Part shown: one piece after another, positions 1 to 64,000 of the stretch
Numbering within the stretch: position 1 is the first letter of the stretch
Layout: each line of letters opens with the position of its first letter
Origin: Loigolactobacillus coryniformis subsp. coryniformis KCTC 3167 = DSM 20001
GTDB lineage: Bacteria > Bacillota > Bacilli > Lactobacillales > Lactobacillaceae
Direction of reading: 5' to 3'
Assembly (NCBI RefSeq): GCF_002706425.1
Contig: NZ_CP017713.1
Location: 1,054,001 to 1,118,000, forward strand
DNA: 64,000 bases
Position numbers and translations under genes: made by a program
Notes under the pieces: generated by a model
Databases searched by the model: none
Told to the model about the DNA's origin: nothing
Seen by the model: only the letters and a program-made list of their open reading frames with translations

Positions 1-77
1 TCCAAATAAGCTTAAGTAGTAAAAATCTTGATATAAAAATGCGCGATTTAATTATGGCGCAGGAGGAGCGATTTTAA

Positions 78-1709
78 ATGACAACACCACAAAATATTTT
101 AAACGATCCATTCTTAAACAAAGGGACTGCTTTTACAGTAGCTGAACGGCAAGCACTTGGTTTAACTGGTTTGGTTCCACCGGTGGTCCAAACTTTAGAA
201 CAGCAAGCAGAACAGACTTACGGGCAATACCAATCAAAATCATCCGACCTTGAAAAACGCTTGTTCTTGATGGAAATCTTCAATACTAACCGCGTTTTGT
301 TCTATAAATTATTCAGCCAGCACGTAGTTGAATTTATGCCGATCGTTTATGATCCAACGATTGCCGATACGATTGAAAATTACAGTGAACTTTATGTTCA
401 GTCACAAGGCGCTGCATTTTTATCGATCGATGAAGACGATGCAACAATCAAAGAAACTTTGCGTAATGCTGCAGCAGGGCGCGATATTAAATTGATCGTG
501 GTTACTGATGCAGAAGGGATTCTGGGTATTGGCGATTGGGGTACCAACGGTGTTGATATTGCGGTCGGTAAATTAATGGTTTATACCGCTGCTGCTGGGA
601 TCGATCCTAGCTCAGTACTACCAGTTGTGTTAGATGCTGGTACTAATAACCAAACTTTATTAGATGATCCATTGTATTTAGGTAACCGACATGAACGTGT
701 TCGCGGTCAACGTTACGATGATTTTGTTGATCATTTTGTAGACGCCGCCGAAGACCTATTCCCAGAATTGTACTTGCATTGGGAAGACTTTGGTCGTAGT
801 AATGCCGCTAACATTCTGAATCGTTACCAAGATAAGATCACGACTTTCAATGATGATATTCAAGGAACAGGGATCATTGTTTTGGCTGGTATTTTAGGTG
901 CTTTGCAGATTTCTAAACAAAAATTCACTGATCAAGTTTACTTGTCATTTGGCGCCGGAACTGCTGGTGCTGGGATCACCCAACGGATTTTTGATGAAAT
1001 GGTTGAACAAGGCCTCACACCTGATGAAGCGCGCAAGCATTTTTATTTAGTTGATAAGCAAGGGCTATTGTTTGCTGACGACCCAACTTTGACACCAGAA
1101 CAGAAATTATTCGCTCGTGATCGTGCTGAATTCAGTAATGCTGCCGAATTAACTAATTTAGCCGCAGTGGTTAAAGCCGTTCAGCCAACTATTTTGGTGG
1201 GAACTTCGACGCAGCCAGGTGCCTTTACCGAAGCAATCGTAAAGGAAATGGCGGCTCATACTGAACGGCCAATCATCTTCCCATTATCTAATCCAACTAA
1301 ATTAGCTGAAGCCAAAGCGGCTGACTTAATTGAATGGACTAACGGTCAAGCCTTGGTCGCAACGGGGATTCCTGCTGCTGATGTCACTTACAATGGTGTG
1401 ACTTACCAAATCGGTCAAGCCAATAATGCCTTGGTTTATCCTGGTTTAGGTTTAGGCACATTAGCCGCGACTGCAACGCGCTTAAATGATACGATGATCT
1501 CCGCAGCAGCGCACTCATTAGGTGGCATTGTGGATGCTAGCCAACCAGGTGCAGCTGTATTACCACCAGTTTCTAAATTAGCTGAATTTTCACAAACTGT
1601 TGCCGAAGCAGTTGCTAGTAGCGCTGTCGCACAACAATTAAATCGTGAACCAATCAGTGATGTAACCGCAGCAGTGACAAACTTAAAATGGGTGCCTGAA
1701 TATAAATAG
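78..1709 (+). CDS. mleS: Malolactic enzyme (NAD-dependent L-malate to L-lactate + CO2)
   Basis: Cytoplasmic decarboxylase of the malic-enzyme family. The 543-residue length and near-continuous similarity to the lactococcal/lactobacilli MleS sequence as I recall it ([11 protein letters not shown] at the N-terminus, [14 protein letters not shown]) favour malolactic enzyme over ordinary malic enzyme. The malic-enzyme signature FNDDIQGTG is at about residues 257-265 and the dinucleotide-binding FGAGTAGAG at about 290-298. An AGGAGG ribosome site at 61-66 sits 11 nt before the ATG. It would normally be followed directly by its malate permease, but an IS30 element now lies between them. The reaction consumes a proton and, with malate/lactate exchange, gives acid tolerance and membrane energy. 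Confidence is high; only the enzyme class (malolactic or malic) rests on similarity. Confidence 0.93.
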
Positions 1710-1737
1710 ATCAAATCGATCAGTGCCCGTTTTTAAT

Positions 1738-2973
1738 CGCGCGTTTTATAATCAAGTTAGCCAATTAGATCCAGCTAATTGAAAAAATAAAAAACACCAA
1801 GACAAATCTCTGTTATCATTGATGTTCCAACACAAAAATGAAAGAGGTTATTGTCTTGATGCAAGAACAGAATACCACAGTCCGAGAAAAAGGTCACCAC
1901 CTAACTTCATTTGAGCGCGGCAGAATCGCCACGCTACACAGCCAAGGATACTCTAACCGCGCAATTGCTAGAGTTATCGGCGTTTGTCATCAAACAATCA
2001 GTAATGAACTACGCCGTGGTGAGATCGACCAAGTTAAAAAAGTGAACGGTCAACGGCAATATCACCGCGAGTACTCGCCAGAAGCGGCACAGGCCAAATA
2101 CGAAGCTAACCGAATGTCCTGTCATCGACCTTTGAAACTCGCTGGTGTCGCTGACTTTATCCACTACTTTACGGCCCATTTGCACCAAGACGGTTGGTCG
2201 CCTGATGCCGCGGTGGGCCGTGCTAAACTTGAAGGCTTATATCAACCTGAGGAGATGGTTTCGACCAAGACGTTATACCACTATATCGATGCGCAACTAC
2301 TTGAAGTCCGTAATCTTGATCTGCTCGAAAAAAACCGGCGCCGCACCAAACACCACCATTCACCCAAGCATAAGCGTCTGGCCGGACGAAGTATCGAAGA
2401 GCGACCTAAAAGTATTGATCAGCGCCAAGAGTTCGGTCACTTTGAGTTGGATACCGTAGTCGGTAAACGTAATGGCCAAGAAAGTGTTATTCTAACGCTG
2501 ATCGAGCGCCAATCTCGCTGTCAGATCCTGCGTTTGATTGATGGCCGTGACGCCGATTCAGTCAACTACGAACTGGCTAAGATCTGCCAAGAATACGGGC
2601 ACATCATGAAGTCCGTTACCGCTGACAACGGGGCAGAATTCGCAGCGGCGGGGACGGTGCTTGACGGGGTTGCCGACCTTTATTATGCCCACCCTTACCG
2701 CTCTTCAGAACGAGGCACAAATGAGGCGCATAATCGAATGATCCGTCGTGATGTGCCTAAGGGCCTGTCCATGGATACTTTAGGCCCTAGTGATATCCAA
2801 GCAGTGGAAGCCAAGCTAAACAACTTACCACGCCGGCAGTCAGGTTACCAAACCCCAAAAGAGCTTTTCTCCGCTGCCGCTGGCTAAAGATTGAATCTTT
2901 AAAATATGAATATCAATGAAAATACTGTCTTGCCGGGATTTATTGCGTGGCTAATTTGTTCTTGCAATTTGGG
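1738..2973 (+). mobile_element. IS30-family insertion sequence, copy 1 (1236 bp)
   Basis: The ends were set by comparing the three copies in the window. The left end starts CGCGCGTTTTATAATCAAG and the right end finishes with TTGCAATTTGGG. The two ends form an imperfect terminal inverted repeat of about 26 bp whose best-matching core is CAAGTTAGCCA on the left against CAAATTAGCCA on the right. A perfect 13-bp direct repeat (GCCCGTTTTTAAT) flanks it at 1725-1737 and 2974-2986, so this is a simple insertion. It separates mleS from its permease gene. Confidence 0.93.
1859..2887 (+). CDS. IS30-family transposase, copy 1
   Basis: DDE transposase. A helix-turn-helix typical of IS30 (FERGRIATL through QTISNELRRG) lies near the N-terminus. 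In numbering from the upstream ATG at 1838, the catalytic triad is D205 (ELDTVVGK), D263 (TADNGAEF) and E296 (GTNEAHNR). I prefer the ATG at 1859 (342 aa) because an AAAGAGG site at 1840-1846 precedes it. The ATG at 1838 (349 aa) is in frame but has no visible ribosome site. The frame is intact, and the protein is identical to copy 2 and differs from copy 3 by one residue (His against Asn in DFI-H/N-YF). The element is probably active or recently active. Confidence 0.92.
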   Translation: MQEQNTTVREKGHHLTSFERGRIATLHSQGYSNRAIARVIGVCHQTISNELRRGEIDQVKKVNGQRQYHREYSPEAAQAKYEANRMSCHRPLKLAGVADFIHYFTAHLHQDGWSPDAAVGRAKLEGLYQPEEMVSTKTLYHYIDAQLLEVRNLDLLEKNRRRTKHHHSPKHKRLAGRSIEERPKSIDQRQEFGHFELDTVVGKRNGQESVILTLIERQSRCQILRLIDGRDADSVNYELAKICQEYGHIMKSVTADNGAEFAAAGTVLDGVADLYYAHPYRSSERGTNEAHNRMIRRDVPKGLSMDTLGPSDIQAVEAKLNNLPRRQSGYQTPKELFSAAAG

Positions 2974-3053
2974 GCCCGTTTTTAATAGCAGTGATCAGCA
3001 AAAAGCTTTGGACAAAAATTAACCTTTTAAGCGAGGTATAGTGGGGTGTTAAC

Positions 3054-4016
3054 ATGACTGCATTTATGACGTCAGTCGAAAGTGTTGTCGAAATTATTTT
3101 AGTGATTGCGTTAGGTTTTTACCTGCGTAAGAAAAATAAATTTGATGAAAAGTTTAAAACAAGTATTTCCTTTTTGATCATGAATATTGCGTTACCAGCT
3201 TCAATCTTTGTTTCCGTCTTAAAATATTTAACACGGGATAAATTAGTTAGCTTATCTGGTGGCCTATTGTATGCACTTGGTAGCTTTGCGTTAGGCTATT
3301 TAGTAGCATGGCTGTTAACGAAGATTTTACGGATCCGGCCAGGACGGCGGGGCACGTTTATCAATATGTTTGTTAACGCTAATACGATTTTCATTGGGTT
3401 ACCATTAAACTTAGCGTTGTTTGGTGAAAAGAGTATGCCATACTTCCTGATTTATTATGTCATGAATACTGTTTCCACCTGGGCAGTTGGCGTCTTCTTT
3501 ATCTCAAATGATGATCCAACTAAAGATAAGAGCCACAAGGAACCATTTAACTGGCGGAAGTTATTGCCAGCGCCATTGATTGGTTTCTTGGTTGCCTTGG
3601 TATTCTTATTGTTGGCCATTCCAGTACCAGCTTGGATCAATAGTACTTTATCAATGGTTGGTGGTATCGTAACTCCAATGTCCTTGATTTATATTGGGAT
3701 CGTTCTAGCGGATGCTGGTTTAGCTTCCATTCATTTTGATGGTGACACGATTTGGGCATTATTAGGTCGTTTCATCATTGCCCCAGCATTGATGATCTTA
3801 ATGTTAGTCATCGGTAAAAGTGGCGGTGCACAAGTTCCTAGCTTGGAATCAAGTACTTTGATCATCCAAGCTGCAGCACCAGGCTTAGCAGTATTACCAA
3901 TTTTAGCGGGCCAATCACATGGTGACGTTGAGTACGCAACTAATGTTGTTACTACAAGTACAGTCCTCTTTGTGATCGTTGTGCCAATTTTGATGCAATT
4001 AGTACAATTTATTTAA
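3054..4016 (+). CDS. mleP: AEC-family (auxin efflux carrier) permease, probable malate permease
   Basis: Integral membrane protein of 320 residues with about ten hydrophobic segments and the AEC pattern: an N-terminal half ending in a NANTIFIGLPLNLALFG-type segment and a C-terminal half rich in Gly/Pro helices. In malolactic bacteria the permease next to mleS is of this family and brings in malate or exchanges it for lactate. Position is the main evidence for that substrate here. GGGGTG lies a few bases before the ATG. The IS30 copy upstream has removed it from direct read-through of mleS, and I see no convincing new promoter. A strong terminator follows. A second AEC gene is at 11217. Confidence 0.85.
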   Translation: MTAFMTSVESVVEIILVIALGFYLRKKNKFDEKFKTSISFLIMNIALPASIFVSVLKYLTRDKLVSLSGGLLYALGSFALGYLVAWLLTKILRIRPGRRGTFINMFVNANTIFIGLPLNLALFGEKSMPYFLIYYVMNTVSTWAVGVFFISNDDPTKDKSHKEPFNWRKLLPAPLIGFLVALVFLLLAIPVPAWINSTLSMVGGIVTPMSLIYIGIVLADAGLASIHFDGDTIWALLGRFIIAPALMILMLVIGKSGGAQVPSLESSTLIIQAAAPGLAVLPILAGQSHGDVEYATNVVTTSTVLFVIVVPILMQLVQFI

Positions 4017-4020
4017 ATCC

Positions 4021-4050
4021 GAAAATCGCCGTTTAGCGGCGATTTTTTTG
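4021..4050 (+). terminator. Rho-independent terminator after the malate permease
   Basis: Stem AAAATCGCCG / CGGCGATTTT with a short TTTAG loop, followed by a T run. It ends the mle unit. Confidence 0.85.
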
Positions 4051-4080
4051 TTTTCTGCAGCAAGAGGATTCTTAGAAAAA

Positions 4081-4109
4081 TTGACACTGAATAAGAGATG
4101 CATTAGAAT
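4081..4109 (+). promoter_or_regulatory. Sigma-70-type promoter for the APC permease
   Basis: TTGACA at 4081-4086, a 17-bp spacer, and TAGAAT at 4104-4109. Transcription would start near 4116, giving a leader of about 115 nt before the TTG start at 4232. Confidence 0.75.
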
Positions 4110-4135
4110 TAAATGGCTAAACAATGAAATTGACG

Positions 4136-4210
4136 AGGGTATCGTAAGTGGTCAAAAGCCAGCACAACGGGTGTGGTTGCGTAAAAGCGATACTTCGCCA
4201 TTTTTTTGTG
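4136..4210 (+). promoter_or_regulatory. Possible attenuator in the permease leader
   Basis: GGTATCG near 4139 can pair with CGATAC near 4188, and a T7 run follows at about 4201-4207. A smaller hairpin (CACA/TGTG) lies between. This could be an intrinsic attenuator, but the stem is short and the ligand or leader peptide, if any, is unknown. Confidence 0.3.
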
Positions 4211-4231
4211 AGTGACAGGAGGAAATTAATA

Positions 4232-5650
4232 TTGAAGTTTACATTAAAGAATTTATTTGTCCGCAAGCACATTGACCTTAATGCAATCACGGACTCCAAG
4301 CAAGGTTTGGAGAAGAACCTGTCAGCGTTTAGCCTAAGCATGATGGGTGTCGGTGCCATTGTTGGTTCAGGAATCTTCATCTTGCCAGGAATCTTAGCTG
4401 CACAATACACAGGTCCAGGAGTCATGTTTTCTTTCTTATTAGCAGCGGTGGTTTGTTCATTGGCGGCGCTTTGTTATTCTGAATTCTCGTCGACGATTCC
4501 GTTGGCGGGAAGTGCCTATACTTATATTTATAGTATTTTTGGTGAATTTTTAGCCTGGATCTTAGGCTGGGCCTTGATTTCTGAATATTTGTTTGCGGTC
4601 TCGTCAGTAGCAGTCAGTTGGTCCGCATATTTCCAAAATATTTTATCTGGTTTTGGCTTGAAATTACCAGTGGCACTAACGGCAGCTGCCGGAACCAGTA
4701 GCGTGCCGGGTGCGGTTTTTAATTTACCAGCGTTCATCATTGTATTATTGATCGCATTGTTGTTGACTGGTGGAATTACTGAATCAACTCGCGTCAATAA
4801 TGTGATGGTGTTGATCAAAATTTCAGTGATCGTTTTGTTCGTGGTAGTTGGCGCTTTTTATGTCAAACCTTCCAACTGGCATCCGTTTTTGCCATTTGGT
4901 TTCCATGGGGTTCTAACCGGTGCTTCGGTAGCATTCTATGCCTATATCGGCTTTGATGCCGTTTCAACAGCTTCGGAAGAGGTTAAAAATCCGCAGCGGG
5001 ATATGCCGATTGGGATCATAACATCGCTAATTATTACGACACTGTTATACACTGTGCTATCAACGGTTTTAACTGGGGTCGTCCATTATACGAAATTAAA
5101 TGTCGATGATCCAGTGGCTTTTGCCTTAGGTTTGATGAATCAAAATTGGGTCGCTGGGATTATTTCTGTTGGAGCAGTTGTAGGGATGACGACTGTGTTA
5201 TTGGTTATGTCCTACGGGGGAACCCGGTTGTTATTTGCTATCAGTCGTGATGGCTTATTACCTAAAGCGTTAATGAAATTGAACCGTAAAACGCACGTGC
5301 CAGTATTGAATACTTGGATCTTTGGTTTAATTGCCGCTGTTTTTGCTGCGATTATTCCGTTGGATCGCATCGCTGAGCTGGTCAATATTGGGACACTGTT
5401 TGCCTTTGCCTTAGTCTCGGTTGGCGTTGTTTTCTTACGGAAGGATAAAGTGCTTGGTAATGCACCGAAGTCGTTTAAGGTACCATTATATCCGTACTTG
5501 CCGTGGTTATCATTTATCTTTTGTATTGTTTTAATGACGCAATTGCGGTTATTCACGTGGGTTGCTTTTGTGATCTGGTTGATCATTGGGTTGATCGTTT
5601 ACTTTAGTTACGGTTATTGGCATAGTTTAACGCGCCAAGAAGAGGAATAA
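4232..5650 (+). CDS. APC-superfamily amino acid permease (cationic amino acid transporter type)
   Basis: Membrane transporter of about 472 residues with 12 or so hydrophobic segments. The first segment carries the APC signature GVGAIVGSGIFILPG, and later AYIGFDAVSTASEEVKNPQRDMP matches the conserved loop of YfnA/CAT-type members. The frame is open back to 4148, but the start is best placed at the TTG at 4232, because AGGAGG at 4217-4222 lies 9 nt upstream and the protein then begins LKFTLKNLF. The substrate is not readable from sequence; cationic or branched-chain amino acids are typical of this subgroup. It is monocistronic, with its own promoter and terminator. Confidence 0.88.
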   Translation: MKFTLKNLFVRKHIDLNAITDSKQGLEKNLSAFSLSMMGVGAIVGSGIFILPGILAAQYTGPGVMFSFLLAAVVCSLAALCYSEFSSTIPLAGSAYTYIYSIFGEFLAWILGWALISEYLFAVSSVAVSWSAYFQNILSGFGLKLPVALTAAAGTSSVPGAVFNLPAFIIVLLIALLLTGGITESTRVNNVMVLIKISVIVLFVVVGAFYVKPSNWHPFLPFGFHGVLTGASVAFYAYIGFDAVSTASEEVKNPQRDMPIGIITSLIITTLLYTVLSTVLTGVVHYTKLNVDDPVAFALGLMNQNWVAGIISVGAVVGMTTVLLVMSYGGTRLLFAISRDGLLPKALMKLNRKTHVPVLNTWIFGLIAAVFAAIIPLDRIAELVNIGTLFAFALVSVGVVFLRKDKVLGNAPKSFKVPLYPYLPWLSFIFCIVLMTQLRLFTWVAFVIWLIIGLIVYFSYGYWHSLTRQEEE

Positions 5651-5652
5651 GC

Positions 5653-5684
5653 AAAAGTCGCTGACACTAGTTGGCGGCTTTTTT
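5653..5684 (+). terminator. Rho-independent terminator after the APC permease
   Basis: AAAGTCGC pairs with GCGGCTTT (including a G-U pair) and is followed by T residues. Confidence 0.7.
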
Positions 5685-5938
5685 GCTGCACAGCAGAATA
5701 TGTTATAATAACAATTCGAATTAACGCCTAGCAAAATTGGCCAAATTTCTTAATAAAATTTCAAGTTCATGGCAGATAACTTGTTTATGGACGAACAGCT
5801 CATTATAATTAATCTGTTTGGAATCAATTGCTAGAAGAGGTAGCTTTAAATTGCGGCCAGTCGTGCGGCAATCATTTAAATAAAATTTCAGTACCACCAA
5901 AATTATAAATAGTATTAAAAATGAAAAGGGGTTCCCCA

Positions 5939-6913
5939 ATGTCCAACTATGTAACCATTGCGGCCAGTGCACAGTATGTACCTGATCGAGTCGTGACCAA
6001 TGATGAGTTGAGTCAACTGATGCCAACCAGTGATGAATGGATCCAAAGCCATACTGGAATCAAGACACGCCATATTGCGCTGGATCAGAATACATCGGTT
6101 TTAGCTAGTCGTGTTGCGGCGGAGTTATTAACTAAAAGCGGTGTGGCGGCAAGTGAGATCGACTTGATCATTGTGTCCACAATCACACCTGATTATTTAA
6201 CGCCGGCAACAGCTTGTTTAGTTCAGGAACAGATCGGCGCCACAAACGCGATGGCGTTTGATATTAGTGCTGCTTGTGCGGGCTTTATTTTTGCGGCTGA
6301 CACAGCAGAGAAGTTCTTACGTCAAGGAAAGTTTAAGCATGCCTTGGTGATCAGTGCTGAAACTAACAGTAAGATGTTGGACTGGCAGGACCGCACGACC
6401 GCAGTTTTCTTTGGTGATGGTGCCGGTGGGGCATTGTTATCAGCGACGGATGATCCGCAAGCGGAAAGCTTTCTTGATACTTTATTACAAAATGATGGTA
6501 GTCAACATGAGGCAATTATGAGTGGCGCCGTTGCACCCTTAAATACAATTCAAGCCGTGCATAAACCAGAGATCGAGCCATTCACGATGCAAGGACGCGC
6601 TGTTTTTGAATTTGCGACTAAAACAGTGCCACAACAGATCAATGCATTATTAGCGGCCAATCAATTAACGGTAGATGATATTGATTTATTCATTTGTCAT
6701 CAGGCCAATCTGCGCATTATTGAAAAAATTGCTGCAACGTTAGAACAGCCGATGAGTAAGTTTCCAACCAATGTTCAGCGTTTTGGGAATACGTCATCCG
6801 CTGGGGTACCGATGGCTTTAGCTGAGGTTCAACCGCAAGCAACTGGTAAATTGGCAGTATTGTCCGGATTTGGCGGCGGTTTAGCCTATGGTAGTTTATT
6901 AGTTAGACTTTAA
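5939..6913 (+). CDS. fabH: Beta-ketoacyl-ACP synthase III
   Basis: Condenses acetyl-CoA (or another acyl-CoA) with malonyl-ACP to start fatty acid synthesis. The Cys-His-Asn triad is visible at C113 (SAACAGF), H254 (ICHQAN) and N284 (GNTSSAG). Length is 324 aa, normal for FabH. I chose the ATG at 5939, which has AAGGGG about 8 nt upstream; the in-frame ATG at 5921 lacks a site. A TATAAT-like box lies at 5704-5709, some 230 nt upstream. It leads into accB-accC-accD-accA, so this is an initiation module rather than the complete fab operon. Confidence 0.94.
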   Translation: MSNYVTIAASAQYVPDRVVTNDELSQLMPTSDEWIQSHTGIKTRHIALDQNTSVLASRVAAELLTKSGVAASEIDLIIVSTITPDYLTPATACLVQEQIGATNAMAFDISAACAGFIFAADTAEKFLRQGKFKHALVISAETNSKMLDWQDRTTAVFFGDGAGGALLSATDDPQAESFLDTLLQNDGSQHEAIMSGAVAPLNTIQAVHKPEIEPFTMQGRAVFEFATKTVPQQINALLAANQLTVDDIDLFICHQANLRIIEKIAATLEQPMSKFPTNVQRFGNTSSAGVPMALAEVQPQATGKLAVLSGFGGGLAYGSLLVRL

Positions 6914-6969
6914 GAGCTAACTTGTTTTGAGACTAATTAACTACTTTAAGAGTAGAGGAGGATTTGGGG

Positions 6970-7368
6970 ATGGACGCAAAAAAAGTTGCTGATTTATTGG
7001 CGGTGTTAGCAAAAAGTGAATTTGCTGAGATCGAGCTAAAAGATGCGGACTTATATTTACATGTTAAACGTGACGCTGCACCGCAAGTTAGTCCCACTGT
7101 GACAACAAAATCTGAGCCAGTAGCTAAGGGTAAAACGGTCAATAGTCCAATGGTCGGCATCGTGCATTTATTAGATGATACGAAGCAGCCTTTTGTTAAA
7201 TTGGGTCAACGAGTGGATACTGAAACCACACTGGCACAAATTGAAAGTATGAAATTGTTTAATGATATTAAAAGCCCGGTGACGGGTACGGTGACGGCAA
7301 TCAATGTTAGTGATGGACAAGGCGTTGAGTTTGCCACGCCGCTATTTGAAATTTCTGAGGCTGACTAA
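6970..7368 (+). CDS. accB: Biotin carboxyl carrier protein of acetyl-CoA carboxylase
   Basis: Carries the biotin that AccC carboxylates and AccDA discharges onto acetyl-CoA. The C-terminal biotinyl domain contains ESMKLFN, with the target lysine at about residue 95. The family more often has AMKMMN, so the flanking residues are somewhat divergent. An N-terminal helical segment and a short linker precede the domain. GAGGAGG at 6955-6961 points to the ATG at 6970 rather than the TTG at 6964. The stop TAA overlaps the accC ATG (TAATG), so translation is probably coupled. Confidence 0.92.
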   Translation: MDAKKVADLLAVLAKSEFAEIELKDADLYLHVKRDAAPQVSPTVTTKSEPVAKGKTVNSPMVGIVHLLDDTKQPFVKLGQRVDTETTLAQIESMKLFNDIKSPVTGTVTAINVSDGQGVEFATPLFEISEAD

Positions 7369-8693
7369 TGTTCAAAAAAATTCTGATTGCAAATCGCGGC
7401 GAAGTGGCGTTGCGTATCATGCGAGCTTGTCGACAATTGAATATTGCGACCGTTGCTGTTTACGCTCAAGTGGAACAGCAAAGTTTATTCGTGCAACAAG
7501 CAGATGAAGCTTACTGCGTTGGTCCTGATACTGCGCCTTCCAGTTATTTGAATCGTGAAGGAATTTTGATGGCAGCATTATTAAGTGGTGCTGACGCGAT
7601 CCATCCTGGGTATGGTTTTCTAGCAGAGGATGCGTTGTTTGCTAAAATGTGTGCTGAGTGTGGTCTGACCTTTATTGGTCCGCAGCCGGAAACAATCGCG
7701 TTGTTAGCTGATAAAGCAGCGGCGAAAACTTATGCGCAACAACAGAATGTGCCAGTCATTCCTGGCGGGAGTGGCCTAAAAGATGAAGCAGCGCTACGCC
7801 AAACGGCAGCGCGTCTGGGCTATCCGGTCATGCTGAAGGCAAGTTTTGGCGGTGGCGGTAAAGGAATGCGCGTACTTTCATCAGAACGTGAATTACAACA
7901 CCAATATCATTTAATTCAAGAAGAAGCGCGGCAAGCCTTTTTAAATGACGCGGTTTACTTAGAAAAATACTTGACACGGGCGCGCCATATTGAAGTTCAG
8001 GTACTACAGGATCAGGCGGGGCATCTGCAATTATTAGGTGATCGCGAATGCAGTTTACAGCACAACCATCAAAAAGTTGTCGAAGAAAGTCCGGCGGCTA
8101 TTTTGACGACGGCTGAGCGGGAAAACTTATACCAATTGGCGCGTCAGATCATGGCAGGATTAGATTATGTTGGCTTAGGGACGTTGGAATTCTTATTTGC
8201 TGAGCATCATTTTTACTTCCTGGAAATGAATACGCGGTTGCAGGTTGAACACGCAGTCACCGAGTTGACCACGGGGATGGATCTTGTGGTCACACAGATC
8301 GAAGTGGCGGCTGGAAAATTGATCAAACCTGGTGTGCAAACTTTTAAAGGACATGCGATAGAAGTTCGCTTAAACGCGCAGGCACAAGGTGCTTTATTGG
8401 CTACTGGTCGCTTAGAGACGTTTCGCTTATTTACCGGTGCGCGAGTAGACACCGGTTATCGTGAAGGTGATCAGATTCTGCCTTATTATGATGCTTTAGT
8501 GGCCAAAATTTTAGTTAAACAGCCAACACGAAAAAAAGCAATTGAAAAATTACAACGCTGTTTACAACATGTCCAGATCAAAGGGATTGGCACTAACTTA
8601 GCGACTTTGACCCAAATTATGGCGTTGCCTAGTTATCAAGCTAATTTAGTGGACATTCACTTTTTAGCTCATTTGGCAGGTGATGCGCAATGA
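7368..8693 (+). CDS. accC: Biotin carboxylase subunit of acetyl-CoA carboxylase
   Basis: ATP-grasp enzyme that carboxylates the biotin on AccB. It opens with the family signature FKKILIANRGEVALRIMRAC, has the glycine-rich ATP loop KASFGGGGKGMRV in the middle, and the metal-binding FLEMNTRLQVEH motif in the second half. At 441 aa it is the usual length for the stand-alone subunit. It overlaps accB by one base and accD by four (ATGA), consistent with a tightly coupled operon. Confidence 0.95.
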   Translation: MFKKILIANRGEVALRIMRACRQLNIATVAVYAQVEQQSLFVQQADEAYCVGPDTAPSSYLNREGILMAALLSGADAIHPGYGFLAEDALFAKMCAECGLTFIGPQPETIALLADKAAAKTYAQQQNVPVIPGGSGLKDEAALRQTAARLGYPVMLKASFGGGGKGMRVLSSERELQHQYHLIQEEARQAFLNDAVYLEKYLTRARHIEVQVLQDQAGHLQLLGDRECSLQHNHQKVVEESPAAILTTAERENLYQLARQIMAGLDYVGLGTLEFLFAEHHFYFLEMNTRLQVEHAVTELTTGMDLVVTQIEVAAGKLIKPGVQTFKGHAIEVRLNAQAQGALLATGRLETFRLFTGARVDTGYREGDQILPYYDALVAKILVKQPTRKKAIEKLQRCLQHVQIKGIGTNLATLTQIMALPSYQANLVDIHFLAHLAGDAQ

Positions 8694-9469
8694 GTCATTT
8701 ACCAGTTGCAGGAACTTGGCGACAGTGTCCGCAGTGTCAACGCCACGTACATCAATTAGAGTGGGGTCAGTTACAGATTTGTCCTCATTGTGGTTATTAC
8801 TTACGTTTGACGGCGGCTCAGCGGATCCAGCAATTGACGGAGACGTTTCAATCATTATCAGAGATTAATGCAGCAACACCGTTTGCTTTTCCCGGTTATC
8901 AGGAAAAATTAGCTAAGGCACAACAAAAAACAGGAACAACTGAAGCCTTTACTGCTGGTGTTGCGACATTGAATCAGCAGCATTTTATTTTAGGCGTGAT
9001 GGATAGTCATTTCATGATGGGAACCTTGAACACAATTGTTGGGGCCCGTTTACGGCAAGCAATTACGGCGGCACAAACGCAGCGATTGCCACTGGTGCTG
9101 GTGATTGCTTCCGGTGGTGCCCGCATGCAGGAAGGCATTTTGTCGCTGTTACAAATGAATACGGTTTTGGCAGCGTACGATGCGTTAAATGCCGCGGGCA
9201 ACTTTACGCTGAATATTTTAACCGACCCCACAATGGGTGGGGTCAGCGCGAGCTTCGCCTTTGCCGCTGACACGGTAATTGCTGAAACAGGTGCAACGAT
9301 TGGCTTTGCTGGTAAGCGGGTGATCGAGGAAACCAGCCGTGAACCACTACCACCAGATTTTCAAAGCGCAGCCAGCTTGTATGCCCATGGCCAACTAGAT
9401 GCGGTAGTGGCGCGGCCTGATTTAGCAGCGACAGTCACACAATTATTGCAATTGCACCAAAGAAAGTGA
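8690..9469 (+). CDS. accD: Acetyl-CoA carboxylase carboxyltransferase subunit beta
   Basis: Beta half of the carboxyltransferase that makes malonyl-CoA. A four-cysteine zinc ribbon (CPQC and CPHC) is at about residues 10-37, followed by the crotonase-like domain with SGGARMQEG and DPTMGGVSAS. Length 259 aa is somewhat shorter than in enterobacteria but usual for lactobacilli. It starts inside the end of accC (ATGA overlap) and its stop overlaps the accA GTG. Confidence 0.94.
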   Translation: MSHLPVAGTWRQCPQCQRHVHQLEWGQLQICPHCGYYLRLTAAQRIQQLTETFQSLSEINAATPFAFPGYQEKLAKAQQKTGTTEAFTAGVATLNQQHFILGVMDSHFMMGTLNTIVGARLRQAITAAQTQRLPLVLVIASGGARMQEGILSLLQMNTVLAAYDALNAAGNFTLNILTDPTMGGVSASFAFAADTVIAETGATIGFAGKRVIEETSREPLPPDFQSAASLYAHGQLDAVVARPDLAATVTQLLQLHQRK

Positions 9470-10236
9470 GCTTGGCAATGTTAGAAGAACAATTAAAAAA
9501 GATTCGCAGCGCGCAACGAATTAGTGCGGCTACGGTGATTGGTGCACTGACGACTAACTTCTTTACACTACACGGTGATCGTTTGCAGGCTGATGATCCG
9601 GCGGTAACAGTCGGTTACGGGACTTTTGGCCAGCAAACGGTATTGTTCGTTGGTGTTAATCGTGGGGCTACCTTGCAACAACGGCTCGATTATCATTTTG
9701 GCGCGTTAAGTCCAGCTGGTTATCGTAAAGTTTGTCGCGGGTTAACGCAAGCGGAAAAATTCGGCTGGCCTGTGATCACGTTGATCAATATGCCCGGCGC
9801 GGCAGCCGATGTAGCGGCTGAACTTAACGGTCAAAGCCAAGCGTTGGCTGCAACCATCAGTCAAATGGGGCGTTTAACGGTACCGAATATTGCTTTATTC
9901 TTAGGCGAAGGCGAAAGTGGCGGGGCATTGGCATTAGCCAATAGTAACCGGATCTTGATGCTGACCAATAGTATCTATTCAGTTGCTTCGCCAGAGGCTG
10001 TCCAAGCGATCCTAAAAGGAGCGCAACAAGATCTAACCAAATACTTGCCGATGACGGCAGCACAATTAGCCGAGATTGGTTTAGTTGATCAAATTATTCC
10101 CGAAGACGAACAATTACTTGAACAAATCAAACAAGCGTTACAACAGCAATTAGCTGAATTAGGTACATGGTCGGCGACTCGTTTGCAGCAACAGCGGACG
10201 GAAAAATATTTAGCGGTGCTGGCTCAGTTTGAATAA
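9466..10236 (+). CDS. accA: Acetyl-CoA carboxylase carboxyltransferase subunit alpha
   Basis: Alpha half of the carboxyltransferase. The oxyanion-hole region GEGESGGALALA and the TNSIYSVASPE segment are diagnostic. At 256 aa it lacks the extra terminal sections of the E. coli protein, as is common in lactic acid bacteria. The GTG at 9466 overlaps the accD stop; an ATG at 9478 is an alternative, and neither has a strong ribosome site, so coupling is likely. It is the last gene of the fabH-acc unit. No terminator is obvious directly after it; the next terminator is the repeat at 10416-10569. Confidence 0.93.
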   Translation: MSLAMLEEQLKKIRSAQRISAATVIGALTTNFFTLHGDRLQADDPAVTVGYGTFGQQTVLFVGVNRGATLQQRLDYHFGALSPAGYRKVCRGLTQAEKFGWPVITLINMPGAAADVAAELNGQSQALAATISQMGRLTVPNIALFLGEGESGGALALANSNRILMLTNSIYSVASPEAVQAILKGAQQDLTKYLPMTAAQLAEIGLVDQIIPEDEQLLEQIKQALQQQLAELGTWSATRLQQQRTEKYLAVLAQFE

Positions 10237-10415
10237 TTACAAAAGGATTATCTCTGCAAAATTAGTGCTTTCTGCAACATGATGATTAAGTGCACGAGGA
10301 CAGAGCTAATTGGGTTTCATTCTGGCAGTGGTATTCGCTAGTTTAGTTAGTTCAATTGAGTATGAATGGCAATTTCAGTAATTGGTAATTCTAAAATTAA
10401 ATCGGCTACACCAAT
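10237..10415. other. Intergenic stretch without recognisable content
   Basis: Between accA and the family C repeat I find no reading frame with a ribosome site, no clear hairpin and no promoter. Confidence 0.5.
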
Positions 10416-10466
10416 AAAAAGCACCGATGAAAGTAGTGAAAATTCACTTTCTCATCGGTGCTTTTT
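10416..10466. terminator. Bidirectional terminator between accA and the convergent small gene
   Basis: AAAAAGCACCGATGA pairs with TCATCGGTGCTTTTT, with an inner GTGAA/TTCAC stem. There are A and T runs on both sides. Confidence 0.88.
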
Positions 10467-10569
10467 GTATGATGAATTTGAACGGTTCAACTAAGGCTGC
10501 CACTACACTAAAAATAGCTTTAAGTCCACTATCAGCTGTAACGTATTCTATAGGTTTTTAACAGGAAAC
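10416..10569 (-). repeat. Intergenic repeat family C, copy 1, ending in a terminator
   Basis: On the minus strand this about 155-bp segment matches 31375-31529 along its length: shared blocks include AGAATACGTTA, GGACTTAAA, GTTCAAATTCATCATA and GATGAGAAAGTGA. It ends in a strong hairpin at 10416-10466 (GCACCGATGA / TCATCGGTGC with a poly-T on both sides). It starts about 30 nt after the stop of the minus-strand gene at 10598-10885, so it acts as that gene's 3' end; because the hairpin is two-sided it may also stop accA transcripts. Confidence 0.75.
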
Positions 10570-10597
10570 TGCAGAATTCGTGGCGCCACCTTTTTAC

Positions 10598-10885
10598 TTA
10601 CAACCCAATATTAGCTAAGGAATTGACGGTATTGAAGAATTGATCTTGCCGCCGAGCTCTTTTTTCTAGTGGCGTGTCTAATTCAGTCATGTCAATACGG
10701 ACGATATGATGACGAACTAGGTTAACTAAAGTTTTGTCGTTCATCATGATGTAGAGATTATCTGCTTCGACTTTTTCGCAAGCATCCTGCCACACTTTAG
10801 TTGCCGGTAGATCAGAAGCCACATTACGTTTAATGAATGCTTTACCATCGATCGTGTTAAAGGTCACATCATAATAATTAGCCAT
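10598..10885 (-). CDS. Small hypothetical protein, 95 aa
   Basis: I do not recognise a family. The protein is soluble, with no signal or membrane segment. A beta-rich N-terminus (YYDVTFNTIDGKAFIKRNV) is followed by an acidic helix and a hydrophobic segment (TLVNLVRHHIVRIDM). A GAGGAG site precedes the ATG, so translation is credible. The pattern DGK..F then a D-K/T-TL-V...I segment recalls the small protein encoded at 25063-25269; a common fold is only a guess. It lies downstream of the 6S-like RNA on the same strand and is followed by a family C repeat. Confidence 0.65.
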   Translation of the reverse strand: MANYYDVTFNTIDGKAFIKRNVASDLPATKVWQDACEKVEADNLYIMMNDKTLVNLVRHHIVRIDMTELDTPLEKRARRQDQFFNTVNSLANIGL

Positions 10886-10928
10886 TTCACTCAGCTCCTC
10901 TACTCCACAATAGTGGATGATTTTGTAC

Positions 10929-11100
10929 TAAAAACCGCTGCTGTTTCGGACGATGCGACTTGGGCTTGCTGGGTTTCGGTTTAATTCAATCGACAGCGGA
11001 AAGCCGTTCTATTTAGCAAGTAAGGTCCCGTACTTGCCAAATAACGTTGCCTAAAATAAGCGCCAAGTATCGCAGGAAACATAGCTTTTAATTAACTTAC
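10929..11100 (-). ncRNA. ssrS: Candidate 6S RNA (long irregular hairpin with central bubble)
   Basis: Read on the minus strand, the segment folds as a closing stem, an asymmetric central bubble and an apical stem. The 5' side has GCT, GTTTC, CGAT, ACTTGG and GCTT, and these pair in the same order with AAGC, CCAAGT, ATCG, GAAAC and AGC on the 3' side: 22 pairs broken by small bulges. The apical stem pairs CGTT, ATTT and GCAAGTA with TACTTGC, AAAT and AACG around the loop CGGGACCT. A U run follows the 3' end. Length (about 170 nt) and architecture fit 6S RNA, which traps sigma-70 RNA polymerase. No sequence identity was checked, so another structured RNA is possible. Confidence 0.5.
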
Positions 11101-11106
11101 AAGTTT

Positions 11107-11134
11107 AGTATAACGCATTTCATGCAAATGTAAC
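11107..11134 (-). promoter_or_regulatory. Promoter for the 6S-like RNA
   Basis: On the minus strand, GTTACA (11134-11129), a 16-bp spacer and TATACT (11112-11107). A start near 11100 coincides with the 5' end of the folded RNA. Confidence 0.45.
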
Positions 11135-11216
11135 CGTTTTATGTCTGAATCGACACTTTGGAAAAAGTTATGAAAGTGGTAAACTGATAGCTATTATAAT
11201 GATAAGGTGTGGTTTG

Positions 11217-12158
11217 ATGGGCATATTTTTACAAAGTATCGAGGGTGTTTTGGTCATCCTAGTTATGATCGTGCTTGGTTACTGCTTGGCACGCGCCGGC
11301 TGGTTCGACGAAAAAAGCAGTAAGCTGATCGCACGTTTGGTTACACAAGTCGCGTTACCTTGTTACATGTTAGATACGATTACGCGCGATTTTACAGCTA
11401 AAGAATTATTCCGTTTACTGCCGGATCTGAAGTTTCCAGTTGTTTCAATGCTAATTCTTTTTGGTATTTCGGTGGCAGTAGCACGGATCATTCGCATTCG
11501 TAAAGAACGCCGTGGTTTGTTCGAATCAATGTTTTTTAATTCGAATACGGTGTTCATTGGCTTACCAATCAACATGGCGTTGTTTGGTGCCAAAAGTTTA
11601 CCGTACGTGTTGGTGTATTATATGGCCAATACGACGTTTTTCTGGACGTTAGGTGTGTATTTGATCAAGCGTGATGGTACCAGCACCGAGCAATTCAGTT
11701 GGTGGGCGACGATCAAAAAAGTTTTCTCGCCGCCGTTGTTAGGTTTTATCGTGGCCGTTATTTTAGTGTTGTTACATATTCAGGTTCCGAAGTTCTTGAT
11801 GTCTGACTTCAGCTATATCGGTGGGTTAACGATTCCATTATCAATGCTTTTTATTGGGATTGCGATCGAGAATGCTGGTTTAAGTCAAATGCGGTTATCA
11901 CGGCATAGTATCGGGATCTTAGTTGGTCGTTTTATTTTAGCGCCGGTACTCATGAGCTTATTAGTTTTGCCAGCACCGGTACCATTGTTAATGAAGCAAG
12001 TCTTCATTCTCCAATCAGCAATGCCAGTTATGACTAATGCACCAGTGGTGGCCAAGTTATATGGCGCTGATGCTGATTATGCAGCATTGATGGTAACTGA
12101 GTCGACCTTGTTGAGTTTAGTTGTGATCCCAATCTTAATGACGATTTTACGCCAATAG
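11217..12158 (+). CDS. AEC-family permease, second copy
   Basis: Auxin-efflux-carrier-type membrane transporter of 313 residues with about ten hydrophobic segments. It shares with the mleS-linked permease the segment FNSNTVFIGLPINMALFG and the closing VVIPILMTIL. Members carry organic acids such as malate, citrate or oxalate; the substrate here is unknown and there is no metabolic gene beside it. AAGGTG at 11204-11209 supports the ATG at 11217 rather than the in-frame ATG at 11199. A TATAAT at 11195-11200 is present, but it is too close to the ribosome site to be a comfortable promoter. Confidence 0.85.
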   Translation: MGIFLQSIEGVLVILVMIVLGYCLARAGWFDEKSSKLIARLVTQVALPCYMLDTITRDFTAKELFRLLPDLKFPVVSMLILFGISVAVARIIRIRKERRGLFESMFFNSNTVFIGLPINMALFGAKSLPYVLVYYMANTTFFWTLGVYLIKRDGTSTEQFSWWATIKKVFSPPLLGFIVAVILVLLHIQVPKFLMSDFSYIGGLTIPLSMLFIGIAIENAGLSQMRLSRHSIGILVGRFILAPVLMSLLVLPAPVPLLMKQVFILQSAMPVMTNAPVVAKLYGADADYAALMVTESTLLSLVVIPILMTILRQ

Positions 12159-12198
12159 AAAAAAGTGTGGCCCAGTATAATTAGGGTCACACTTTTTT
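12159..12198. terminator. Bidirectional terminator between the AEC permease and thrB
   Basis: AAAAAAGTGTG pairs with CACACTTTTTT; it sits between the convergent 3' ends. Confidence 0.85.
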
Positions 12199-13066
12199 AG
12201 AAGACTTGAATGCCATCTTTGTCGGCTGATAATGAAATGACGGTGCCAGTGGGATGTTTTTGCATTAGCGCAGCTTTGATATTTTCGGTTGCTTCTTCGG
12301 GGCACATGGTGATGATTGCTGGTCCAGCACCGGAGATAAACGTGCCATAAGCACCGAGTTCTTTTGCAGTAGTACGCATTTGCCTTAAAAAAGGGACAAA
12401 ATTATCGCGGTAACGCTCTTGCAGTAGGTCATGTTCCATCATGTCGCCAGCTAAGTTGAGATCACCATTTAAAATTGCAGCGATCATCACGTTGGCAATG
12501 GCACTACCAGCAACAGCTTGGTTGTAATCCAGTGATGTTGGCAGCACTTCACGACTTTTAACAGCGGCTAACTTTTCGCGCGGAATATAGATCACAAAAT
12601 CTGAATCAGGAAATAGGTGCCGCACCGAATAAACTTGCTGATCAATCATTGCTGCAGTAACAAAATTACCGCGGATTGCTGGGGCCACGTGATCGGGGTG
12701 CTGTTCGAATTTAGTGGCTAACGTAATTTTTTCATCAATGCTTAGGTTTAAGTTGGCTAAGCGATTAGCTAGCTCAATGCCACCGACAACAGCCGCCGCG
12801 CTGCTACCAAGGCCGCGTTGTACGGGAATATCCGACATCACGCTGAGTTGGTGGGGTGCTATTGGTTGCTGACCAGCCACAGTCAAAGCAGTTTTGACGA
12901 TCAAATTTTCCTGGTCATTGGGAATTTGTGGGCCTAAATTATGCTGCACCTCCCAATGCGCACTTTCAGCACCGATCTGGATCCGTAAATAAAGTGCCAA
13001 CGCAAGACCGCATGAATCAAAGCCAGGACCTAGATTCGAAGTCGTCGCAGGAACTTGAATTTTCAT
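12197..13066 (-). CDS. thrB: Homoserine kinase
   Basis: GHMP-family kinase that phosphorylates homoserine with ATP on the way to threonine. The N-terminal VPATTSNLGPGFDSCG motif and the ATP-binding PVQRGLGSSAAAVVGG (about residues 83-98) are complete, and the C-terminal GTFISGAGPAI motif is present. Length 289 aa is normal. GGAGG precedes the ATG. It stands alone; hom and thrC, the usual neighbours, are not in the window. Confidence 0.94.
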   Translation of the reverse strand: MKIQVPATTSNLGPGFDSCGLALALYLRIQIGAESAHWEVQHNLGPQIPNDQENLIVKTALTVAGQQPIAPHQLSVMSDIPVQRGLGSSAAAVVGGIELANRLANLNLSIDEKITLATKFEQHPDHVAPAIRGNFVTAAMIDQQVYSVRHLFPDSDFVIYIPREKLAAVKSREVLPTSLDYNQAVAGSAIANVMIAAILNGDLNLAGDMMEHDLLQERYRDNFVPFLRQMRTTAKELGAYGTFISGAGPAIITMCPEEATENIKAALMQKHPTGTVISLSADKDGIQVF

Positions 13067-13297
13067 GAGTAACCTCCATAGTAGAACGAAAAATTAAAAT
13101 TCAATTAGATAATTATTTAATTTTAATTATAACGAATTCGGTGACCGTTGAAAATAGGAAAATTAGCCTAGCGCTGTTTTTTTCAGGTTAATTTCGGTAA
13201 ACTAGAGGATGATTGAAAAAATACCTAGATTAAATGTCATCATCTATTTTTTCAGCTACGTTTAAGGCAATAATCAGTTTTGAGGAGTGATTAGTAA

Positions 13298-13978
13298 ATG
13301 GCACGATTGGTTTTGTTACGCCATGGAGAAAGTACCGCTAATCGTGACAATATCTATACTGGCTGGTCAGATGTTCCGCTGACGTCAGCAGGGATCACGG
13401 AAGCACAGCAGGCGGGTAAACTTTTAGCAGCACTTGACTTTGATTTTACCGCAGTGCACACATCACTATTACAACGCGCAATTATGACGGCTAATATTGT
13501 TATGGAACAACTGGATATTTTGGCAGTGCCTCTGAACAAAACTTGGCGCCTGAATGAGCGCCATTATGGTGCATTACGGGGACAGAATAAAGACGCAACC
13601 CGTCAAGAATATGGCGCTGAACAAGTGGCCTTGTGGCGGCGTAGTTACACGACTGTGCCACCTAAATTGGCGCAGCCGGATTATGATCGGCGCTACACAC
13701 GTTACGGCTATCGTTTTGAACCACTGGCTGAAAGTTTGGCCATGGCGTTGACGCGGGTTGTTCCTTATTGGCTAGATCATATTGGCCCCGCGTTGATCAA
13801 TGGGCATGATCAATTAGTGGTTGCTCACGGTAGTACGATTCGTGCCTTGATCAAATATTTAGAAGCTGTTTCAGACAGTGGTATCAATGGCGTCGAAGTG
13901 GCTAATGGTGAGCCAATTGTTTATGACCTCGACGCTAAATTACGTATTAAAAATAAAACAATTATCCACAAACAATAA
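13298..13978 (+). CDS. gpmA: 2,3-bisphosphoglycerate-dependent phosphoglycerate mutase
   Basis: Interconverts 3- and 2-phosphoglycerate in glycolysis. The phosphohistidine motif [13 protein letters not shown] begins at residue 6, the second catalytic segment [14 protein letters not shown] follows in the middle, and the C-terminal [11 protein letters not shown] carries the second histidine. It is 226 aa. The fit to GpmA is good in these motifs, but the C-terminal half is less typical ([11 protein letters not shown] in place of the usual DPR.AK.DRRY), so it may be a divergent paralogue rather than the main glycolytic enzyme. GAGGAG lies before the ATG. Confidence 0.88.
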
Positions 13979-14024
13979 AAAGCATTCAGGTTGCCACTTT
14001 TACGGTAGTAACCTGAATGCTTTT
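13977..14024. terminator. Bidirectional terminator between gpmA and pepC
   Basis: A 12-bp perfect stem AGCATTCAGGTT / AACCTGAATGCT with A and T runs outside, between convergent genes. Confidence 0.9.
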
Positions 14025-14035
14025 AAATTAATTGA

Positions 14036-15373
14036 TTAATGTGAAGCTAAAGCGCCCATTGGGTCCCAAGGAGCTAAGACTTTTGGATCTTCTTTAGTTG
14101 CAGCTAATAAGTCGGCTGGCAAATACTGCTTGTTGATTACGATTTGGTAAACATATTGGTCTAACCAAGCATCACTCATGACGAAGTAGCCTTTTTCGCC
14201 GACTTTGTCACCCCAAGAGTTTTCAACTTTCCACTTAGTTGGTTTATCGTCAACTAAATCAACGCCAGTGATCACCATGGCATGAGTCATCAGACTTTCA
14301 CCGTAATCTAAGCGTTGGGCTTTCGTCATGCTTAAACCAACGTTGAAGAGATCATCTTTATTGTAAATGGCAGTGTCCATGATCCCAATTTGACGATCGG
14401 AAGCTTGACCAACATCGCTACCGAACCAAACACTTTCACCAGCTTGCAATTGTTTGATTGCCAATTGTTTGAAAGTATCAATGTCTAAGTTCAAATGCCG
14501 AACTTGACGGCCACCAACCACATTACCTAACATTTCAACTGTGTATAAGTGATTGTACGGTTTGTCATCTGTTGGGGCGTTGATTATCGATTGATAGTTA
14601 TCAAGATCCCAACCCACATATTTCTTAAAGAATGTTTGCGGGGTTAGATCACGATCAATATGATAAGCTTTATCACCATCACGATATTCAAAATCAAATT
14701 TTACTGGTGGTTCGCCTAATGTATAGACTAGGATCCGGTAAACTTCACTTAAAAAGCGTGACTTTGTAGTGGCAATTTCTTGTTCACTGGCTTTGTCAGC
14801 AACCATTTGCCGTAATGTAACGGCATCTTTGCGCAACTTCAAGTTAAGGACACTATTAAGTTCGCTAGACTTAGAACTGTTATAAGTTTCTGGCATAACG
14901 TACTTCGGCACGATCCCATATTTGTCGATCAAGGCCGTCAACATATCCCATTGACCACCATCTTGTTGTGGTGTTGCCAATAAGAAAGCAACTTTACGGC
15001 TTTCTAAAGGTTCTGTTGCGGTTGCTAAGATATTTTCGTAGAAGTAATTTGATTTTTCAAATTTATCCCAAAAGTTCGTATAATTCTGTGATAATTCAAA
15101 GTCTTTCAAATTAAACTGATCAGCGATACTGCGGCGCATAGTGTTTAATGCGGCAAACATCCAGCAACGACCACTTTGTTTTTGGTTAGCAACTTTTTCT
15201 GCGCTTAGATCAACGGAGAAAGTTTGGTTCATTGCAACTTTTGAATCAGTGTTTTCACTAGCCGCTAGGATACCATTATTCATGACCGCCCGTTTGATCG
15301 TCGCGGATTGTGGTAATTGTTGTAGCTGTGACTGATAGTCGGCAATTGCAGCAGAGGTAATTTCTTGACTCAA
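14036..15373 (-). CDS. pepC: Aminopeptidase C (bleomycin hydrolase family, peptidase C1B)
   Basis: Cytoplasmic cysteine aminopeptidase that frees N-terminal residues from peptides from the oligopeptide transport system. The catalytic cysteine lies in QKQSGRCWMFAALN, the histidine in THAMVITGVD and the asparagine in KVENSWGD. The C-terminal tail closing the active site ends MGALASH. The frame opens at a GTG at 15382, but GGGGAG (15387-15382) overlaps that codon and is 8 nt from a TTG at 15373, which I take as the start (445 aa). It is convergent with gpmA. Confidence 0.92.
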   Translation of the reverse strand: MSQEITSAAIADYQSQLQQLPQSATIKRAVMNNGILAASENTDSKVAMNQTFSVDLSAEKVANQKQSGRCWMFAALNTMRRSIADQFNLKDFELSQNYTNFWDKFEKSNYFYENILATATEPLESRKVAFLLATPQQDGGQWDMLTALIDKYGIVPKYVMPETYNSSKSSELNSVLNLKLRKDAVTLRQMVADKASEQEIATTKSRFLSEVYRILVYTLGEPPVKFDFEYRDGDKAYHIDRDLTPQTFFKKYVGWDLDNYQSIINAPTDDKPYNHLYTVEMLGNVVGGRQVRHLNLDIDTFKQLAIKQLQAGESVWFGSDVGQASDRQIGIMDTAIYNKDDLFNVGLSMTKAQRLDYGESLMTHAMVITGVDLVDDKPTKWKVENSWGDKVGEKGYFVMSDAWLDQYVYQIVINKQYLPADLLAATKEDPKVLAPWDPMGALASH

Positions 15374-15449
15374 TTCATTCACTCCCCATTATTAATGACG
15401 TACATACGTCTGTTCTTATTTTAGTACAAGCAGTAGCGATTAGTAAATA

Positions 15450-15478
15450 AGCGTGACCCAAAAGTCGGATCACGCTCG
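15450..15478 (-). terminator. Hairpin downstream of the acetyltransferase gene
   Basis: GCGTGA pairs with TCACGC; the T content after it on the minus strand is modest, so termination may be weak. Confidence 0.5.
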
Positions 15479-15482
15479 TACT

Positions 15483-15761
15483 TTATTCAGCCACGATATC
15501 AGCATATTCAGGCTTACGCTGGAAAAAAGCCTTCGCGTACGTACAGAGTGGCAGAATTTTGGCCTGATGTTTTTGCGCGTGTGTGATCATTGTTTCAATC
15601 AATTGACCAGCGATGCCCTGACCACGATGATCTTCGCGAACAAAAGTATGATCAACGGCTAGAACACGCCCATTTTGTAGTGTTTGAAAAGTGACTTCAG
15701 CGACGAGACGACCATCAGCATCATTGTGATAGTAACGGCCGGGTTCATAATCGAATTCCAT
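15483..15761 (-). CDS. GNAT-fold N-acetyltransferase, small YidJ/NATD1 type
   Basis: A 92-residue protein of the minimal GNAT group (COG2388-like). The acetyl-CoA pyrophosphate-binding motif is VREDHRGQGIAGQLIE (about residues 41-56) and the tail LPLCTYAKAFFQRKPEY is characteristic of this group. Substrates are not known for most members. A G-rich ribosome site (GGGGGGAT) precedes the ATG. Confidence 0.85.
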   Translation of the reverse strand: MEFDYEPGRYYHNDADGRLVAEVTFQTLQNGRVLAVDHTFVREDHRGQGIAGQLIETMITHAQKHQAKILPLCTYAKAFFQRKPEYADIVAE

Positions 15762-16092
15762 TAGTGGATCCCCCTTAGATTGATGGTAAATATTACTGAA
15801 GTTGTATTGTCCGATTATTGACGGATGACAACAATTAATTTTATTGTAAAGTTTGACCGTATAAAAGGCAAGAAAACGATTTCTTGCTGTTGTAGCAATA
15901 TTGTATGGTCAGACTAAGTTAGTTACCCATTTACATGAATAAATGCTATCATTATAGACAAGAATAAGCGTAAAACTAAAATAATTTAAGTACAATGAGC
16001 TAACAATAAAATAGAGTGGCGTTAGGTATTGTTATGTGAATATTTTACAAGCTAAGATTAATTGTCTTCACTATTAGGAATGGAGTTTATTT
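15762..16092. other. Divergent intergenic region with a two-part hairpin
   Basis: No gene is visible. At about 15857-15918 an outer stem TGACC-TA / TATGGTCA encloses a perfect GCAAGAAA / TTTCTTGC hairpin. The fold has no T run and no match to an RNA class I know. The promoter for dut follows at 15930-15958. Confidence 0.4.
15930..15958 (+). promoter_or_regulatory. Promoter upstream of dut
   Basis: TTTACA at 15930-15935, a 17-bp spacer, TATAGA at 15953-15958. This implies a leader of about 125 nt. Confidence 0.65.
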
Positions 16093-16629
16093 ATGAAACG
16101 AGGATTTGAAACGGTTGATCGTTACCGTGATGCCGGATTACAATTACCCCAACGGGCAACGCAACAAGCAGCAGGCTATGATTTTCAGGCTGCAGAAGAT
16201 TTTACTTTACCGTCGATTTGGCGGGGAGATTTTTTGCGACTGTTATGGCGTGTTCGTCATGGTCAGACATTGACCGATGCCGATTATACAGCTGCCAGTA
16301 AAACATTAAAGCCATACTTAGTGCCAACGGGGATCAAGGCTTATATGCAGCCGGATGAATATTTATTGCTTGCGAATCGTTCTAGTGGGCCAATCAAGCG
16401 TGGACTGATCTTACCGAATGGTGTTGGTATCGTTGATGCTGATTATTACAACAACCCAGAAAATGAAGGCGAGATTTTTTTCCAGTTGGTTAATCTTGGG
16501 GTGCGCGACGTGACGATCAAAAAAGGTGAGCGTATCGGCCAAGGTATCTTTATGCCATTTTTACGGAGTGATGCTGATCAAGGTGGCGTCGCGCAACGAA
16601 CAGGCGGTTTTGGTTCTTCCGGGCGTTAG
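16093..16629 (+). CDS. dut: dUTP diphosphatase
   Basis: Hydrolyses dUTP to dUMP and pyrophosphate, keeping uracil out of DNA. All five trimeric-dUTPase motifs can be read: AGYDFQAAED, RSSGPIKRG, GIVDADYYNNPENEGEI, ERIGQGIF and the C-terminal RTGGFGSSGR. At 178 aa it is longer than the usual 140-150 because of an insert between motifs 1 and 2 (about residues 45-75), a form common in Lactobacillales. GGAG lies about 10 nt before the ATG. It sits ahead of radA. Confidence 0.92.
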   Translation: MKRGFETVDRYRDAGLQLPQRATQQAAGYDFQAAEDFTLPSIWRGDFLRLLWRVRHGQTLTDADYTAASKTLKPYLVPTGIKAYMQPDEYLLLANRSSGPIKRGLILPNGVGIVDADYYNNPENEGEIFFQLVNLGVRDVTIKKGERIGQGIFMPFLRSDADQGGVAQRTGGFGSSGR

Positions 16630-16741
16630 TTCAGACTTACGGCGGATTTAGTTTGGGGTAAAAACGACTAAACTAGGGCATATCTTGAAACTGGTTGCCA
16701 ACTAATCACGCGAATAAAAATTATAGAAAAGGATGTATTTT

Positions 16742-18112
16742 GTGGCAAAAGCAAAAACACAGTTTGTTTGTCAGAATTGCGGTTATAATTCACCACGCTA
16801 TCTAGGCCGTTGTCCTAATTGTGGGGCTTGGAACCAAATGGTTGAAGAAAAGATCGCAACTAAAAAAGAGACCACTAATGCGCAGGCTAATATAGCCGGC
16901 CATGTTGCCAAACCAGAGTTAATGGCAAAAGTCAGTATCGAAAAGGAACCGCGAGTGCAGACCCAGCTAGCTGAATTGAATCGAGTGCTTGGCGGCGGGA
17001 TCGTTCCTGGTTCGTTAGTCTTGATTGGTGGCGATCCGGGGATCGGGAAATCAACATTGTTACTACAAGTTTCTGGTCAGCTCAGCCAAGGCAAGGAAAA
17101 AGTACTTTACGTTTCTGGTGAAGAAAGTGCGTCACAAATCAAAATGCGCGCAGGACGGCTTGGTGTTGCTGGACAACAATTGTACCTTTATCCGGAAACC
17201 GATATGGGTAGTATTCGTCAGCAAATTGAAAGTTTAAAACCTGATTATGTGGTCATTGATTCGATCCAAACGATGCAGGAACCTGATTTGAGTTCAGCAA
17301 TTGGTAGTGTGGCGCAGGTACGGGAAGTAACCGCATCATTAATGCGGATCGCAAAACAAAATCAGATTACGATCTTCATTGTTGGTCATGTGACCAAAGG
17401 TGGTGCCATTGCTGGTCCGAAAATTCTTGAGCATATGGTGGATACCGTTTTGTATTTTGAAGGCGATCAGCAACGAACTTACCGGATCTTACGAGCGGTG
17501 AAGAATCGTTTTGGTTCAACTAATGAAATTGGTATTTTTGAAATGCGTGCCGGCGGCCTGCACGAAGTGGCTAATCCATCCGAGATTTTCTTGGAGGAGC
17601 GTTTGACTGGGGCTACTGGTTCGGCCGTAGTGGTTTCGTTAGAAGGTACGCGGCCAATCTTGGTGGAAATTCAAGCTTTGATCACGCCGACCGTTTTTGG
17701 TAATGCCCAGCGGACGACGACGGGGATCGACCGTAATCGGGCTGCTTTGATCATGGCAGTTCTAGAAAAGCGGGCTAACTTGATGTTACAGAACCAAGAT
17801 GCTTATTTGAAAGCTGCTGGTGGCGTTAAATTGGACGAACCGGCAATTGATTTGGCAGTCGCTGTTAGTATTACTTCGTCTTATCGTGACAAAGGAACCC
17901 AAGCGACGGACTGTTTTGTCGGTGAAATTGGCTTGACTGGTGAGGTACGTAGCGTTAATCGTATCGAACAACGGATCAACGAGGCAGCTAAGCTTGGTTT
18001 CAAGCGCGTTTTCATTCCGCATAATAACCTTAAAGGGTTAGAAGTGCCGCCAACAATCAAAGTAATTGGCGTGACTACGGTTGCGGAAGCCTTACAAAAG
18101 GCATTTAATTGA
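16742..18112 (+). CDS. radA: DNA repair protein RadA
   Basis: Branch-migration ATPase of homologous recombination and transformation. An N-terminal C4 zinc finger (CQNC and CPNC, within the first 30 residues) is followed by a RecA-like ATPase with Walker [11 protein letters not shown], the RadA-specific KNRFG motif, and a Lon-protease-like C-terminal domain. The start is set at the GTG at 16742, since AAAAGGA at 16727-16733 is 8 nt upstream; the ATG at 16733 overlaps that site. Length about 456 aa. It heads the conserved radA-yacL-gltX gene order. Confidence 0.94.
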
Positions 18113-18127
18113 AAGAAGGTGAACTAA

Positions 18128-19267
18128 ATGAAAAAAAGAATTACCACATTACTGATCGTTTTGGTTGGGGCGTCGTTGGCGGTCACCTTTCTACCAATGT
18201 TGTGGCGAGTATCTGGTCTAACAGCGTTACATTACTTAAATAACTTATTCGTTGATATCTTACTTGGTGCAATTATTTCGTATTTTATTTCGCTATTTTT
18301 GGCCGGGCCAATCGTCAGTTTATTTGATCGTTTGATCAAGCAGACAGAAACGATGATCAGTAAACAATCGCCGATCTACCTCTTATTTGGCAGTTTAGCA
18401 ACGATTATTGGGCTGATTTTAGCCAATATCATTTCAATTCCATTGTACCGGATGAACTTTTTCTTATTTAATACCTTAGCGCCAATTATTTTAATGGTGT
18501 TATTGGGGTATATCGGATTTCGAGTCGGCACAACACGAACTGATGAATGGCGTCGTTTGTTTCAGTTGCGTAGTAAGAAAGCCACGGTGGAAACGCCTGA
18601 AGAGCAAGGCAAAGTCCTTGAACGCAAAGTCGATGATAATTTCCACAAGTACAAGATCCTTGATACTAGTGTGATCATTGATGGGCGAATCTACGAGATT
18701 GCCCAAACTGGTTTTATTGAAGGTACTTTGTTGATTCCTAACTTTGTCTTGCATGAATTACAATTGATCGCTGATTCAGCTGATTCGTTGAAGCGCACGC
18801 GCGGTCGGCGTGGGTTAGATATTTTAAATGACCTACAAAAAACCGATGCAATGCCAGTTGAAATGTACGAAGGTGACTTCGAGGATCTGACGGAAGTTGA
18901 CAGTAAGTTGATCAAATTAGCTAAGTTGTTAGATGGGATTGTAGTGACTAATGATTTTAATTTGAATAAGGTCAGTGAATTTCAAAATGTACCGGTGCTA
19001 AATATCAATGAATTAGCGAATACGTTGAAACCTGCGGTGATCCCAGGTGATGGGATGACTGTTACGGTGGTTAAATCTGGGACAGAGCGCCAACAGGGCG
19101 TTGCGTACCTTGATGATGGGACCATGATCGTTGTTGAAGATGGTCAATACTATATGAATAAATCGCTGGCGGTCACAGTTACTAGCGCCTTACAAACTGC
19201 GGCTGGGCGGATGATCTTTGCTAAACCAGCGCATTCACAGAAAAGTTTGCGTGAACATAATAAATAA
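18128..19267 (+). CDS. yacL: PIN/TRAM domain membrane protein, YacL type
   Basis: Four hydrophobic segments fill the first 140 residues. They are followed by a PIN nuclease domain (starting KILDTSVIIDGRIYEIA, with acidic residues DTS, E in HELQ, and VTND) and a C-terminal TRAM domain (GMTVTVVKSG...GVAYLDDGTMIVVEDG), an RNA-binding OB fold. The architecture is that of B. subtilis YacL, whose job is not settled. It starts 16 nt after radA with GAAGG upstream and is probably co-transcribed with it. Confidence 0.88.
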   Translation: MKKRITTLLIVLVGASLAVTFLPMLWRVSGLTALHYLNNLFVDILLGAIISYFISLFLAGPIVSLFDRLIKQTETMISKQSPIYLLFGSLATIIGLILANIISIPLYRMNFFLFNTLAPIILMVLLGYIGFRVGTTRTDEWRRLFQLRSKKATVETPEEQGKVLERKVDDNFHKYKILDTSVIIDGRIYEIAQTGFIEGTLLIPNFVLHELQLIADSADSLKRTRGRRGLDILNDLQKTDAMPVEMYEGDFEDLTEVDSKLIKLAKLLDGIVVTNDFNLNKVSEFQNVPVLNINELANTLKPAVIPGDGMTVTVVKSGTERQQGVAYLDDGTMIVVEDGQYYMNKSLAVTVTSALQTAAGRMIFAKPAHSQKSLREHNK

Positions 19268-19387
19268 TTTAGTCAGTTACCTTTACAAGTTTACTTACGA
19301 CCAGTAAAATTAGAATTGCTGTGTCAGGTCTTTTAAGCTGACAATCAGGATTAAAAAAGGAAAAATTTGAAAGAGGCGGAATTTAAA

Positions 19388-20878
19388 TTGGCAGATAAAA
19401 AAATTCGTGTTCGTTATGCCCCAAGCCCAACCGGCCATTTGCATATCGGTAACGCACGGACGGCATTGTTCAACTATCTTTTTGCGCGGCATAATAAAGG
19501 TGAATTTGTGATTCGGATCGAAGACACCGATACCAAACGTAACGTTGAAGGTGGCGAAGAAAGCCAATTAACCATGCTTAAATGGTTAGGGATGGATTGG
19601 GATGAAGGTCCCGATAAGCCTGGTGAAGTGGGCCCATATCGGCAGTCAGAACGTGGCGCAATTTATGGTCCATTGATTCAACAATTAGTTGATCAGGGTT
19701 TGGCCTATGAGTCTTACATTACGGAAGACGAATTAATGGCACAACGGGAAGCACAAAAAGCACGCCACGAGATGCCTCATTATGAAGATGAATTTGCTGG
19801 TTTAAACGCTGAAGAAAAAGCAGCTAAGATCGCCGATGCTAAAGCAAAGGGAATCAAGCCGGTCATTCGTTTCCACGTCCCAGTGCATAAGAAATATGAG
19901 TTTAATGATTTAGTTAAGGGTCATATTGAATTTGATTCTGATTCAATCGGTGGCGACTTTGTAATCATGAAACGTGACGGTATGCCAACGTATAATTTTG
20001 CCGTTGTGGTTGATGATCATATGATGAAAATCACGCACGTTTTACGTGGGGATGATCATATTGCCAACACACCAAAACAATTGATGATCTATGAAGCTTT
20101 CGGCTGGGAACCACCTGTTTTTGGTCATATGACGTTGATCATCAATACACAAACGGGTAAGAAGTTATCGAAGCGTGACGAAAATACGCTACAATTCATC
20201 GAACAATATCGTGAATTAGGCTACTTACCAGAAGGTATGTTCAATTTCATTACCTTGTTAGGCTGGTCACCGGTTGGTGAAGATGAAATCTTCACACGGA
20301 AGCAGTTGATCAAAATATTTGATCCTAAACGCTTAAGCAAGTCACCAGCTAAGTTTGATGCTAAGAAGTTGGAATGGGTCAATAATCAGTACATGAAACA
20401 AAGCGACAGTAGTAAAGTGACTGATATGGGCTTATATCAATTGATCAAAGCAGGTCGTTTGCCAGAAGATCCTGATAATAAGACGATCGAATGGGCACGT
20501 GCGCTGATCAGTTTGTATCATGATCAAATGAGTTACGCTGCCCAAGTGGTTGAAGAGTCAGCTGTCTTCTTTACTGAACCACCTAAGTTAGATGAAGCGG
20601 CGCTGGCTGAATTAGCGGTTGATACAGCACCACTAGTTTTGAATAAGTTTGCTGAATTGATCAAGCAAGTTAAGATTTTTGATGCAGTCGAGATCAATAA
20701 TGCGATTCAACAAGTTCGTGCCATCGTTGGGGTTAAGGGTCGTAAATTATACATGCCAATTCGGATCGGCACAACGCGGGCAACGCATGGTCCAGCAATT
20801 GCTGAATCAATTGAGTTACTTGGCCGTGAGAAGACGATGCATCATTTGGAAGTCACTTTAGCCGAATTAAATCATTAA
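19388..20878 (+). CDS. gltX: Glutamyl-tRNA synthetase
   Basis: Class I synthetase charging tRNA-Glu (and often tRNA-Gln where GatCAB exists). The HIGH motif is in [13 protein letters not shown] near the N-terminus, KMSKS appears as KKLSKRDEN, and the anticodon-binding alpha-helical cage fills the C-terminus. I place the start at the TTG at 19388, giving [14 protein letters not shown] as in relatives, with GAGGCGG upstream; a TTG at 19367 with AAAAAGG upstream is an alternative adding seven residues. Length about 496 aa. Confidence 0.94.
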
Positions 20879-20884
20879 TACGAA

Positions 20885-21110
20885 GATAGGAATAAGTAGA
20901 TCGATCAGTTGAAACAGGGAGCGCTTGGTGAGTGAAAAAGCGTCAGTAGATCAATTGAAATGCCTCCTTGAGTGCGCATACGAAATCAAGTAGTGTGCGC
21001 CGGATATCATTCACGTTAATGAATGAAAAGGAAGTTCTCTAGCTTCGAATAAAAGTGGAACCACGTGTAAAACGTCTTTTGATCATTCTCTGATCAAGGG
21101 GCGTTTTTCG
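20885..21110 (+). promoter_or_regulatory. T-box leader, tRNA-Cys responsive, controlling cysS
   Basis: The T-box sequence AAAAGTGGAACCACG at 21051-21065 has TGGA, which pairs with a tRNA 3' end of UCCA, as expected for tRNA-Cys (discriminator U). A candidate specifier codon TGC is at 20961-20963, after the AGTAGATC region of stem I. The competing terminator is ACGTCTTTTGATCA / TGATCAAGGGGCGT followed by T residues (21070-21108). Uncharged tRNA-Cys would stabilise the antiterminator and allow cysS transcription. Confidence 0.88.
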
Positions 21111-21172
21111 TTTGATTCGGACCGGTTTTAAGTTAGAATAAAGTAAGATTAAAAATTACGGAGGTGCGCGTA

Positions 21173-22579
21173 ATGATTCAAGTCTATAATACGTTGACAC
21201 GTAAAAAAGAAGTTTTTAAACCGTTGGTGGCAGGCAAGGTAAATATGTACGTCTGTGGACCAACTGTCTATAATTATATTCATATTGGTAATGCGCGTTC
21301 TGCTATTGCTTTTGATACGATCCGGCGGTATTTTGAGTTTCGTGGGTTCAAAGTGACTTACGTCTCTAATTTCACTGATGTAGATGATAAAATGATCAAG
21401 CAAGCGCAACGTGACGGGATAACGGTGCCAGAATTAGCGGATAAGTTTATTGCTGCGTTTGAACAAGATACGACAGCGTTAAATATTGAACCGGCTACGG
21501 CTCATCCACGGGCAACTGAAAATATTCCCGATATTATTGACTTTATCCAAGTGTTGTTGGATAAAGGGTATGCCTATACAGCTGCAGGGGACGTTTATTA
21601 TCGTGCGCGTAAGTTTACTCACTACGGCGAATTGTCGGATCAGAATATTGATCAGTTAGAGCAAGGTGCTAGTGAACATACTGCTGATGAAGAGACCCAG
21701 CGTAAAGAAGATCCAATCGACTTTGCATTGTGGAAAGCAGCTAAGCCAGGTGAAATTGCCTGGACTGCACCTTGGGGTGAAGGTCGTCCTGGTTGGCACA
21801 TTGAATGCTCAGTAATGGCAACTAAGTATTTAGGTGATACATTTGATATCCATGGCGGTGGCCAAGACTTAGAATTTCCCCATCATGAAAATGAAATTGC
21901 CCAGAGTGAAGCTAAAACTGGTCAAAAGTTTGCTAACTACTGGCTACACAATGGTTTTGTGACGATCGGTGATGATGATGAAAAAATGAGTAAGTCGCTA
22001 GGCAACTTTGTGACCGTCCACGATTTGATTCAGCAAGTTGATCCACAAACTTTACGCTTTTTCATGGCAACGACGCAGTACCGACGGCCGATTCGTTATA
22101 GCGAATCAACCTTAAGTGAAGCGGCGAATAATTTACAGAAATTGCGAATTGCTTATGATAATCTCAGTTACCGGCAAAAAGACGTCTCCGCCGGGATCGA
22201 TACTGAAGTAGAACAGCAGTTAACTAAGTTGACGAAAGCTTTTACTACAGCAATGGACGATGATTTTAACGTCCAAAACGGGATGACGGAAATCTATGAA
22301 TTAGCGAAGCTGATGAATATTTATAGTGAACAAAAAATTGTCCGCGAAGCAACGCTTAATCATTTAATGGACAGTTTTACCACGTGGTTACAAATCTTCG
22401 GGGTTGATTTTAAGCCAGCTGGTTTGTTAGACGACGAGATCGAACAATTAATACAAGAGCGTATTGACGCGCGCACAAATAAAGATTATCAACGTAGCGA
22501 TGAAATTCGTGACTTATTAAAAGCGCAAGGTATTGTGTTGGAAGATACCGCGCAAGGAACACGTTGGCGGAGGGAATAA
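21173..22579 (+). CDS. cysS: Cysteinyl-tRNA synthetase
   Basis: Class I synthetase charging tRNA-Cys. The HIGH motif is in [15 protein letters not shown], the zinc ligands include C in [10 protein letters not shown] and WHIECSVMA, and KMSKS is exact (EKMSKSLGN). Length 468 aa. GGAGG at 21160-21164 supports the ATG at 21173 over an in-frame GTG at 21164. It is controlled by the T-box just upstream. Its stop overlaps the mrnC start. Confidence 0.96.
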
Positions 22580-22998
22580 TGACAGAAGTAGTAGATTATC
22601 GGCAATTGAATGGTATTGCGTTGGCTTATATGGGTGACGCAAGTTATGAGGTTTATATTAGGCGGCATTTGCTGAGTAAAGGAATCACCAAACCAACGCG
22701 CCTGCAGCATCAAGCAACTCATTTTGTTTCAGCCAAAGCCCAAGCTGGCCTGATCGAAGCGATGCTAGCACAAAATATTCTTAATGAAGCGGAACTTAGT
22801 TTTTATAAACGGGGGCGTAACGCCAATAGTCACACCCATGCGAAAAATACGTCGGTGACGACGTACCGAATCTCAACTGGCTTTGAGGCGTTGATGGGTT
22901 ATTTAGCGCTTAGTGATCAGCAGGAACGGTTGGATGAATTGGCAGCTTGGTGTATTGCCCAAGTAGAGGAAGGTAAAATTAATGAACAAATCAAATGA
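22579..22998 (+). CDS. mrnC: Mini-ribonuclease III
   Basis: RNase III catalytic domain without the double-stranded-RNA-binding domain; in Bacillus it matures 23S rRNA ends. The motif [20 protein letters not shown] contains the acidic active-site residues, and [10 protein letters not shown] is the second conserved helix. The ATG at 22579 overlaps the cysS stop (TAATG) with GGAGGG just upstream; 139 aa. Its end overlaps rlmB by 17 nt, so cysS-mrnC-rlmB-yacP form one coupled unit. Confidence 0.93.
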
Positions 22999-23764
22999 AC
23001 CGCAGACTGACGCTACCGACTTTGTGATCGGCCGCCACGCTGCGCACGAAACGCTGCAGACTGAAGGAGCTAAGCGGGTTAACAAAGTTTTCATTCAAGA
23101 AGGCTTAAAATCGGATTCACTGCATGCGTTGCAACAATTAGCTAAGGCTAAACGAATCCCGGTCCAGTCAGCGCCCAAAAATAAGTTGGATACGCTAAGT
23201 GATCATGGCAATCATCAAGGCGTTGTTTTAGCAATCACACCCTATGCGTATGCTGAGCTAGACGATTTATTTGCTCGTGCTGAAGCAAAGCAACAGCCGC
23301 CATTTTTCTTGATGTTAGATGGTATTGAGGATCCACATAACTTAGGATCGATCATGCGGACCGCGGATGCTGTTGGGGTACATGGAATCATCATTCCTAA
23401 ACATCGGGCGGTTGGTTTAACCAGTACCGTGGCTAAAACTTCTACTGGTGCGATCGAGCACATCCCCGTTGTGCGGGCAACTAATTTAGTTGCGGTTGCA
23501 AAGGAATTAAAGCAACGCGGTGTCTGGTTATTTGGTACTGACATGGCTGGGACTGATTATCGCAAATGGAATGCTAAGGGCGCGATCACATTAGTTATTG
23601 GTAACGAAGGCAAGGGGATTGCACCTTTATTGAAACGGGAAATGGATGAAGTGGTGACGATCCCAATGATCGGCCATGTTCAAAGTTTGAATGCGAGTGT
23701 GGCGGCTGGCTTATTGCTTTATCAGGCCTACGCGGTAAAGCAAGGAAGTGGTGAATTACCATGA
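22982..23764 (+). CDS. rlmB: 23S rRNA 2'-O-methyltransferase, TrmH/SpoU family (RlmB type)
   Basis: SPOUT methyltransferase using S-adenosylmethionine. An N-terminal L30e-like RNA-binding part ([13 protein letters not shown]) leads to the SpoU domain with motif 1 [21 protein letters not shown], motif 2 [10 protein letters not shown] and motif 3 [21 protein letters not shown], which together form the deep knot. In Bacillus the orthologue is YacO. Length 260 aa; AGGAAGG lies before the ATG. Confidence 0.93.
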
Positions 23765-24288
23765 TGCACGAAGTCCTGATTATTGATGGCTACAATGTGA
23801 TCGGTAATTGGCCTGAACTAGATAAACTAAAGCAGGATGATAAGTTAGCTGACGCTCGTGATGATTTGCTGGCGCAGTTGGCGGAATTTCGTAAATATGA
23901 AGACGCAGAAATTATTTTAGTTTTTGATGCTATGTACGTGCCAGGAATTACGCAACGGTATGATCAATATAATTTGCAAGTTGTTTGGACTCAGGAAGAT
24001 CAAACGGCGGACAGTTACATTGAAAAACTAGCCGGTGACTTACAAAATCGATTAACACAAGTCACGGTCGTCACTAGTGATCAAGCCGAGCAGTGGACGA
24101 TTTTTTCTCGTGGCGCGGTTCGAATCTCATCACGGGAATTTAAAATGGTTATTCAGCGGGCTAAGGCAGAAATTGCCCGCGATGTTCGGCATTATCGTGA
24201 TACGGATTTACGCCGGCGTTCACCGTGGGATTCTAATCAATTATTATCGTTAGCAAAATTACGCGATGATTTAACTAAAAATGATTAG
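23761..24288 (+). CDS. NYN-domain ribosome-associated endoribonuclease (YacP/Rae1 type)
   Basis: PIN-like NYN nuclease. The N-terminal LIIDGYNVIGNWPEL and the later VVTSDQAEQW and DTAD-like ETADSYIEKL segments give the acidic active site. The Bacillus orthologue Rae1 cleaves mRNA in the ribosomal A site. It overlaps the end of rlmB by 4 nt. Length 175 aa. Confidence 0.9.
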   Translation: MMHEVLIIDGYNVIGNWPELDKLKQDDKLADARDDLLAQLAEFRKYEDAEIILVFDAMYVPGITQRYDQYNLQVVWTQEDQTADSYIEKLAGDLQNRLTQVTVVTSDQAEQWTIFSRGAVRISSREFKMVIQRAKAEIARDVRHYRDTDLRRRSPWDSNQLLSLAKLRDDLTKND

Positions 24289-24321
24289 CGATAACTAAGG
24301 GCTGAATAAACGTTAGTTCGC

Positions 24322-24350
24322 TTGTAAAACGCTTTTATTGTTGTTATGCT
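24322..24350 (+). promoter_or_regulatory. Promoter for the sigma-factor gene
   Basis: TTGTAA at 24322-24327, 17-bp spacer, TATGCT at 24345-24350. A start near 24357 would leave a very short leader. Confidence 0.65.
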
Positions 24351-24379
24351 AAATCTAAACATGGCAGCCAGTGAAAAAA

Positions 24380-24958
24380 ATGGATAAAAATGAACTTTCA
24401 AGATTGATTTCAGCAGCAGCGGCCGGAGATTCTAACGCATTTGAGCATTTATTCTATCTCTATCGACCTATGTTAAAGAAGATCCAGCAACAATATTATC
24501 TTTATGAACTAGATGATGATGATTGGGATCAGGAAGCGCGGATCGTTTGTTTTCAAGCTGCGCAACATTATCGGCGTGATACGCGGTTAACTTTTGGCCG
24601 TTATTATCAGCGTTGTCTGCTGTGTCGGGTTTACACTTTAATTCGCCATCAAAATGCTAAGAAACGCCAAATTGATCGACATACCGTATCATTGGAAGTT
24701 GACGATATCAAGCAACGACTGGAAGCTGAAGGAACGTTGCAGACCGTTAATTGGTCAATGATCCGTGCTAGTGCACCTGATTTTATCAGTCAATTATCAG
24801 AGTTAGAGCGTTTTGTTTTTTATCGCCAATTAACAGCCGGTTTTGAATGGACATCTAATTCTGATGATAATGAGATCACGGAAGTGCAAGTACGCAACGC
24901 GCTTGAGCGCTGTCGTCGTAAGTTGAAGCGTTACCTAGCAGACCATGTTTTAATGTAG
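24380..24958 (+). CDS. Sigma-70-family factor, SigH/ComX-like
   Basis: About 193 residues. The N-terminal region-2-like segment includes LYELDDDDWDQEARIVCFQAAQHY and the C-terminus a region-4-like helix-turn-helix (NEITEVQVRNALERCRRKLKRYL). In lactobacilli this position after yacP holds the SigH/ComX gene that drives late competence genes. No ribosome site is visible before either the GTG at 24371 or the ATG at 24380. A tiny reading frame (ATG at 24361, 8 codons) starts almost at the predicted transcript start and ends across the ATG, so translation may be coupled or limited. Confidence 0.8.
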   Translation: MDKNELSRLISAAAAGDSNAFEHLFYLYRPMLKKIQQQYYLYELDDDDWDQEARIVCFQAAQHYRRDTRLTFGRYYQRCLLCRVYTLIRHQNAKKRQIDRHTVSLEVDDIKQRLEAEGTLQTVNWSMIRASAPDFISQLSELERFVFYRQLTAGFEWTSNSDDNEITEVQVRNALERCRRKLKRYLADHVLM

Positions 24959-24963
24959 TACTT

Positions 24964-24998
24964 ACAGGGATGAAGCAGAAATTCTGTTTCATCCCTGT
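24964..24998 (+). terminator. Hairpin after the sigma-factor gene
   Basis: ACAGGGATGAA..CAGAA pairs with TTCTG..TTCATCCCTGT; there is no long T run. Confidence 0.55.
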
Positions 24999-25015
24999 CG
25001 CCATTTAGAAGTGAA

Positions 25016-25062
25016 AAAATACGCAACTTTAACTTTTATAAGTTAAGGCTGCGTATTTTTGT
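25016..25062. terminator. Bidirectional terminator between the sigma-factor gene and the convergent small gene
   Basis: AAAAATACGCA..CTTTAACTT pairs with AAGTTAAGG..TGCGTATTTTT, with A and T runs outside. Confidence 0.85.
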
Positions 25063-25269
25063 TTACTCTGCTTTGATTGATTCGATATCATTAGTGTTGA
25101 CACCGAATAATAGTGTGGTGTCGTGGAATAAAATGTAGCGCCGTGGTTCCTTAACATCGAGAAACTTATCTAATGGGTAAGCGTTAGAACCAGTTTTGGA
25201 CATGACCACAACTTGGGTCGCATCGGCGAAACTGTGTTGTTTGCCGTCCTTAGTTACGATGGTAATCAC
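25063..25269 (-). CDS. Small hypothetical protein, 68 aa
   Basis: Not a family I can name. The frame opens at a GTG at 25299, but GAGGTG lies about 5 nt before a second GTG at 25269, giving MITIVTKDGKQHSF as the N-terminus. The sequence alternates beta-like hydrophobic stretches (TQVVVMS, RYILFHDTTLLFGV) with short polar turns and has no membrane segment. Convergent with the sigma-factor gene. Confidence 0.6.
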   Translation of the reverse strand: MITIVTKDGKQHSFADATQVVVMSKTGSNAYPLDKFLDVKEPRRYILFHDTTLLFGVNTNDIESIKAE

Positions 25270-25388
25270 ATTTTTCACCTCATTTTTGGTGATATACACT
25301 ACTTAACTATAACACTTTTAGCCCAATAAAGCTTGTGTAAGTTTAGCCGGGTGTGTCATAAAGTGAGTGCAATTTAGCAGTTAATCAG

Positions 25389-25417
25389 TTGACAAGTATC
25401 GATTACAAACGTAAACT
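25389..25417 (+). promoter_or_regulatory. copYB promoter with CopY operator
   Basis: TTGACA at 25389-25394, 17-bp spacer, TAAACT at 25412-25417. Inside the spacer and touching the -10 box is TACAAACGTA (25404-25413), one base from the cop-box consensus TACAnnTGTA. Bound CopY would block RNA polymerase until copper displaces its zinc. Confidence 0.8.
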
Positions 25418-25457
25418 TAAGCTGAAATTAAAATTATCAGCGAAAGGTGAGGCAATA

Positions 25458-25910
25458 ATGGAAGTTAGTACAGCGTTAAATATTTCAGCGGCTGAGTGGC
25501 AAGTAATGCGTGTTGCCTGGACCTTAGGCCAAGTCAGTAGTCAGACGGTCAGCGATGTTTTAGCAACAAAAATGGATTGGAAAGCGGCGACAATCAAAAC
25601 TTTGGTTGGGCGGTTAGTCAAAAAAGGGGCGCTAACTGCTGAGCGTGATGGCAAACGGTACTTATATCGCCCGTTAATTTCAGAGCAACAGGCCATGGAT
25701 ACAGCGAGTGAAGTTTTTATTGGGCAATTATGTCAGCATAAAGTTGGTAAAACCTTGTTGAAGATGGTTGAAGATACGACGTTGAGCCAAGCTGATATTG
25801 CGGCGTTGATCACAACGTTACAGGAAAAGCAAAAAACAGCGCCTAAAGAAGTGGCTTGTAATTGTTTACCAGACAATTGTCAGTGTACGGATGGCAGTTG
25901 TAATTGCTAA
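25458..25910 (+). CDS. copY: Copper-responsive transcriptional repressor CopY
   Basis: BlaI/MecI-type winged helix (AEWQVMRVAWTLGQVSSQTVSDVL to LVKKGALTAERDGKRYLYRPL) ending in a metal-sensing cysteine tail, CNCLPDNCQCTDGSCNC, which carries two or more CxC motifs. Zinc-bound dimers hold the operator; Cu(I) replaces zinc and releases it. AAAGGTGAGG lies just before the ATG at 25458 (150 aa); the frame's apparent upstream extension begins in the -35 box and is not coding. It precedes copB. Confidence 0.93.
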   Translation: MEVSTALNISAAEWQVMRVAWTLGQVSSQTVSDVLATKMDWKAATIKTLVGRLVKKGALTAERDGKRYLYRPLISEQQAMDTASEVFIGQLCQHKVGKTLLKMVEDTTLSQADIAALITTLQEKQKTAPKEVACNCLPDNCQCTDGSCNC

Positions 25911-25921
25911 CGAATTAACCT

Positions 25922-26030
25922 ATTAAGTGAGGTAGAGCCATGTTTCAACTTGGCAATTTTTGCTGTAGTTGAATGGACATCGTCACGAACATCAAAAGTT
26001 TATTAGTGGTTTTTACTAATAAATTAACCA
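25922..26030 (+). repeat. Family A two-hairpin repeat, copB unit 1
   Basis: Starts ATTAAGTGAGGTAGAG. Hairpin 1 is TTTCAACTTGGCA / TGCTGTAGTTGAA, followed by the linker ATGGACATCGTCACGAACAT and hairpin 2 TTTATTAGT / ACTAATAAA. It is in the same orientation as copB. Confidence 0.85.
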
Positions 26031-26156
26031 ATTAAGTGAGATAGAGCCATATTTCAACTTGGCAATCTTTTGCCGTAGTTGAATGGACATCGACATGAAC
26101 ATCAAAAGTTTATTAGTGGTTTTTACTAATAAACTAACCTATTAAGTGAGATAGAG
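26031..26156 (+). repeat. Family A two-hairpin repeat, copB unit 2 plus terminal half-repeat
   Basis: A tandem copy of the preceding unit with scattered substitutions (ATA for ATG before hairpin 1; GACATG for GTCACG in the linker). The closing half-repeat ATTAAGTGAGATAGAGG (26141-26157) contains the GAGG that serves as the copB ribosome site. Confidence 0.85.
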
Positions 26157-26167
26157 GAGATGACATC

Positions 26168-28213
26168 ATGGCAGCAAAAGATAACATGAAGATGGCTCAT
26201 GATATGGAATCAATGGACCACGATATGAGTGGTGACACGATGATGCACGGTGGTCATATGATGCATATGGGTAACCTGAAGCAAAAATTTTGGGTAGCAT
26301 TGATCTTGACGATCCCAGTTATTCTACTTACGCCAATGATGGGATTGCACTTACCTTTTCAGTTTACTTTCCCCGGTTCTGATTGGTTAGTGTTGATTGT
26401 GGCTACTTTCCTATTTATTTATGGGGGTAAACCATTTTTACAGGGTGCACAAATGGAGCTGACTGAGCGTAAACCAGCGATGATGATGTTGATTGCGCTA
26501 GGTATCTCAGTTGCTTATATTTATAGCGTTTGGGCGTTTATTGCTAATCACTTCTTATCGACGGTGCCTCACCAGATGGATTTTTTCTGGGAACTAGCCA
26601 CTTTGATCACGATCATGTTGCTGGGCCACTGGTTAGAAATGAATGCAATCAGTAGTGCTGGTAGTGCAGTTGAAAAAATGGCGGCTTTATTACCTGGTCA
26701 AGCGCATGTCTTGCAAGCTGATGGTTCCCTCCAGGATATCGAGCTTGCCGAATTGCAGGCTCAACAGCAAGTCGTTGTCAAAGCAGGTGAAAAAATTCCG
26801 GCTGACGGTCGCGTCGTTGCTGGTCAATCGGCCGTCAATGAAGCATTAGTTACCGGTGAGGCAAAGCTTATTGAAAAAACGCCTGGTGCACAAGTGATCG
26901 GTGGCGCGGTCAACGGTACGGGGACGTTAACTATCGAAGTTACTGGGACTGGTGAAACTGGCTATTTGAGTCAAGTGATGAAGCTAGTGCAGCAGGCCCA
27001 GCAACATAAATCACAAGCTGAAAATTTGGCCGATAAAGTAGCCGGCTGGTTATTTTATGCCGCAACGATTATTGGATTAGTCACGTTTATCGTTTGGCTG
27101 TCGTTAAGTGGACTGAATGTGGCTTTGGAGCGTACAGTCACGGTATTAGTCATTGCTTGTCCGCATGCGCTTGGATTAGCGATTCCGTTAGTGGTTGCGC
27201 GCAGTACGGCTTTAGGTGCGACACATGGCTTATTGTTACGTAATCGTAATGCCCTAGAAGCGGCTAAACAAATTGATACGGTTTTAATGGATAAAACTGG
27301 GACTTTAACGGAAGGGAATTTTAAAGTTAAATCAGTCGTCGCGTTTGGCCAAGAATCACAGGACGACGTTCTAAGGCTGATGGCCGCACTAGAAGCAAAT
27401 GCGAGCCATCCATTAGCGGTGGGAATTTTAGCAGCGGTCAAAGCTCAAAAATTGGTTCTTCCAACGGCTACAGATGTGAAACAATTATCTGGCGTTGGTC
27501 TGCAAGGCCGTATTGATCAAGTTGATTATGCCATTGTGACTGCTGCTTATTTACAGCAAAAACAGCTTGATTTTGAACAGACCGTTTATGATAATTTGGC
27601 AGCACAAGGTAATTCAATCAGCTTCTTATTGCGCGGAGAGCAGGTTTTAGGTTTGGTCGCTCAAGGAGATCAGATCAAACCAAATGCAGCCGATTTTATT
27701 CAGCATTTGAAAGCCCGGGGGATCCGGCCAGTTATGTTGACCGGCGACAATCAGGCCGCCGCAGCGTTAGTGGCACAACAATTAGGTATTGATGATTTCC
27801 ATGCACAGTTATTACCGGAGGATAAAACCAAAATGGTGGCGCAATATCAGGCGCAGGGTCAACGCGTTTTGATGGTCGGTGATGGTGTCAATGATGCGCC
27901 TAGTTTGGCTGCTGCCGAGATTGGTGTTGCTATCGGCGCCGGAACAGATGTCGCCATTGATTCTGCCGACGTTGTTCTAGTTCGCAGTGATCCAGCTGAT
28001 ATTATAAACTTTTTGAATTTGGCCCAGCGAACGATGCGTAAAATGGTTCAAAACTTGTGGTGGGGTGCGGGCTACAATATTGTAGCTTTACCATTAGCCG
28101 CAGGAATCTTAGCGCCGATCGGTGTGTTGCTCAGCCCAGCAGTTGGTGCCGTGTTGATGTCGTTATCAACGATCGTTGTTGCGATTAACGCTTTAACGTT
28201 GAAATTAAAATAA
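26168..28213 (+). CDS. copB: Copper-exporting P1B-type ATPase, CopB type
   Basis: Membrane pump of 681 residues. The first 35 residues are Met/His-rich (MAHDMESMDHDMSGDTMMHGGHMMHM) in place of a CxxC metal domain. The transmembrane metal site is CPH (VIACPHALGLAIPL), marking the P1B-3/CopB class rather than CPC. The phosphorylation motif DKTGTLTEG, the VTGEA actuator loop, SHPLAVG and GDGVNDAPSL are intact. GAGGAG precedes the ATG. It is transcribed from the CopY-controlled promoter through two family A repeats. No copZ chaperone gene follows. Confidence 0.94.
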   Translation: MAAKDNMKMAHDMESMDHDMSGDTMMHGGHMMHMGNLKQKFWVALILTIPVILLTPMMGLHLPFQFTFPGSDWLVLIVATFLFIYGGKPFLQGAQMELTERKPAMMMLIALGISVAYIYSVWAFIANHFLSTVPHQMDFFWELATLITIMLLGHWLEMNAISSAGSAVEKMAALLPGQAHVLQADGSLQDIELAELQAQQQVVVKAGEKIPADGRVVAGQSAVNEALVTGEAKLIEKTPGAQVIGGAVNGTGTLTIEVTGTGETGYLSQVMKLVQQAQQHKSQAENLADKVAGWLFYAATIIGLVTFIVWLSLSGLNVALERTVTVLVIACPHALGLAIPLVVARSTALGATHGLLLRNRNALEAAKQIDTVLMDKTGTLTEGNFKVKSVVAFGQESQDDVLRLMAALEANASHPLAVGILAAVKAQKLVLPTATDVKQLSGVGLQGRIDQVDYAIVTAAYLQQKQLDFEQTVYDNLAAQGNSISFLLRGEQVLGLVAQGDQIKPNAADFIQHLKARGIRPVMLTGDNQAAAALVAQQLGIDDFHAQLLPEDKTKMVAQYQAQGQRVLMVGDGVNDAPSLAAAEIGVAIGAGTDVAIDSADVVLVRSDPADIINFLNLAQRTMRKMVQNLWWGAGYNIVALPLAAGILAPIGVLLSPAVGAVLMSLSTIVVAINALTLKLK

Positions 28214-28219
28214 AAGTTC

Positions 28220-28265
28220 AAATGGCAGGTCAGAGTGTTTTTTCACTGGTGGCCTGTTTTTTTTG
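28220..28265 (+). terminator. Rho-independent terminator after copB
   Basis: CAGGTCA..GAGTG pairs with CACTGG..TGGCCTG, then eight T residues. Confidence 0.75.
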
Positions 28266-28304
28266 CGATAAACTTGAATTTATTTTTAATGCGTTTACTA
28301 CCAC

Positions 28305-28362
28305 ATACTATATGTAGCTGTCAAATAGAATATTATTTTAATTTAATCCCTATATATTGATT
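28305..28362 (+). promoter_or_regulatory. Paired NrdR boxes upstream of nrdD
   Basis: Cores CTATATGTAG (28308-28317) and CTATATATTG (28350-28359) match the NrdR box core CWATATATWG, with one mismatch in the first and none in the second. They are 42 bp apart, four helical turns. NrdR with ATP/dATP bound would repress nrdDG. Confidence 0.7.
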
Positions 28363-28431
28363 TACGGTCTGGGACCAAGTAGTATGGAATATATGGTTAA
28401 AATGTTCACATTGTGAAAGGGCGTTGAAAAT

Positions 28432-30648
28432 ATGCTAGAAACCAGAACTAACCAACCAACTAAACCGCAAACTTTAAAAGTAACTGAAGTCATTAAACGT
28501 GACGGCCGCCGAGTTCCATTTACGGCGGCTAAAATTTATCAAGCCTTAGTTAAGGCTGAACAACATATTCATGGTGAACTCGATCCCTTGACCAATCATA
28601 AAATTGAAACGGTAACTAATAAAGTGGTTGCTGAAGTACAAGAACGTTTCACTGATGCGGTTAAGATTTATGAGATTCAGAACATTGTTGAACACATTTT
28701 ATTAGGTGAGCACCAATATGATTTGGCACAGGAATACATCAATTATCGGACACACCGTGATTTTGCGCGCAATCAAGCAACGGACATCAACTTTACGATC
28801 CAGAAATTGATGCAAAAAGATGCCACAGTCGTTCATGAAAATGCCAATAAGGATAGTAAAGTCTTCAACACACAGCGTGATTTAACGGCCGGTACCGTCG
28901 CTAAGGCAATGGGTTTAAAATTATTACCACCACATGTGGCTAATGCCCATCTAAAAGGCGATATTCATTGGCACGATTTAGATTACCAACCCTACAGTCC
29001 AATGACTAACTGCTGCTTGATCGATTTTAAAGAGATGTTGACTAACGGTTTTAAAATCGGCAATGCTGAAGTTGAAAGTCCACATTCGATCCAAACAGCA
29101 ACGGCACAAATGGCACAGATCATTGCCAATGTAGCTTCATCGCAGTATGGTGGTTGTTCAGCTGATCGGGTAGATGAGTTATTAGCGCCTTTTGCTCAGC
29201 TTAATTACGATAAGCACCTTAGCGATGCGGCAGATTGGATCGATGGTACAGAAAAGCAACACGCTTTTGCTAAAATGAAAACTAAGAAAGACATCTATGA
29301 TGCGATGCAAGCGCTAGAATACGAAATCAATACGTTGTATTCATCGCAAGGGCAAACGCCGTTTACAACGCTTGGCTTTGGCTTGGGGACTAGTTGGATC
29401 GAACGCGAAATTCAGCGTTCAATTCTACAAATTCGGATTCAGGGCTTAGGCAAGGAGCAACGGACCGCAATTTTCCCTAAATTAGTTTTTAGTATTAAGC
29501 GGGGCTTGAATCTTAATCCTGATGAACCAAATTATGACATTAAACAGTTAGCAATAGAATGTGCTTCAAAACGAATGTATCCCGACGTTTTGATGTACGA
29601 TAAATTAGTAGAGCTGACCGGCTCGTTTAAGGCGCCAATGGGGTGTCGCAGTTTCCTGCAAGGTTGGCAGGATGAGCATGGTCAGGAAGTTAATTCTGGA
29701 CGAATGAATCTTGGTGTGGTGACCTTGAATTTACCACGGATCGCTTTAGAAGCCGCTGGTGATCAGGACAAGTTCTGGACTATTTTGAAAGAAAGACTAC
29801 AGATCTGTAAGGATGCTTTAGTGTTTAAGGTTGAACGGGCCAAGCAAGCTGAACCAGAAAATGCTCCGATTTTATACGAACATGGTGCATTTGGGAAGCG
29901 ATTGAAGCCAGAAGATTCTGTTGATGAATTATTCAAAAATAATCGGGCAACGGTTTCATTAGGCTATATCGGTTTATATGAGGTTGGCGCAGTTTTCTAT
30001 GGTCATGCTTGGGAGAAAAATCCAGCTGCTAAAGACTTTACCTTGGCAATCGTCAAGGAATTAGCCGCTAATTGTGAAGCCTGGGAAAAAGAATATGGCT
30101 ATCATTTCAGTGTTTATGGAACACCAGCAGAAAGTCTAACTAATACGTTCTGTCAGGCTGATCTAAAGAAGTTTGGCAAGGTCAAGGATGTTACGGATAA
30201 AGATTACTATACAAACAGTTTTCATTATGATGTGCGCAAAGCCCCAACACCATTTGAAAAGCTAGATTTTGAAAAGGATTATCCTAAATATAGTGCTGGT
30301 GGCTTTATTCACTATTGCGAGTATCCTAACTTAAAGCAAAACCCGAAAGCGTTGGAAGCAGTTTGGGACTATGCGTACGATCGAGTTGCTTATTTAGGTA
30401 CGAATACACCAATTGATCAATGCTTCGAATGTGGTTTCAAAGGTGATTTTAAACCAACTGAGCGTGGTTTTGAATGCCCGCAATGTGGGAATCATAATCC
30501 GCAAACCTGTGACGTGGTCAAGCGGACTTGTGGTTATTTAGGCAACCCATTGCAACGGCCAATGGTACATGGCCGCCACAAAGAAATTTCGGCGCGGGTC
30601 AAACATTTGGTTTTAGGCAATGATCAAACCACTCAGGCACGGCAATAG
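28432..30648 (+). CDS. nrdD: Anaerobic (class III) ribonucleoside-triphosphate reductase
   Basis: Glycyl-radical enzyme reducing NTPs to dNTPs without oxygen. An N-terminal ATP-cone (VIKRDGRRVPFTAAKIYQAL) gives allosteric control, the catalytic barrel follows, and the C-terminus has a CFEC/CPQC zinc site and the radical loop RTCGYLGNP. It is 738 aa. A GAAAGGGC site precedes the ATG. The gene is followed by its activase nrdG and preceded by two NrdR boxes. Confidence 0.95.
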   Translation: MLETRTNQPTKPQTLKVTEVIKRDGRRVPFTAAKIYQALVKAEQHIHGELDPLTNHKIETVTNKVVAEVQERFTDAVKIYEIQNIVEHILLGEHQYDLAQEYINYRTHRDFARNQATDINFTIQKLMQKDATVVHENANKDSKVFNTQRDLTAGTVAKAMGLKLLPPHVANAHLKGDIHWHDLDYQPYSPMTNCCLIDFKEMLTNGFKIGNAEVESPHSIQTATAQMAQIIANVASSQYGGCSADRVDELLAPFAQLNYDKHLSDAADWIDGTEKQHAFAKMKTKKDIYDAMQALEYEINTLYSSQGQTPFTTLGFGLGTSWIEREIQRSILQIRIQGLGKEQRTAIFPKLVFSIKRGLNLNPDEPNYDIKQLAIECASKRMYPDVLMYDKLVELTGSFKAPMGCRSFLQGWQDEHGQEVNSGRMNLGVVTLNLPRIALEAAGDQDKFWTILKERLQICKDALVFKVERAKQAEPENAPILYEHGAFGKRLKPEDSVDELFKNNRATVSLGYIGLYEVGAVFYGHAWEKNPAAKDFTLAIVKELAANCEAWEKEYGYHFSVYGTPAESLTNTFCQADLKKFGKVKDVTDKDYYTNSFHYDVRKAPTPFEKLDFEKDYPKYSAGGFIHYCEYPNLKQNPKALEAVWDYAYDRVAYLGTNTPIDQCFECGFKGDFKPTERGFECPQCGNHNPQTCDVVKRTCGYLGNPLQRPMVHGRHKEISARVKHLVLGNDQTTQARQ

Positions 30649-30752
30649 TTATATTTTTGTGCTGATTCAGACTATACGACTGTAAGTCAAATTTAGCGCA
30701 AGCGTGTGCAGAAGTTTTAGTATCAAAATAATTACAGTGAAGAAGAGGCAGG

Positions 30753-31334
30753 GTGAGTGAGACGGAGAAATTACCACAGAATCCGCAGCCGCAAGAATGG
30801 CAGTCCCAGGAACTAAGTCAGATGCGGATCGCTGATTATAAGCCGTTCAATTTTGTTGATGGCGAAGGTGTTCGTAATAGTCTATACGTTTCTGGCTGTA
30901 AGTTTGCTTGTCCTAGTTGCTATAACAAGATCGCCCAAAATTTTAACTACGGGCAACCTTATACACAAGCGTTAGAAGATCGAATTATGGCTGATCTGGC
31001 CCAGCCATATGTACAGGGCTTGACGTTGCTTGGTGGTGAACCGTTTCTTAATACGCAGGTTTGTCTAGCTTTGGTTAAACGACTACGCGTTGAATTTGGT
31101 CACACCAAGGACGTCTGGTCTTGGACTGGCTATACTTGGGCGGAATTACAACAGGAAACGCCGGATAAGTTAGCGTTGTTGCGCGAACTAGATGTGTTGG
31201 TCGATGGTCGCTTTTTACAAGCGCAGAAGGATCTGACATTACAATTTCGTGGTAGCGCTAATCAACGAATTATTGATGTGCAACAGTCACTGAGCCGTGG
31301 CGAAGTGACGTTATGGGCTAATTTAATTAAATAA
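30753..31334 (+). CDS. nrdG: Anaerobic ribonucleotide reductase activating protein (radical SAM)
   Basis: Generates the glycyl radical on NrdD using a 4Fe-4S cluster and S-adenosylmethionine. The cluster motif CKFACPSC fits CxxxCxxC, and LTLLGGEPF is the family's SAM-binding GGE segment. It is 193 aa with a GTG start preceded by AGAGGCAGG. About 100 nt separate it from nrdD; co-transcription is likely. A family C terminator repeat follows. Confidence 0.94.
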   Translation: MSETEKLPQNPQPQEWQSQELSQMRIADYKPFNFVDGEGVRNSLYVSGCKFACPSCYNKIAQNFNYGQPYTQALEDRIMADLAQPYVQGLTLLGGEPFLNTQVCLALVKRLRVEFGHTKDVWSWTGYTWAELQQETPDKLALLRELDVLVDGRFLQAQKDLTLQFRGSANQRIIDVQQSLSRGEVTLWANLIK

Positions 31335-31374
31335 TGAACAGGAATAATGCCATGAAATGGGTGCTTTCGCAAGT

Positions 31375-31529
31375 CTGGTTAAAGACCCGCAGAATACGTT
31401 AGATTCCATTTTGATGGCTGTAAATTGGACTTAAAACCATTTTTTGCGTAGAGACAGTTCAAATTCATCATATAAAAAACACTGATGAGAAAGTGAGTTG
31501 GTTTTCACTATTTTCATCAGTTTTTTTGT
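31375..31529 (+). repeat. Intergenic repeat family C, copy 2, ending in a terminator
   Basis: Matches the reverse complement of 10416-10569 over about 155 bp. The closing hairpin CACTGATGA..AAAGTGA / TTCACT..TCATCAGT with T7 (31478-31528) differs from copy 1 by paired changes (CACCGATGA/TCATCGGTG there). It lies about 40 nt after the nrdG stop, on the same strand. Confidence 0.75.
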
Positions 31530-31552
31530 TGATATACGATTCAATTTTAGAT

Positions 31553-32788
31553 CGCGCGTTTTATAATCAAGTTAGCCAATTAGATCCGGCTAATTGAAAA
31601 AATAAAAAACACCAAGACAAATCTCTGTTATCATTGATGTTCCAACACAAAAATGAAAGAGGTTATTGTCTTGATGCAAGAACAGAATACCACAGTCCGA
31701 GAAAAAGGTCACCACCTAACTTCATTTGAGCGCGGCAGAATCGCCACGCTACACAGCCAAGGATACTCTAACCGCGCAATTGCTAGAGTTATCGGCGTTT
31801 GTCATCAAACAATCAGTAATGAACTACGCCGTGGTGAGATCGACCAAGTTAAAAAAGTGAACGGTCAACGGCAATATCACCGCGAGTACTCGCCAGAAGC
31901 GGCACAGGCCAAATACGAAGCTAACCGAATGTCCTGTCATCGACCTTTGAAACTCGCTGGTGTCGCTGACTTTATCCACTACTTTACGGCCCATTTGCAC
32001 CAAGACGGTTGGTCGCCTGATGCCGCGGTGGGCCGTGCTAAACTTGAAGGCTTATATCAACCTGAGGAGATGGTTTCGACCAAGACGTTATACCACTATA
32101 TCGATGCGCAACTACTTGAAGTCCGTAATCTTGATCTGCTCGAAAAAAACCGGCGCCGCACCAAACACCACCATTCACCCAAGCATAAGCGTCTGGCCGG
32201 ACGAAGTATCGAAGAGCGACCTAAAAGTATTGATCAGCGCCAAGAGTTCGGTCACTTTGAGTTGGATACCGTAGTCGGTAAACGTAACGGCCAAGAAAGT
32301 GTCATTCTAACGCTGATCGAGCGCCAATCTCGCTGTCAGATCCTGCGTTTGATTGATGGCCGTGACGCCGATTCAGTCAACTACGAACTGGCTAAGATCT
32401 GCCAAGAATACGGGCACATCATGAAGTCCGTTACCGCTGACAACGGGGCAGAATTCGCAGCGGCGGGGACGGTGCTTGACGGGGTTGCCGACCTCTATTA
32501 TGCCCACCCTTACCGCTCTTCAGAACGAGGCACAAATGAGGCGCATAATCGAATGATCCGTCGTGATGTGCCTAAGGGCCTGTCCATGGATACTTTAGGC
32601 CCTAGTGATATCCAAGCAGTGGAAGCCAAGCTAAACAACTTACCACGCCGGCAGTCAGGTTACCAAACCCCAAAAGAGCTTTTCTCCGCTGCCGCCGGCT
32701 AAAGATTGAATCTTTAAAATATGAATATCAATGAAAATACTGTCTTACCGGGATTTATTGCGTGGCTAATTTGTTCTTGCAATTTGGG
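31553..32788 (+). mobile_element. IS30-family insertion sequence, copy 2 (1236 bp), without target duplication
   Basis: The ends coincide base for base with copies 1 and 3. The 13 bases to the left (ending TTTTAGAT) and to the right (TTTAATTTTTATC) do not match, unlike the other two copies. The right end abuts the interior of a permease gene whose 5' part is missing, so an adjacent deletion or recombination between copies probably took place. Confidence 0.9.
31674..32702 (+). CDS. IS30-family transposase, copy 2
   Basis: The protein is identical to that of copy 1, with the same start choice (342 aa, or 349 aa from the ATG at 31653). A few silent substitutions separate the genes, for example in the codons for GKRNGQESVI, where it agrees with copy 3. 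The HTH and the DDE residues are intact. Confidence 0.92.
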   Translation: MQEQNTTVREKGHHLTSFERGRIATLHSQGYSNRAIARVIGVCHQTISNELRRGEIDQVKKVNGQRQYHREYSPEAAQAKYEANRMSCHRPLKLAGVADFIHYFTAHLHQDGWSPDAAVGRAKLEGLYQPEEMVSTKTLYHYIDAQLLEVRNLDLLEKNRRRTKHHHSPKHKRLAGRSIEERPKSIDQRQEFGHFELDTVVGKRNGQESVILTLIERQSRCQILRLIDGRDADSVNYELAKICQEYGHIMKSVTADNGAEFAAAGTVLDGVADLYYAHPYRSSERGTNEAHNRMIRRDVPKGLSMDTLGPSDIQAVEAKLNNLPRRQSGYQTPKELFSAAAG

Positions 32789-33122
32789 TTTAATTTTTAT
32801 CATGGCAACTGGCAGTATTATTATGTTAAAGCAATTAGCGACTGCTGCAGAAAATCGGGAACAGTATATATTGTTGACCAAGTTAGGCGTCAGTCTAAAG
32901 GCGATTCGGCGCTCAATTTATGTTCAAACAGGGATGACGTTCTTACTGCCAATTATATTAGGTATGATCAACGCGTACTTTGCGTTACACATTTTAAATG
33001 TGTGGCTTAATCAACTTGATTTAACCTTTGCCTACTTGATTGGGCTATTTTATTTGTTGGTTTATAGTATTTACTGCTGGCTCACTGCGCGCATCTATTA
33101 TCGCTTGATTAGACCAAAATAA
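32789..33122 (+). pseudogene. 3' fragment of a BceB-type antimicrobial-peptide ABC transporter permease
   Basis: About 110 codons remain, encoding ATGSIIMLKQLATAAENREQY, a further segment KLGVSLKAIRRSIY and two closing membrane helices. This matches the C-terminal end of FtsX-domain BceB permeases (ATGSI.YFKQL.EAEED.ERY and KIGVS.KEI). The full protein would be roughly 640 residues; the rest, and any BceA ATPase, is absent. The IS30 right end joins in frame, so an ATG at 32721 inside the IS gives a 133-codon fusion frame that is probably meaningless. A terminator follows. Confidence 0.8.
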
Positions 33123-33163
33123 AAGGCGTTGTAACATAAATAACTTATGCCCAACGCCTTCTT
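33123..33163 (+). terminator. Hairpin after the permease fragment
   Basis: AAGGCGTTG pairs with CAACGCCTT; a few T residues follow. Probably the terminator of the lost permease operon. Confidence 0.65.
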
Positions 33164-33218
33164 TGCACTTCCGAACAATATCGTTAAAACGTATGCCATA
33201 AGGCAACTTTTTCCGCTT

Positions 33219-33275
33219 GCCCTGTTTCAACTTGGCGGTTTTCGCCTGAGTTGAATGGACAACGTCCAGAATATT
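33219..33275 (+). repeat. Degenerate family A repeat
   Basis: GCCCTGTTTCAACTTGGCG / CGCCTGAGTTGAA forms hairpin 1, followed by the linker ATGGACAACGTCC. Hairpin 2 is largely lost (AATATTTAAGC). There is no gene in the sense orientation directly downstream; the next gene runs the other way. Confidence 0.65.
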
Positions 33276-33402
33276 TAAGCTTTTCGGTACGAAAATCAAC
33301 CACTACGGTGGCGTAGTAGTTACGATCGTCAAATGATCCACTATGTGAATTATTCGCCGCTCTAGGCTAATGCTCAAAAGCTGATCGCCTTATGTCACAA
33401 AT

Positions 33403-33906
33403 CTATCGTTGTGCTAAAACGTAATTAGCTTGATGGAATTGTTGGACATAATGACCAGCACCCATATAAGGTTTTATCTGCTTGAAGTCGGTTGAGTTAC
33501 GCCAATTAAAGTAGTCAGCATCACGTTGCCAAACTGAAAAAATGACGTATTCAATTTTAGCAGCGTCTAAACGCAATAGGAATAAATCATTGAGACCGAT
33601 AAAGTTTTCGGCTTGCTTGCATAATTGATCAAATTGCGCCAAAAAGACTTTTGCTGCTTCAGTAGTTGCAAAGGTCAAATAGGAAAAGTTGAAAAAACCA
33701 GTTAAATCATCAATGCCAGTATGATAGCGTGTGTCGTAACGTAATGGATTATTAAAAAAAGCAGGCTGATCTGAGAGATCTAATAGTTGAAAAGCTTCAG
33801 TAGCTTCAGCTGGTTTTAATAATAGCAGTCGCCGCTGGGGTTCCCGGTCTAGGTATTGCGCCAAAACGCTTTGTGAACCAAAAGTTGCAATAATTTTATG
33901 AATCAT
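33403..33906 (-). CDS. Antibiotic-biosynthesis-monooxygenase-fold protein, TRAP/HmoB-like
   Basis: A 167-residue protein whose C-terminal half carries the dimeric alpha/beta-barrel signature (YVIFSVWQRDADYFNWRNSTDFK, compare the S.W.....F..W..S..F of IsdG/HmoB proteins). The N-terminal half is a degenerate second domain. The length equals that of staphylococcal TRAP and Bacillus HmoB. Some relatives break down heme, but the catalytic residues cannot be judged here. AAGGGGTG precedes the ATG. Confidence 0.65.
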   Translation of the reverse strand: MIHKIIATFGSQSVLAQYLDREPQRRLLLLKPAEATEAFQLLDLSDQPAFFNNPLRYDTRYHTGIDDLTGFFNFSYLTFATTEAAKVFLAQFDQLCKQAENFIGLNDLFLLRLDAAKIEYVIFSVWQRDADYFNWRNSTDFKQIKPYMGAGHYVQQFHQANYVLAQR

Positions 33907-34099
33907 GATTTACACCCCTTAACGTTATTTTCATTCGCCTACACCTATAGCATAACGCAATTTACCAATTATTGGTAATGAGAGCGCTGCGTTTTTTGAT
34001 ATTTAAAATGTTAGCTTATAATAGATGAGATTAGTCAAGCAAAGAACGAAACTGTTATACTGAAGATGGTGAATAATTCTAAGAAAGTGGGTTTTGTGA

Positions 34100-34843
34100 A
34101 TGAAATTAACTGTTCTAGGAATGTATGGTGGCTATCCGTATCAAGACGTTGGCACTAGTGCTTATTTGGTTCAAACTGCTAAGTTTAATTTGTTGCTGGA
34201 TTGCGGTAGTGGGGCACTTTTAAGCTTACAACATTACTTAGATCCTTTACAATTGGATGCTGTCCTATTGTCGCATTATCATCATGACCACATGGCTGAT
34301 ATTGGTGTTTTGCAGTATTATTGGCAACTTCACGAAGGACCGAAGAAGGAAGCACGTTTACCGATTTATGGACATACAGCAGATCCTTTACATTTTGCTT
34401 CACTAACGATGCAAGGAATTACTGATGGTGTTGCCTATCAGCCACAGCGTAGAACAAGTTTAGGACCATTTGATATCACCTTTTTACCAACTGTTCATCC
34501 GGTACCAGCCTATGCAGTCCGAATTGTGGAACGAGCAACAGGTAAGGTCTTAGTTTATACAGCTGACACTGCTTATTTTGATCAATTACCACAGTTTGCA
34601 CGCCACGCGGATTTATTGATCACTGATACTAATTTTCTGAAAAGTAAAACAGGGACGATCATGCATATGACGTCAACACAATCAGGATTGTTAGCTAAGG
34701 ATGCGGCGGTCAAGCAAGTGCTGATCAGTCATTTACCCCAGGACACTGATCTAAATCAATTGCGCCAAGAAACAGCAACGGCGGCTGGACCACAAATTCC
34801 GGTGATTTTAGCGCAGAAAGATTTACAAATTGAAATTCAATGA
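34100..34843 (+). CDS. Metallo-beta-lactamase-fold hydrolase (YhfI/RNase Z-like)
   Basis: A 247-residue cytoplasmic enzyme with the metal motif LLSHYHHDHMADIG (HxHxDH) at about residues 57-70, upstream LLDCGSGA, and VYTADTAY plus LISHLP further on. This resembles RNase Z and YhfI-type phosphodiesterases. It is shorter than true RNase Z and lacks an evident exosite arm, so tRNA maturation is not indicated. The substrate is unknown. Confidence 0.82.
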   Translation: MKLTVLGMYGGYPYQDVGTSAYLVQTAKFNLLLDCGSGALLSLQHYLDPLQLDAVLLSHYHHDHMADIGVLQYYWQLHEGPKKEARLPIYGHTADPLHFASLTMQGITDGVAYQPQRRTSLGPFDITFLPTVHPVPAYAVRIVERATGKVLVYTADTAYFDQLPQFARHADLLITDTNFLKSKTGTIMHMTSTQSGLLAKDAAVKQVLISHLPQDTDLNQLRQETATAAGPQIPVILAQKDLQIEIQ

Positions 34844-35219
34844 AATATAGTTAAATTTTTAAAAAAAATAATAACTAAAATAGTTTCTGCTATTAGAAAT
34901 GATGGTGCAACTAAATTAATAAAATTTGTGTATCTTGCAAATGTGATTTATATGAAACTAATCACATGATCTATCCTTTATATAAAGCGATTCACGGAGG
35001 ATTCAGCTATTTTAAATTAGGCTTGTTAACTTAAAATAGCATGAAAATTAATGAAGTAATGGTAATTATGTACTAATAATCTTAAGTTTCTAATCTTAAG
35101 TTTCGTGTCATAAAATACTAAAAAAATTTAAATTACTATAGACTAAAATGTCTAAAACGGTTACAATGGGTTTATAAGTTATTGACACTCACGAGTATTT
35201 ATTGACGCGGAAAGGATGA
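34844..35219. other. AT-rich intergenic region with hairpins and a 14-bp tandem duplication
   Basis: No credible gene. It contains ATGTGATT / AATCACAT (34941-34967), GCTATTTTAA / TTAAAATAGC (35006-35040) and a perfect tandem repeat TAATCTTAAGTTTC at 35077-35090 and 35091-35104. It probably holds the promoter and operators of spx, but I could not fix a convincing -35/-10 pair. Confidence 0.5.
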
Positions 35220-35225
35220 TTGAAT

Positions 35226-35624
35226 ATGGTAATACTTTATACTTCACCAAGCTGTACCTCCTGCCGTAAGGCTCGTGCGTGGTTGAAAGAACACGATATC
35301 CCATTTGTTGAGCGTAACATTTTTGCTGAACCACTAACTGTTCCTGAAATTAAACAGATTTTACGGATGACGGAAAGTGGCACTGAGGAAATTATCTCGA
35401 CACGTTCAAAAACATTCCAAGATCTGCATATTGACCTGGATAGTCTTTCGTTACGTAGCCTGTTTGCTCTGATTCAGCAACATCCTGGCCTAGTCAGACG
35501 ACCAATCGTCCTCGACGAAAAACGTCTGCAAGTAGGATTTAATGAAGATGAGATTCGTCGTTTCTTGCCACGCCGAGTTCGGGCATTGGAATTACGTTTA
35601 ATTAAAATGCGGGCAGGCGTCTAA
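35226..35624 (+). CDS. spx: Transcriptional regulator Spx
   Basis: ArsC-fold protein that binds the RNA polymerase alpha C-terminal domain and redirects transcription under thiol stress. The redox switch CTSC lies at about residues 10-13 in the [21 protein letters not shown]-terminus, and [15 protein letters not shown] is the conserved mid-protein segment. Starting at the ATG at 35226 (AAAGGA 9 nt upstream) it is 132 aa. Downstream lies mecA, whose product helps ClpCP degrade regulators. Confidence 0.93.
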
Positions 35625-35670
35625 CGCTTAAATATCAATAAATTATATTTGACTTTACTTATTGAATCCG

Positions 35671-35717
35671 AAAGGGACTTACTTACTGAGATTATTCCAG
35701 TAAATAGGTCTCTTTTT
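35671..35717 (+). terminator. Rho-independent terminator after spx
   Basis: AAAGGGACTTACTTACTG pairs with CAGTAAATAGGTCTCTTT (some G-U pairs), then T5. Confidence 0.75.
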
Positions 35718-35770
35718 GCCGACTTACAATGGATTTATAAAAAATAGAGTGCCTTGCTTTACAATCAGCT

Positions 35771-35811
35771 TAATTCAGGTACAATGTACTTGTAGAGATG
35801 TACCTGAATTA
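35771..35811 (+). promoter_or_regulatory. 13-bp perfect inverted repeat directly before the mecA ribosome site
   Basis: TAATTCAGGTACA (35771-35783) and TGTACCTGAATTA (35799-35811) with a 15-nt spacer. It ends about 4 nt before the GCGGGGTG ribosome site. It could be an operator or an mRNA hairpin setting mecA translation; there is no T run, so it is not a plain terminator. Confidence 0.65.
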
Positions 35812-35832
35812 GAAAAGCGGGGTGCAACAGTC

Positions 35833-36546
35833 ATGGAAATGGAACGGATTAACGATAATACGATTCGCGTTTTACTGGAAAATGATGATTTATCCGAGCG
35901 GGGCATCACGGTGCTTGATTTGCTCGGTAACCATAAACAAATTGAAAATTTCTTCTATTCGATCCTTGAAGAAGTGGATACGGATCACCAATTTCAATCA
36001 AATGATGCAGTGACTTTTCAAGTACTGCCGAACAAGAATGGTTTAGAATTATTTATTAGTAAAAATGCACCAACCAGTGGTTTGGATAGCGAGGACTTTA
36101 CCGATGATGTTGATGGGACCGACGAAGTTTCTGACTTTATCAAGCAACAGTTATTGAGTAGTGATGATAAAGGCAGTCAGCGTAAAACCACATTGAAGGC
36201 AGCGGACACTGAAGACGATGATGATTTTAGCACTTACTTGAATGATCCCGATACACCAACTAGGGAAGTCGTCCTCCAATTAAATGAGTTCGAAGATGTG
36301 ATTCAGTTAGCAAAGATTTTACGCTTAGATGGAGCGGTTTCTAATCTGTTTAGATATAAGGATGCCTTCTTTCTACATCTGATTTTCTTCGTCAATGAAA
36401 CTTCTGAGGAATCGATCAAGGACGAGCTAGCGATTGCAATGGAATACGCGAACCGGACTAATGTAACGCCGGATGTTTTATCTGAATATGGTAAGAAATT
36501 GATGGAAAAGTCAGCACTTGAATTATTGCGTTACTATTTTAAATAA
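35833..36546 (+). CDS. mecA: Adaptor protein MecA
   Basis: Delivers substrates to the ClpC-ClpP protease (ComK or sigma factors in relatives). The N-terminal substrate domain begins MEMERINDNTIRVLLENDDL, as in other lactobacilli, a linker rich in Asp/Glu/Ser follows (about residues 80-130), and the C-terminal ClpC-binding domain includes FEDVIQLAKILRLDGAVSNLFRYKDAFFL. The start at 35833 (238 aa) is chosen because GGGGTG precedes it and the 39 upstream codons overlap the inverted repeat. Confidence 0.93.
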   Translation: MEMERINDNTIRVLLENDDLSERGITVLDLLGNHKQIENFFYSILEEVDTDHQFQSNDAVTFQVLPNKNGLELFISKNAPTSGLDSEDFTDDVDGTDEVSDFIKQQLLSSDDKGSQRKTTLKAADTEDDDDFSTYLNDPDTPTREVVLQLNEFEDVIQLAKILRLDGAVSNLFRYKDAFFLHLIFFVNETSEESIKDELAIAMEYANRTNVTPDVLSEYGKKLMEKSALELLRYYFK

Positions 36547-36598
36547 CCACAACTAATCGGCGATGATCGTTTATCGGCGGTTTTTTGTTTGCGGTAAA

Positions 36599-36632
36599 AT
36601 AAAAATCCATGTCAACTGCGACATGGATTTTT
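36599..36632. terminator. Bidirectional terminator between mecA and nrdF
   Basis: AAAAATCCATGTC pairs perfectly with GACATGGATTTTT around a short loop; it sits between convergent genes. Confidence 0.9.
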
Positions 36633-36638
36633 GCGTAT

Positions 36639-37625
36639 CTATTTTGCTTTCGGTTCTTTTGGTGCGCCAATGTTATAATCGCTGTCGTGCATCGCTTCAA
36701 CTTCACCTAAGCGATAGCCATTGCCGACTTGGGAGAAGAAATCATGATTTGCGGTAGAAGTGGAGATACCATTCATGACGATTGGATTCACATCGCTTTC
36801 GGTATCCGGGAATAAAGCATTTTGGCCTAAGTTCATCAGCGCTTTATTGGCATTGTAACGGACAAAAGTCAATACTTCCTCAGTCCAACCGACTTGATCA
36901 TAGAGCAGATGGGTATATTTTTCTTCATTAGCGTATAGCTTATATAAAAAGTCGAACAACCAATCTTGTAGTTCTTGCTGCTGATTTTGACCTAGTTGAT
37001 TGAATCCTAATTGAAATTTGTAACCAATATAAGTACCATGAACGGATTCGTCCCGGAGAATCAATTTAATAATCTCAGCGACGTTAGCGAGTTTGTTATT
37101 GCCCAAATAATAAAGTGGTGTGTAGAAACCAGAATAAAATAGACAAGTTTCTAAGAACACGTTGGCGATTTTTTTCTTTAAGGGATCGGTTTCGTCGTGA
37201 TAGATTTGGTTGATCCATTGTGCTTTGTTTTGCAGGTATTCTTCGTTGTCACTCCACTGAAAGATTTCGGTGATCTCAGTGTCAGTATTTAAGGTTGAGA
37301 AAATCGTTGAATAACTTTTAGCATGGACTGATTCCATAAACTGAATGTTATTCAAAACGGCAGTTTCGTGCGGGGTACGCACATCTTTGCGTAAAGCCGC
37401 TAAACCATCTTGAGACTGGAGCGTGTCCAATAAAGTTAAGCCACCAAAAACGTGGCCAACCAACCATTGATGAGCGTCATCTAAGGTGCGCCAGTCGTCT
37501 AAATCATTGGAAACGGGGATTCTGGTATCCAACCAAAATTGTTCAGTCAGTTTTTCCCATGTGGCTTTATCAATTGCGTCTGAAACGGCATTCCAGTTGA
37601 CCGCCGCGTAGTTATTTGTTGTCAT
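36639..37625 (-). CDS. nrdF: Class Ib ribonucleotide reductase, beta (radical) subunit
   Basis: Holds the dimanganese or diiron tyrosyl-radical cofactor for NrdE. Ligand motifs visible include FMESVHAKSYS (Glu and His), ETCLFYSGF with the helix around the radical tyrosine, and DESVHGTYIGYKFQLG. It is 328 aa, usual for NrdF. It has its own GAAAGGAAG site and follows nrdE on the minus strand at short distance. No nrdI (the flavodoxin that activates the Mn form) is in this locus. Confidence 0.95.
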   Translation of the reverse strand: MTTNNYAAVNWNAVSDAIDKATWEKLTEQFWLDTRIPVSNDLDDWRTLDDAHQWLVGHVFGGLTLLDTLQSQDGLAALRKDVRTPHETAVLNNIQFMESVHAKSYSTIFSTLNTDTEITEIFQWSDNEEYLQNKAQWINQIYHDETDPLKKKIANVFLETCLFYSGFYTPLYYLGNNKLANVAEIIKLILRDESVHGTYIGYKFQLGFNQLGQNQQQELQDWLFDFLYKLYANEEKYTHLLYDQVGWTEEVLTFVRYNANKALMNLGQNALFPDTESDVNPIVMNGISTSTANHDFFSQVGNGYRLGEVEAMHDSDYNIGAPKEPKAK

Positions 37626-37682
37626 TTATTGTCTTCCTTTCGCCAATGCACTTTTCTATTGAATGTATCAATATCGGTAATG

Positions 37683-39854
37683 CTAGATTACGCAACTTTC
37701 ACAGGCGTTTGAGCCGATCTCATCTTCGTCATCGGTGTATGTGCGGATATAGTAAATTGACTTGATACCCTTGTTATAAGCATAATTACGCAAAATATTG
37801 AGATCACGCGTAGTCATTTTATCAGTTTCACCATTTTTCCATTCGTACAAGCCAGTTGGAATCGTCGAGCGCATAAATAAGGTCATGCTCATTCCTTGGT
37901 CAACGTGTTGTTGGGCAGTGGCGTAAATGTCGATCACGTGGCGCATATCCATGTCATAGGCCGAGGTGTAATAAGGCATCGTATCATTGGACAAATAAGG
38001 TGCCGGATAATAAATGGTGCCGATCTTCTTTTCTTGACGGTCTTCGATCCGATTAACGATCGGCTGTAAACTAGCCGAAGTATCATTAATGTAAGAGATC
38101 GAACCATTTGGGGCAACGGCTAAACGATTTTGGTGGTAAAGACCGTCGCGCATAACGTCCGCTTTTAGCGCTTGCCAGTCGGCTTGCGTTGGGATGAAAA
38201 TATCTTTGAATAGTGTCTTGACCTTAGCTGTTTCCGGTTGCCAAGTTTGGTTGACGTATTGATCAAAGTAACTGCCATCAGCGTATTGACTCTTTTCAAA
38301 GTTAACAAAAGTTTCCTTACGTTCGCGGGCAATCTCATTGGAAGCTTTCAGTGACCAGTAGTTAAGCAGCATAAAGTAAATATTAGTAAAATCTAAACTA
38401 GCTTGGTCGCCATACATCATATGTTCCTTTGCAAAATAGCTGTGTAAGCCCATTGCACCAAGGCCAATCGTATGTGCTTGGCGGTTACCGTTTTGTACTG
38501 AAGGGACCACGTCGATGTTTGAATTATCAGTTACAAAAGTTAAAGCACGAACCATCGTTTTAACAGAATGGCCAAAATCTGGTGAATGCATTAAGTTAGG
38601 GATGTTAGTTGAACCTAAGTTACAGCTAATATCTGTTCCTAGTTCATCATAGCCTTGTTCATTGTTGACGATCGATGGTCGCTGTACTTGTAAAACTTCA
38701 GAACACAGATTACTCATGATGATTTTGCCGTCAATTGGGTTGGCCCGATTGGCAATATCGACGTTGATAATATAAGGGTAGCCAGATTCTTGTTGTAACT
38801 TACTGATTTCGTTTTCTAAATCACGGGCCTTGATTTTCTTGTGATGAATTGCTGGGTTAGCGACCATATTATCGTATTCCGCAGTAATATCAACATAAGA
38901 GAATGGGGTGCCATAAACACGTTCAACATCGTAAGGACTAAATAAGTACATATCGGCATTTTGTCGGGCTAATTCGTAAAACTTATCAGGGACGATCACA
39001 CCTAAGGACAACGTTTTTAAACGATATTTTTCGTCAGCATTTTCTTTCTTGGCCCCTAAAAAGGCAATGATATCGGGATGGAAGACGTTTAGATAAACGA
39101 CCCCAGCACCTTGGCGCTGACCTAGTTGGTTGGAGTAACTGAAGGAGTCCTCCAATAATTTCATAACCGGTAGGACGCCAGACGCTGCACCTTCGACATG
39201 TTTGATTGGGTCACCAGCGCCACGTAAATTAGAGAGTGTGATGCCGACACCGCCACCGATACGTGATAATTGCAAAGCGGAATTGATCGTGCGGCCAATT
39301 GAGTTCATATCGTCAGTCGTTTGCAGCAAGAAGCAGGAAACTAGTTCGCCACGACGCGCCCGACCAGCGTTCAAAAAGCTAGGGGTTGCTGGCTGATATC
39401 GTTGGTGGATCATTTCACTCGCAATATCGCGGGCGATTTGCTCATCGCCATCGGCAAAATAGAGTGCATTGAATAGAACGCGATCAGCGAAATTTTCCAA
39501 ATAGTAGGCATTATCGTCAGTTTTTAATGCGTATTGAGCATAAAATTTATAAGCAGCCATAAATGATTTAAACTGAAAATTAGCTGCGGCTAATTCATCG
39601 TGCAGTGCTTCCATAAAAGTTAGCGAATATTTACTAATAAAGTCGCTTTCCAAATAATTATGTTCTAGCAGGTAATCTAAGCGTGCTTTAAAACTGGGAA
39701 ATGTTTTTGTGTTGGGTTTAACATTTTCCGCTAAGAAGGCTTGTAACGCTTCTTGATCCTTATTCAGAGGAATTTGACCATCAACGGGAATATTGATCTG
39801 ATTGTTTAGCGCGTAATAAGACACATTTTGACTATCGATCGTTTTTAAAGACAA
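37683..39854 (-). CDS. nrdE: Class Ib ribonucleotide reductase, alpha (catalytic) subunit
   Basis: Reduces ribonucleoside diphosphates. The 723-aa protein lacks an extended N-terminal ATP-cone, as expected for class Ib. Substrate-site motifs include LVSCFLLQTTDDMNSI, SRIGGGVGITLSNLRG, NLCSEVLQ and the barrel-end GSISYINDTSAS, and the C-terminal redox pair is CESC. It starts with a TTG at 39854, with AGGA 7-8 nt upstream. A terminator-like hairpin lies between nrdH and nrdE. Confidence 0.95.
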   Translation of the reverse strand: MSLKTIDSQNVSYYALNNQINIPVDGQIPLNKDQEALQAFLAENVKPNTKTFPSFKARLDYLLEHNYLESDFISKYSLTFMEALHDELAAANFQFKSFMAAYKFYAQYALKTDDNAYYLENFADRVLFNALYFADGDEQIARDIASEMIHQRYQPATPSFLNAGRARRGELVSCFLLQTTDDMNSIGRTINSALQLSRIGGGVGITLSNLRGAGDPIKHVEGAASGVLPVMKLLEDSFSYSNQLGQRQGAGVVYLNVFHPDIIAFLGAKKENADEKYRLKTLSLGVIVPDKFYELARQNADMYLFSPYDVERVYGTPFSYVDITAEYDNMVANPAIHHKKIKARDLENEISKLQQESGYPYIINVDIANRANPIDGKIIMSNLCSEVLQVQRPSIVNNEQGYDELGTDISCNLGSTNIPNLMHSPDFGHSVKTMVRALTFVTDNSNIDVVPSVQNGNRQAHTIGLGAMGLHSYFAKEHMMYGDQASLDFTNIYFMLLNYWSLKASNEIARERKETFVNFEKSQYADGSYFDQYVNQTWQPETAKVKTLFKDIFIPTQADWQALKADVMRDGLYHQNRLAVAPNGSISYINDTSASLQPIVNRIEDRQEKKIGTIYYPAPYLSNDTMPYYTSAYDMDMRHVIDIYATAQQHVDQGMSMTLFMRSTIPTGLYEWKNGETDKMTTRDLNILRNYAYNKGIKSIYYIRTYTDDEDEIGSNACESCVI

Positions 39855-39900
39855 GATGATTCCTACTTTCTATAGGGGTGTTGGGGGAAACTATTTGACC

Positions 39901-39968
39901 AAAAATAAAAAGCACAAGATCAAAGACAACTCAACAGATTTAGCTGAGTGTGCTGGATCATGTGCTAG
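39901..39968 (-). terminator. Terminator-like hairpin between nrdH and nrdE
   Basis: On the minus strand AGCACA..GATC pairs with GATC..TGTGCT, an inner ACTCA/TGAGT stem sits in the loop, and a T-rich tract follows. It would reduce nrdEF relative to nrdH transcripts or act as an attenuator. Confidence 0.65.
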
Positions 39969-39988
39969 CAAGAACGGAGAGTGATGAC

Positions 39989-40216
39989 CTAAACTGCTAA
40001 TTGGCGCAGTTGATCAGGCCGGAAGCCAAAGAAACTAACATTAGGTGCTTCAACCACTGGCGTTGCTTGATAACCCTTTTCCTTTAGATAATCAACATAT
40101 TCAGGTTCTTGATCAATATTGTGTTCGGTAAAGGGAATATTGTGTTCCTTCAGGAAACGTTCAGTCATGCGGCATTGAACACAGCCATTTTTGGTGTACA
40201 CAGTTAGTTTATTCAT
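39989..40216 (-). CDS. nrdH: Glutaredoxin-like electron donor NrdH
   Basis: Reduces the NrdE C-terminal disulphide. The active site CVQC is near the N-terminus (TKNGCVQCRMTERFLKEH), and the C-terminal GFRPDQLRQL is the family signature. AAGGA lies 9 nt before the ATG at 40216, giving 75 aa; a TTG at 40225 would overlap that site. First gene of nrdHEF, behind paired NrdR boxes. Confidence 0.94.
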   Translation of the reverse strand: MNKLTVYTKNGCVQCRMTERFLKEHNIPFTEHNIDQEPEYVDYLKEKGYQATPVVEAPNVSFFGFRPDQLRQLAV

Positions 40217-40304
40217 TACGCTCAATCCTTATCTATATTAGTTAAATTATATTTTTGTTTGTGTTATCAGTATAAAGGCTCACTAACAAAAAATCAATAA
40301 AAAA

Positions 40305-40352
40305 ACACCATATTTTGTGTTTGTAATATTATCTAAACACAAAATATGGTGT
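40305..40352 (-). promoter_or_regulatory. Paired NrdR boxes upstream of nrdHEF
   Basis: ACACCATATTTTGTGT (40305-40320) and ACACAAAATATGGTGT (40337-40352) each fit the 16-bp NrdR box, are exact reverse complements, and start 32 bp apart, three helical turns. The same sequences also make an extended perfect hairpin (18 bp per arm). Confidence 0.85.
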
Positions 40353-40490
40353 GTGATTGTTTGCCGCTATTTTTCTGTTAAAATAAGTTTAACATAGAAT
40401 TTTATATACGGGAAAACTTTTGTTGTGCAGTTGGCGCTGTAAATTGATGAAAACAGATCGTAGCGCCACTATACAGGAAGGAAATTAATT

Positions 40491-41099
40491 TTGGCAAATT
40501 ATTATTATTCAAAAAATCCAGACGTGGTTCATGATCAGCAAGAATGGAACTTTACCTTGCGGGGACAAGCAATGACTTTTGTAACTGATAACGGTGTTTT
40601 TTCTAAGCGAACCGTTGATTTTGGTACGCGAACATTACTGGATACGTTTAGCTTCGCTGATTTACCGGCGGGACCGTTGTTAGATGTCGGTGCTGGTTAT
40701 GGGCCGATCGGTTTGACGTTAGCGAAAGAACAGCCACAACGACAGGTGGATCTGGTGGACGTCAATGAATTAGCATTGAGTTTAGCACGCGAAAATGCCA
40801 CACGCAATCAAATCACTAACGTCAAAATTTTCTCATCAGATCAGTATGCAGCTGTTACTGGACAGTACGCGGCCATTTTAACTAATCCGCCAATTCGAGC
40901 CGGCAAATCAGTAGTACATGGTATTTTAAGTGGTGCGCATGCACATTTAGTCCCCAACGGTGTTCTAACCGTGGTGATCCAGAAAAAGCAGGGTGCGCCA
41001 TCAGCACAGCAGAAAATGGAAGAAGTGTTTGGTAACGTTGCAGTGTTGGCTAAAAACAAAGGTTACTTTATTTTGCAAAGTCGACGGCTAGCTAATTAA
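40491..41099 (+). CDS. Class I SAM-dependent methyltransferase, RsmC/YbxB-like
   Basis: A 202-residue protein with the SAM motif LLDVGAGYGPIGLTLA (about residues 64-79), an acidic DLVDVNELAL segment and the NPPIRAGK signature of N2-guanine methyltransferases of the RsmC group; the N-terminal YYSKNPDVVHDQQEWNFTL is shared with YbxB proteins. The target is probably 16S rRNA guanine, but position specificity is unknown. TTG start preceded by AGGAAGGAA. Confidence 0.87.
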   Translation: MANYYYSKNPDVVHDQQEWNFTLRGQAMTFVTDNGVFSKRTVDFGTRTLLDTFSFADLPAGPLLDVGAGYGPIGLTLAKEQPQRQVDLVDVNELALSLARENATRNQITNVKIFSSDQYAAVTGQYAAILTNPPIRAGKSVVHGILSGAHAHLVPNGVLTVVIQKKQGAPSAQQKMEEVFGNVAVLAKNKGYFILQSRRLAN

Positions 41100-41170
41100 T
41101 ACGGTTACATGTGATTTTGTGTTAGACTATAGCCATAGCAAGTATCTGATTATTACGAGGAGGCTCACCC

Positions 41171-41515
41171 ATGAAAACAGGACAAAAACTTTTGCTTGGA
41201 ATTGGTGTTACAGCTGCTGTAGCTGCGGCTGGCGCGTATTTAGCGGCGGATGCATTATTGGATAAATTGCAGAGTTATAAGAATCGTAATCGGGTCAAAT
41301 CGTACGTCAAAGATAATTTAAATGGCAATCAGCATGTGTTAGATTTTGTTGATCGTTTAAATGATGATGATATTGATCATTTACTGCAAATGGCAGATAA
41401 GCTCGGCGATGTACGTGATCGGGTGAGTGATTACTCTGAACGGTTCCAAGATAAGGCCAGTGATTGGCGTGAACTTCTAAGTGATTATATGAAGAAAAAA
41501 CAAAGTGATGAATAG
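41171..41515 (+). CDS. Small membrane-anchored hypothetical protein, 114 aa
   Basis: One N-terminal hydrophobic helix (LLLGIGVTAAVAAAGAYLAADALL, residues about 7-30) followed by a highly charged, probably helical tail with heptad-like spacing. It resembles YtxH-type envelope-stress proteins in layout but lacks a clear family motif. GAGGAGG precedes the ATG. No function can be given. Confidence 0.7.
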   Translation: MKTGQKLLLGIGVTAAVAAAGAYLAADALLDKLQSYKNRNRVKSYVKDNLNGNQHVLDFVDRLNDDDIDHLLQMADKLGDVRDRVSDYSERFQDKASDWRELLSDYMKKKQSDE

Positions 41516-41580
41516 GCGATCTGCCTATTTATTATTGAAATAACTGTAATATTTATTATGACAATATGAGGTGAGATTAA

Positions 41581-42420
41581 ATGCAGCAAGTTAAATTTGA
41601 TCAGGTACAGCTACCAGCATTGGGCATGGGTACTTGGCATATGGGGGATCAAGCGGCAAAAAGGGATGCTGAAATCAAGGCATTACGCTATGGTTTAGAT
41701 CATGGCTTGCGTGTCATTGATACAGCGGAAATGTATGGTTCTGGCCGTTCGGAATCATTAGTTGGTACGGCTATTCAACCTTATTCACGGCAAGATTTTT
41801 TTATTATTTCCAAATTCTATCCTCAAAATGCCACTAAACAGCGAATGCAGCAAAGTCTAACGGCTAGTTTACAGCGTCTTGGGACTGATTATTTAGACTT
41901 ATACTTACTTCATTGGCGCGGCCGTGTGCCGTTGGCAGAAACAGTTGCTGGTTTGGAAGATTTAAAGCGAGCGGGAAAAATTCGTCATTGGGGAGTTTCT
42001 AATTTTGATCAAGCTGATTTATTAGAGTTGCAGCAGATCAATGCCGGCCAAAACTTAGCGGCTAATGAAGATCTGTATAACTTAGGTGCGCGTGGGGTTG
42101 AATTTGATGTTTTACCCTGGCAACAACAACGACAAATTCCGTTCATCGCTTATTCACCGGTTGCACAAGGGGATAAGCGTTTCAATAATGATGCAGTTGT
42201 CCAAGCGGTTGCAGCGGCACATAATTTAAGTGCACAACAAGTTTTGCTGGCTTGGACTTTACGGCAACCTAATCTGTTGGCGATTCCGCAAACCAGTAAT
42301 TGGCAGCATATGCAGGCTAATATTGCGGCTGCAGATATTATTTTGACAACGGCTGAATTAACCGCGCTTGATCGTGAGTTTCCGGCGCCAACACGCAAGC
42401 AGCCTTTAGAAATTATTTAG
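41581..42420 (+). CDS. Aldo/keto reductase
   Basis: NAD(P)H-dependent oxidoreductase of 279 aa. The catalytic tetrad can be placed: D and Y in VIDTAEMYGSGRSESLVG, K in FFIISKFYP, H in YLLHWRG. The cofactor-binding IPQTSNWQH stands where most members have IPK.S, so coenzyme preference may differ. A physiological substrate cannot be assigned. Confidence 0.88.
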   Translation: MQQVKFDQVQLPALGMGTWHMGDQAAKRDAEIKALRYGLDHGLRVIDTAEMYGSGRSESLVGTAIQPYSRQDFFIISKFYPQNATKQRMQQSLTASLQRLGTDYLDLYLLHWRGRVPLAETVAGLEDLKRAGKIRHWGVSNFDQADLLELQQINAGQNLAANEDLYNLGARGVEFDVLPWQQQRQIPFIAYSPVAQGDKRFNNDAVVQAVAAAHNLSAQQVLLAWTLRQPNLLAIPQTSNWQHMQANIAAADIILTTAELTALDREFPAPTRKQPLEII

Positions 42421-42477
42421 TTTTTCGTTGAGTGAATTATGCTAGACTAAATAGATAGTAGAGCGAGAGGTGAGCTG

Positions 42478-43005
42478 ATGGTTCAATTCACAGCAGCAGA
42501 AAAAGAACAATATATGCGTGAAGCATTATTTGAGGCACAATCAGCGGCCCAAATTGGTGAGGTTCCGATCGGTGCAGTGGTTGTGCGTCAGGGTGAGATT
42601 ATTGGTCGCGGACATAATATTCGTGAGCATACCCAAGACGCAACGACCCATGCTGAAATTCTGGCGATCCAAGAAGCTTGTTTAAATTTAAAAAGTTGGC
42701 GTTTAGAGGATGCAGCGCTTTTTGTTACATTGGAGCCATGTCCGATGTGCAGTGGCGCAATTATTAATTCGCGGATCGCAGCGGTTTACTATGGAGCTAC
42801 TGATCCTAAGGCGGGGACGGCCGGTACTTTTATGAATTTATTGACGGATACGCGCTTTAATCATCAAGCAACTGTGGAATCAGGTGTATTAGCCGATCAG
42901 GCCCAAGCACAATTACGAAAATTTTTCCGTGGCATTCGTGCGCAGCGAAAAGCGGCCAAACAAGCAACTCGAGAAAAATTAGCAAAAGATGACGTAAAGG
43001 ACTAG
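42478..43005 (+). CDS. tadA: tRNA-specific adenosine deaminase
   Basis: Converts A34 to inosine in tRNA-Arg(ACG). The zinc-dependent deaminase motifs are HAEI (THAEILAIQEAC) and PCPMC (LEPCPMCSGAI). It is 175 aa with a basic C-terminal tail. AGAGGTGAG precedes the ATG. The order tadA-ffs-dnaX is as in many Firmicutes. Confidence 0.94.
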   Translation: MVQFTAAEKEQYMREALFEAQSAAQIGEVPIGAVVVRQGEIIGRGHNIREHTQDATTHAEILAIQEACLNLKSWRLEDAALFVTLEPCPMCSGAIINSRIAAVYYGATDPKAGTAGTFMNLLTDTRFNHQATVESGVLADQAQAQLRKFFRGIRAQRKAAKQATREKLAKDDVKD

Positions 43006-43025
43006 CTTTTTTGAGCCAGGTCTAA

Positions 43026-43031
43026 TATAAT
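43026..43031 (+). promoter_or_regulatory. -10 box for the SRP RNA
   Basis: TATAAT at 43026-43031, seven bases before the predicted RNA start; the -35 region is weak. Confidence 0.55.
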
Positions 43032-43037
43032 AAGTAT

Positions 43038-43130
43038 TGCCGCAAGGCCTTAAGGCAATGGTGTGCTTACGAATCGTGTCAGGTTCGGAAGAAAGCAGCA
43101 CTAAGTAGGATACGTCATGTGCCTTTTGTT
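43038..43130 (+). ncRNA. ffs: Signal recognition particle RNA, small bacterial type
   Basis: The conserved SRP tip is read directly: GTCAGGTTCGGAAGAAAGCA followed by GCAC, corresponding to the GGAA tetraloop and the asymmetric loop bound by Ffh. Flanking arms GGCA.TGGTG and CATGTGCC close the helix. Position between tadA and dnaX agrees. There is no Alu domain, so it is the short form. The ends are approximate (promoter -10 box and the terminal T tract). Confidence 0.9.
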
Positions 43131-43255
43131 TATTTGAATTGAGACAGCTCTTAGTTGACCATAGACTAAGAGCTTTTATTTTGAGCTTTATGGTTATTGA
43201 TCGTTAAATGGGTGCTGGATTTGGCGATTTGATCAATGAACCATTTTAATTGGGA

Positions 43256-43371
43256 AAACGTGCAAAAAAGGCAGATTATTGTGTATAGCTACGCTAGCCA
43301 AACGAGTCACTTCATGTCTCTTATTGCCTGGCTAGTACTTCATAATCTGAGCGCTTTTTTGACACTCTAGG
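43256..43371 (+). repeat. Family B long-hairpin repeat before dnaX
   Basis: AAAAAAGGCAGATTAT pairs with ATAATCT..GCTTTTTT, with an inner CTAGCCA / TGGCTAG stem; then GACACTCTAGG. It resembles an intrinsic terminator and runs straight into a family A unit. Confidence 0.75.
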
Positions 43372-43476
43372 GCCATGATTCTTGCGGTACGGTTTTTTGC
43401 CACAAGAATGGTTATCGTCCGTAACATCGAAGTTTATTAGCGTATTTGGCTAATAAACTACCTTAATTGTGAAGTA
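43372..43476 (+). repeat. Family A two-hairpin repeat before dnaX
   Basis: GCCATGATTCTTGCGG.. / GCCACAAGAAT hairpin, linker ATGGTTATCGTCCGTAACAT, hairpin TTTATTAGC / GCTAATAAA, then TTAATTGTGAAGTAGA, directly followed by the AAAGGA ribosome site of dnaX. Single unit, no leading half-repeat; the family B tail takes its place. Confidence 0.8.
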
Positions 43477-43486
43477 GAAAGGAAGC

Positions 43487-45187
<1,701 letters not shown>

Positions 45188-45216
45188 AATTTTATCTCTT
45201 GAAAGGATGATCAACT

Positions 45217-45528
45217 ATGATGCGTGGCGGAAATATGCAAGGTATGATGAAGCAAATGAAAAAATTACAAAAAGAAATGGCTCAGGCACAGGAAGAGTTA
45301 AATGCGCAAGAATTTAAAGGTGCTGCTAGCGATGACGCAGTTGTGGTGACTTTTAACGGCGAAAAGAAAATGCAAGATATCCAGATCAAAGCCGAAGCTA
45401 TCGATCCGGAAGATCCTGACATGTTACAAGATTTGATTATTATGGCAGTTAACAATGCATTGACCAAGGTTGATCAAGAAACTGAACAAAAAATGGGTAA
45501 ATACACCCGCGGTTTACCAGGAATGTAG
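45217..45528 (+). CDS. YbaB/EbfC family nucleoid-associated protein
   Basis: A 103-residue DNA-binding protein with an N-terminal Met/Lys/Gln-rich helix ([19 protein letters not shown]) and the domain core [16 protein letters not shown]...[14 protein letters not shown]. Found between dnaX and recR across Firmicutes. GAAAGGA precedes the ATG pair. Confidence 0.92.
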
Positions 45529-45597
45529 CTTTTAGATATATTTTAAGGTACGGCTAGTTAAGTTTATGAAGATGTGTTTATTAGTATAAACGTGGTC

Positions 45598-45750
45598 GAA
45601 AAAGTACTGTCGCTCATTGGTGGCAACTCGCTATAGCAAGTATTAGATTTAGCACTTGTTCGTTAAATAGAGCTTACTTCTCGTTGACTACTCCACAGCA
45701 GAGGTAGCTATACCGCATAATTTGAGTGCTTTTTCAATCCACTCTAGGAA
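45598..45750 (+). repeat. Family B long-hairpin repeat before recR
   Basis: AAAAAGTAC pairs with GTGCTTTTT (one G-U), enclosing about 120 nt of further pairing; the tail CACTCTAGGAAGG gives the recR ribosome site. It is the most diverged of the three copies. Confidence 0.6.
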
Positions 45751-45761
45751 GGAACGTTGCA

Positions 45762-46358
45762 ATGCAATATCCTGAACCAATTGCAAAATTGATCGAAAGT
45801 TATATGAAATTGCCTGGAATTGGCAGTAAAACGGCTACTCGGTTAGCTTTTTATACGATCGACATGCAACAAGATGATGTCACTGACTTTGCCAAAGCAT
45901 TGATCGCTGCACAACGAGATTTGCATTACTGCAGTATTTGCGGCAATATTACAGAAGAGGATCCTTGTTTGATCTGCACCGATAAAAGTCGTGATCAGAG
46001 TACTGTTTTAGTTGTCGAAGGGCCTAAAGATATTATGACGATGGAACGGATGCATGAATATCATGGCTTATATCATGTGTTGCACGGTGTTTTATCACCA
46101 ATCGAAGGTAAAGGACCTGAAGATATCAATATTGCTAGTTTGCTGAAGCGGCTGCAAAATGATACGATCAAAGAAGTGATCGTTGCTACTAACGCAACGC
46201 CTGAAGGAGAAGCCACGGCAACTTATTTATCACGACTGATCAAACCAGCTGGGATTAAAGTGACTCGTTTAGCTCATGGCTTGTCAGTGGGTAGTGACAT
46301 TGAGTATGCGGATGAAATGACCTTACTGAAAGCAGTTGAAGGTCGGCAGGAAATGTAA
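45762..46358 (+). CDS. recR: Recombination mediator RecR
   Basis: Works with RecO (and RecF) to load RecA on gaps. N-terminal helix-hairpin-helix ([16 protein letters not shown]), C4 zinc finger ([16 protein letters not shown]), Toprim domain ([16 protein letters not shown]) and a Walker-like C-terminus. It is 198 aa from the ATG at 45762, which has AGGAAGGAA upstream; the 12 upstream in-frame codons lie in the family B repeat. Confidence 0.95.
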
Positions 46359-46415
46359 ACAACATTATTGCACAGTCTGTTTTTAATGGGTAATAATGGA
46401 TAAGTAATTTTGTGG

Positions 46416-46516
46416 AAACGTACTACAAAAGGTAGATTATTCAACATAACTACGCTTATTAGTAAGCTAGGTTATGTTCCATAATCTGAGTACCTTTTTT
46501 AGCACTCTCTGGAAAG
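46416..46516 (+). repeat. Family B long-hairpin repeat before yaaL
   Basis: The clearest fold of the family: AAAAGGTA, GATTAT and AACATAAC pair with GTTATGTT, ATAATC and TACCTTTT, then a T run and the tail GCACTCTCTGGAAAGAGG, which contains the ribosome site. Confidence 0.75.
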
Positions 46517-46526
46517 AGGTATTTAG

Positions 46527-46796
46527 ATGTTTAAGCGTAAGCAGGATCAACGTTCTAAGCTGCAGAAAAGTTATGATGAAAAATTGCTCAGCGCGATTTA
46601 TGAAGCGATGAGTGATTGGAATCGGGCTAAAGAAACAGTCATTTCAATTGACGATGCGGACGAAGAATTGATTTCACAAACGCAATTAGCACGGGCTAAA
46701 TACTTATTTCTGTACCATGAAGCTCGTATTCGCGGTACGAAAGGTGATCGTTTGATGCCTGGAGCGGCGCGTAGTGAGCATGATTTCTTAGAATAA
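46527..46796 (+). CDS. YaaL-family protein (DUF2508)
   Basis: Small acidic/basic helical protein of 89 aa of unknown function, recognised by its segment LQKSYDEKLLSAIYEAMSDWNRAKETV and by its place between recR and tmk. Its tail YHEARIRGTKGDRLM is typical. GAAAGAGG lies before the ATG. Confidence 0.82.
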   Translation: MFKRKQDQRSKLQKSYDEKLLSAIYEAMSDWNRAKETVISIDDADEELISQTQLARAKYLFLYHEARIRGTKGDRLMPGAARSEHDFLE

Positions 46797-46807
46797 ACGG
46801 TGATTAG

Positions 46808-46850
46808 AAAGTCGTGGCGAAATTTATTTTTCGTTGCGACTTTTTTTGCG
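46808..46850 (+). terminator. Rho-independent terminator after yaaL
   Basis: AAAGTCG..GCGAAA pairs with TTTCGTTGCGACTTT, then T residues. It separates recR-yaaL from tmk. Confidence 0.85.
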
Positions 46851-47057
46851 ATATTTTCGGTCGAAAGACGTTAATTAAGGGAAATTCCGATTAGACAGCA
46901 ACGAAGACTTACAGTAGAATAAAAGTAGTTCAATCAGACGATAGTAAACGTTGATCTATTCAGAAAAGTGCTAGTTCCGGATAACGGATAAAGCATTAAA
47001 GTAGCGCAAAAATAACGTTAAGCGACAATAAGTATATATAGAAATAGAGGAATTAAT

Positions 47058-47699
47058 GTGGCGGGTTTATTGATTACATTTGAAGGTCCTGATGGCGCTG
47101 GCAAAACCAGTGCTTTGACTGAGTTGGTGCCGCGTTTGCAGCAAATTGTGCGACGACCGATTGTGGTGACACGTGAGCCAGGGGGCAATCCGATTTCAGA
47201 GGCGATTCGCCAGATTATTCTTGATCCTAAAAATACGGCGATGGACAAGCGGACTGAAGCGTTACTATACGCAGCAGCGCGACGCCAGCATATTGTTGAA
47301 AAAATTCGTCCAGCCTTGGCAGCCGATAAAATGGTTCTTTGCGATCGTTTTGTGGACAGCTCATTAGCTTATCAAGGCGCTGGCCGTGATATTGGCGTGA
47401 CGGCGGTGGGTAAGATGAATGAGTTTGCCACTGAACAGTTGGCACCAGATCTAACCTTATATTTGGATGTTCCTTCAGAATTAGGGTTACAGCGGATCGC
47501 GGCACATCGACAATCGCAAAATGATCGTTTGGATCAAGAAGCTTTATCGTTTCATCAAAAGGTCCGTGGCGAGTATTTAGCATTAGCCAAACAATATCCG
47601 CAGCGCATCAAGACAATCGATGCAACGCAGTCATTAGAGCAAGTTATTGTTGCGTGCCAGACCGTAATCACAACAACCTATCAGGACTGGTTTAATTAG
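47058..47699 (+). CDS. tmk: Thymidylate kinase
   Basis: Phosphorylates dTMP to dTDP. P-loop FEGPDGAGKTSA at about residues 8-19, the DR(F/Y) motif in CDRFVDSSLAYQG, and a lid region after YLDVPSELGLQRI. It is 213 aa with a GTG start preceded by GAGGA. A gap of about 200 nt with no clear features precedes it. Confidence 0.95.
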   Translation: MAGLLITFEGPDGAGKTSALTELVPRLQQIVRRPIVVTREPGGNPISEAIRQIILDPKNTAMDKRTEALLYAAARRQHIVEKIRPALAADKMVLCDRFVDSSLAYQGAGRDIGVTAVGKMNEFATEQLAPDLTLYLDVPSELGLQRIAAHRQSQNDRLDQEALSFHQKVRGEYLALAKQYPQRIKTIDATQSLEQVIVACQTVITTTYQDWFN

Positions 47700-47763
47700 T
47701 TGTACTGCGGTTAGCAGTCGATTTAACCAAGTCAGATCGTGTCATATAGGAGGAGTTTTAAAT

Positions 47764-48093
47764 ATGAAAATGATTTTTGCCATTGTGCAAGATAAAGATA
47801 GCAATCGCTTGAGCGCGGAGTTCGTTGACGCTAATATTCAAGCCACTAAGTTATCGACGACTGGTGGTTTTTTGAAAGCTGGCAATACAACCTTTATCAT
47901 TGGGATCGCCGATGAGCGGGTGGATGAGGTATTGAAGATTATCAAAGAGACGTCGCACACACGCGAACAATTTATGACACCACCAGTTAGCTTGGATAAC
48001 ACGGTTGGTGGCGAAAGTACTTATCCAGTCGAGGTCCAGGTCGGTGGTGCGACTGTTTTTGTTTTGCCAGTCGAACAGTTTCATCGTTTCTAA
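47764..48093 (+). CDS. darA: Cyclic-di-AMP receptor, PII-like (DarA/PstA family)
   Basis: A 109-residue PII-like trimeric protein (MKMIFAIVQDKDSNRLSAEF, ATKLSTTGGFLKAGNTTF) that binds c-di-AMP in relatives; partners are unknown. It is the YaaQ gene in the conserved tmk-yaaQ-holB order. AGGAGGAG precedes the ATG. Confidence 0.9.
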   Translation: MKMIFAIVQDKDSNRLSAEFVDANIQATKLSTTGGFLKAGNTTFIIGIADERVDEVLKIIKETSHTREQFMTPPVSLDNTVGGESTYPVEVQVGGATVFVLPVEQFHRF

Positions 48094-48096
48094 GCG

Positions 48097-49077
48097 ATGA
48101 CATTGACGATTGAAACGCTGCAACCGCGCTTAGTAGCACTATTTCAAAGTGTGATTGCGCGTCAGCAGTTAAGCCAAGGCTACTTATTTAGTGGTGACAC
48201 AGGAACTGGTAAAAGTGAGCTGGCTACATGGGTTGCATTGCGGTTATTTTGTACTCATGTGGTGGATGGTATGCCAGACGGTACTTGTAGTGAGTGTCAG
48301 CGAATTCTTAGTGGCAATCATCCCGATGTTGTCAAAGTGGCGCCAGAAGGACAGAGTCTAAAAATTGAGCAAATTCGCTTTTTGAAACAAGAATTGACCA
48401 AAAGCGGTATGGAGACTAACCAACGCGTATTTATCATTCAAGATGCCGATAAAATGACGGTCAGCGCTGCCAATGGCTTATTGAAGTTTCTTGAGGAACC
48501 TGCACCACAAACTTACTTGATTTTGACGACAACAGTTAAAAATCAGATTTTACCAACGATTATTTCACGCTTACAGATTATTGAATTTAATCGTTTACCA
48601 CGGCCGCAATTAATTGCGCAACTAACGGCTGCAGGTATCAATACGGTTGACGCGGCGTTATTGGCACGACTGACTAACAGCTTGCCTACAGCTCAGGAAT
48701 GGCTAGCCAGCGATTGGTTTGAGCCGCTACGGCAGAAAGTCTGGCAGTGGTTTGGCCACGTGCAAGAAAATAATCCGTTAGCATTTGTTGATGTACAAGC
48801 TAATTTGGTGCCTGTAGCTAAGGAACGAGCAATTCAAAATGAAGTGCTGGCCCTGATTTTATTATTATTACAGGATGTGCTGGCATTACATTTTGGCCGC
48901 GATACTGAGTTGAGTTTTCCTGGGCAAAGGACGCAATTATCAAAATGGGCTGAGAATGTTACTAATCAACAATTATTAACGCAAATGGAAGCTGCGTTGG
49001 CGGCACAAAAGTACTTAACTGCTAATGTTAGCTTTCAAAATACATTGGAGCATTTAACCTTGCAACTATTAAAATAG
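48097..49077 (+). CDS. holB: DNA polymerase III delta-prime subunit
   Basis: Clamp-loader subunit paired with DnaX. The P-loop is present as FSGDTGTGKSELA, the zinc module has CTH..CSECQRI, and the SRC motif region reads TIISRLQIIEF. It is 326 aa. The ATG lies 3 nt after the darA stop with no ribosome site, so translation is probably coupled to darA. Confidence 0.93.
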   Translation: MTLTIETLQPRLVALFQSVIARQQLSQGYLFSGDTGTGKSELATWVALRLFCTHVVDGMPDGTCSECQRILSGNHPDVVKVAPEGQSLKIEQIRFLKQELTKSGMETNQRVFIIQDADKMTVSAANGLLKFLEEPAPQTYLILTTTVKNQILPTIISRLQIIEFNRLPRPQLIAQLTAAGINTVDAALLARLTNSLPTAQEWLASDWFEPLRQKVWQWFGHVQENNPLAFVDVQANLVPVAKERAIQNEVLALILLLLQDVLALHFGRDTELSFPGQRTQLSKWAENVTNQQLLTQMEAALAAQKYLTANVSFQNTLEHLTLQLLK

Positions 49078-49112
49078 TAATATTTGATTATGCAGTTTAT
49101 TCGTTAACCAGC

Positions 49113-49218
49113 TTAATTGTGAAGTAGAGCCATGTTTCTTGCGGCACGCTTTTCGCCACAAGAATGGCCATCGTCCGTAACATCAAAATTTATTAGCGTA
49201 CTTGGCTAGTAAATGTCC
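49113..49218 (+). repeat. Family A two-hairpin repeat, ricT unit 1
   Basis: TTAATTGTGAAGTAGAG, hairpin 1 TTTCTTGCGGC / GCCACAAGAA, linker ATGGCCATCGTCCGTAACAT, hairpin 2 TTTATTAGC.. / GGCTAGTAAA. It lies between holB and ricT. Confidence 0.85.
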
Positions 49219-49342
49219 TTAATTGTGAAGTAGAGCCATGTTTCTTGCGGCACGCTTTTCGCCACAAGAATGGCCATCGTCCGTAACATCAAAATTTATT
49301 AGCGCACTTGGCTAATAAATATCCTTAATTGTGAAGTAGAAA
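49219..49342 (+). repeat. Family A two-hairpin repeat, ricT unit 2 plus terminal half-repeat
   Basis: Almost identical tandem copy of unit 1 at exactly 106 bp. The closing half-repeat TTAATTGTGAAGTAGA at 49325-49340 runs into AAGG, the ricT ribosome site. Near identity suggests a recent tandem duplication. Confidence 0.85.
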
Positions 49343-49357
49343 GGTAGGGGTGCGTGT

Positions 49358-50149
49358 ATGGAAGTTATGGAAATTCGGTTTCAAAAGGCAGGCCAGTCGC
49401 ATTGGGCGGTCAATCAGTTGCAGGTGCAAGCTGGCAGCCAGATCGTGGTTAAGTTCAACCATTGTCAAGATCTGGCACAAGTGGTGCGCGCACAAGAGCT
49501 AACGACGGATGAAGTTGCTTTAGATGAGATCGTGGTTGAGCGAACTGCTGTGGAAGCTGATTTGACGCACGCGGTCAGCAATCAGGCGGACGCACAGGCT
49601 GCCTTACACCAAGCGAGACAAATGGTGCGGCAACACCATTTACGAATGAAATTGACCATCGCACGCTATACATTGGATCGACATAAGTTGATTTTCTATT
49701 TCACAGCTGATGGTCGCGTGGACTTCCGTGAATTGGTCCGTGATTTAGCTAGTGTGTTCAAAACACGAATCGAGTTGCGTCAAATTGGTGTTCGTGATGA
49801 GGCAAAGTTGTTGGGCGGTATCGGGCCGTGCGGTCGTCAATTATGCTGTTCCACCTTTTTGGGTGAATTTGTGCCAGTATCGATCAAAATGGCCAAAAAT
49901 CAAAATTTATCGTTGAATCCAACTAAAATATCTGGGCTTTGCGGTCGCTTGATGTGCTGTCTACAATTTGAAGATGACATGTATGAAGAAGCAAAAGCGG
50001 CGCTACCTGATTATGGAGAACGCGTACAAACCGTTGATGGACCTGGTAAAGTTGTTGGCATGAACTTATTATCGCACGTACTACGTGTACGTTTAGACGG
50101 CCATGAAGTGCCGGTAGACTACGATTTAGAAGAAATCAAGCAGCATTAA
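49358..50149 (+). CDS. ricT: PSP1-domain protein RicT (YaaT)
   Basis: Cysteine-rich cytoplasmic protein of 263 aa. In Bacillus, RicT with RicA/RicF forms an iron-sulphur complex that stimulates RNase Y and acts in competence, biofilm and sporulation. The cysteine motifs GPCGRQLCCSTFL and GLCGRLMCCLQFE are complete. The start at 49358 follows AAAGGTAGGGG; an ATG three codons later is possible. Confidence 0.9.
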   Translation: MEVMEIRFQKAGQSHWAVNQLQVQAGSQIVVKFNHCQDLAQVVRAQELTTDEVALDEIVVERTAVEADLTHAVSNQADAQAALHQARQMVRQHHLRMKLTIARYTLDRHKLIFYFTADGRVDFRELVRDLASVFKTRIELRQIGVRDEAKLLGGIGPCGRQLCCSTFLGEFVPVSIKMAKNQNLSLNPTKISGLCGRLMCCLQFEDDMYEEAKAALPDYGERVQTVDGPGKVVGMNLLSHVLRVRLDGHEVPVDYDLEEIKQH

Positions 50150-50175
50150 TAATATATTGCTAAGCAACTATTCTA

Positions 50176-50302
50176 ATTAAGTGAGATAGAGCCCTGTTTC
50201 TTGCGGCACGAATTTTGCCACAAGAATGGTCATCGCCACGAACATCAAAAGTTTATTAGCGTACTTGGCTAAGCAACTAGCACTAATTAAGTGAGATAGA
50301 GG
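50176..50302 (+). repeat. Family A two-hairpin repeat before yabA
   Basis: The unit ATTAAGTGAGATAGAG, hairpin TTTCTTGCGGCA / TGCCACAAGAA, linker ATGGTCATCGCCACGAACAT and hairpin TTTATTAGC / GGCTAAGCAA spans 50176-50285. It is followed by the half-repeat ATTAAGTGAGATAGAGGTG, whose GAGGTG is the yabA ribosome site. TAAGCAACTA occurs both before and at the end of the unit, a sign of tandem duplication. Confidence 0.82.
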
Positions 50303-50312
50303 TGAACAAAAA

Positions 50313-50672
50313 GTGGAGAAACGGGAGCTGTACGATAGTTTCGTACAACTAGAGGCCGATATGAAGCGTATGCTGGCCCGTATTGATGAAATGCAGACAG
50401 ATATGACACAGATCTTAGAGCGCAATGCAGAACTGGAAATCGAAAACCAACATTTACGCGAACATTTGCAGGAAATTCAGTCTGAGGAAGTTGAGCACCA
50501 ACAAGCAACAAAGCAACACGAGCAAACGCCACAATTGTCGAAATCGCGTGCTAACTTGGAAAAATTGTATGAAGAAGGGTTCCATGTTTGCTACCTAATG
50601 TATGGTTCACGGCGCATCGATGACGAGCCGTGTGCTTTTTGCTTGGACGTTATCTATGGTGAACGCCATTGA
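50313..50672 (+). CDS. yabA: Replication initiation control protein YabA
   Basis: Binds DnaA and the DnaN clamp to restrain re-initiation. The N-terminal coiled coil (residues about 5-55, LYDSFVQLEADMKRMLARIDEM...) mediates tetramers, and the C-terminal zinc module has H-C near FHVCYLMYG and CAFC. It is 119 aa with a GTG start preceded by GAGGTG from the family A half-repeat. Confidence 0.92.
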   Translation: MEKRELYDSFVQLEADMKRMLARIDEMQTDMTQILERNAELEIENQHLREHLQEIQSEEVEHQQATKQHEQTPQLSKSRANLEKLYEEGFHVCYLMYGSRRIDDEPCAFCLDVIYGERH

Positions 50673-50677
50673 TTTTT

Positions 50678-50705
50678 AGCTGAGCTTGAGACTCAGCTTT
50701 TTTAT
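50678..50705 (+). terminator. Rho-independent terminator after yabA
   Basis: AGCTGAG pairs with CTCAGCT around CTTGAGA, then T residues. Confidence 0.8.
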
Positions 50706-50786
50706 ATAATAGTAGTTTTACTAATTTTTAGTGAAATAAATAATTTGACTTTTATTATCTTAATATTGTGGGATAGGAGCGATTGC

Positions 50787-51656
50787 ATGCAGGAACAACG
50801 CAGTTTTGCTGCTCAGACATCAGGTACGTTATTTTTAGTACCAACGCCGATCGGGAATTTAGACGATATAACCATGCGCAGCATTAAAGTGTTGCAGCAA
50901 GTGGATTTGATTGCGGCAGAAGATACCCGTAATACGCAGCGATTACTTAATCATTTTGACATCACCACCAAACAGATCAGTTTTCATGAACATAATACGC
51001 AAGAACGAATTCCACGTTTGCTGGCACATCTGCAAAGTGGGCTGTCCTTAGCACAAGTTAGTGATGCTGGAATGCCGTCAATCAGTGATCCGGGGAAAGA
51101 ATTGGTAGCAGCTGCGATTGAACAGGCGATTCCAGTAGTCCCACTACCGGGAGCTAATGCCGGTTTGACCGCTTTGGTTGCCTCAGGTTTGGCCCCACAA
51201 CCGTTTTATTTTTACGGTTTTTTGCAACGTAAATCACAACAGCAATTAACTGAATTAGCACTGCTGAAAAATCATACTGAAACGATGATTTTTTACGAGG
51301 CACCACATCGTTTACTGAAAACTTTGACTAGCTTAGCCACAAGTTTTGGAGAACAGCGCCAGGTTGTTTTAGCCCGTGAAGTGACTAAGAAATATGAAAG
51401 TTTCTTGCGTGGAACCCTGGCTGAAGCGCTGGCTTGGTTCACCGAGCATGAGCCGCGTGGCGAATTTGTTATCTTAGTTGCTGGTAATCCACAACCAGCT
51501 GAAGCCGAAGATGATGCATATGCTGATTTAGATTTGCATGATTATGTCGCGCAACTAGTCAGTGAAGGCAGTGATCCTAAGCATGCCATCAAAGTGGTTG
51601 CTAAACAGCGGGATGTGGCCAAACAAACGGTTTACAAAGCGTACCATCAGTTTTAA
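50787..51656 (+). CDS. rsmI: 16S rRNA (cytidine1402-2'-O)-methyltransferase
   Basis: Tetrapyrrole-methylase-fold enzyme. Motifs LFLVPTPIGNLDDITMRS, AEDTRNTQRLLNHF, VSDAGMPSISDPG and VLAREVTKKYE(S)F identify RsmI. It is 289 aa from the ATG at 50787, which is preceded by ATAGGAGCG; the 14 upstream in-frame codons lack a ribosome site. It stands after yabA, as in Bacillus. Confidence 0.94.
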   Translation: MQEQRSFAAQTSGTLFLVPTPIGNLDDITMRSIKVLQQVDLIAAEDTRNTQRLLNHFDITTKQISFHEHNTQERIPRLLAHLQSGLSLAQVSDAGMPSISDPGKELVAAAIEQAIPVVPLPGANAGLTALVASGLAPQPFYFYGFLQRKSQQQLTELALLKNHTETMIFYEAPHRLLKTLTSLATSFGEQRQVVLAREVTKKYESFLRGTLAEALAWFTEHEPRGEFVILVAGNPQPAEAEDDAYADLDLHDYVAQLVSEGSDPKHAIKVVAKQRDVAKQTVYKAYHQF

Positions 51657-51706
51657 ATTTTTAACCGGTTAGCAGCTATGCTAGAATGAAATAGGGGGAA
51701 ATTAAC

Positions 51707-52450
51707 GTGGCGGCAATCTACACAGAACCACATCAAGTCACTTATTACGAAGGTGATACCAAAAATCAAATGACACTGGCAATGTTACTCAATGTTGCAA
51801 TTCTAGTTTCCGAGCGCCAGAATGATCAATTAGGTTTAACCAATGAAGTCGTTCATGGCTACAATGTCGGTTGGGTCGTGACTCAATATCAGATTGAAAT
51901 TGAGCGGATGCCACAGGTTGACGAGACGGTGATATTTGGGACGACAGCAACTGGCTATAATAAATATTTTTGCTATCGTGATTATTGGGTTGAGGATGCT
52001 GCCGGTAAACGATTAGTGACGATTCACAGTTCATGGGTCTTGATGAGTTACGAAACCCGTAGTATGGTGTCCGTAATTCCAGCGTTAGTACAACCCTATG
52101 CTGCACCTGAAATAAAGGGTATTAAACACTTTCCCCGAGTTCACCACGTGGACACAGCGAATGCCGAACAACAAGAATATCGTGTCCGGTATTACGACAT
52201 TGATGCTAACCATCATGTCAATAACGTGCATTATTTTGACTGGATGTTCGATCATTTAGGGATGGCTTATCTAAGTAATCATGATTTAGTTCGTGTTAAT
52301 ATTCGGTATGAACATGAACTAACGGCTGGAGATATTGCTAGTAGCCATTATCAATTAGACGGGCTAACCAGCCAACACTTGATCAATAATACCGCTGGTA
52401 AATGTGCTGAAGCGGAAGTTGTTTGGCAAGAACATGAACAACTTAATTAG
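51707..52450 (+). CDS. Acyl-ACP thioesterase
   Basis: Double hot-dog protein of 247 aa (FatA/oleoyl-ACP hydrolase-like). The N-terminal domain begins YTEPHQVTYYEGDTKNQMTL. The second half has YDIDANHHVNNVHYFDWMFD, whose Asn and His match the catalytic residues of plant acyl-ACP thioesterases. It frees fatty acids from ACP. GTG start preceded by AGGGGG. Confidence 0.87.
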   Translation: MAAIYTEPHQVTYYEGDTKNQMTLAMLLNVAILVSERQNDQLGLTNEVVHGYNVGWVVTQYQIEIERMPQVDETVIFGTTATGYNKYFCYRDYWVEDAAGKRLVTIHSSWVLMSYETRSMVSVIPALVQPYAAPEIKGIKHFPRVHHVDTANAEQQEYRVRYYDIDANHHVNNVHYFDWMFDHLGMAYLSNHDLVRVNIRYEHELTAGDIASSHYQLDGLTSQHLINNTAGKCAEAEVVWQEHEQLN

Positions 52451-52506
52451 AAAATTAAGGACGCTCTAAAGTTTTCTAAGTTTTCTGTAACCTACTATGA
52501 TTTATA

Positions 52507-52535
52507 TTGCTCAGGTTTGCTGACACTGCTATACT
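52507..52535 (+). promoter_or_regulatory. Promoter of the polysaccharide locus
   Basis: TTGCTC at 52507-52512, 17-bp spacer, TATACT at 52530-52535. The start near 52542 would leave a leader of about 180 nt. Confidence 0.6.
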
Positions 52536-52603
52536 GGGACAAGTATCTTGCTGGATTTACGGGTAAACTTGTTTTTGAACCGGGAATTCAGTATACTTAC
52601 ATT

Positions 52604-52658
52604 TGTTGTTTACACGAGGAGTTGTTGGAACAACCTACTTTGTAAATTTGAAGCAACA
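52604..52658 (+). promoter_or_regulatory. Structured leader of the polysaccharide locus
   Basis: TGTTG..TTTACA pairs with TGTAAA..CAACA, enclosing a GTTGT / ACAAC hairpin. No T run. It may serve regulation of the operon; the class is unknown. Confidence 0.4.
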
Positions 52659-52722
52659 CACCCTGTGCGTCTGCTTACGGCCTTACCTTAGTAATGAGTC
52701 GGTTTTAGGAGGATAATTATTG

Positions 52723-53436
52723 ATGGAGAAAAAGGAAAGCGTAGGGGCTAATTGGCAACAATCACGGCTACTCACGTCTAACCAAATTAAATACCTTGAA
52801 AATATGCAAACACGTTCGAAAACTTATTTAGCGATCAAGCGGACCTGCGATATTATCGTTTCCGGATTGGCTTTAGTTGTACTCGTGCCAACTGTCTTTC
52901 TCGTCATGGCGATTATTTACCGATTTGGCGAGAATAAAGGACCGATGATTTATAAACAGCGACGAATCGGTAAAAACGGTAAGCCGTTTAAAATCTGGAA
53001 ATTCCGCTCAATGGTTGTCAATGCCGACAAAAAATTAAAAGCAAATCCTGAATTGTATCGTAAATACATTGCTAACAGCTATAAGTTACCTGCAGAAGAA
53101 GACCCACGAATCACCAAGTTTGGTCGCTTTATTCGTAAAACATCGATCGATGAACTACCACAATTTATCAACATCTTCAAAGGTGATATGGCGCTAGTTG
53201 GGCCACGTCCAGTCGTTGAACCTGAGTTGAAAGAATATGGCGATCAAGTTGATAAATTGTTATCAATGACACCAGGGGCAATGGGCTGGTGGCAAGCCAG
53301 TGGCCGCAGTAACATTGAGTACCCTGAACGTTGTGAGGTTGAGCTATATTATATTGATCATGCGAGTTTGTGGTTTGATTTGAAGATTATTTTTATGAAT
53401 ATTGCTAGTATATTCAAACATACAGGCGCCTATTAA
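52723..53436 (+). CDS. Undecaprenyl-phosphate sugar-1-phosphate transferase (initiating transferase)
   Basis: Starts polysaccharide repeat-unit assembly by moving a sugar phosphate onto the lipid carrier. The polyprenyl-phosphate sugar transferase family (PF02397-type) is shown by one membrane segment (about residues 32-55), then MIYKQRRIGKNGKPFKIWKFRSM, KTSIDELPQFINI and MALVGPRPV. It is 237 aa; AGGAGG at 52708-52713 sets the ATG at 52723. No tyrosine-kinase regulator genes precede it in this window. A terminator follows at 53449. Confidence 0.92.
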   Translation: MEKKESVGANWQQSRLLTSNQIKYLENMQTRSKTYLAIKRTCDIIVSGLALVVLVPTVFLVMAIIYRFGENKGPMIYKQRRIGKNGKPFKIWKFRSMVVNADKKLKANPELYRKYIANSYKLPAEEDPRITKFGRFIRKTSIDELPQFINIFKGDMALVGPRPVVEPELKEYGDQVDKLLSMTPGAMGWWQASGRSNIEYPERCEVELYYIDHASLWFDLKIIFMNIASIFKHTGAY

Positions 53437-53448
53437 TCTAAAACATGA

Positions 53449-53482
53449 AATGTGCTGGTGAATTTGATCAGCACTTTTTTTT
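53449..53482 (+). terminator. Terminator within the polysaccharide locus
   Basis: AGTGCTG-type stem: GTGCTG pairs with CAGCAC and is followed by nine T residues. Downstream genes would need read-through or other promoters. Confidence 0.8.
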
Positions 53483-53506
53483 TGAAATAAAATGATGGAG
53501 ATACAT

Positions 53507-54271
53507 ATGAATATTAAAATATTGGTGGCAGCACATAAAAACTATGTTATGCCGCAAGATCAAAATTTATACTTACCTATTTTTGTCGGTAAAGACCTAC
53601 ACCCGGATGTTAATCATACTTTTCAAGGGGACAATACTGGCGATAATATTTCGGTTAAAAATGCTCATTACAATGAGTTGACGGCCATTTATTGGGCGTG
53701 GCGTAATTTGGATGCCGATGCGATTGGTTTGGTGCATTATCGGCGCTATCTCAGTTTGCATAAGCAAAAAGATTTGACTAGTGTGCTTGATCAAGCACAG
53801 GCAGAATCATTATTGCAAGATCATGATATTATCTTACCTAAAAAGCGCAATTACTATATTGAATCCAATTATTCACATTACGTTCATGCTCATCATGCGG
53901 AACCATTGGATTTGACCCGTAAAATTATTGAACAGGATTATTCGATGTATCTAAACGCTTTTGATGAAGTCATGCAGCGTAAATCGGCGCATATGTTCAA
54001 TATGTTTATTATGAAGCAACAACCATTTGACGAATATTGCCAGTGGCTATTTGACATTTTAGCTAAAGTTGAGCAAAATTTGGATATTAGTGATTACAAC
54101 CAGTATGAAGCGCGAGTCTATGGTTTTATCAGTGAGCGGCTGCTGGATGTATGGTTGGCAGTGAATGAGCAGTACCGGACAACTGAAGTTAATTTTGTTT
54201 ATATGGAAAAGCAAAATTGGTTGGTTAAAGGTGGTAACTTTTTGAAGCGAATGGTTAAACCGAATTATTAG
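53507..54271 (+). CDS. DUF4422 glycosyltransferase-like polysaccharide protein
   Basis: Cytoplasmic protein of 254 aa of the DUF4422 family seen in capsule and exopolysaccharide clusters. Characteristic segments are ILVAAHKNY at the start, the NAHYNELTAIYWAWRNL and GLVHYRRYLS region, and MFNMFIM...YCQWLF. It probably transfers a hexose, but donor and linkage are unknown. GGAG lies 8 nt before the ATG at 53507. The third IS30 copy follows. Confidence 0.85.
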   Translation: MNIKILVAAHKNYVMPQDQNLYLPIFVGKDLHPDVNHTFQGDNTGDNISVKNAHYNELTAIYWAWRNLDADAIGLVHYRRYLSLHKQKDLTSVLDQAQAESLLQDHDIILPKKRNYYIESNYSHYVHAHHAEPLDLTRKIIEQDYSMYLNAFDEVMQRKSAHMFNMFIMKQQPFDEYCQWLFDILAKVEQNLDISDYNQYEARVYGFISERLLDVWLAVNEQYRTTEVNFVYMEKQNWLVKGGNFLKRMVKPNY

Positions 54272-54332
54272 AATAAAGAAAGATATCAGTATATTTTGCA
54301 GTTTGATCGTTAATCTGGAAAGGAAAAATAAT

Positions 54333-55568
54333 CGCGCGTTTTATAATCAAGTTAGCCAATTAGATCCAGCTAATTGAAAAAATAAAAAACACCAAGACAA
54401 ATCTCTGTTATCATTGATGTTCCAACACAAAAATGAAAGAGGTTATTGTCTTGATGCAAGAACAGAATACCACAGTCCGAGAAAAAGGTCACCACCTAAC
54501 TTCATTTGAGCGCGGCAGAATCGCCACGCTACACAGCCAAGGATACTCTAACCGCGCAATTGCTAGAGTTATCGGCGTTTGTCATCAAACAATCAGTAAT
54601 GAACTACGCCGTGGTGAGATCGACCAAGTTAAAAAAGTGAACGGTCAACGGCAATATCACCGCGAATACTCGCCAGAAGCGGCACAGGCCAAATACGAAG
54701 CTAACCGAATGTCCTGTCATCGACCTTTGAAACTCGCTGGTGTCGCTGACTTTATCAACTACTTTACGGCCCATTTGCACCAAGACGGTTGGTCGCCTGA
54801 TGCCGCGGTGGGCCGCGCTAAACTTGAAGGCTTATATCAACCTGAGGAGATGGTTTCGACCAAGACGTTATACCACTATATCGATGCGCAACTACTTGAA
54901 GTCCGTAATCTTGATCTGCTCGAAAAAAACCGGCGCCGCACCAAACACCACCATTCACCCAAGCATAAGCGTCTGGCCGGACGAAGTATCGAAGAGCGAC
55001 CTAAAAGTATTGATCAGCGCCAAGAGTTCGGTCACTTTGAGTTGGATACCGTAGTCGGTAAACGTAACGGCCAAGAAAGTGTCATTCTAACGCTGATCGA
55101 GCGCCAATCTCGCTGTCAGATCCTGCGTTTGATTGATGGCCGTGACGCCGATTCAGTCAACTACGAACTGGCTAAGATCTGCCAAGAATACGGGCACATC
55201 ATGAAGTCCGTTACCGCTGACAACGGGGCAGAATTCGCAGCGGCGGGGACGGTGCTTGACGGGGTTGCCGACCTTTATTATGCCCACCCTTACCGCTCTT
55301 CAGAACGAGGCACAAATGAGGCGCATAATCGAATGATCCGTCGTGATGTGCCTAAGGGCCTGTCCATGGATACTTTAGGCCCTAGTGATATCCAAGCAGT
55401 GGAAGCCAAGCTAAACAACTTACCACGCCGGCAGTCAGGTTACCAAACCCCAAAAGAGCTTTTCTCCGCTGCCGCTGGCTAAAGATTGAATCTTTAAAAT
55501 ATGAATATCAATGAAAATACTGTCTTGCCGGGATTTATTGCGTGGCTAATTTGTTCTTGCAATTTGGG
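54333..55568 (+). mobile_element. IS30-family insertion sequence, copy 3 (1236 bp)
   Basis: Same ends as the other copies. A perfect 13-bp target duplication, AAGGAAAAATAAT, is present at 54320-54332 and 55569-55581. The right-hand copy contains the ribosome site and the first two bases of the start codon of the next gene, so that gene is separated from its former promoter but keeps its translation signals. Confidence 0.94.
54454..55482 (+). CDS. IS30-family transposase, copy 3
   Basis: Identical to the other two transposases except for one replacement (DFINYF instead of DFIHYF, about residue 108 from the upstream ATG at 54433). The HTH and DDE residues are intact. Same choice of start as copies 1 and 2. 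Confidence 0.92.
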   Translation: MQEQNTTVREKGHHLTSFERGRIATLHSQGYSNRAIARVIGVCHQTISNELRRGEIDQVKKVNGQRQYHREYSPEAAQAKYEANRMSCHRPLKLAGVADFINYFTAHLHQDGWSPDAAVGRAKLEGLYQPEEMVSTKTLYHYIDAQLLEVRNLDLLEKNRRRTKHHHSPKHKRLAGRSIEERPKSIDQRQEFGHFELDTVVGKRNGQESVILTLIERQSRCQILRLIDGRDADSVNYELAKICQEYGHIMKSVTADNGAEFAAAGTVLDGVADLYYAHPYRSSERGTNEAHNRMIRRDVPKGLSMDTLGPSDIQAVEAKLNNLPRRQSGYQTPKELFSAAAG

Positions 55569-55579
55569 AAGGAAAAATA

Positions 55580-56743
55580 ATGAGCCGTTTAAAGAATTTT
55601 ATTAAGCATAGTGACTTGATTGGAAATATCTATTTTCAGATTATGCGTTGTATTTTAGCTTTATTATCGCATGTGGTATCTGTCCGCTCTAAGCAAATTT
55701 TATTAACTAGTTATTCAGGGCGTCAATATAGTGATAGCCCCAAAGCAATTTATTTAATGTTAAAAGCAGATCCTGAATTTAAGGATTATACTTTTCTATG
55801 GGGGTTTCAAAGGCCAGGAGAGTTTCCAGAAATCCCTGAGAATGAAAAATTATCGATTGACAGTTTTCGGTATTTCATTAAATTACTTCAATCAAGATAT
55901 TGGATTTCTAATACTTCGATCGAACGTTTAATTCCTTTTAAAAATGCTGAGCACATTTATATAAATAGTTGGCATGGGATTCCTTTGAAACATCTTGGAC
56001 CTGATGAAGCTCACTTAGAATTTCTACCACGGAATTGGTATCGTAAAGTTAGTTTTGATCTTTTACTTTCTTCTGGTCAATATGATCATGATATTTTTAA
56101 ACATATTTTTCCAAATACAAAACAAATTAAAATCACTGGATTACCGCGCAACTATGAGCTTGTGACAACATCTGATCATGAAAAGGAAGCAATTAAACAG
56201 AGAGTTGTGCAACAGTTAGGCCTTGATCCAAATAAAAAGAGTATATTATATGCGCCTACCTTTAGGGAGTATCAGCAAGTAGCTGGTCATAACGATTTTA
56301 AAGTGCCGTTTGATGATGATTTTTTTCGGCGAATGAATGAGAAGTATAATTTTATTTTTCGGGGACATTATTTTGTTGAACGAACCGAGAATAGTGATCA
56401 TATATTTGATGCATCTAAGTATCCAGATTTAAATGAGTTGTTTATTTCTACGGATCTTTTGATTACCGACTATTCTAGTTTAGTGTTTGATGCTGCATTA
56501 CTGGAAAAACCAATTATATTGTATTTGTACGATTTAGAAGAGTATCGCAAATTGCGCGGATTTTACCGTGATCCTGAGGAACTTAATTTACCTAAGTCCT
56601 ATTCGCAACAAGAGTTAGAACAACAAATTGGAGTAAGCCTAAGTAATACTTATGAGTTGTCTATTGAACACGAGTTTAACCACGAGTATAATCAGCGGCT
56701 GGATTTAGACTATAAGGCGATTAAGTCGTTATTAAAAAAGTAA
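55580..56743 (+). CDS. CDP-glycerol glycerophosphotransferase family protein (TagB/TagF-like)
   Basis: Transfers glycerol phosphate from CDP-glycerol to a glycan or teichoic-acid acceptor at the membrane. Family motifs are INSWHGIPLKHLG (catalytic His), LYAPTFREYQ, FRGHYF and ITDYSSLVFDAALL (about residues 305-320). It is 387 aa. A tagD gene at 59018 would supply CDP-glycerol, so the polymer probably carries glycerol phosphate. The ribosome site AAGGA sits in the IS30 target duplication. Base use becomes more AT-rich from here. Confidence 0.9.
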   Translation: MSRLKNFIKHSDLIGNIYFQIMRCILALLSHVVSVRSKQILLTSYSGRQYSDSPKAIYLMLKADPEFKDYTFLWGFQRPGEFPEIPENEKLSIDSFRYFIKLLQSRYWISNTSIERLIPFKNAEHIYINSWHGIPLKHLGPDEAHLEFLPRNWYRKVSFDLLLSSGQYDHDIFKHIFPNTKQIKITGLPRNYELVTTSDHEKEAIKQRVVQQLGLDPNKKSILYAPTFREYQQVAGHNDFKVPFDDDFFRRMNEKYNFIFRGHYFVERTENSDHIFDASKYPDLNELFISTDLLITDYSSLVFDAALLEKPIILYLYDLEEYRKLRGFYRDPEELNLPKSYSQQELEQQIGVSLSNTYELSIEHEFNHEYNQRLDLDYKAIKSLLKK

Positions 56744-56891
56744 AAATATTAGAGATCATTTTTAAACTCTAGTTTATTTTACGGCCTCAACCTTAAAACT
56801 TTAAATTAGATCTATGCTAATAAATTTTAAGATTTTTCTTGTCGTGTTTCAGTAATTGTAAGGTGTTTTATATTGAAGGAGATGCTAGCAA

Positions 56892-57509
56892 ATGGAAAAA
56901 AGACTTACATTAGGAGACCTATTAAAAATTATTTTAAGATTCTGGTATATCCCATTAGTTTTATTAATAATTGGTGGTTTTTTAAGTAGAACATATGCTC
57001 AAAAAAAGTATGAACCTATTTATACAGCAAAATCCACGGTCATAGTAAAACAAAAACATGCTAGTAGTAATCATCTTGAACAACAGATCAGTGGGGAATT
57101 GCAATTAATGCCTACTTATCAGGACTTCATTAGTTCTGATAAAGTGATGGAAAAAGTACATAAACAATTAAAGAAAAGTACTTCACGTAGTGAAAGCGTT
57201 ACTGAATTACAAAAAAAAGTTGCAGTAATAACTAAAACTAATTCATTAATTTTGAATATTCAGTCCTCTGATCGTTCAAAGAGTAGTGCGATAAAGCAAG
57301 CTAATATAGTTGCTCAAGTTTTTAAAAAACAAATTCATACTATATCTTCAACAAGTCAAGTAAGAGTTATATCTAAGGCAAAAAGTAAAAGTGTGACTAC
57401 TTCTGGTTTTAGTGGTAAAAACCCATTATTGTATGGTGCTATTGTTGGTGCTGTGTTAGGAATTTTTATTGAATTTATAATTGGTGTTTTGATAAACCGT
57501 AAAGACTAA
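56892..57509 (+). CDS. Chain-length determinant protein (Wzz/YveK-like)
   Basis: Inner-membrane co-polymerase setting polysaccharide chain length. Two membrane helices (about residues 15-33 and 175-197) flank an extracellular part rich in Lys/Ser/Thr, with a coiled region around residues 60-110 and a Pro/Gly-rich approach to the second helix (GFSGKNPLLYGAIVG). It is 205 aa, with no kinase domain attached or adjacent. GAAGGAGA precedes the ATG. Confidence 0.85.
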   Translation: MEKRLTLGDLLKIILRFWYIPLVLLIIGGFLSRTYAQKKYEPIYTAKSTVIVKQKHASSNHLEQQISGELQLMPTYQDFISSDKVMEKVHKQLKKSTSRSESVTELQKKVAVITKTNSLILNIQSSDRSKSSAIKQANIVAQVFKKQIHTISSTSQVRVISKAKSKSVTTSGFSGKNPLLYGAIVGAVLGIFIEFIIGVLINRKD

Positions 57510-57544
57510 AATACACGATACTTTATGATTGGAGGGGTGGTTCT

Positions 57545-58924
57545 GTGGCACAATGGCTAGTTTTAATTGGTCTTTTTACGAAGACATATGGATCATCGAT
57601 TCCAGTTACAATGACGTCTATTCCCGTTTATCTTTATTTTGTTATATTTTGTCGGCAAATTTGGCTACGACCAAACAAATTTAATAAACTTGTTTTGAAT
57701 TCAAAAGTAGTTTTTTGGACTTTTATTGTTATATTGGATCAGTTGTTAATGATTGGTTTTAGTTACTATAAAACGCTACAACCGGATTTCACACGAGGAA
57801 TTTTTAATGGTTCTGTAAATGCGATTCTTTTTGTGGCAAATGTATTTTTGATTTATTATTTACTGATGTTACTAATTGATAGTGAAACGCAAATTTTAAG
57901 TTTTGTACGTGGTACAATCAAAATATTTATTGGTTTTATGTGTTTTGTGTTACTGCCACAAGTTGTTGCTACCGTAAGTCATATATTTGATGGTTGGGTT
58001 AATTTAGTAGGTAATTTATTTGAGGCAAGATATATTGGACGTGATGATTTTTATCGGATGGGGAGTTATGTAACAACATTACATCGGGTTAATGGATTTT
58101 CATCAGAGGCAAGTTTTTTGGCTGCTTTATTAGGTATAGTGTTTGTGCCATTTGTCTTAGCTGCCATTCGTTATAATTTCTCTTTTTTCAAGAATCGAGT
58201 CGATTCAAAAACAACGAAATATTATATGTTGTTTTTAATAGTAAGTTTTGGCGTTTTATTTTTTGCTAAGACTACTACTGGTATTGTGGTTATCATACTT
58301 TCTAGCTGCATATTATTAATTCGTTCAAATGGTAAACAACGAAAAAGAATGGTAAAGGTCGCTTTTTTTGTAATAATAGTCGTATTTGCTCTTTATTTTG
58401 GGGTTCCATATGTTCAAGATTTATTAAATAATTATCTTTTTAAAAAACAGGGAACTTCTAATCGTTTCGGCGGAACTATTGGATTACTATTGACATTTTT
58501 ACATTATCCTTTAACTGGTGTTGGTGATGGTTTTACTAGCTTTTATAATTTCCAATTTGTTCCAAAAGATACTATTCGTAACTGGGAATTTCAAAATGTT
58601 TTCTTACAGTCTGGTTATCCAGTATTGAGTGTATGGGGAGGATGGCTAGCAGGATTTGGTCTTGTTGGGGTAGTACCAGTGGGTATGTTTATTTATCATA
58701 AATGCAAAACTGCGGTTAAATTGTATCAAGATATATCTTTCATGGATAATGAGCAACTCACGCTTTATCAGGTTTTGATTGAGAGCTTTTTTTACTCACT
58801 ATTCATGTTTTGTGTTTTAGCCTTATTTACATTCTCATGGAGTGATAATATTTATTTTGTGATCTTCTTTTTTTATCTTGCAGTGTTTAGAATCATTAGA
58901 AATCAACTAGATAATTCGAAATAA
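57545..58924 (+). CDS. O-antigen-ligase/Wzy-like polysaccharide polymerase
   Basis: 459 residues with about ten to twelve hydrophobic segments and a large loop near residues 300-350 (GTIGLLLTFLHYPLTGVGDGFTSFYNF), the usual place for the catalytic periplasmic loop of Wzy and WaaL proteins. It would join lipid-linked repeats outside the membrane. GTG start with GGAGGGG upstream. Sequence identity in this family is low, so the call rests on topology and context. Confidence 0.75.
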   Translation: MAQWLVLIGLFTKTYGSSIPVTMTSIPVYLYFVIFCRQIWLRPNKFNKLVLNSKVVFWTFIVILDQLLMIGFSYYKTLQPDFTRGIFNGSVNAILFVANVFLIYYLLMLLIDSETQILSFVRGTIKIFIGFMCFVLLPQVVATVSHIFDGWVNLVGNLFEARYIGRDDFYRMGSYVTTLHRVNGFSSEASFLAALLGIVFVPFVLAAIRYNFSFFKNRVDSKTTKYYMLFLIVSFGVLFFAKTTTGIVVIILSSCILLIRSNGKQRKRMVKVAFFVIIVVFALYFGVPYVQDLLNNYLFKKQGTSNRFGGTIGLLLTFLHYPLTGVGDGFTSFYNFQFVPKDTIRNWEFQNVFLQSGYPVLSVWGGWLAGFGLVGVVPVGMFIYHKCKTAVKLYQDISFMDNEQLTLYQVLIESFFYSLFMFCVLALFTFSWSDNIYFVIFFFYLAVFRIIRNQLDNSK

Positions 58925-59017
58925 TTCCGAATCATTTATTTTCTAGACGCTTTAAAAACATTAAATTATTGGTGCCGGATAACTTTTAACTAAACTATAA
59001 AAATTGGGATGATTTAA

Positions 59018-59428
59018 ATGACGACTGTATTAACTTATGGAACTTTTGATTTATTGCATTGGGGACATATTAGACTGTTAGAGCGCGCAAGTAAGTTAGG
59101 TGATCAGTTGATTGTTGGTTTGTCAACGGATGAATTTAATGCTCAAAAACATAAGGAAGCTTACCATAGTTATGAACATCGTAAATATATTTTGGAAGCT
59201 ATTCGTTATGTAAATCAAGTTATTCCGGAAAAAAATTGGAAGCAAAAGATTTCAGACGTTAAAAAATATCATGTAGATATTTTTGTTATGGGTGATGATT
59301 GGAAAGGACAGTTTGATTTTCTAAAAGAGTATTGTCAAGTGATTTATCTACCAAGAACAGAGGGCATTTCAACGACAAAAATAAAAGATGATTTAAATTT
59401 TGATCATCCCTCAACCAATAGTAAATAA
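59018..59428 (+). CDS. tagD: Glycerol-3-phosphate cytidylyltransferase
   Basis: Makes CDP-glycerol from CTP and glycerol 3-phosphate. Nucleotidyltransferase motif [19 protein letters not shown] (HxGH) at residues 5-23, then VGLSTDEFN and the C-terminal [11 protein letters not shown]. It is 136 aa. The partner transferase is the TagB/F-like gene at 55580, and together they indicate glycerol-phosphate substitution or teichoic-acid-like units. Confidence 0.94.
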
Positions 59429-59493
59429 AATTTTTTCTGCATCGATTCTATTAATCAGCTACAGAATAGAGCCAACAATACTGGAGTATTATA

Positions 59494-60588
59494 ATGAAAA
59501 TATTAGTAGTTTGTAGGACGTTAAAACAGGGCGGCGGAATTTCGGAATGGATTCTTAACTATTATCGTGAATTAGCTAAGAAAACAGATGTTTCAATTGA
59601 TCTGTTGGTTGAAGAGAAGAGTGCCGATTTCACTAGAATTAATATTCCACAGGAATTTAATATTATAAATATTCATAGTCTAAAATCTAACTTTTTTGGT
59701 TACCTTTCAGATTGGTATCGGATTAGTCAAAAAGTAGAGACAGACTATGATTATGTTCATATACATTTAGACAATTTTGTTCGTGTCTTTTATCTACCTT
59801 TCTTAAAGAATAAAAATAATATTATTCTGCATTCGCATAATTCATATAACGATGATGTCACCAATAGTTTTATAAAGCGTTGTATTCATAATATTGGTAA
59901 ACAAATTGTTAAACACGGACGATTTATTCGTTTTGCTTGTTCTGATTTAGCAGCTGCCTGGCTTTTTGATGAAGCACCATATAAGCAGATTAACAACGGT
60001 GTTAATTTATTGGATTTTCAATACGATGGCGCAACGCGAGCAGCGTATCGCAAGAAATTAAATTTAATTGACAAGACGGTTTATGGTCATGTGGGTCGTT
60101 TTGTTTATCAAAAAAATCAACAACGTTTAGTCAAAATTTTTTCTGAAATATATAAGAGTAATAGGAATAGTGTTTTATTGTTAGTTGGTACTGGTACTGA
60201 ACAAGACAAGGTCAAACAATTGGTTAATGAACTTGGTCTAGAAGAGGCTGTTTATTTTTTAGGGCACCGTAATGACGTAGCTCAACTCTTGAATGCACTA
60301 GATTTCATAATTTTTCCATCGCACTATGAGGGGCTTCCAATTGCCTTAGTTGAAGCGCAAGCTAATGGAATACCTGTTTTTTATTCTGACAGTATTACAA
60401 AAGAAGTTGAGTTGTTACCCACTTCCTTTGCCTTTTCATTACATGATAATGATATTCAAATTGCACAAAGAATTTTACAGGCGCAATCATTATTGAATCG
60501 AAAGTCAGCAACAACAATTTTGAAAGCTAAGGGGTATGATCGTAATGATGTTGTTGAGAAGCTTTATCATTTTTACAAACAAGATTAA
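59494..60588 (+). CDS. Glycosyltransferase, family GT4 type
   Basis: GT-B-fold enzyme of 364 aa. The C-terminal donor site is clear: VGRFVYQKNQQRLVKIF and FPSHYEGLPIALVEAQANGIPVF with the EX7E arrangement (about residues 275-295). The N-terminal half starts KILVVCRTLKQGGGISEW. Sugar and linkage are unknown. GGAG lies before the ATG. Confidence 0.9.
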   Translation: MKILVVCRTLKQGGGISEWILNYYRELAKKTDVSIDLLVEEKSADFTRINIPQEFNIINIHSLKSNFFGYLSDWYRISQKVETDYDYVHIHLDNFVRVFYLPFLKNKNNIILHSHNSYNDDVTNSFIKRCIHNIGKQIVKHGRFIRFACSDLAAAWLFDEAPYKQINNGVNLLDFQYDGATRAAYRKKLNLIDKTVYGHVGRFVYQKNQQRLVKIFSEIYKSNRNSVLLLVGTGTEQDKVKQLVNELGLEEAVYFLGHRNDVAQLLNALDFIIFPSHYEGLPIALVEAQANGIPVFYSDSITKEVELLPTSFAFSLHDNDIQIAQRILQAQSLLNRKSATTILKAKGYDRNDVVEKLYHFYKQD

Positions 60589-60600
60589 GGTGGAAAAGTT

Positions 60601-61491
60601 TTGAAGAATATTGCAGTGATTGTAACTTTTAATAAAAAAACAATGTTAGTTGAATGTTTGAATGCGCTATTGAGTCAAACTGTTAAATTAGATGGTATTG
60701 TCGTGTTTGATAATGGCAGTAATGATGATACTAAAACATATTTGCAATCAATTGAGGATTCGCGAGTTCATCCTATATTTTCAACTGTCAATCTGGGTGG
60801 AGCTGGTGGATTTAATAGAGCCATTAAAGCAGCAATGGAATATGATCCAACGGCCGTTTGGATTATGGATGATGACTCTATTGTTAAGCCTAATGCTTTG
60901 GAAGAATTAGTGAGTGCAAAAGAACAGTTGAAAGACAAATATGGTTTTTTGTCCAGTAATGTTCTTTGGACGGATGGTAATCCATGCTTGATGAATATTC
61001 CTGAGGTTGATAAAGTTTGGAATAGTCAGATGACAAACGGGTTAGTGAAGTTAAAGCATGCTTCATTTGTTTCAATGTATGTTAACGCCCAAGCAATAAA
61101 AAAAGTAGGTTATCCAATTTCTGAGTTCTTCATTTGGGGAGATGATATTGAATATTCTGAACGGATTTCTCAACACTATGCTAGTTATTTTGTACCTAAA
61201 AGTACAGTAATACATAAAATGAAAGATAATGTTGAGGTGAATATTCTAACGGATGATCCTAACCGCATATCTAGATATTATTATGATGTAAGAAACAAGT
61301 TTTATAGGTTTAGAAAAAAAGGTATGAAGTATTTAGTAAAATATATTCTTAGAATTATTTTACTAAATTTTAAAGTTATCTTTGTCAATAACCAACATAA
61401 ATTACGTAAACTTGGTATTATTACAGAAGGTTTTTTTGCTGGTGTTATTTTTAATCCAAAAATTGATAAGTTCAGTAATAAGAATAATTGA
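60601..61491 (+). CDS. Glycosyltransferase, family GT2 type
   Basis: GT-A-fold enzyme of 296 aa, with VIVTFNKKTMLVECLNALL at the N-terminus, NLGGAGGFNRAI and the DxD-like IMDDDSIV (about residues 92-99). The layout resembles galactofuranosyl- and rhamnosyltransferases (GlfT2-like). It starts at a TTG, 12 nt after the previous gene, with AGGTGGAA upstream. A terminator follows. Confidence 0.88.
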   Translation: MKNIAVIVTFNKKTMLVECLNALLSQTVKLDGIVVFDNGSNDDTKTYLQSIEDSRVHPIFSTVNLGGAGGFNRAIKAAMEYDPTAVWIMDDDSIVKPNALEELVSAKEQLKDKYGFLSSNVLWTDGNPCLMNIPEVDKVWNSQMTNGLVKLKHASFVSMYVNAQAIKKVGYPISEFFIWGDDIEYSERISQHYASYFVPKSTVIHKMKDNVEVNILTDDPNRISRYYYDVRNKFYRFRKKGMKYLVKYILRIILLNFKVIFVNNQHKLRKLGIITEGFFAGVIFNPKIDKFSNKNN

Positions 61492-61515
61492 TTGTGACAT
61501 TGTTATATACTAATT

Positions 61516-61555
61516 AATCTTAGTTTGTTAATTATTACAACTAAGATTTTTATTT
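61516..61555 (+). terminator. Rho-independent terminator after the GT2 gene
   Basis: AATCTTAGTT pairs with AACTAAGATT, then T residues. Confidence 0.85.
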
Positions 61556-61643
61556 ATAGTTTAGTGCTAGAATACCAAATAATTTCTCTTTTATTGTAGG
61601 CGTATAATTAGTACTTAAGATTAGGTAAAAACAGGTGAAAGTG

Positions 61644-64000
61644 ATGATTCTTTTTGAAATCAAAAATAAGTAAAGCTTCGATAATTCCATTTTTTGCTGG
61701 TGTTCTTATTTTATTACATTATATTTTAGTTAGCAGTGTAACTCCACCTACAAATAATGGTTTGGGAATTCGCTATTTATTTTATTGGTTATTAGTCATT
61801 ATTAGCAGTATTGGAACAAATCTTTTGGCTCTATATCTTGGCTATACTGCTATGAATGATAAATATCCTTGACGTAAGTTAGTAAAAATTGCGCTTTATT
61901 TAGGATTGACAGTTGCTACTAGTGTTATTATCGGGATTGTTTTCTTTCATCGCTTTTCTGCAAAAGATCTATGGCTAATGTTCGTTCCTATTAGTCACGC
62001 CGATTTTCCATTTGCTGCTTCAATGCTTATTTGGTACTCCTTAGGTCCAATTTTAGCACAAGGTTTAGCACACATTTCGCAGGCAGCCCGACATACACTA
62101 GCTTTCTTATTAACTTGGTTTACTCTAATTATTCCCTTTATTTTTGCGAAATCTGTCTGGGGAATAAGTGATGCTAATAATATTGTTTGGGTGGGTGTGC
62201 TCTACGTATTTGGAATTTTGATTGCTAATGGCGAATATAAATGGATTACGCGTAGGTGGGCAGTTTCTACAATAGTTATTGGATTGGGCGTTGCCGCCAT
62301 CATTTTAAGATTCAGCTCAATCACAGCTACTCCAAATCTCTTAAGTGGACGCTTTTTTTCTATTCATTCATTAAATGTTGCTTTGATTAGTTTTGCAATA
62401 TTTGGTGTTCTAATTCAAATATCAAGAATTTCTTTTTTTAACTTAAACAAAGCTCATTGGCCTAATTGGTTTGCCATGATTGCTTATTTTGTTTCTTGTC
62501 TTCCAATTGTAACGAGCTTTTTAAATGAAAGCTTTTTTATTAAGGAGAACTTGAGCTCTCTTGAATGGTTATTATTGATTGTTATTTATTTAGTGGTATT
62601 TATTGTATTAGTCACTTGTTTAACTGCAATATTTGCGATAATTAGTCGATTTAAAATATTTAAACGACTGATCGATGACTTTCCAATAAAAAAATTTTCT
62701 GATTTTACTCAATTACCGCAACTATTTCAAAAGAAAATTCGTGATAATTGGCGAATCTTACTCGTTATTTGTAATGGAGTACTCTTTACTTTTGTACAGA
62801 TGTTCATTTCTTCTTTGGCTACAACTAGCTTTTCAATTGAAATCGTAAAAAATATTTTCAAAACTTCATCAGGTCCAATATTGTTAAGCACAATTATTTT
62901 TACTTGTTTTTTCTGGTTATTATATAGTTTAATCAATCGTTTTTGGCCAGCTTTACTTTTTACTATTGGAGTGTCAATTTTTATTACCGTGGCTGAATTC
63001 CTAAAAATTAGTTTACGTGATGAGCCAATTTTACCAGCCGATTTATCTATGGTTACTGCTCTTAGTGAGATTGCTAAAATGATCAGTCCAGTCATTATTG
63101 TTGCAGCTAGCTTACTAATTATTATATTAGTTACAGCTAGTTTAATTTTACAAAAACATTTAGGTGGAATGTATCCGCAATACGCTTGGAAAAAGCGTGG
63201 TTTGATAATTGTTCTGATGTTAATATTTTTTACTGGTGGTTTTTGGGTTAATCATGAAAATTCTTTACCGTACATCGTTTTTAAGGCTTTTAATGTAAGT
63301 TCTTGGTTTTATGATCAAACAACAGGTGCTAAGATGAATGGACCAATACTGCAATTTATTAATAATTTAGATGTGAAAATTATGGATAGGCCCGCGGGTT
63401 ATTCTAGAGTAAAAATACAATCGATAATGGCTAAATACGATTGTCAGGCTAAAGTAATCAATAGAAAGCGAACTAATAGCCTGAGTAACCAAACTATTAT
63501 TTTTGTTTTAAGTGAGAGTTTCAGTAATCCCAATAGAATACCAGAAATGAAAGTTACACCGAATCCCATACCATATTTAAGTAATTTAGAAAAAACTACG
63601 GATTCTGGGTTAATGTTAAGTTCTGGATACGGTGGAGGTACTGCTAATATGGAGTGGCAGGCTTTGACGGGATTATCAATCAGTAATTTGTCACCAACAT
63701 TACCAACACCGTACACTCAGTTAGTGCACCAACAAAAAACGGCACCAGCTTTTACAAATTTATTTGATTCTAAGATTGCTATCCATCCTTTTAACGCTAG
63801 CCTATATAATCGTAAGCAGGTCTTTAAAAAATTTGGTTTCAACCGATTCTATTATGAAGGCAGTAAGTATAAAATCAGTTACAAGAAGCGTTTAGGAACA
63901 AGTCCTTATGTTTCTGATGATTCGGCATACAAACAAACCATGAAAATCGTAAATCAAGCTCAATCAGGTTCACAGTTTATTCAGCTCTCAACAATGCAAA
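61644..64000 (+). pseudogene. LTA-synthase-like membrane sulfatase-fold protein, interrupted and cut by the window edge
   Basis: One frame runs from 61654 to the edge with a single in-frame TGA at 61870-61872 (after NDKYP; TGG to TGA would explain it). The best ribosome site (AGGTGA, 61633-61638) belongs to an ATG at 61644 that is one base out of frame; removing one T from the T5 tract at 61651-61655 would join them. The protein has ten or more membrane segments, then a sulfatase-type domain with IIFVLSESFSNP and GGGTANMEWQALTG, where the Thr matches the LtaS nucleophile. It would add phosphoglycerol units outside the cell. Broken gene, phase-variable gene or read-through cannot be told apart here. 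Confidence 0.75.

Follow-up and report, generated by a model that had tools for sequence, protein, structure and literature searches.

Short two-hairpin repeats directly 5' of Shine-Dalgarno sequences in Loigolactobacillus coryniformis, probably a family of non-autonomous mobile elements

REP/BIME elements carry a GTAG tetranucleotide, and the right end of IS200/IS605 elements combines a guide, a hairpin and a cleavage end, in elements that leave no target duplication and show a strand bias. No small bacterial repeat is known to us that is placed directly at Shine-Dalgarno (SD) sequences in sense orientation. The BOX elements of Streptococcus pneumoniae are built of separate boxA, boxB and boxC modules and are overrepresented between convergent genes; terminal inverted repeats are mentioned, and the authors judge the elements parasitic (PMC3049150). 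Here we describe a repeat family, family A, from the genome of L. coryniformis subsp. coryniformis KCTC 3167 = DSM 20001. The literature searched, with few subscription papers within reach, gave no description of it. A preliminary description of the same DNA had recognised no RNA class that matches, and Rfam agrees: there was no match at E up to 1 in a 1.5-kb stretch, eight loci searched at E up to 0.5 gave two matches elsewhere and none on the units, and none fell on the units at the gathering score across the window, that is, the whole 64,000-nt stretch analysed (positions 1,054,001 to 1,118,000 of contig NZ_CP017713.1). The window also holds a T-box leader at 20874-21082 and a bacterial small SRP RNA at 43047-43133. 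With moderate confidence, we favour the reading that family A is a new family of short, gene-less, non-autonomous mobile elements that fold on one strand specifically and strongly prefer SD sites.

In window positions, with all units and genes on the + strand, the 230-bp stretch 49113-49342 consists of a left half-repeat, TTAATTGTGAAGTAGA, which forms the upstream border of the ricT array (49113..49128), and two tandem units of ~106 nt. The first (49129..49234) runs through hairpin 1, linker, hairpin 2 and a right end that reads GTGAAGTAG plus A; the second (49235..49340), whose right end adjoins the SD (AAGG), is the top covariance-model match of the genome at 118.1 bits. Immediately 3' of the array lies ricT (49358..50149; NCBIfam NF041131, 291.7 bits, above cut-off). 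A single unit (50191..50300) with the right end GTGAGATAG plus A stands 5' of yabA (50313..50672; best match E 4.3e-27, under the curated cut-off), and another (43372..43478), the left border of which resembles the end of a family-B repeat, stands 5' of dnaX. Two more precede the copper P-type ATPase gene, copB, at 25937..26045, with a hairpin 1 of the TTCAACT type, and at 26046..26155. These are the six units named in the preliminary description (two at copB, one at dnaX, two at ricT, one at yabA), all of which we found. A seventh (~33219..33317) lies inside a family-B repeat, with CCGCTT on its left and TAGTTACG after its right end. Family B itself (33114-33397) is a MITE-like repeat with inverted ends that in relatives read approximately GTGTTTGAAAAAGC... 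and ...GCTTTTTCAAACAC, and family-A units are often found in it, at a fixed point between CGCTT and AGC.

Each unit extends from GCC to GTAGN over ~100-110 nt and holds hairpin 1 at its left end, a linker, and hairpin 2 closed by a bulged stem. The layout first proposed stands as regards the two hairpins and the linker; the "half-repeats" are not unpaired borders, as had been thought, but the 3' strand of this closing stem, in which the linker is paired with the right end of its own unit. Hairpin 1 occurs in at least two swapped forms across copies and hairpin 2 in many, and the two exchanges pointed out earlier, TTCTTG/CAAGAA against TTCAACT/AGTTGAA in hairpin 1 and C-G to T-A at the closing pair of hairpin 2, are real. 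The earlier claim that the fold is selected is borne out by covariation above shuffled controls in both sets of copies. Within this genome (33 copies), 98.8% of cells are paired (93.1% in shuffles) and 40 cells are changed on both sides (10.6 shuffled), neither value being reached in any of 500 shuffles. In other genomes (150 best of 157 matches, 144 distinct), 95.9% are paired vs 76.5% shuffled, 23 of 26 pairs have double-sided changes, and the covariation score is 0.436, compared with 0.131 after shuffling and no more than 0.076 when the partners are slid; both alignments lean on our own structure and so favour it, a bias that the slid and shuffled controls remove incompletely, and the left-flank pair counts in this second test mix left and right partners. 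In the two hairpins, G.T mismatches outnumber A.C by 154 to 32 (with the 110 best rows of A4 used), and in the stem between linker and right end by 38 to 18; the annotated strand is therefore the one that folds.

The two covariance models used below, R1 and R2, were built with the pairing on the left side (linker and upstream half-repeat) that RNAalifold gave. In tandem arrays, the linker matches the half-repeat before it and the one after it to the same extent (94.9% each). The pairing with the upstream half-repeat was rejected because copies without a left half-repeat favour the right end. With the right end located by TAG alone, 254 of 299 rows were kept, 32 being dropped for want of a TAG in range and 13 for want of the hairpin-1 base; the left and right counts that follow come from copies whose left flank is not a half-repeat. 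The inner position 6, which is unconstrained, pairs with the linker on the right in 23/26 copies of this genome and 57/61 of relatives, against 6/26 and 3/61 on the left, and is decisive for right-end pairing. Position 2 favours the right more weakly (37/41 and 54/69, against 20/41 and 50/69 on the left). For position 1 the counts are 39/41 and 62/69 on the right and 15/41 and 9/69 on the left, with a right side that hardly varies. Position 10, the junction nucleotide, fits the linker on both sides (right 32/40 and 52/70; left 24/40 and 60/70) because the same nucleotide tends to flank the unit at either end; in relatives the left flank does even better here than the right, a count that goes against the right end. 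When all rows are taken together, the bases at position 6 and opposite it in the linker are G-C in 131, A-T in 58 and A-A in 25 of 225; the A-A rows make up a subtype with C-G as the adjacent pair.

Across the 2.95-Mb genome (one contig), BLAST gave 60 matches and the covariance model at least 136 at E up to 0.1, a number that may be a lower bound, as the search scored 150 of 2105 first-look candidates. Two of the 136 are antisense shadows of an array; these were dropped and the rest merged into 79 runs. Past the right end of 64 of the 79 comes a sense-strand start codon that opens a frame of 60 codons or more, and in 45 of the 64 the distance is 10-15 nt. At least one of these frames is probably spurious (L087, with 66 codons, behind a copy in another repeat). 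A start lies within 3-30 nt in 63/79 runs, compared with 7/79 in an antisense control taken at the left end over a wider span. The genome search that had been proposed for the family thus finds copies genome-wide, mostly on the sense strand 5' of genes and not in random orientation.

Beyond this genome, a pattern scan found the repeat in seven Loigolactobacillus species, three Pediococcus species and Lapidilactobacillus bayanensis among the matches listed, which also include four in unrelated bacteria that we take as chance; L119 and L136 were judged chance matches from their sequence, L169 and L178 were left out, and the covariance model was run on 114 of 119 pattern-scan loci. Under strict filters, model R1 has matches in at least 8 of 60 genomes, namely this one and seven others of Loigolactobacillus, and model R2 in at least 19 of 397 genomes of the family, in at least 7 of 40 genera. 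The plasmid and phage collections gave no match. Placement differs among relatives, in a sample that is biased by the scan pattern: runs are mostly before starts in zhaoyuanensis (10/15) and Lapidilactobacillus (6/7), and those of backii, iwatensis, rennini and Pediococcus are for the most part embedded in another repeat and have T after GTAG. The SD preference thus characterises this genome and part of its relatives but does not extend to the repeat family as a whole.

Mobility is suggested by empty orthologous sites together with nesting. The ricT and yabA sites are filled in 1 of 8 species, the unit being absent from seven sister species both by eye and by the model. At six further sites (L028, L076, L066, L075, L077, L086) one or two relatives lack the unit, with no model match there. 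At three others (L012 and second sites in L066 and L075) one species has a decayed unit where another has an intact one, and three sites are common to this genome and one relative each (L019, L022 and L077, the last with another relative). In Pediococcus parvulus, one copy of a tandem repeat contains a unit and the neighbouring copy does not. Units also occur within hairpin 1 of other units, in the same orientation as these, as well as inside other repeats. Because the empty sites come from other species at ~67-88% DNA identity, breakpoints are blurred; where an empty state is visible, at most 1 nucleotide is common to both sides; it may be a target duplication, a recombination core or part of the element. 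At SD sites, the junction nucleotide pairs with the linker, and the left and right junction nucleotides are the same in 18 of 24 sites (2 of 5000 shuffles reach this), the rule that selected the 24 by score having been set after 35 sites had been seen. The idea that insertion splits an SD found no support, since joined flanks were no better than shuffled ones in the 35 sites (750 of 2000 reach) or in the 24 (1331 of 5000).

Other repeats are associated with family A. One (TGACCGAAACG...CTCCTTAG) sits in the hairpin-1 loop of family-A units at L025 1725-1900, L048 and L202 4664-4813, and has a two-hairpin look similar to that of family A and a TTAG end. A third (...GTCGATTGGACT...AAGTCCAAGTCGCA) lies in the linker of units at L066 1557-1780, L075 and L011.

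As mobile elements, the units would act as a folded single strand and insert without a recognisable target duplication of more than 1 nucleotide, here mostly in sense orientation directly 5' of SD sequences, with a second subtype going inside other repeats. The right end, present as a direct repeat, would allow tandem growth, homogenisation and loss, and insertion inside an operon would be tolerated because SD and start codon remain intact behind a self-contained fold. Movement may pass through a single-stranded form, RNA or DNA, the SD preference would come from targeting and not from selection, and a foreign enzyme presumably moves or moved the elements. A more specific proposal, which we regard as possible though rather doubtful, is that of an element class that targets SD sites via its own fold, with the linker as a guide of one to a few bases; a change in these would redirect the element to other targets. 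At the junction, the opposing linker base would then pair with the first nucleotide after GTAG, which is mostly A or G at SD sites and T in the other subtype, and which tends to recur to the left of the insertion. A standard folded module would in this manner be placed before the SDs of dozens of unrelated genes, and translation would survive.

The placement could also be read as function, and a cis-acting mRNA element was indeed the second idea of the preliminary description: as leaders, the units would control how the downstream gene is translated or how stable its message is, and in arrays, where each linker may pair with either half-repeat and the last half-repeat is next to the SD, a shift could expose or mask the SD. 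The sense orientation, the near-constant distance to the start codon, the strand-specific fold and the equal fit of both half-repeats in arrays are all in keeping with this. In addition, 51 of the 64 sites have, within 400 nt upstream, the end of an open frame of 90 codons or more on the same strand, and are therefore probably transcribed. Nevertheless, we find such a role unlikely, for the sites turn over between sister species and the downstream proteins are unrelated in function. From 63 of these, 20 were submitted for family matching, with gene names from NCBIfam; each of them falls into a named family, and 15 score above a curated cut-off (RicT, PrfA, TruA, PEP synthase regulator, RbfA, MurF, Era, MutS, HslU, DnaX, thioredoxin reductase, TypA, RsfS, copper ATPase and Ffh). 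The 20 have no function in common, though several act in translation. Furthermore, copies that lie within other repeats and have no gene start found after them retain this fold, an indication that it is the element itself that benefits from it. A riboswitch or regulon leader was rejected given the ricT and yabA sites filled in 1/8 species and the varied families of the 20 downstream proteins. A leader peptide from the ATG in GCCATG was likewise rejected, since by eye its frame stops early in a TTCAACT-type unit and the ATG is missing in GCCAGT, GCCATA and GCCCTG copies.

If the elements are mobile, as we favour, the comparison of copies bears on when they moved. Among the 104 best units, median identity is 0.946 within arrays (61 pairs) and 0.643 between loci (5269 pairs; best 0.92). 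With copies alike within arrays and distant between loci, arrays grow and homogenise locally, and long-range movement would not be very recent. Another account is that the units are remnants of an older, now immobile element, spread by local tandem duplication and gene transfer and lost from other positions. It is in line with the lack of close copies between loci and with the decayed units and lone right ends that exist. It is also in line with three other genera (L225, L227, L229) that have one copy each, in a stretch like locus L088 of this genome. The gene start behind the unit is the same in two of these genera and belongs to a different gene in the third, and the three copies look like passengers of a transferred gene cluster. 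We consider this account improbable, as loss alone leaves unexplained why most survivors in this genome are SD-adjacent rather than elsewhere in leaders, and the ricT and yabA units look like gains in one lineage.

That the units are BIME/REP elements moved by a REP-associated (Y1) transposase, the first idea of the preliminary description, is very improbable: palindromes, GTAG at one end, many intergenic copies and no clear target duplication would fit, but the Y1 family PF01797 has no match in this genome and is matched in 2/8 genomes of the genus (and in 5/14 control genomes), GTAG is on the 3' side, and the units are arrayed head-to-tail where BIMEs alternate. All 66 exact matches of the left-half pattern in this genome lie inside unit matches, and among them no larger element with an intact left half was found; as the elements also contain no gene, a partner enzyme would be needed. 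An IS110-type transposase and a reverse transcriptase were rejected as movers, since each is present in 4/8 genomes of the genus and is therefore not common to it. This genome has 20 reverse-transcriptase matches (e.g., at genome positions 436177-436800 and 497381-498004), some of which are pieces of one gene, and they are probably group II introns. Two of the matches lie within ~600 nt 5' of family-A arrays, and an Rfam group II intron is present at L010 1453-1523. By analogy of anatomy with the IS200/IS605 right end, single-strand transposition would be the most likely route.

A family that stands before genes like prfA, era, typA, rbfA, ffh, mutS and dnaX would mean either that insertion has a specificity of a new sort or that translation leaders of one type are spread through the genome. 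In both cases it would offer natural pairs of leaders with and without the insert, from which the effect of structure just 5' of an SD could be measured directly.

Among known systems, elements derived from IS200/IS605 may work in a similar way: they have hairpin ends, a guide 5' of the end hairpin that pairs with the end 3' of the hairpin, no target duplication and a strand bias, and in family A the hairpins and the pairing of the linker with the right end are seen; they differ in that here there is no Y1 match in 6/8 genomes and no fixed target tetranucleotide was seen. REP/BIME elements (PMC2817692) are likewise abundant intergenic palindromes. They too have a GTAG tetranucleotide, whereas the unit here is longer and two-hairpinned, has GTAG at its 3' end, forms direct arrays and comes with no Y1 match. 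MITEs (PMC10969869), and with them ERIC-like RU elements, are similarly short, intergenic, mobile and without a transposase of their own, but the ends here, GCCATG... and ...GTAGN, are not inverted repeats and there is no clear target duplication; a MITE with inverted ends was rejected for the same reason, GCC and GTAGN not being complementary. BOX elements (PMC3049150) share with family A the small interspersed repeats, the tandem modules, the predicted RNA fold and the nesting in other repeats; in contrast, the units here are alike, their ends are not inverted repeats, and most lie directly 5' of an SD on the sense strand. BOX elements are the nearest in kind to family A, and differ from it in modules, ends and placement.
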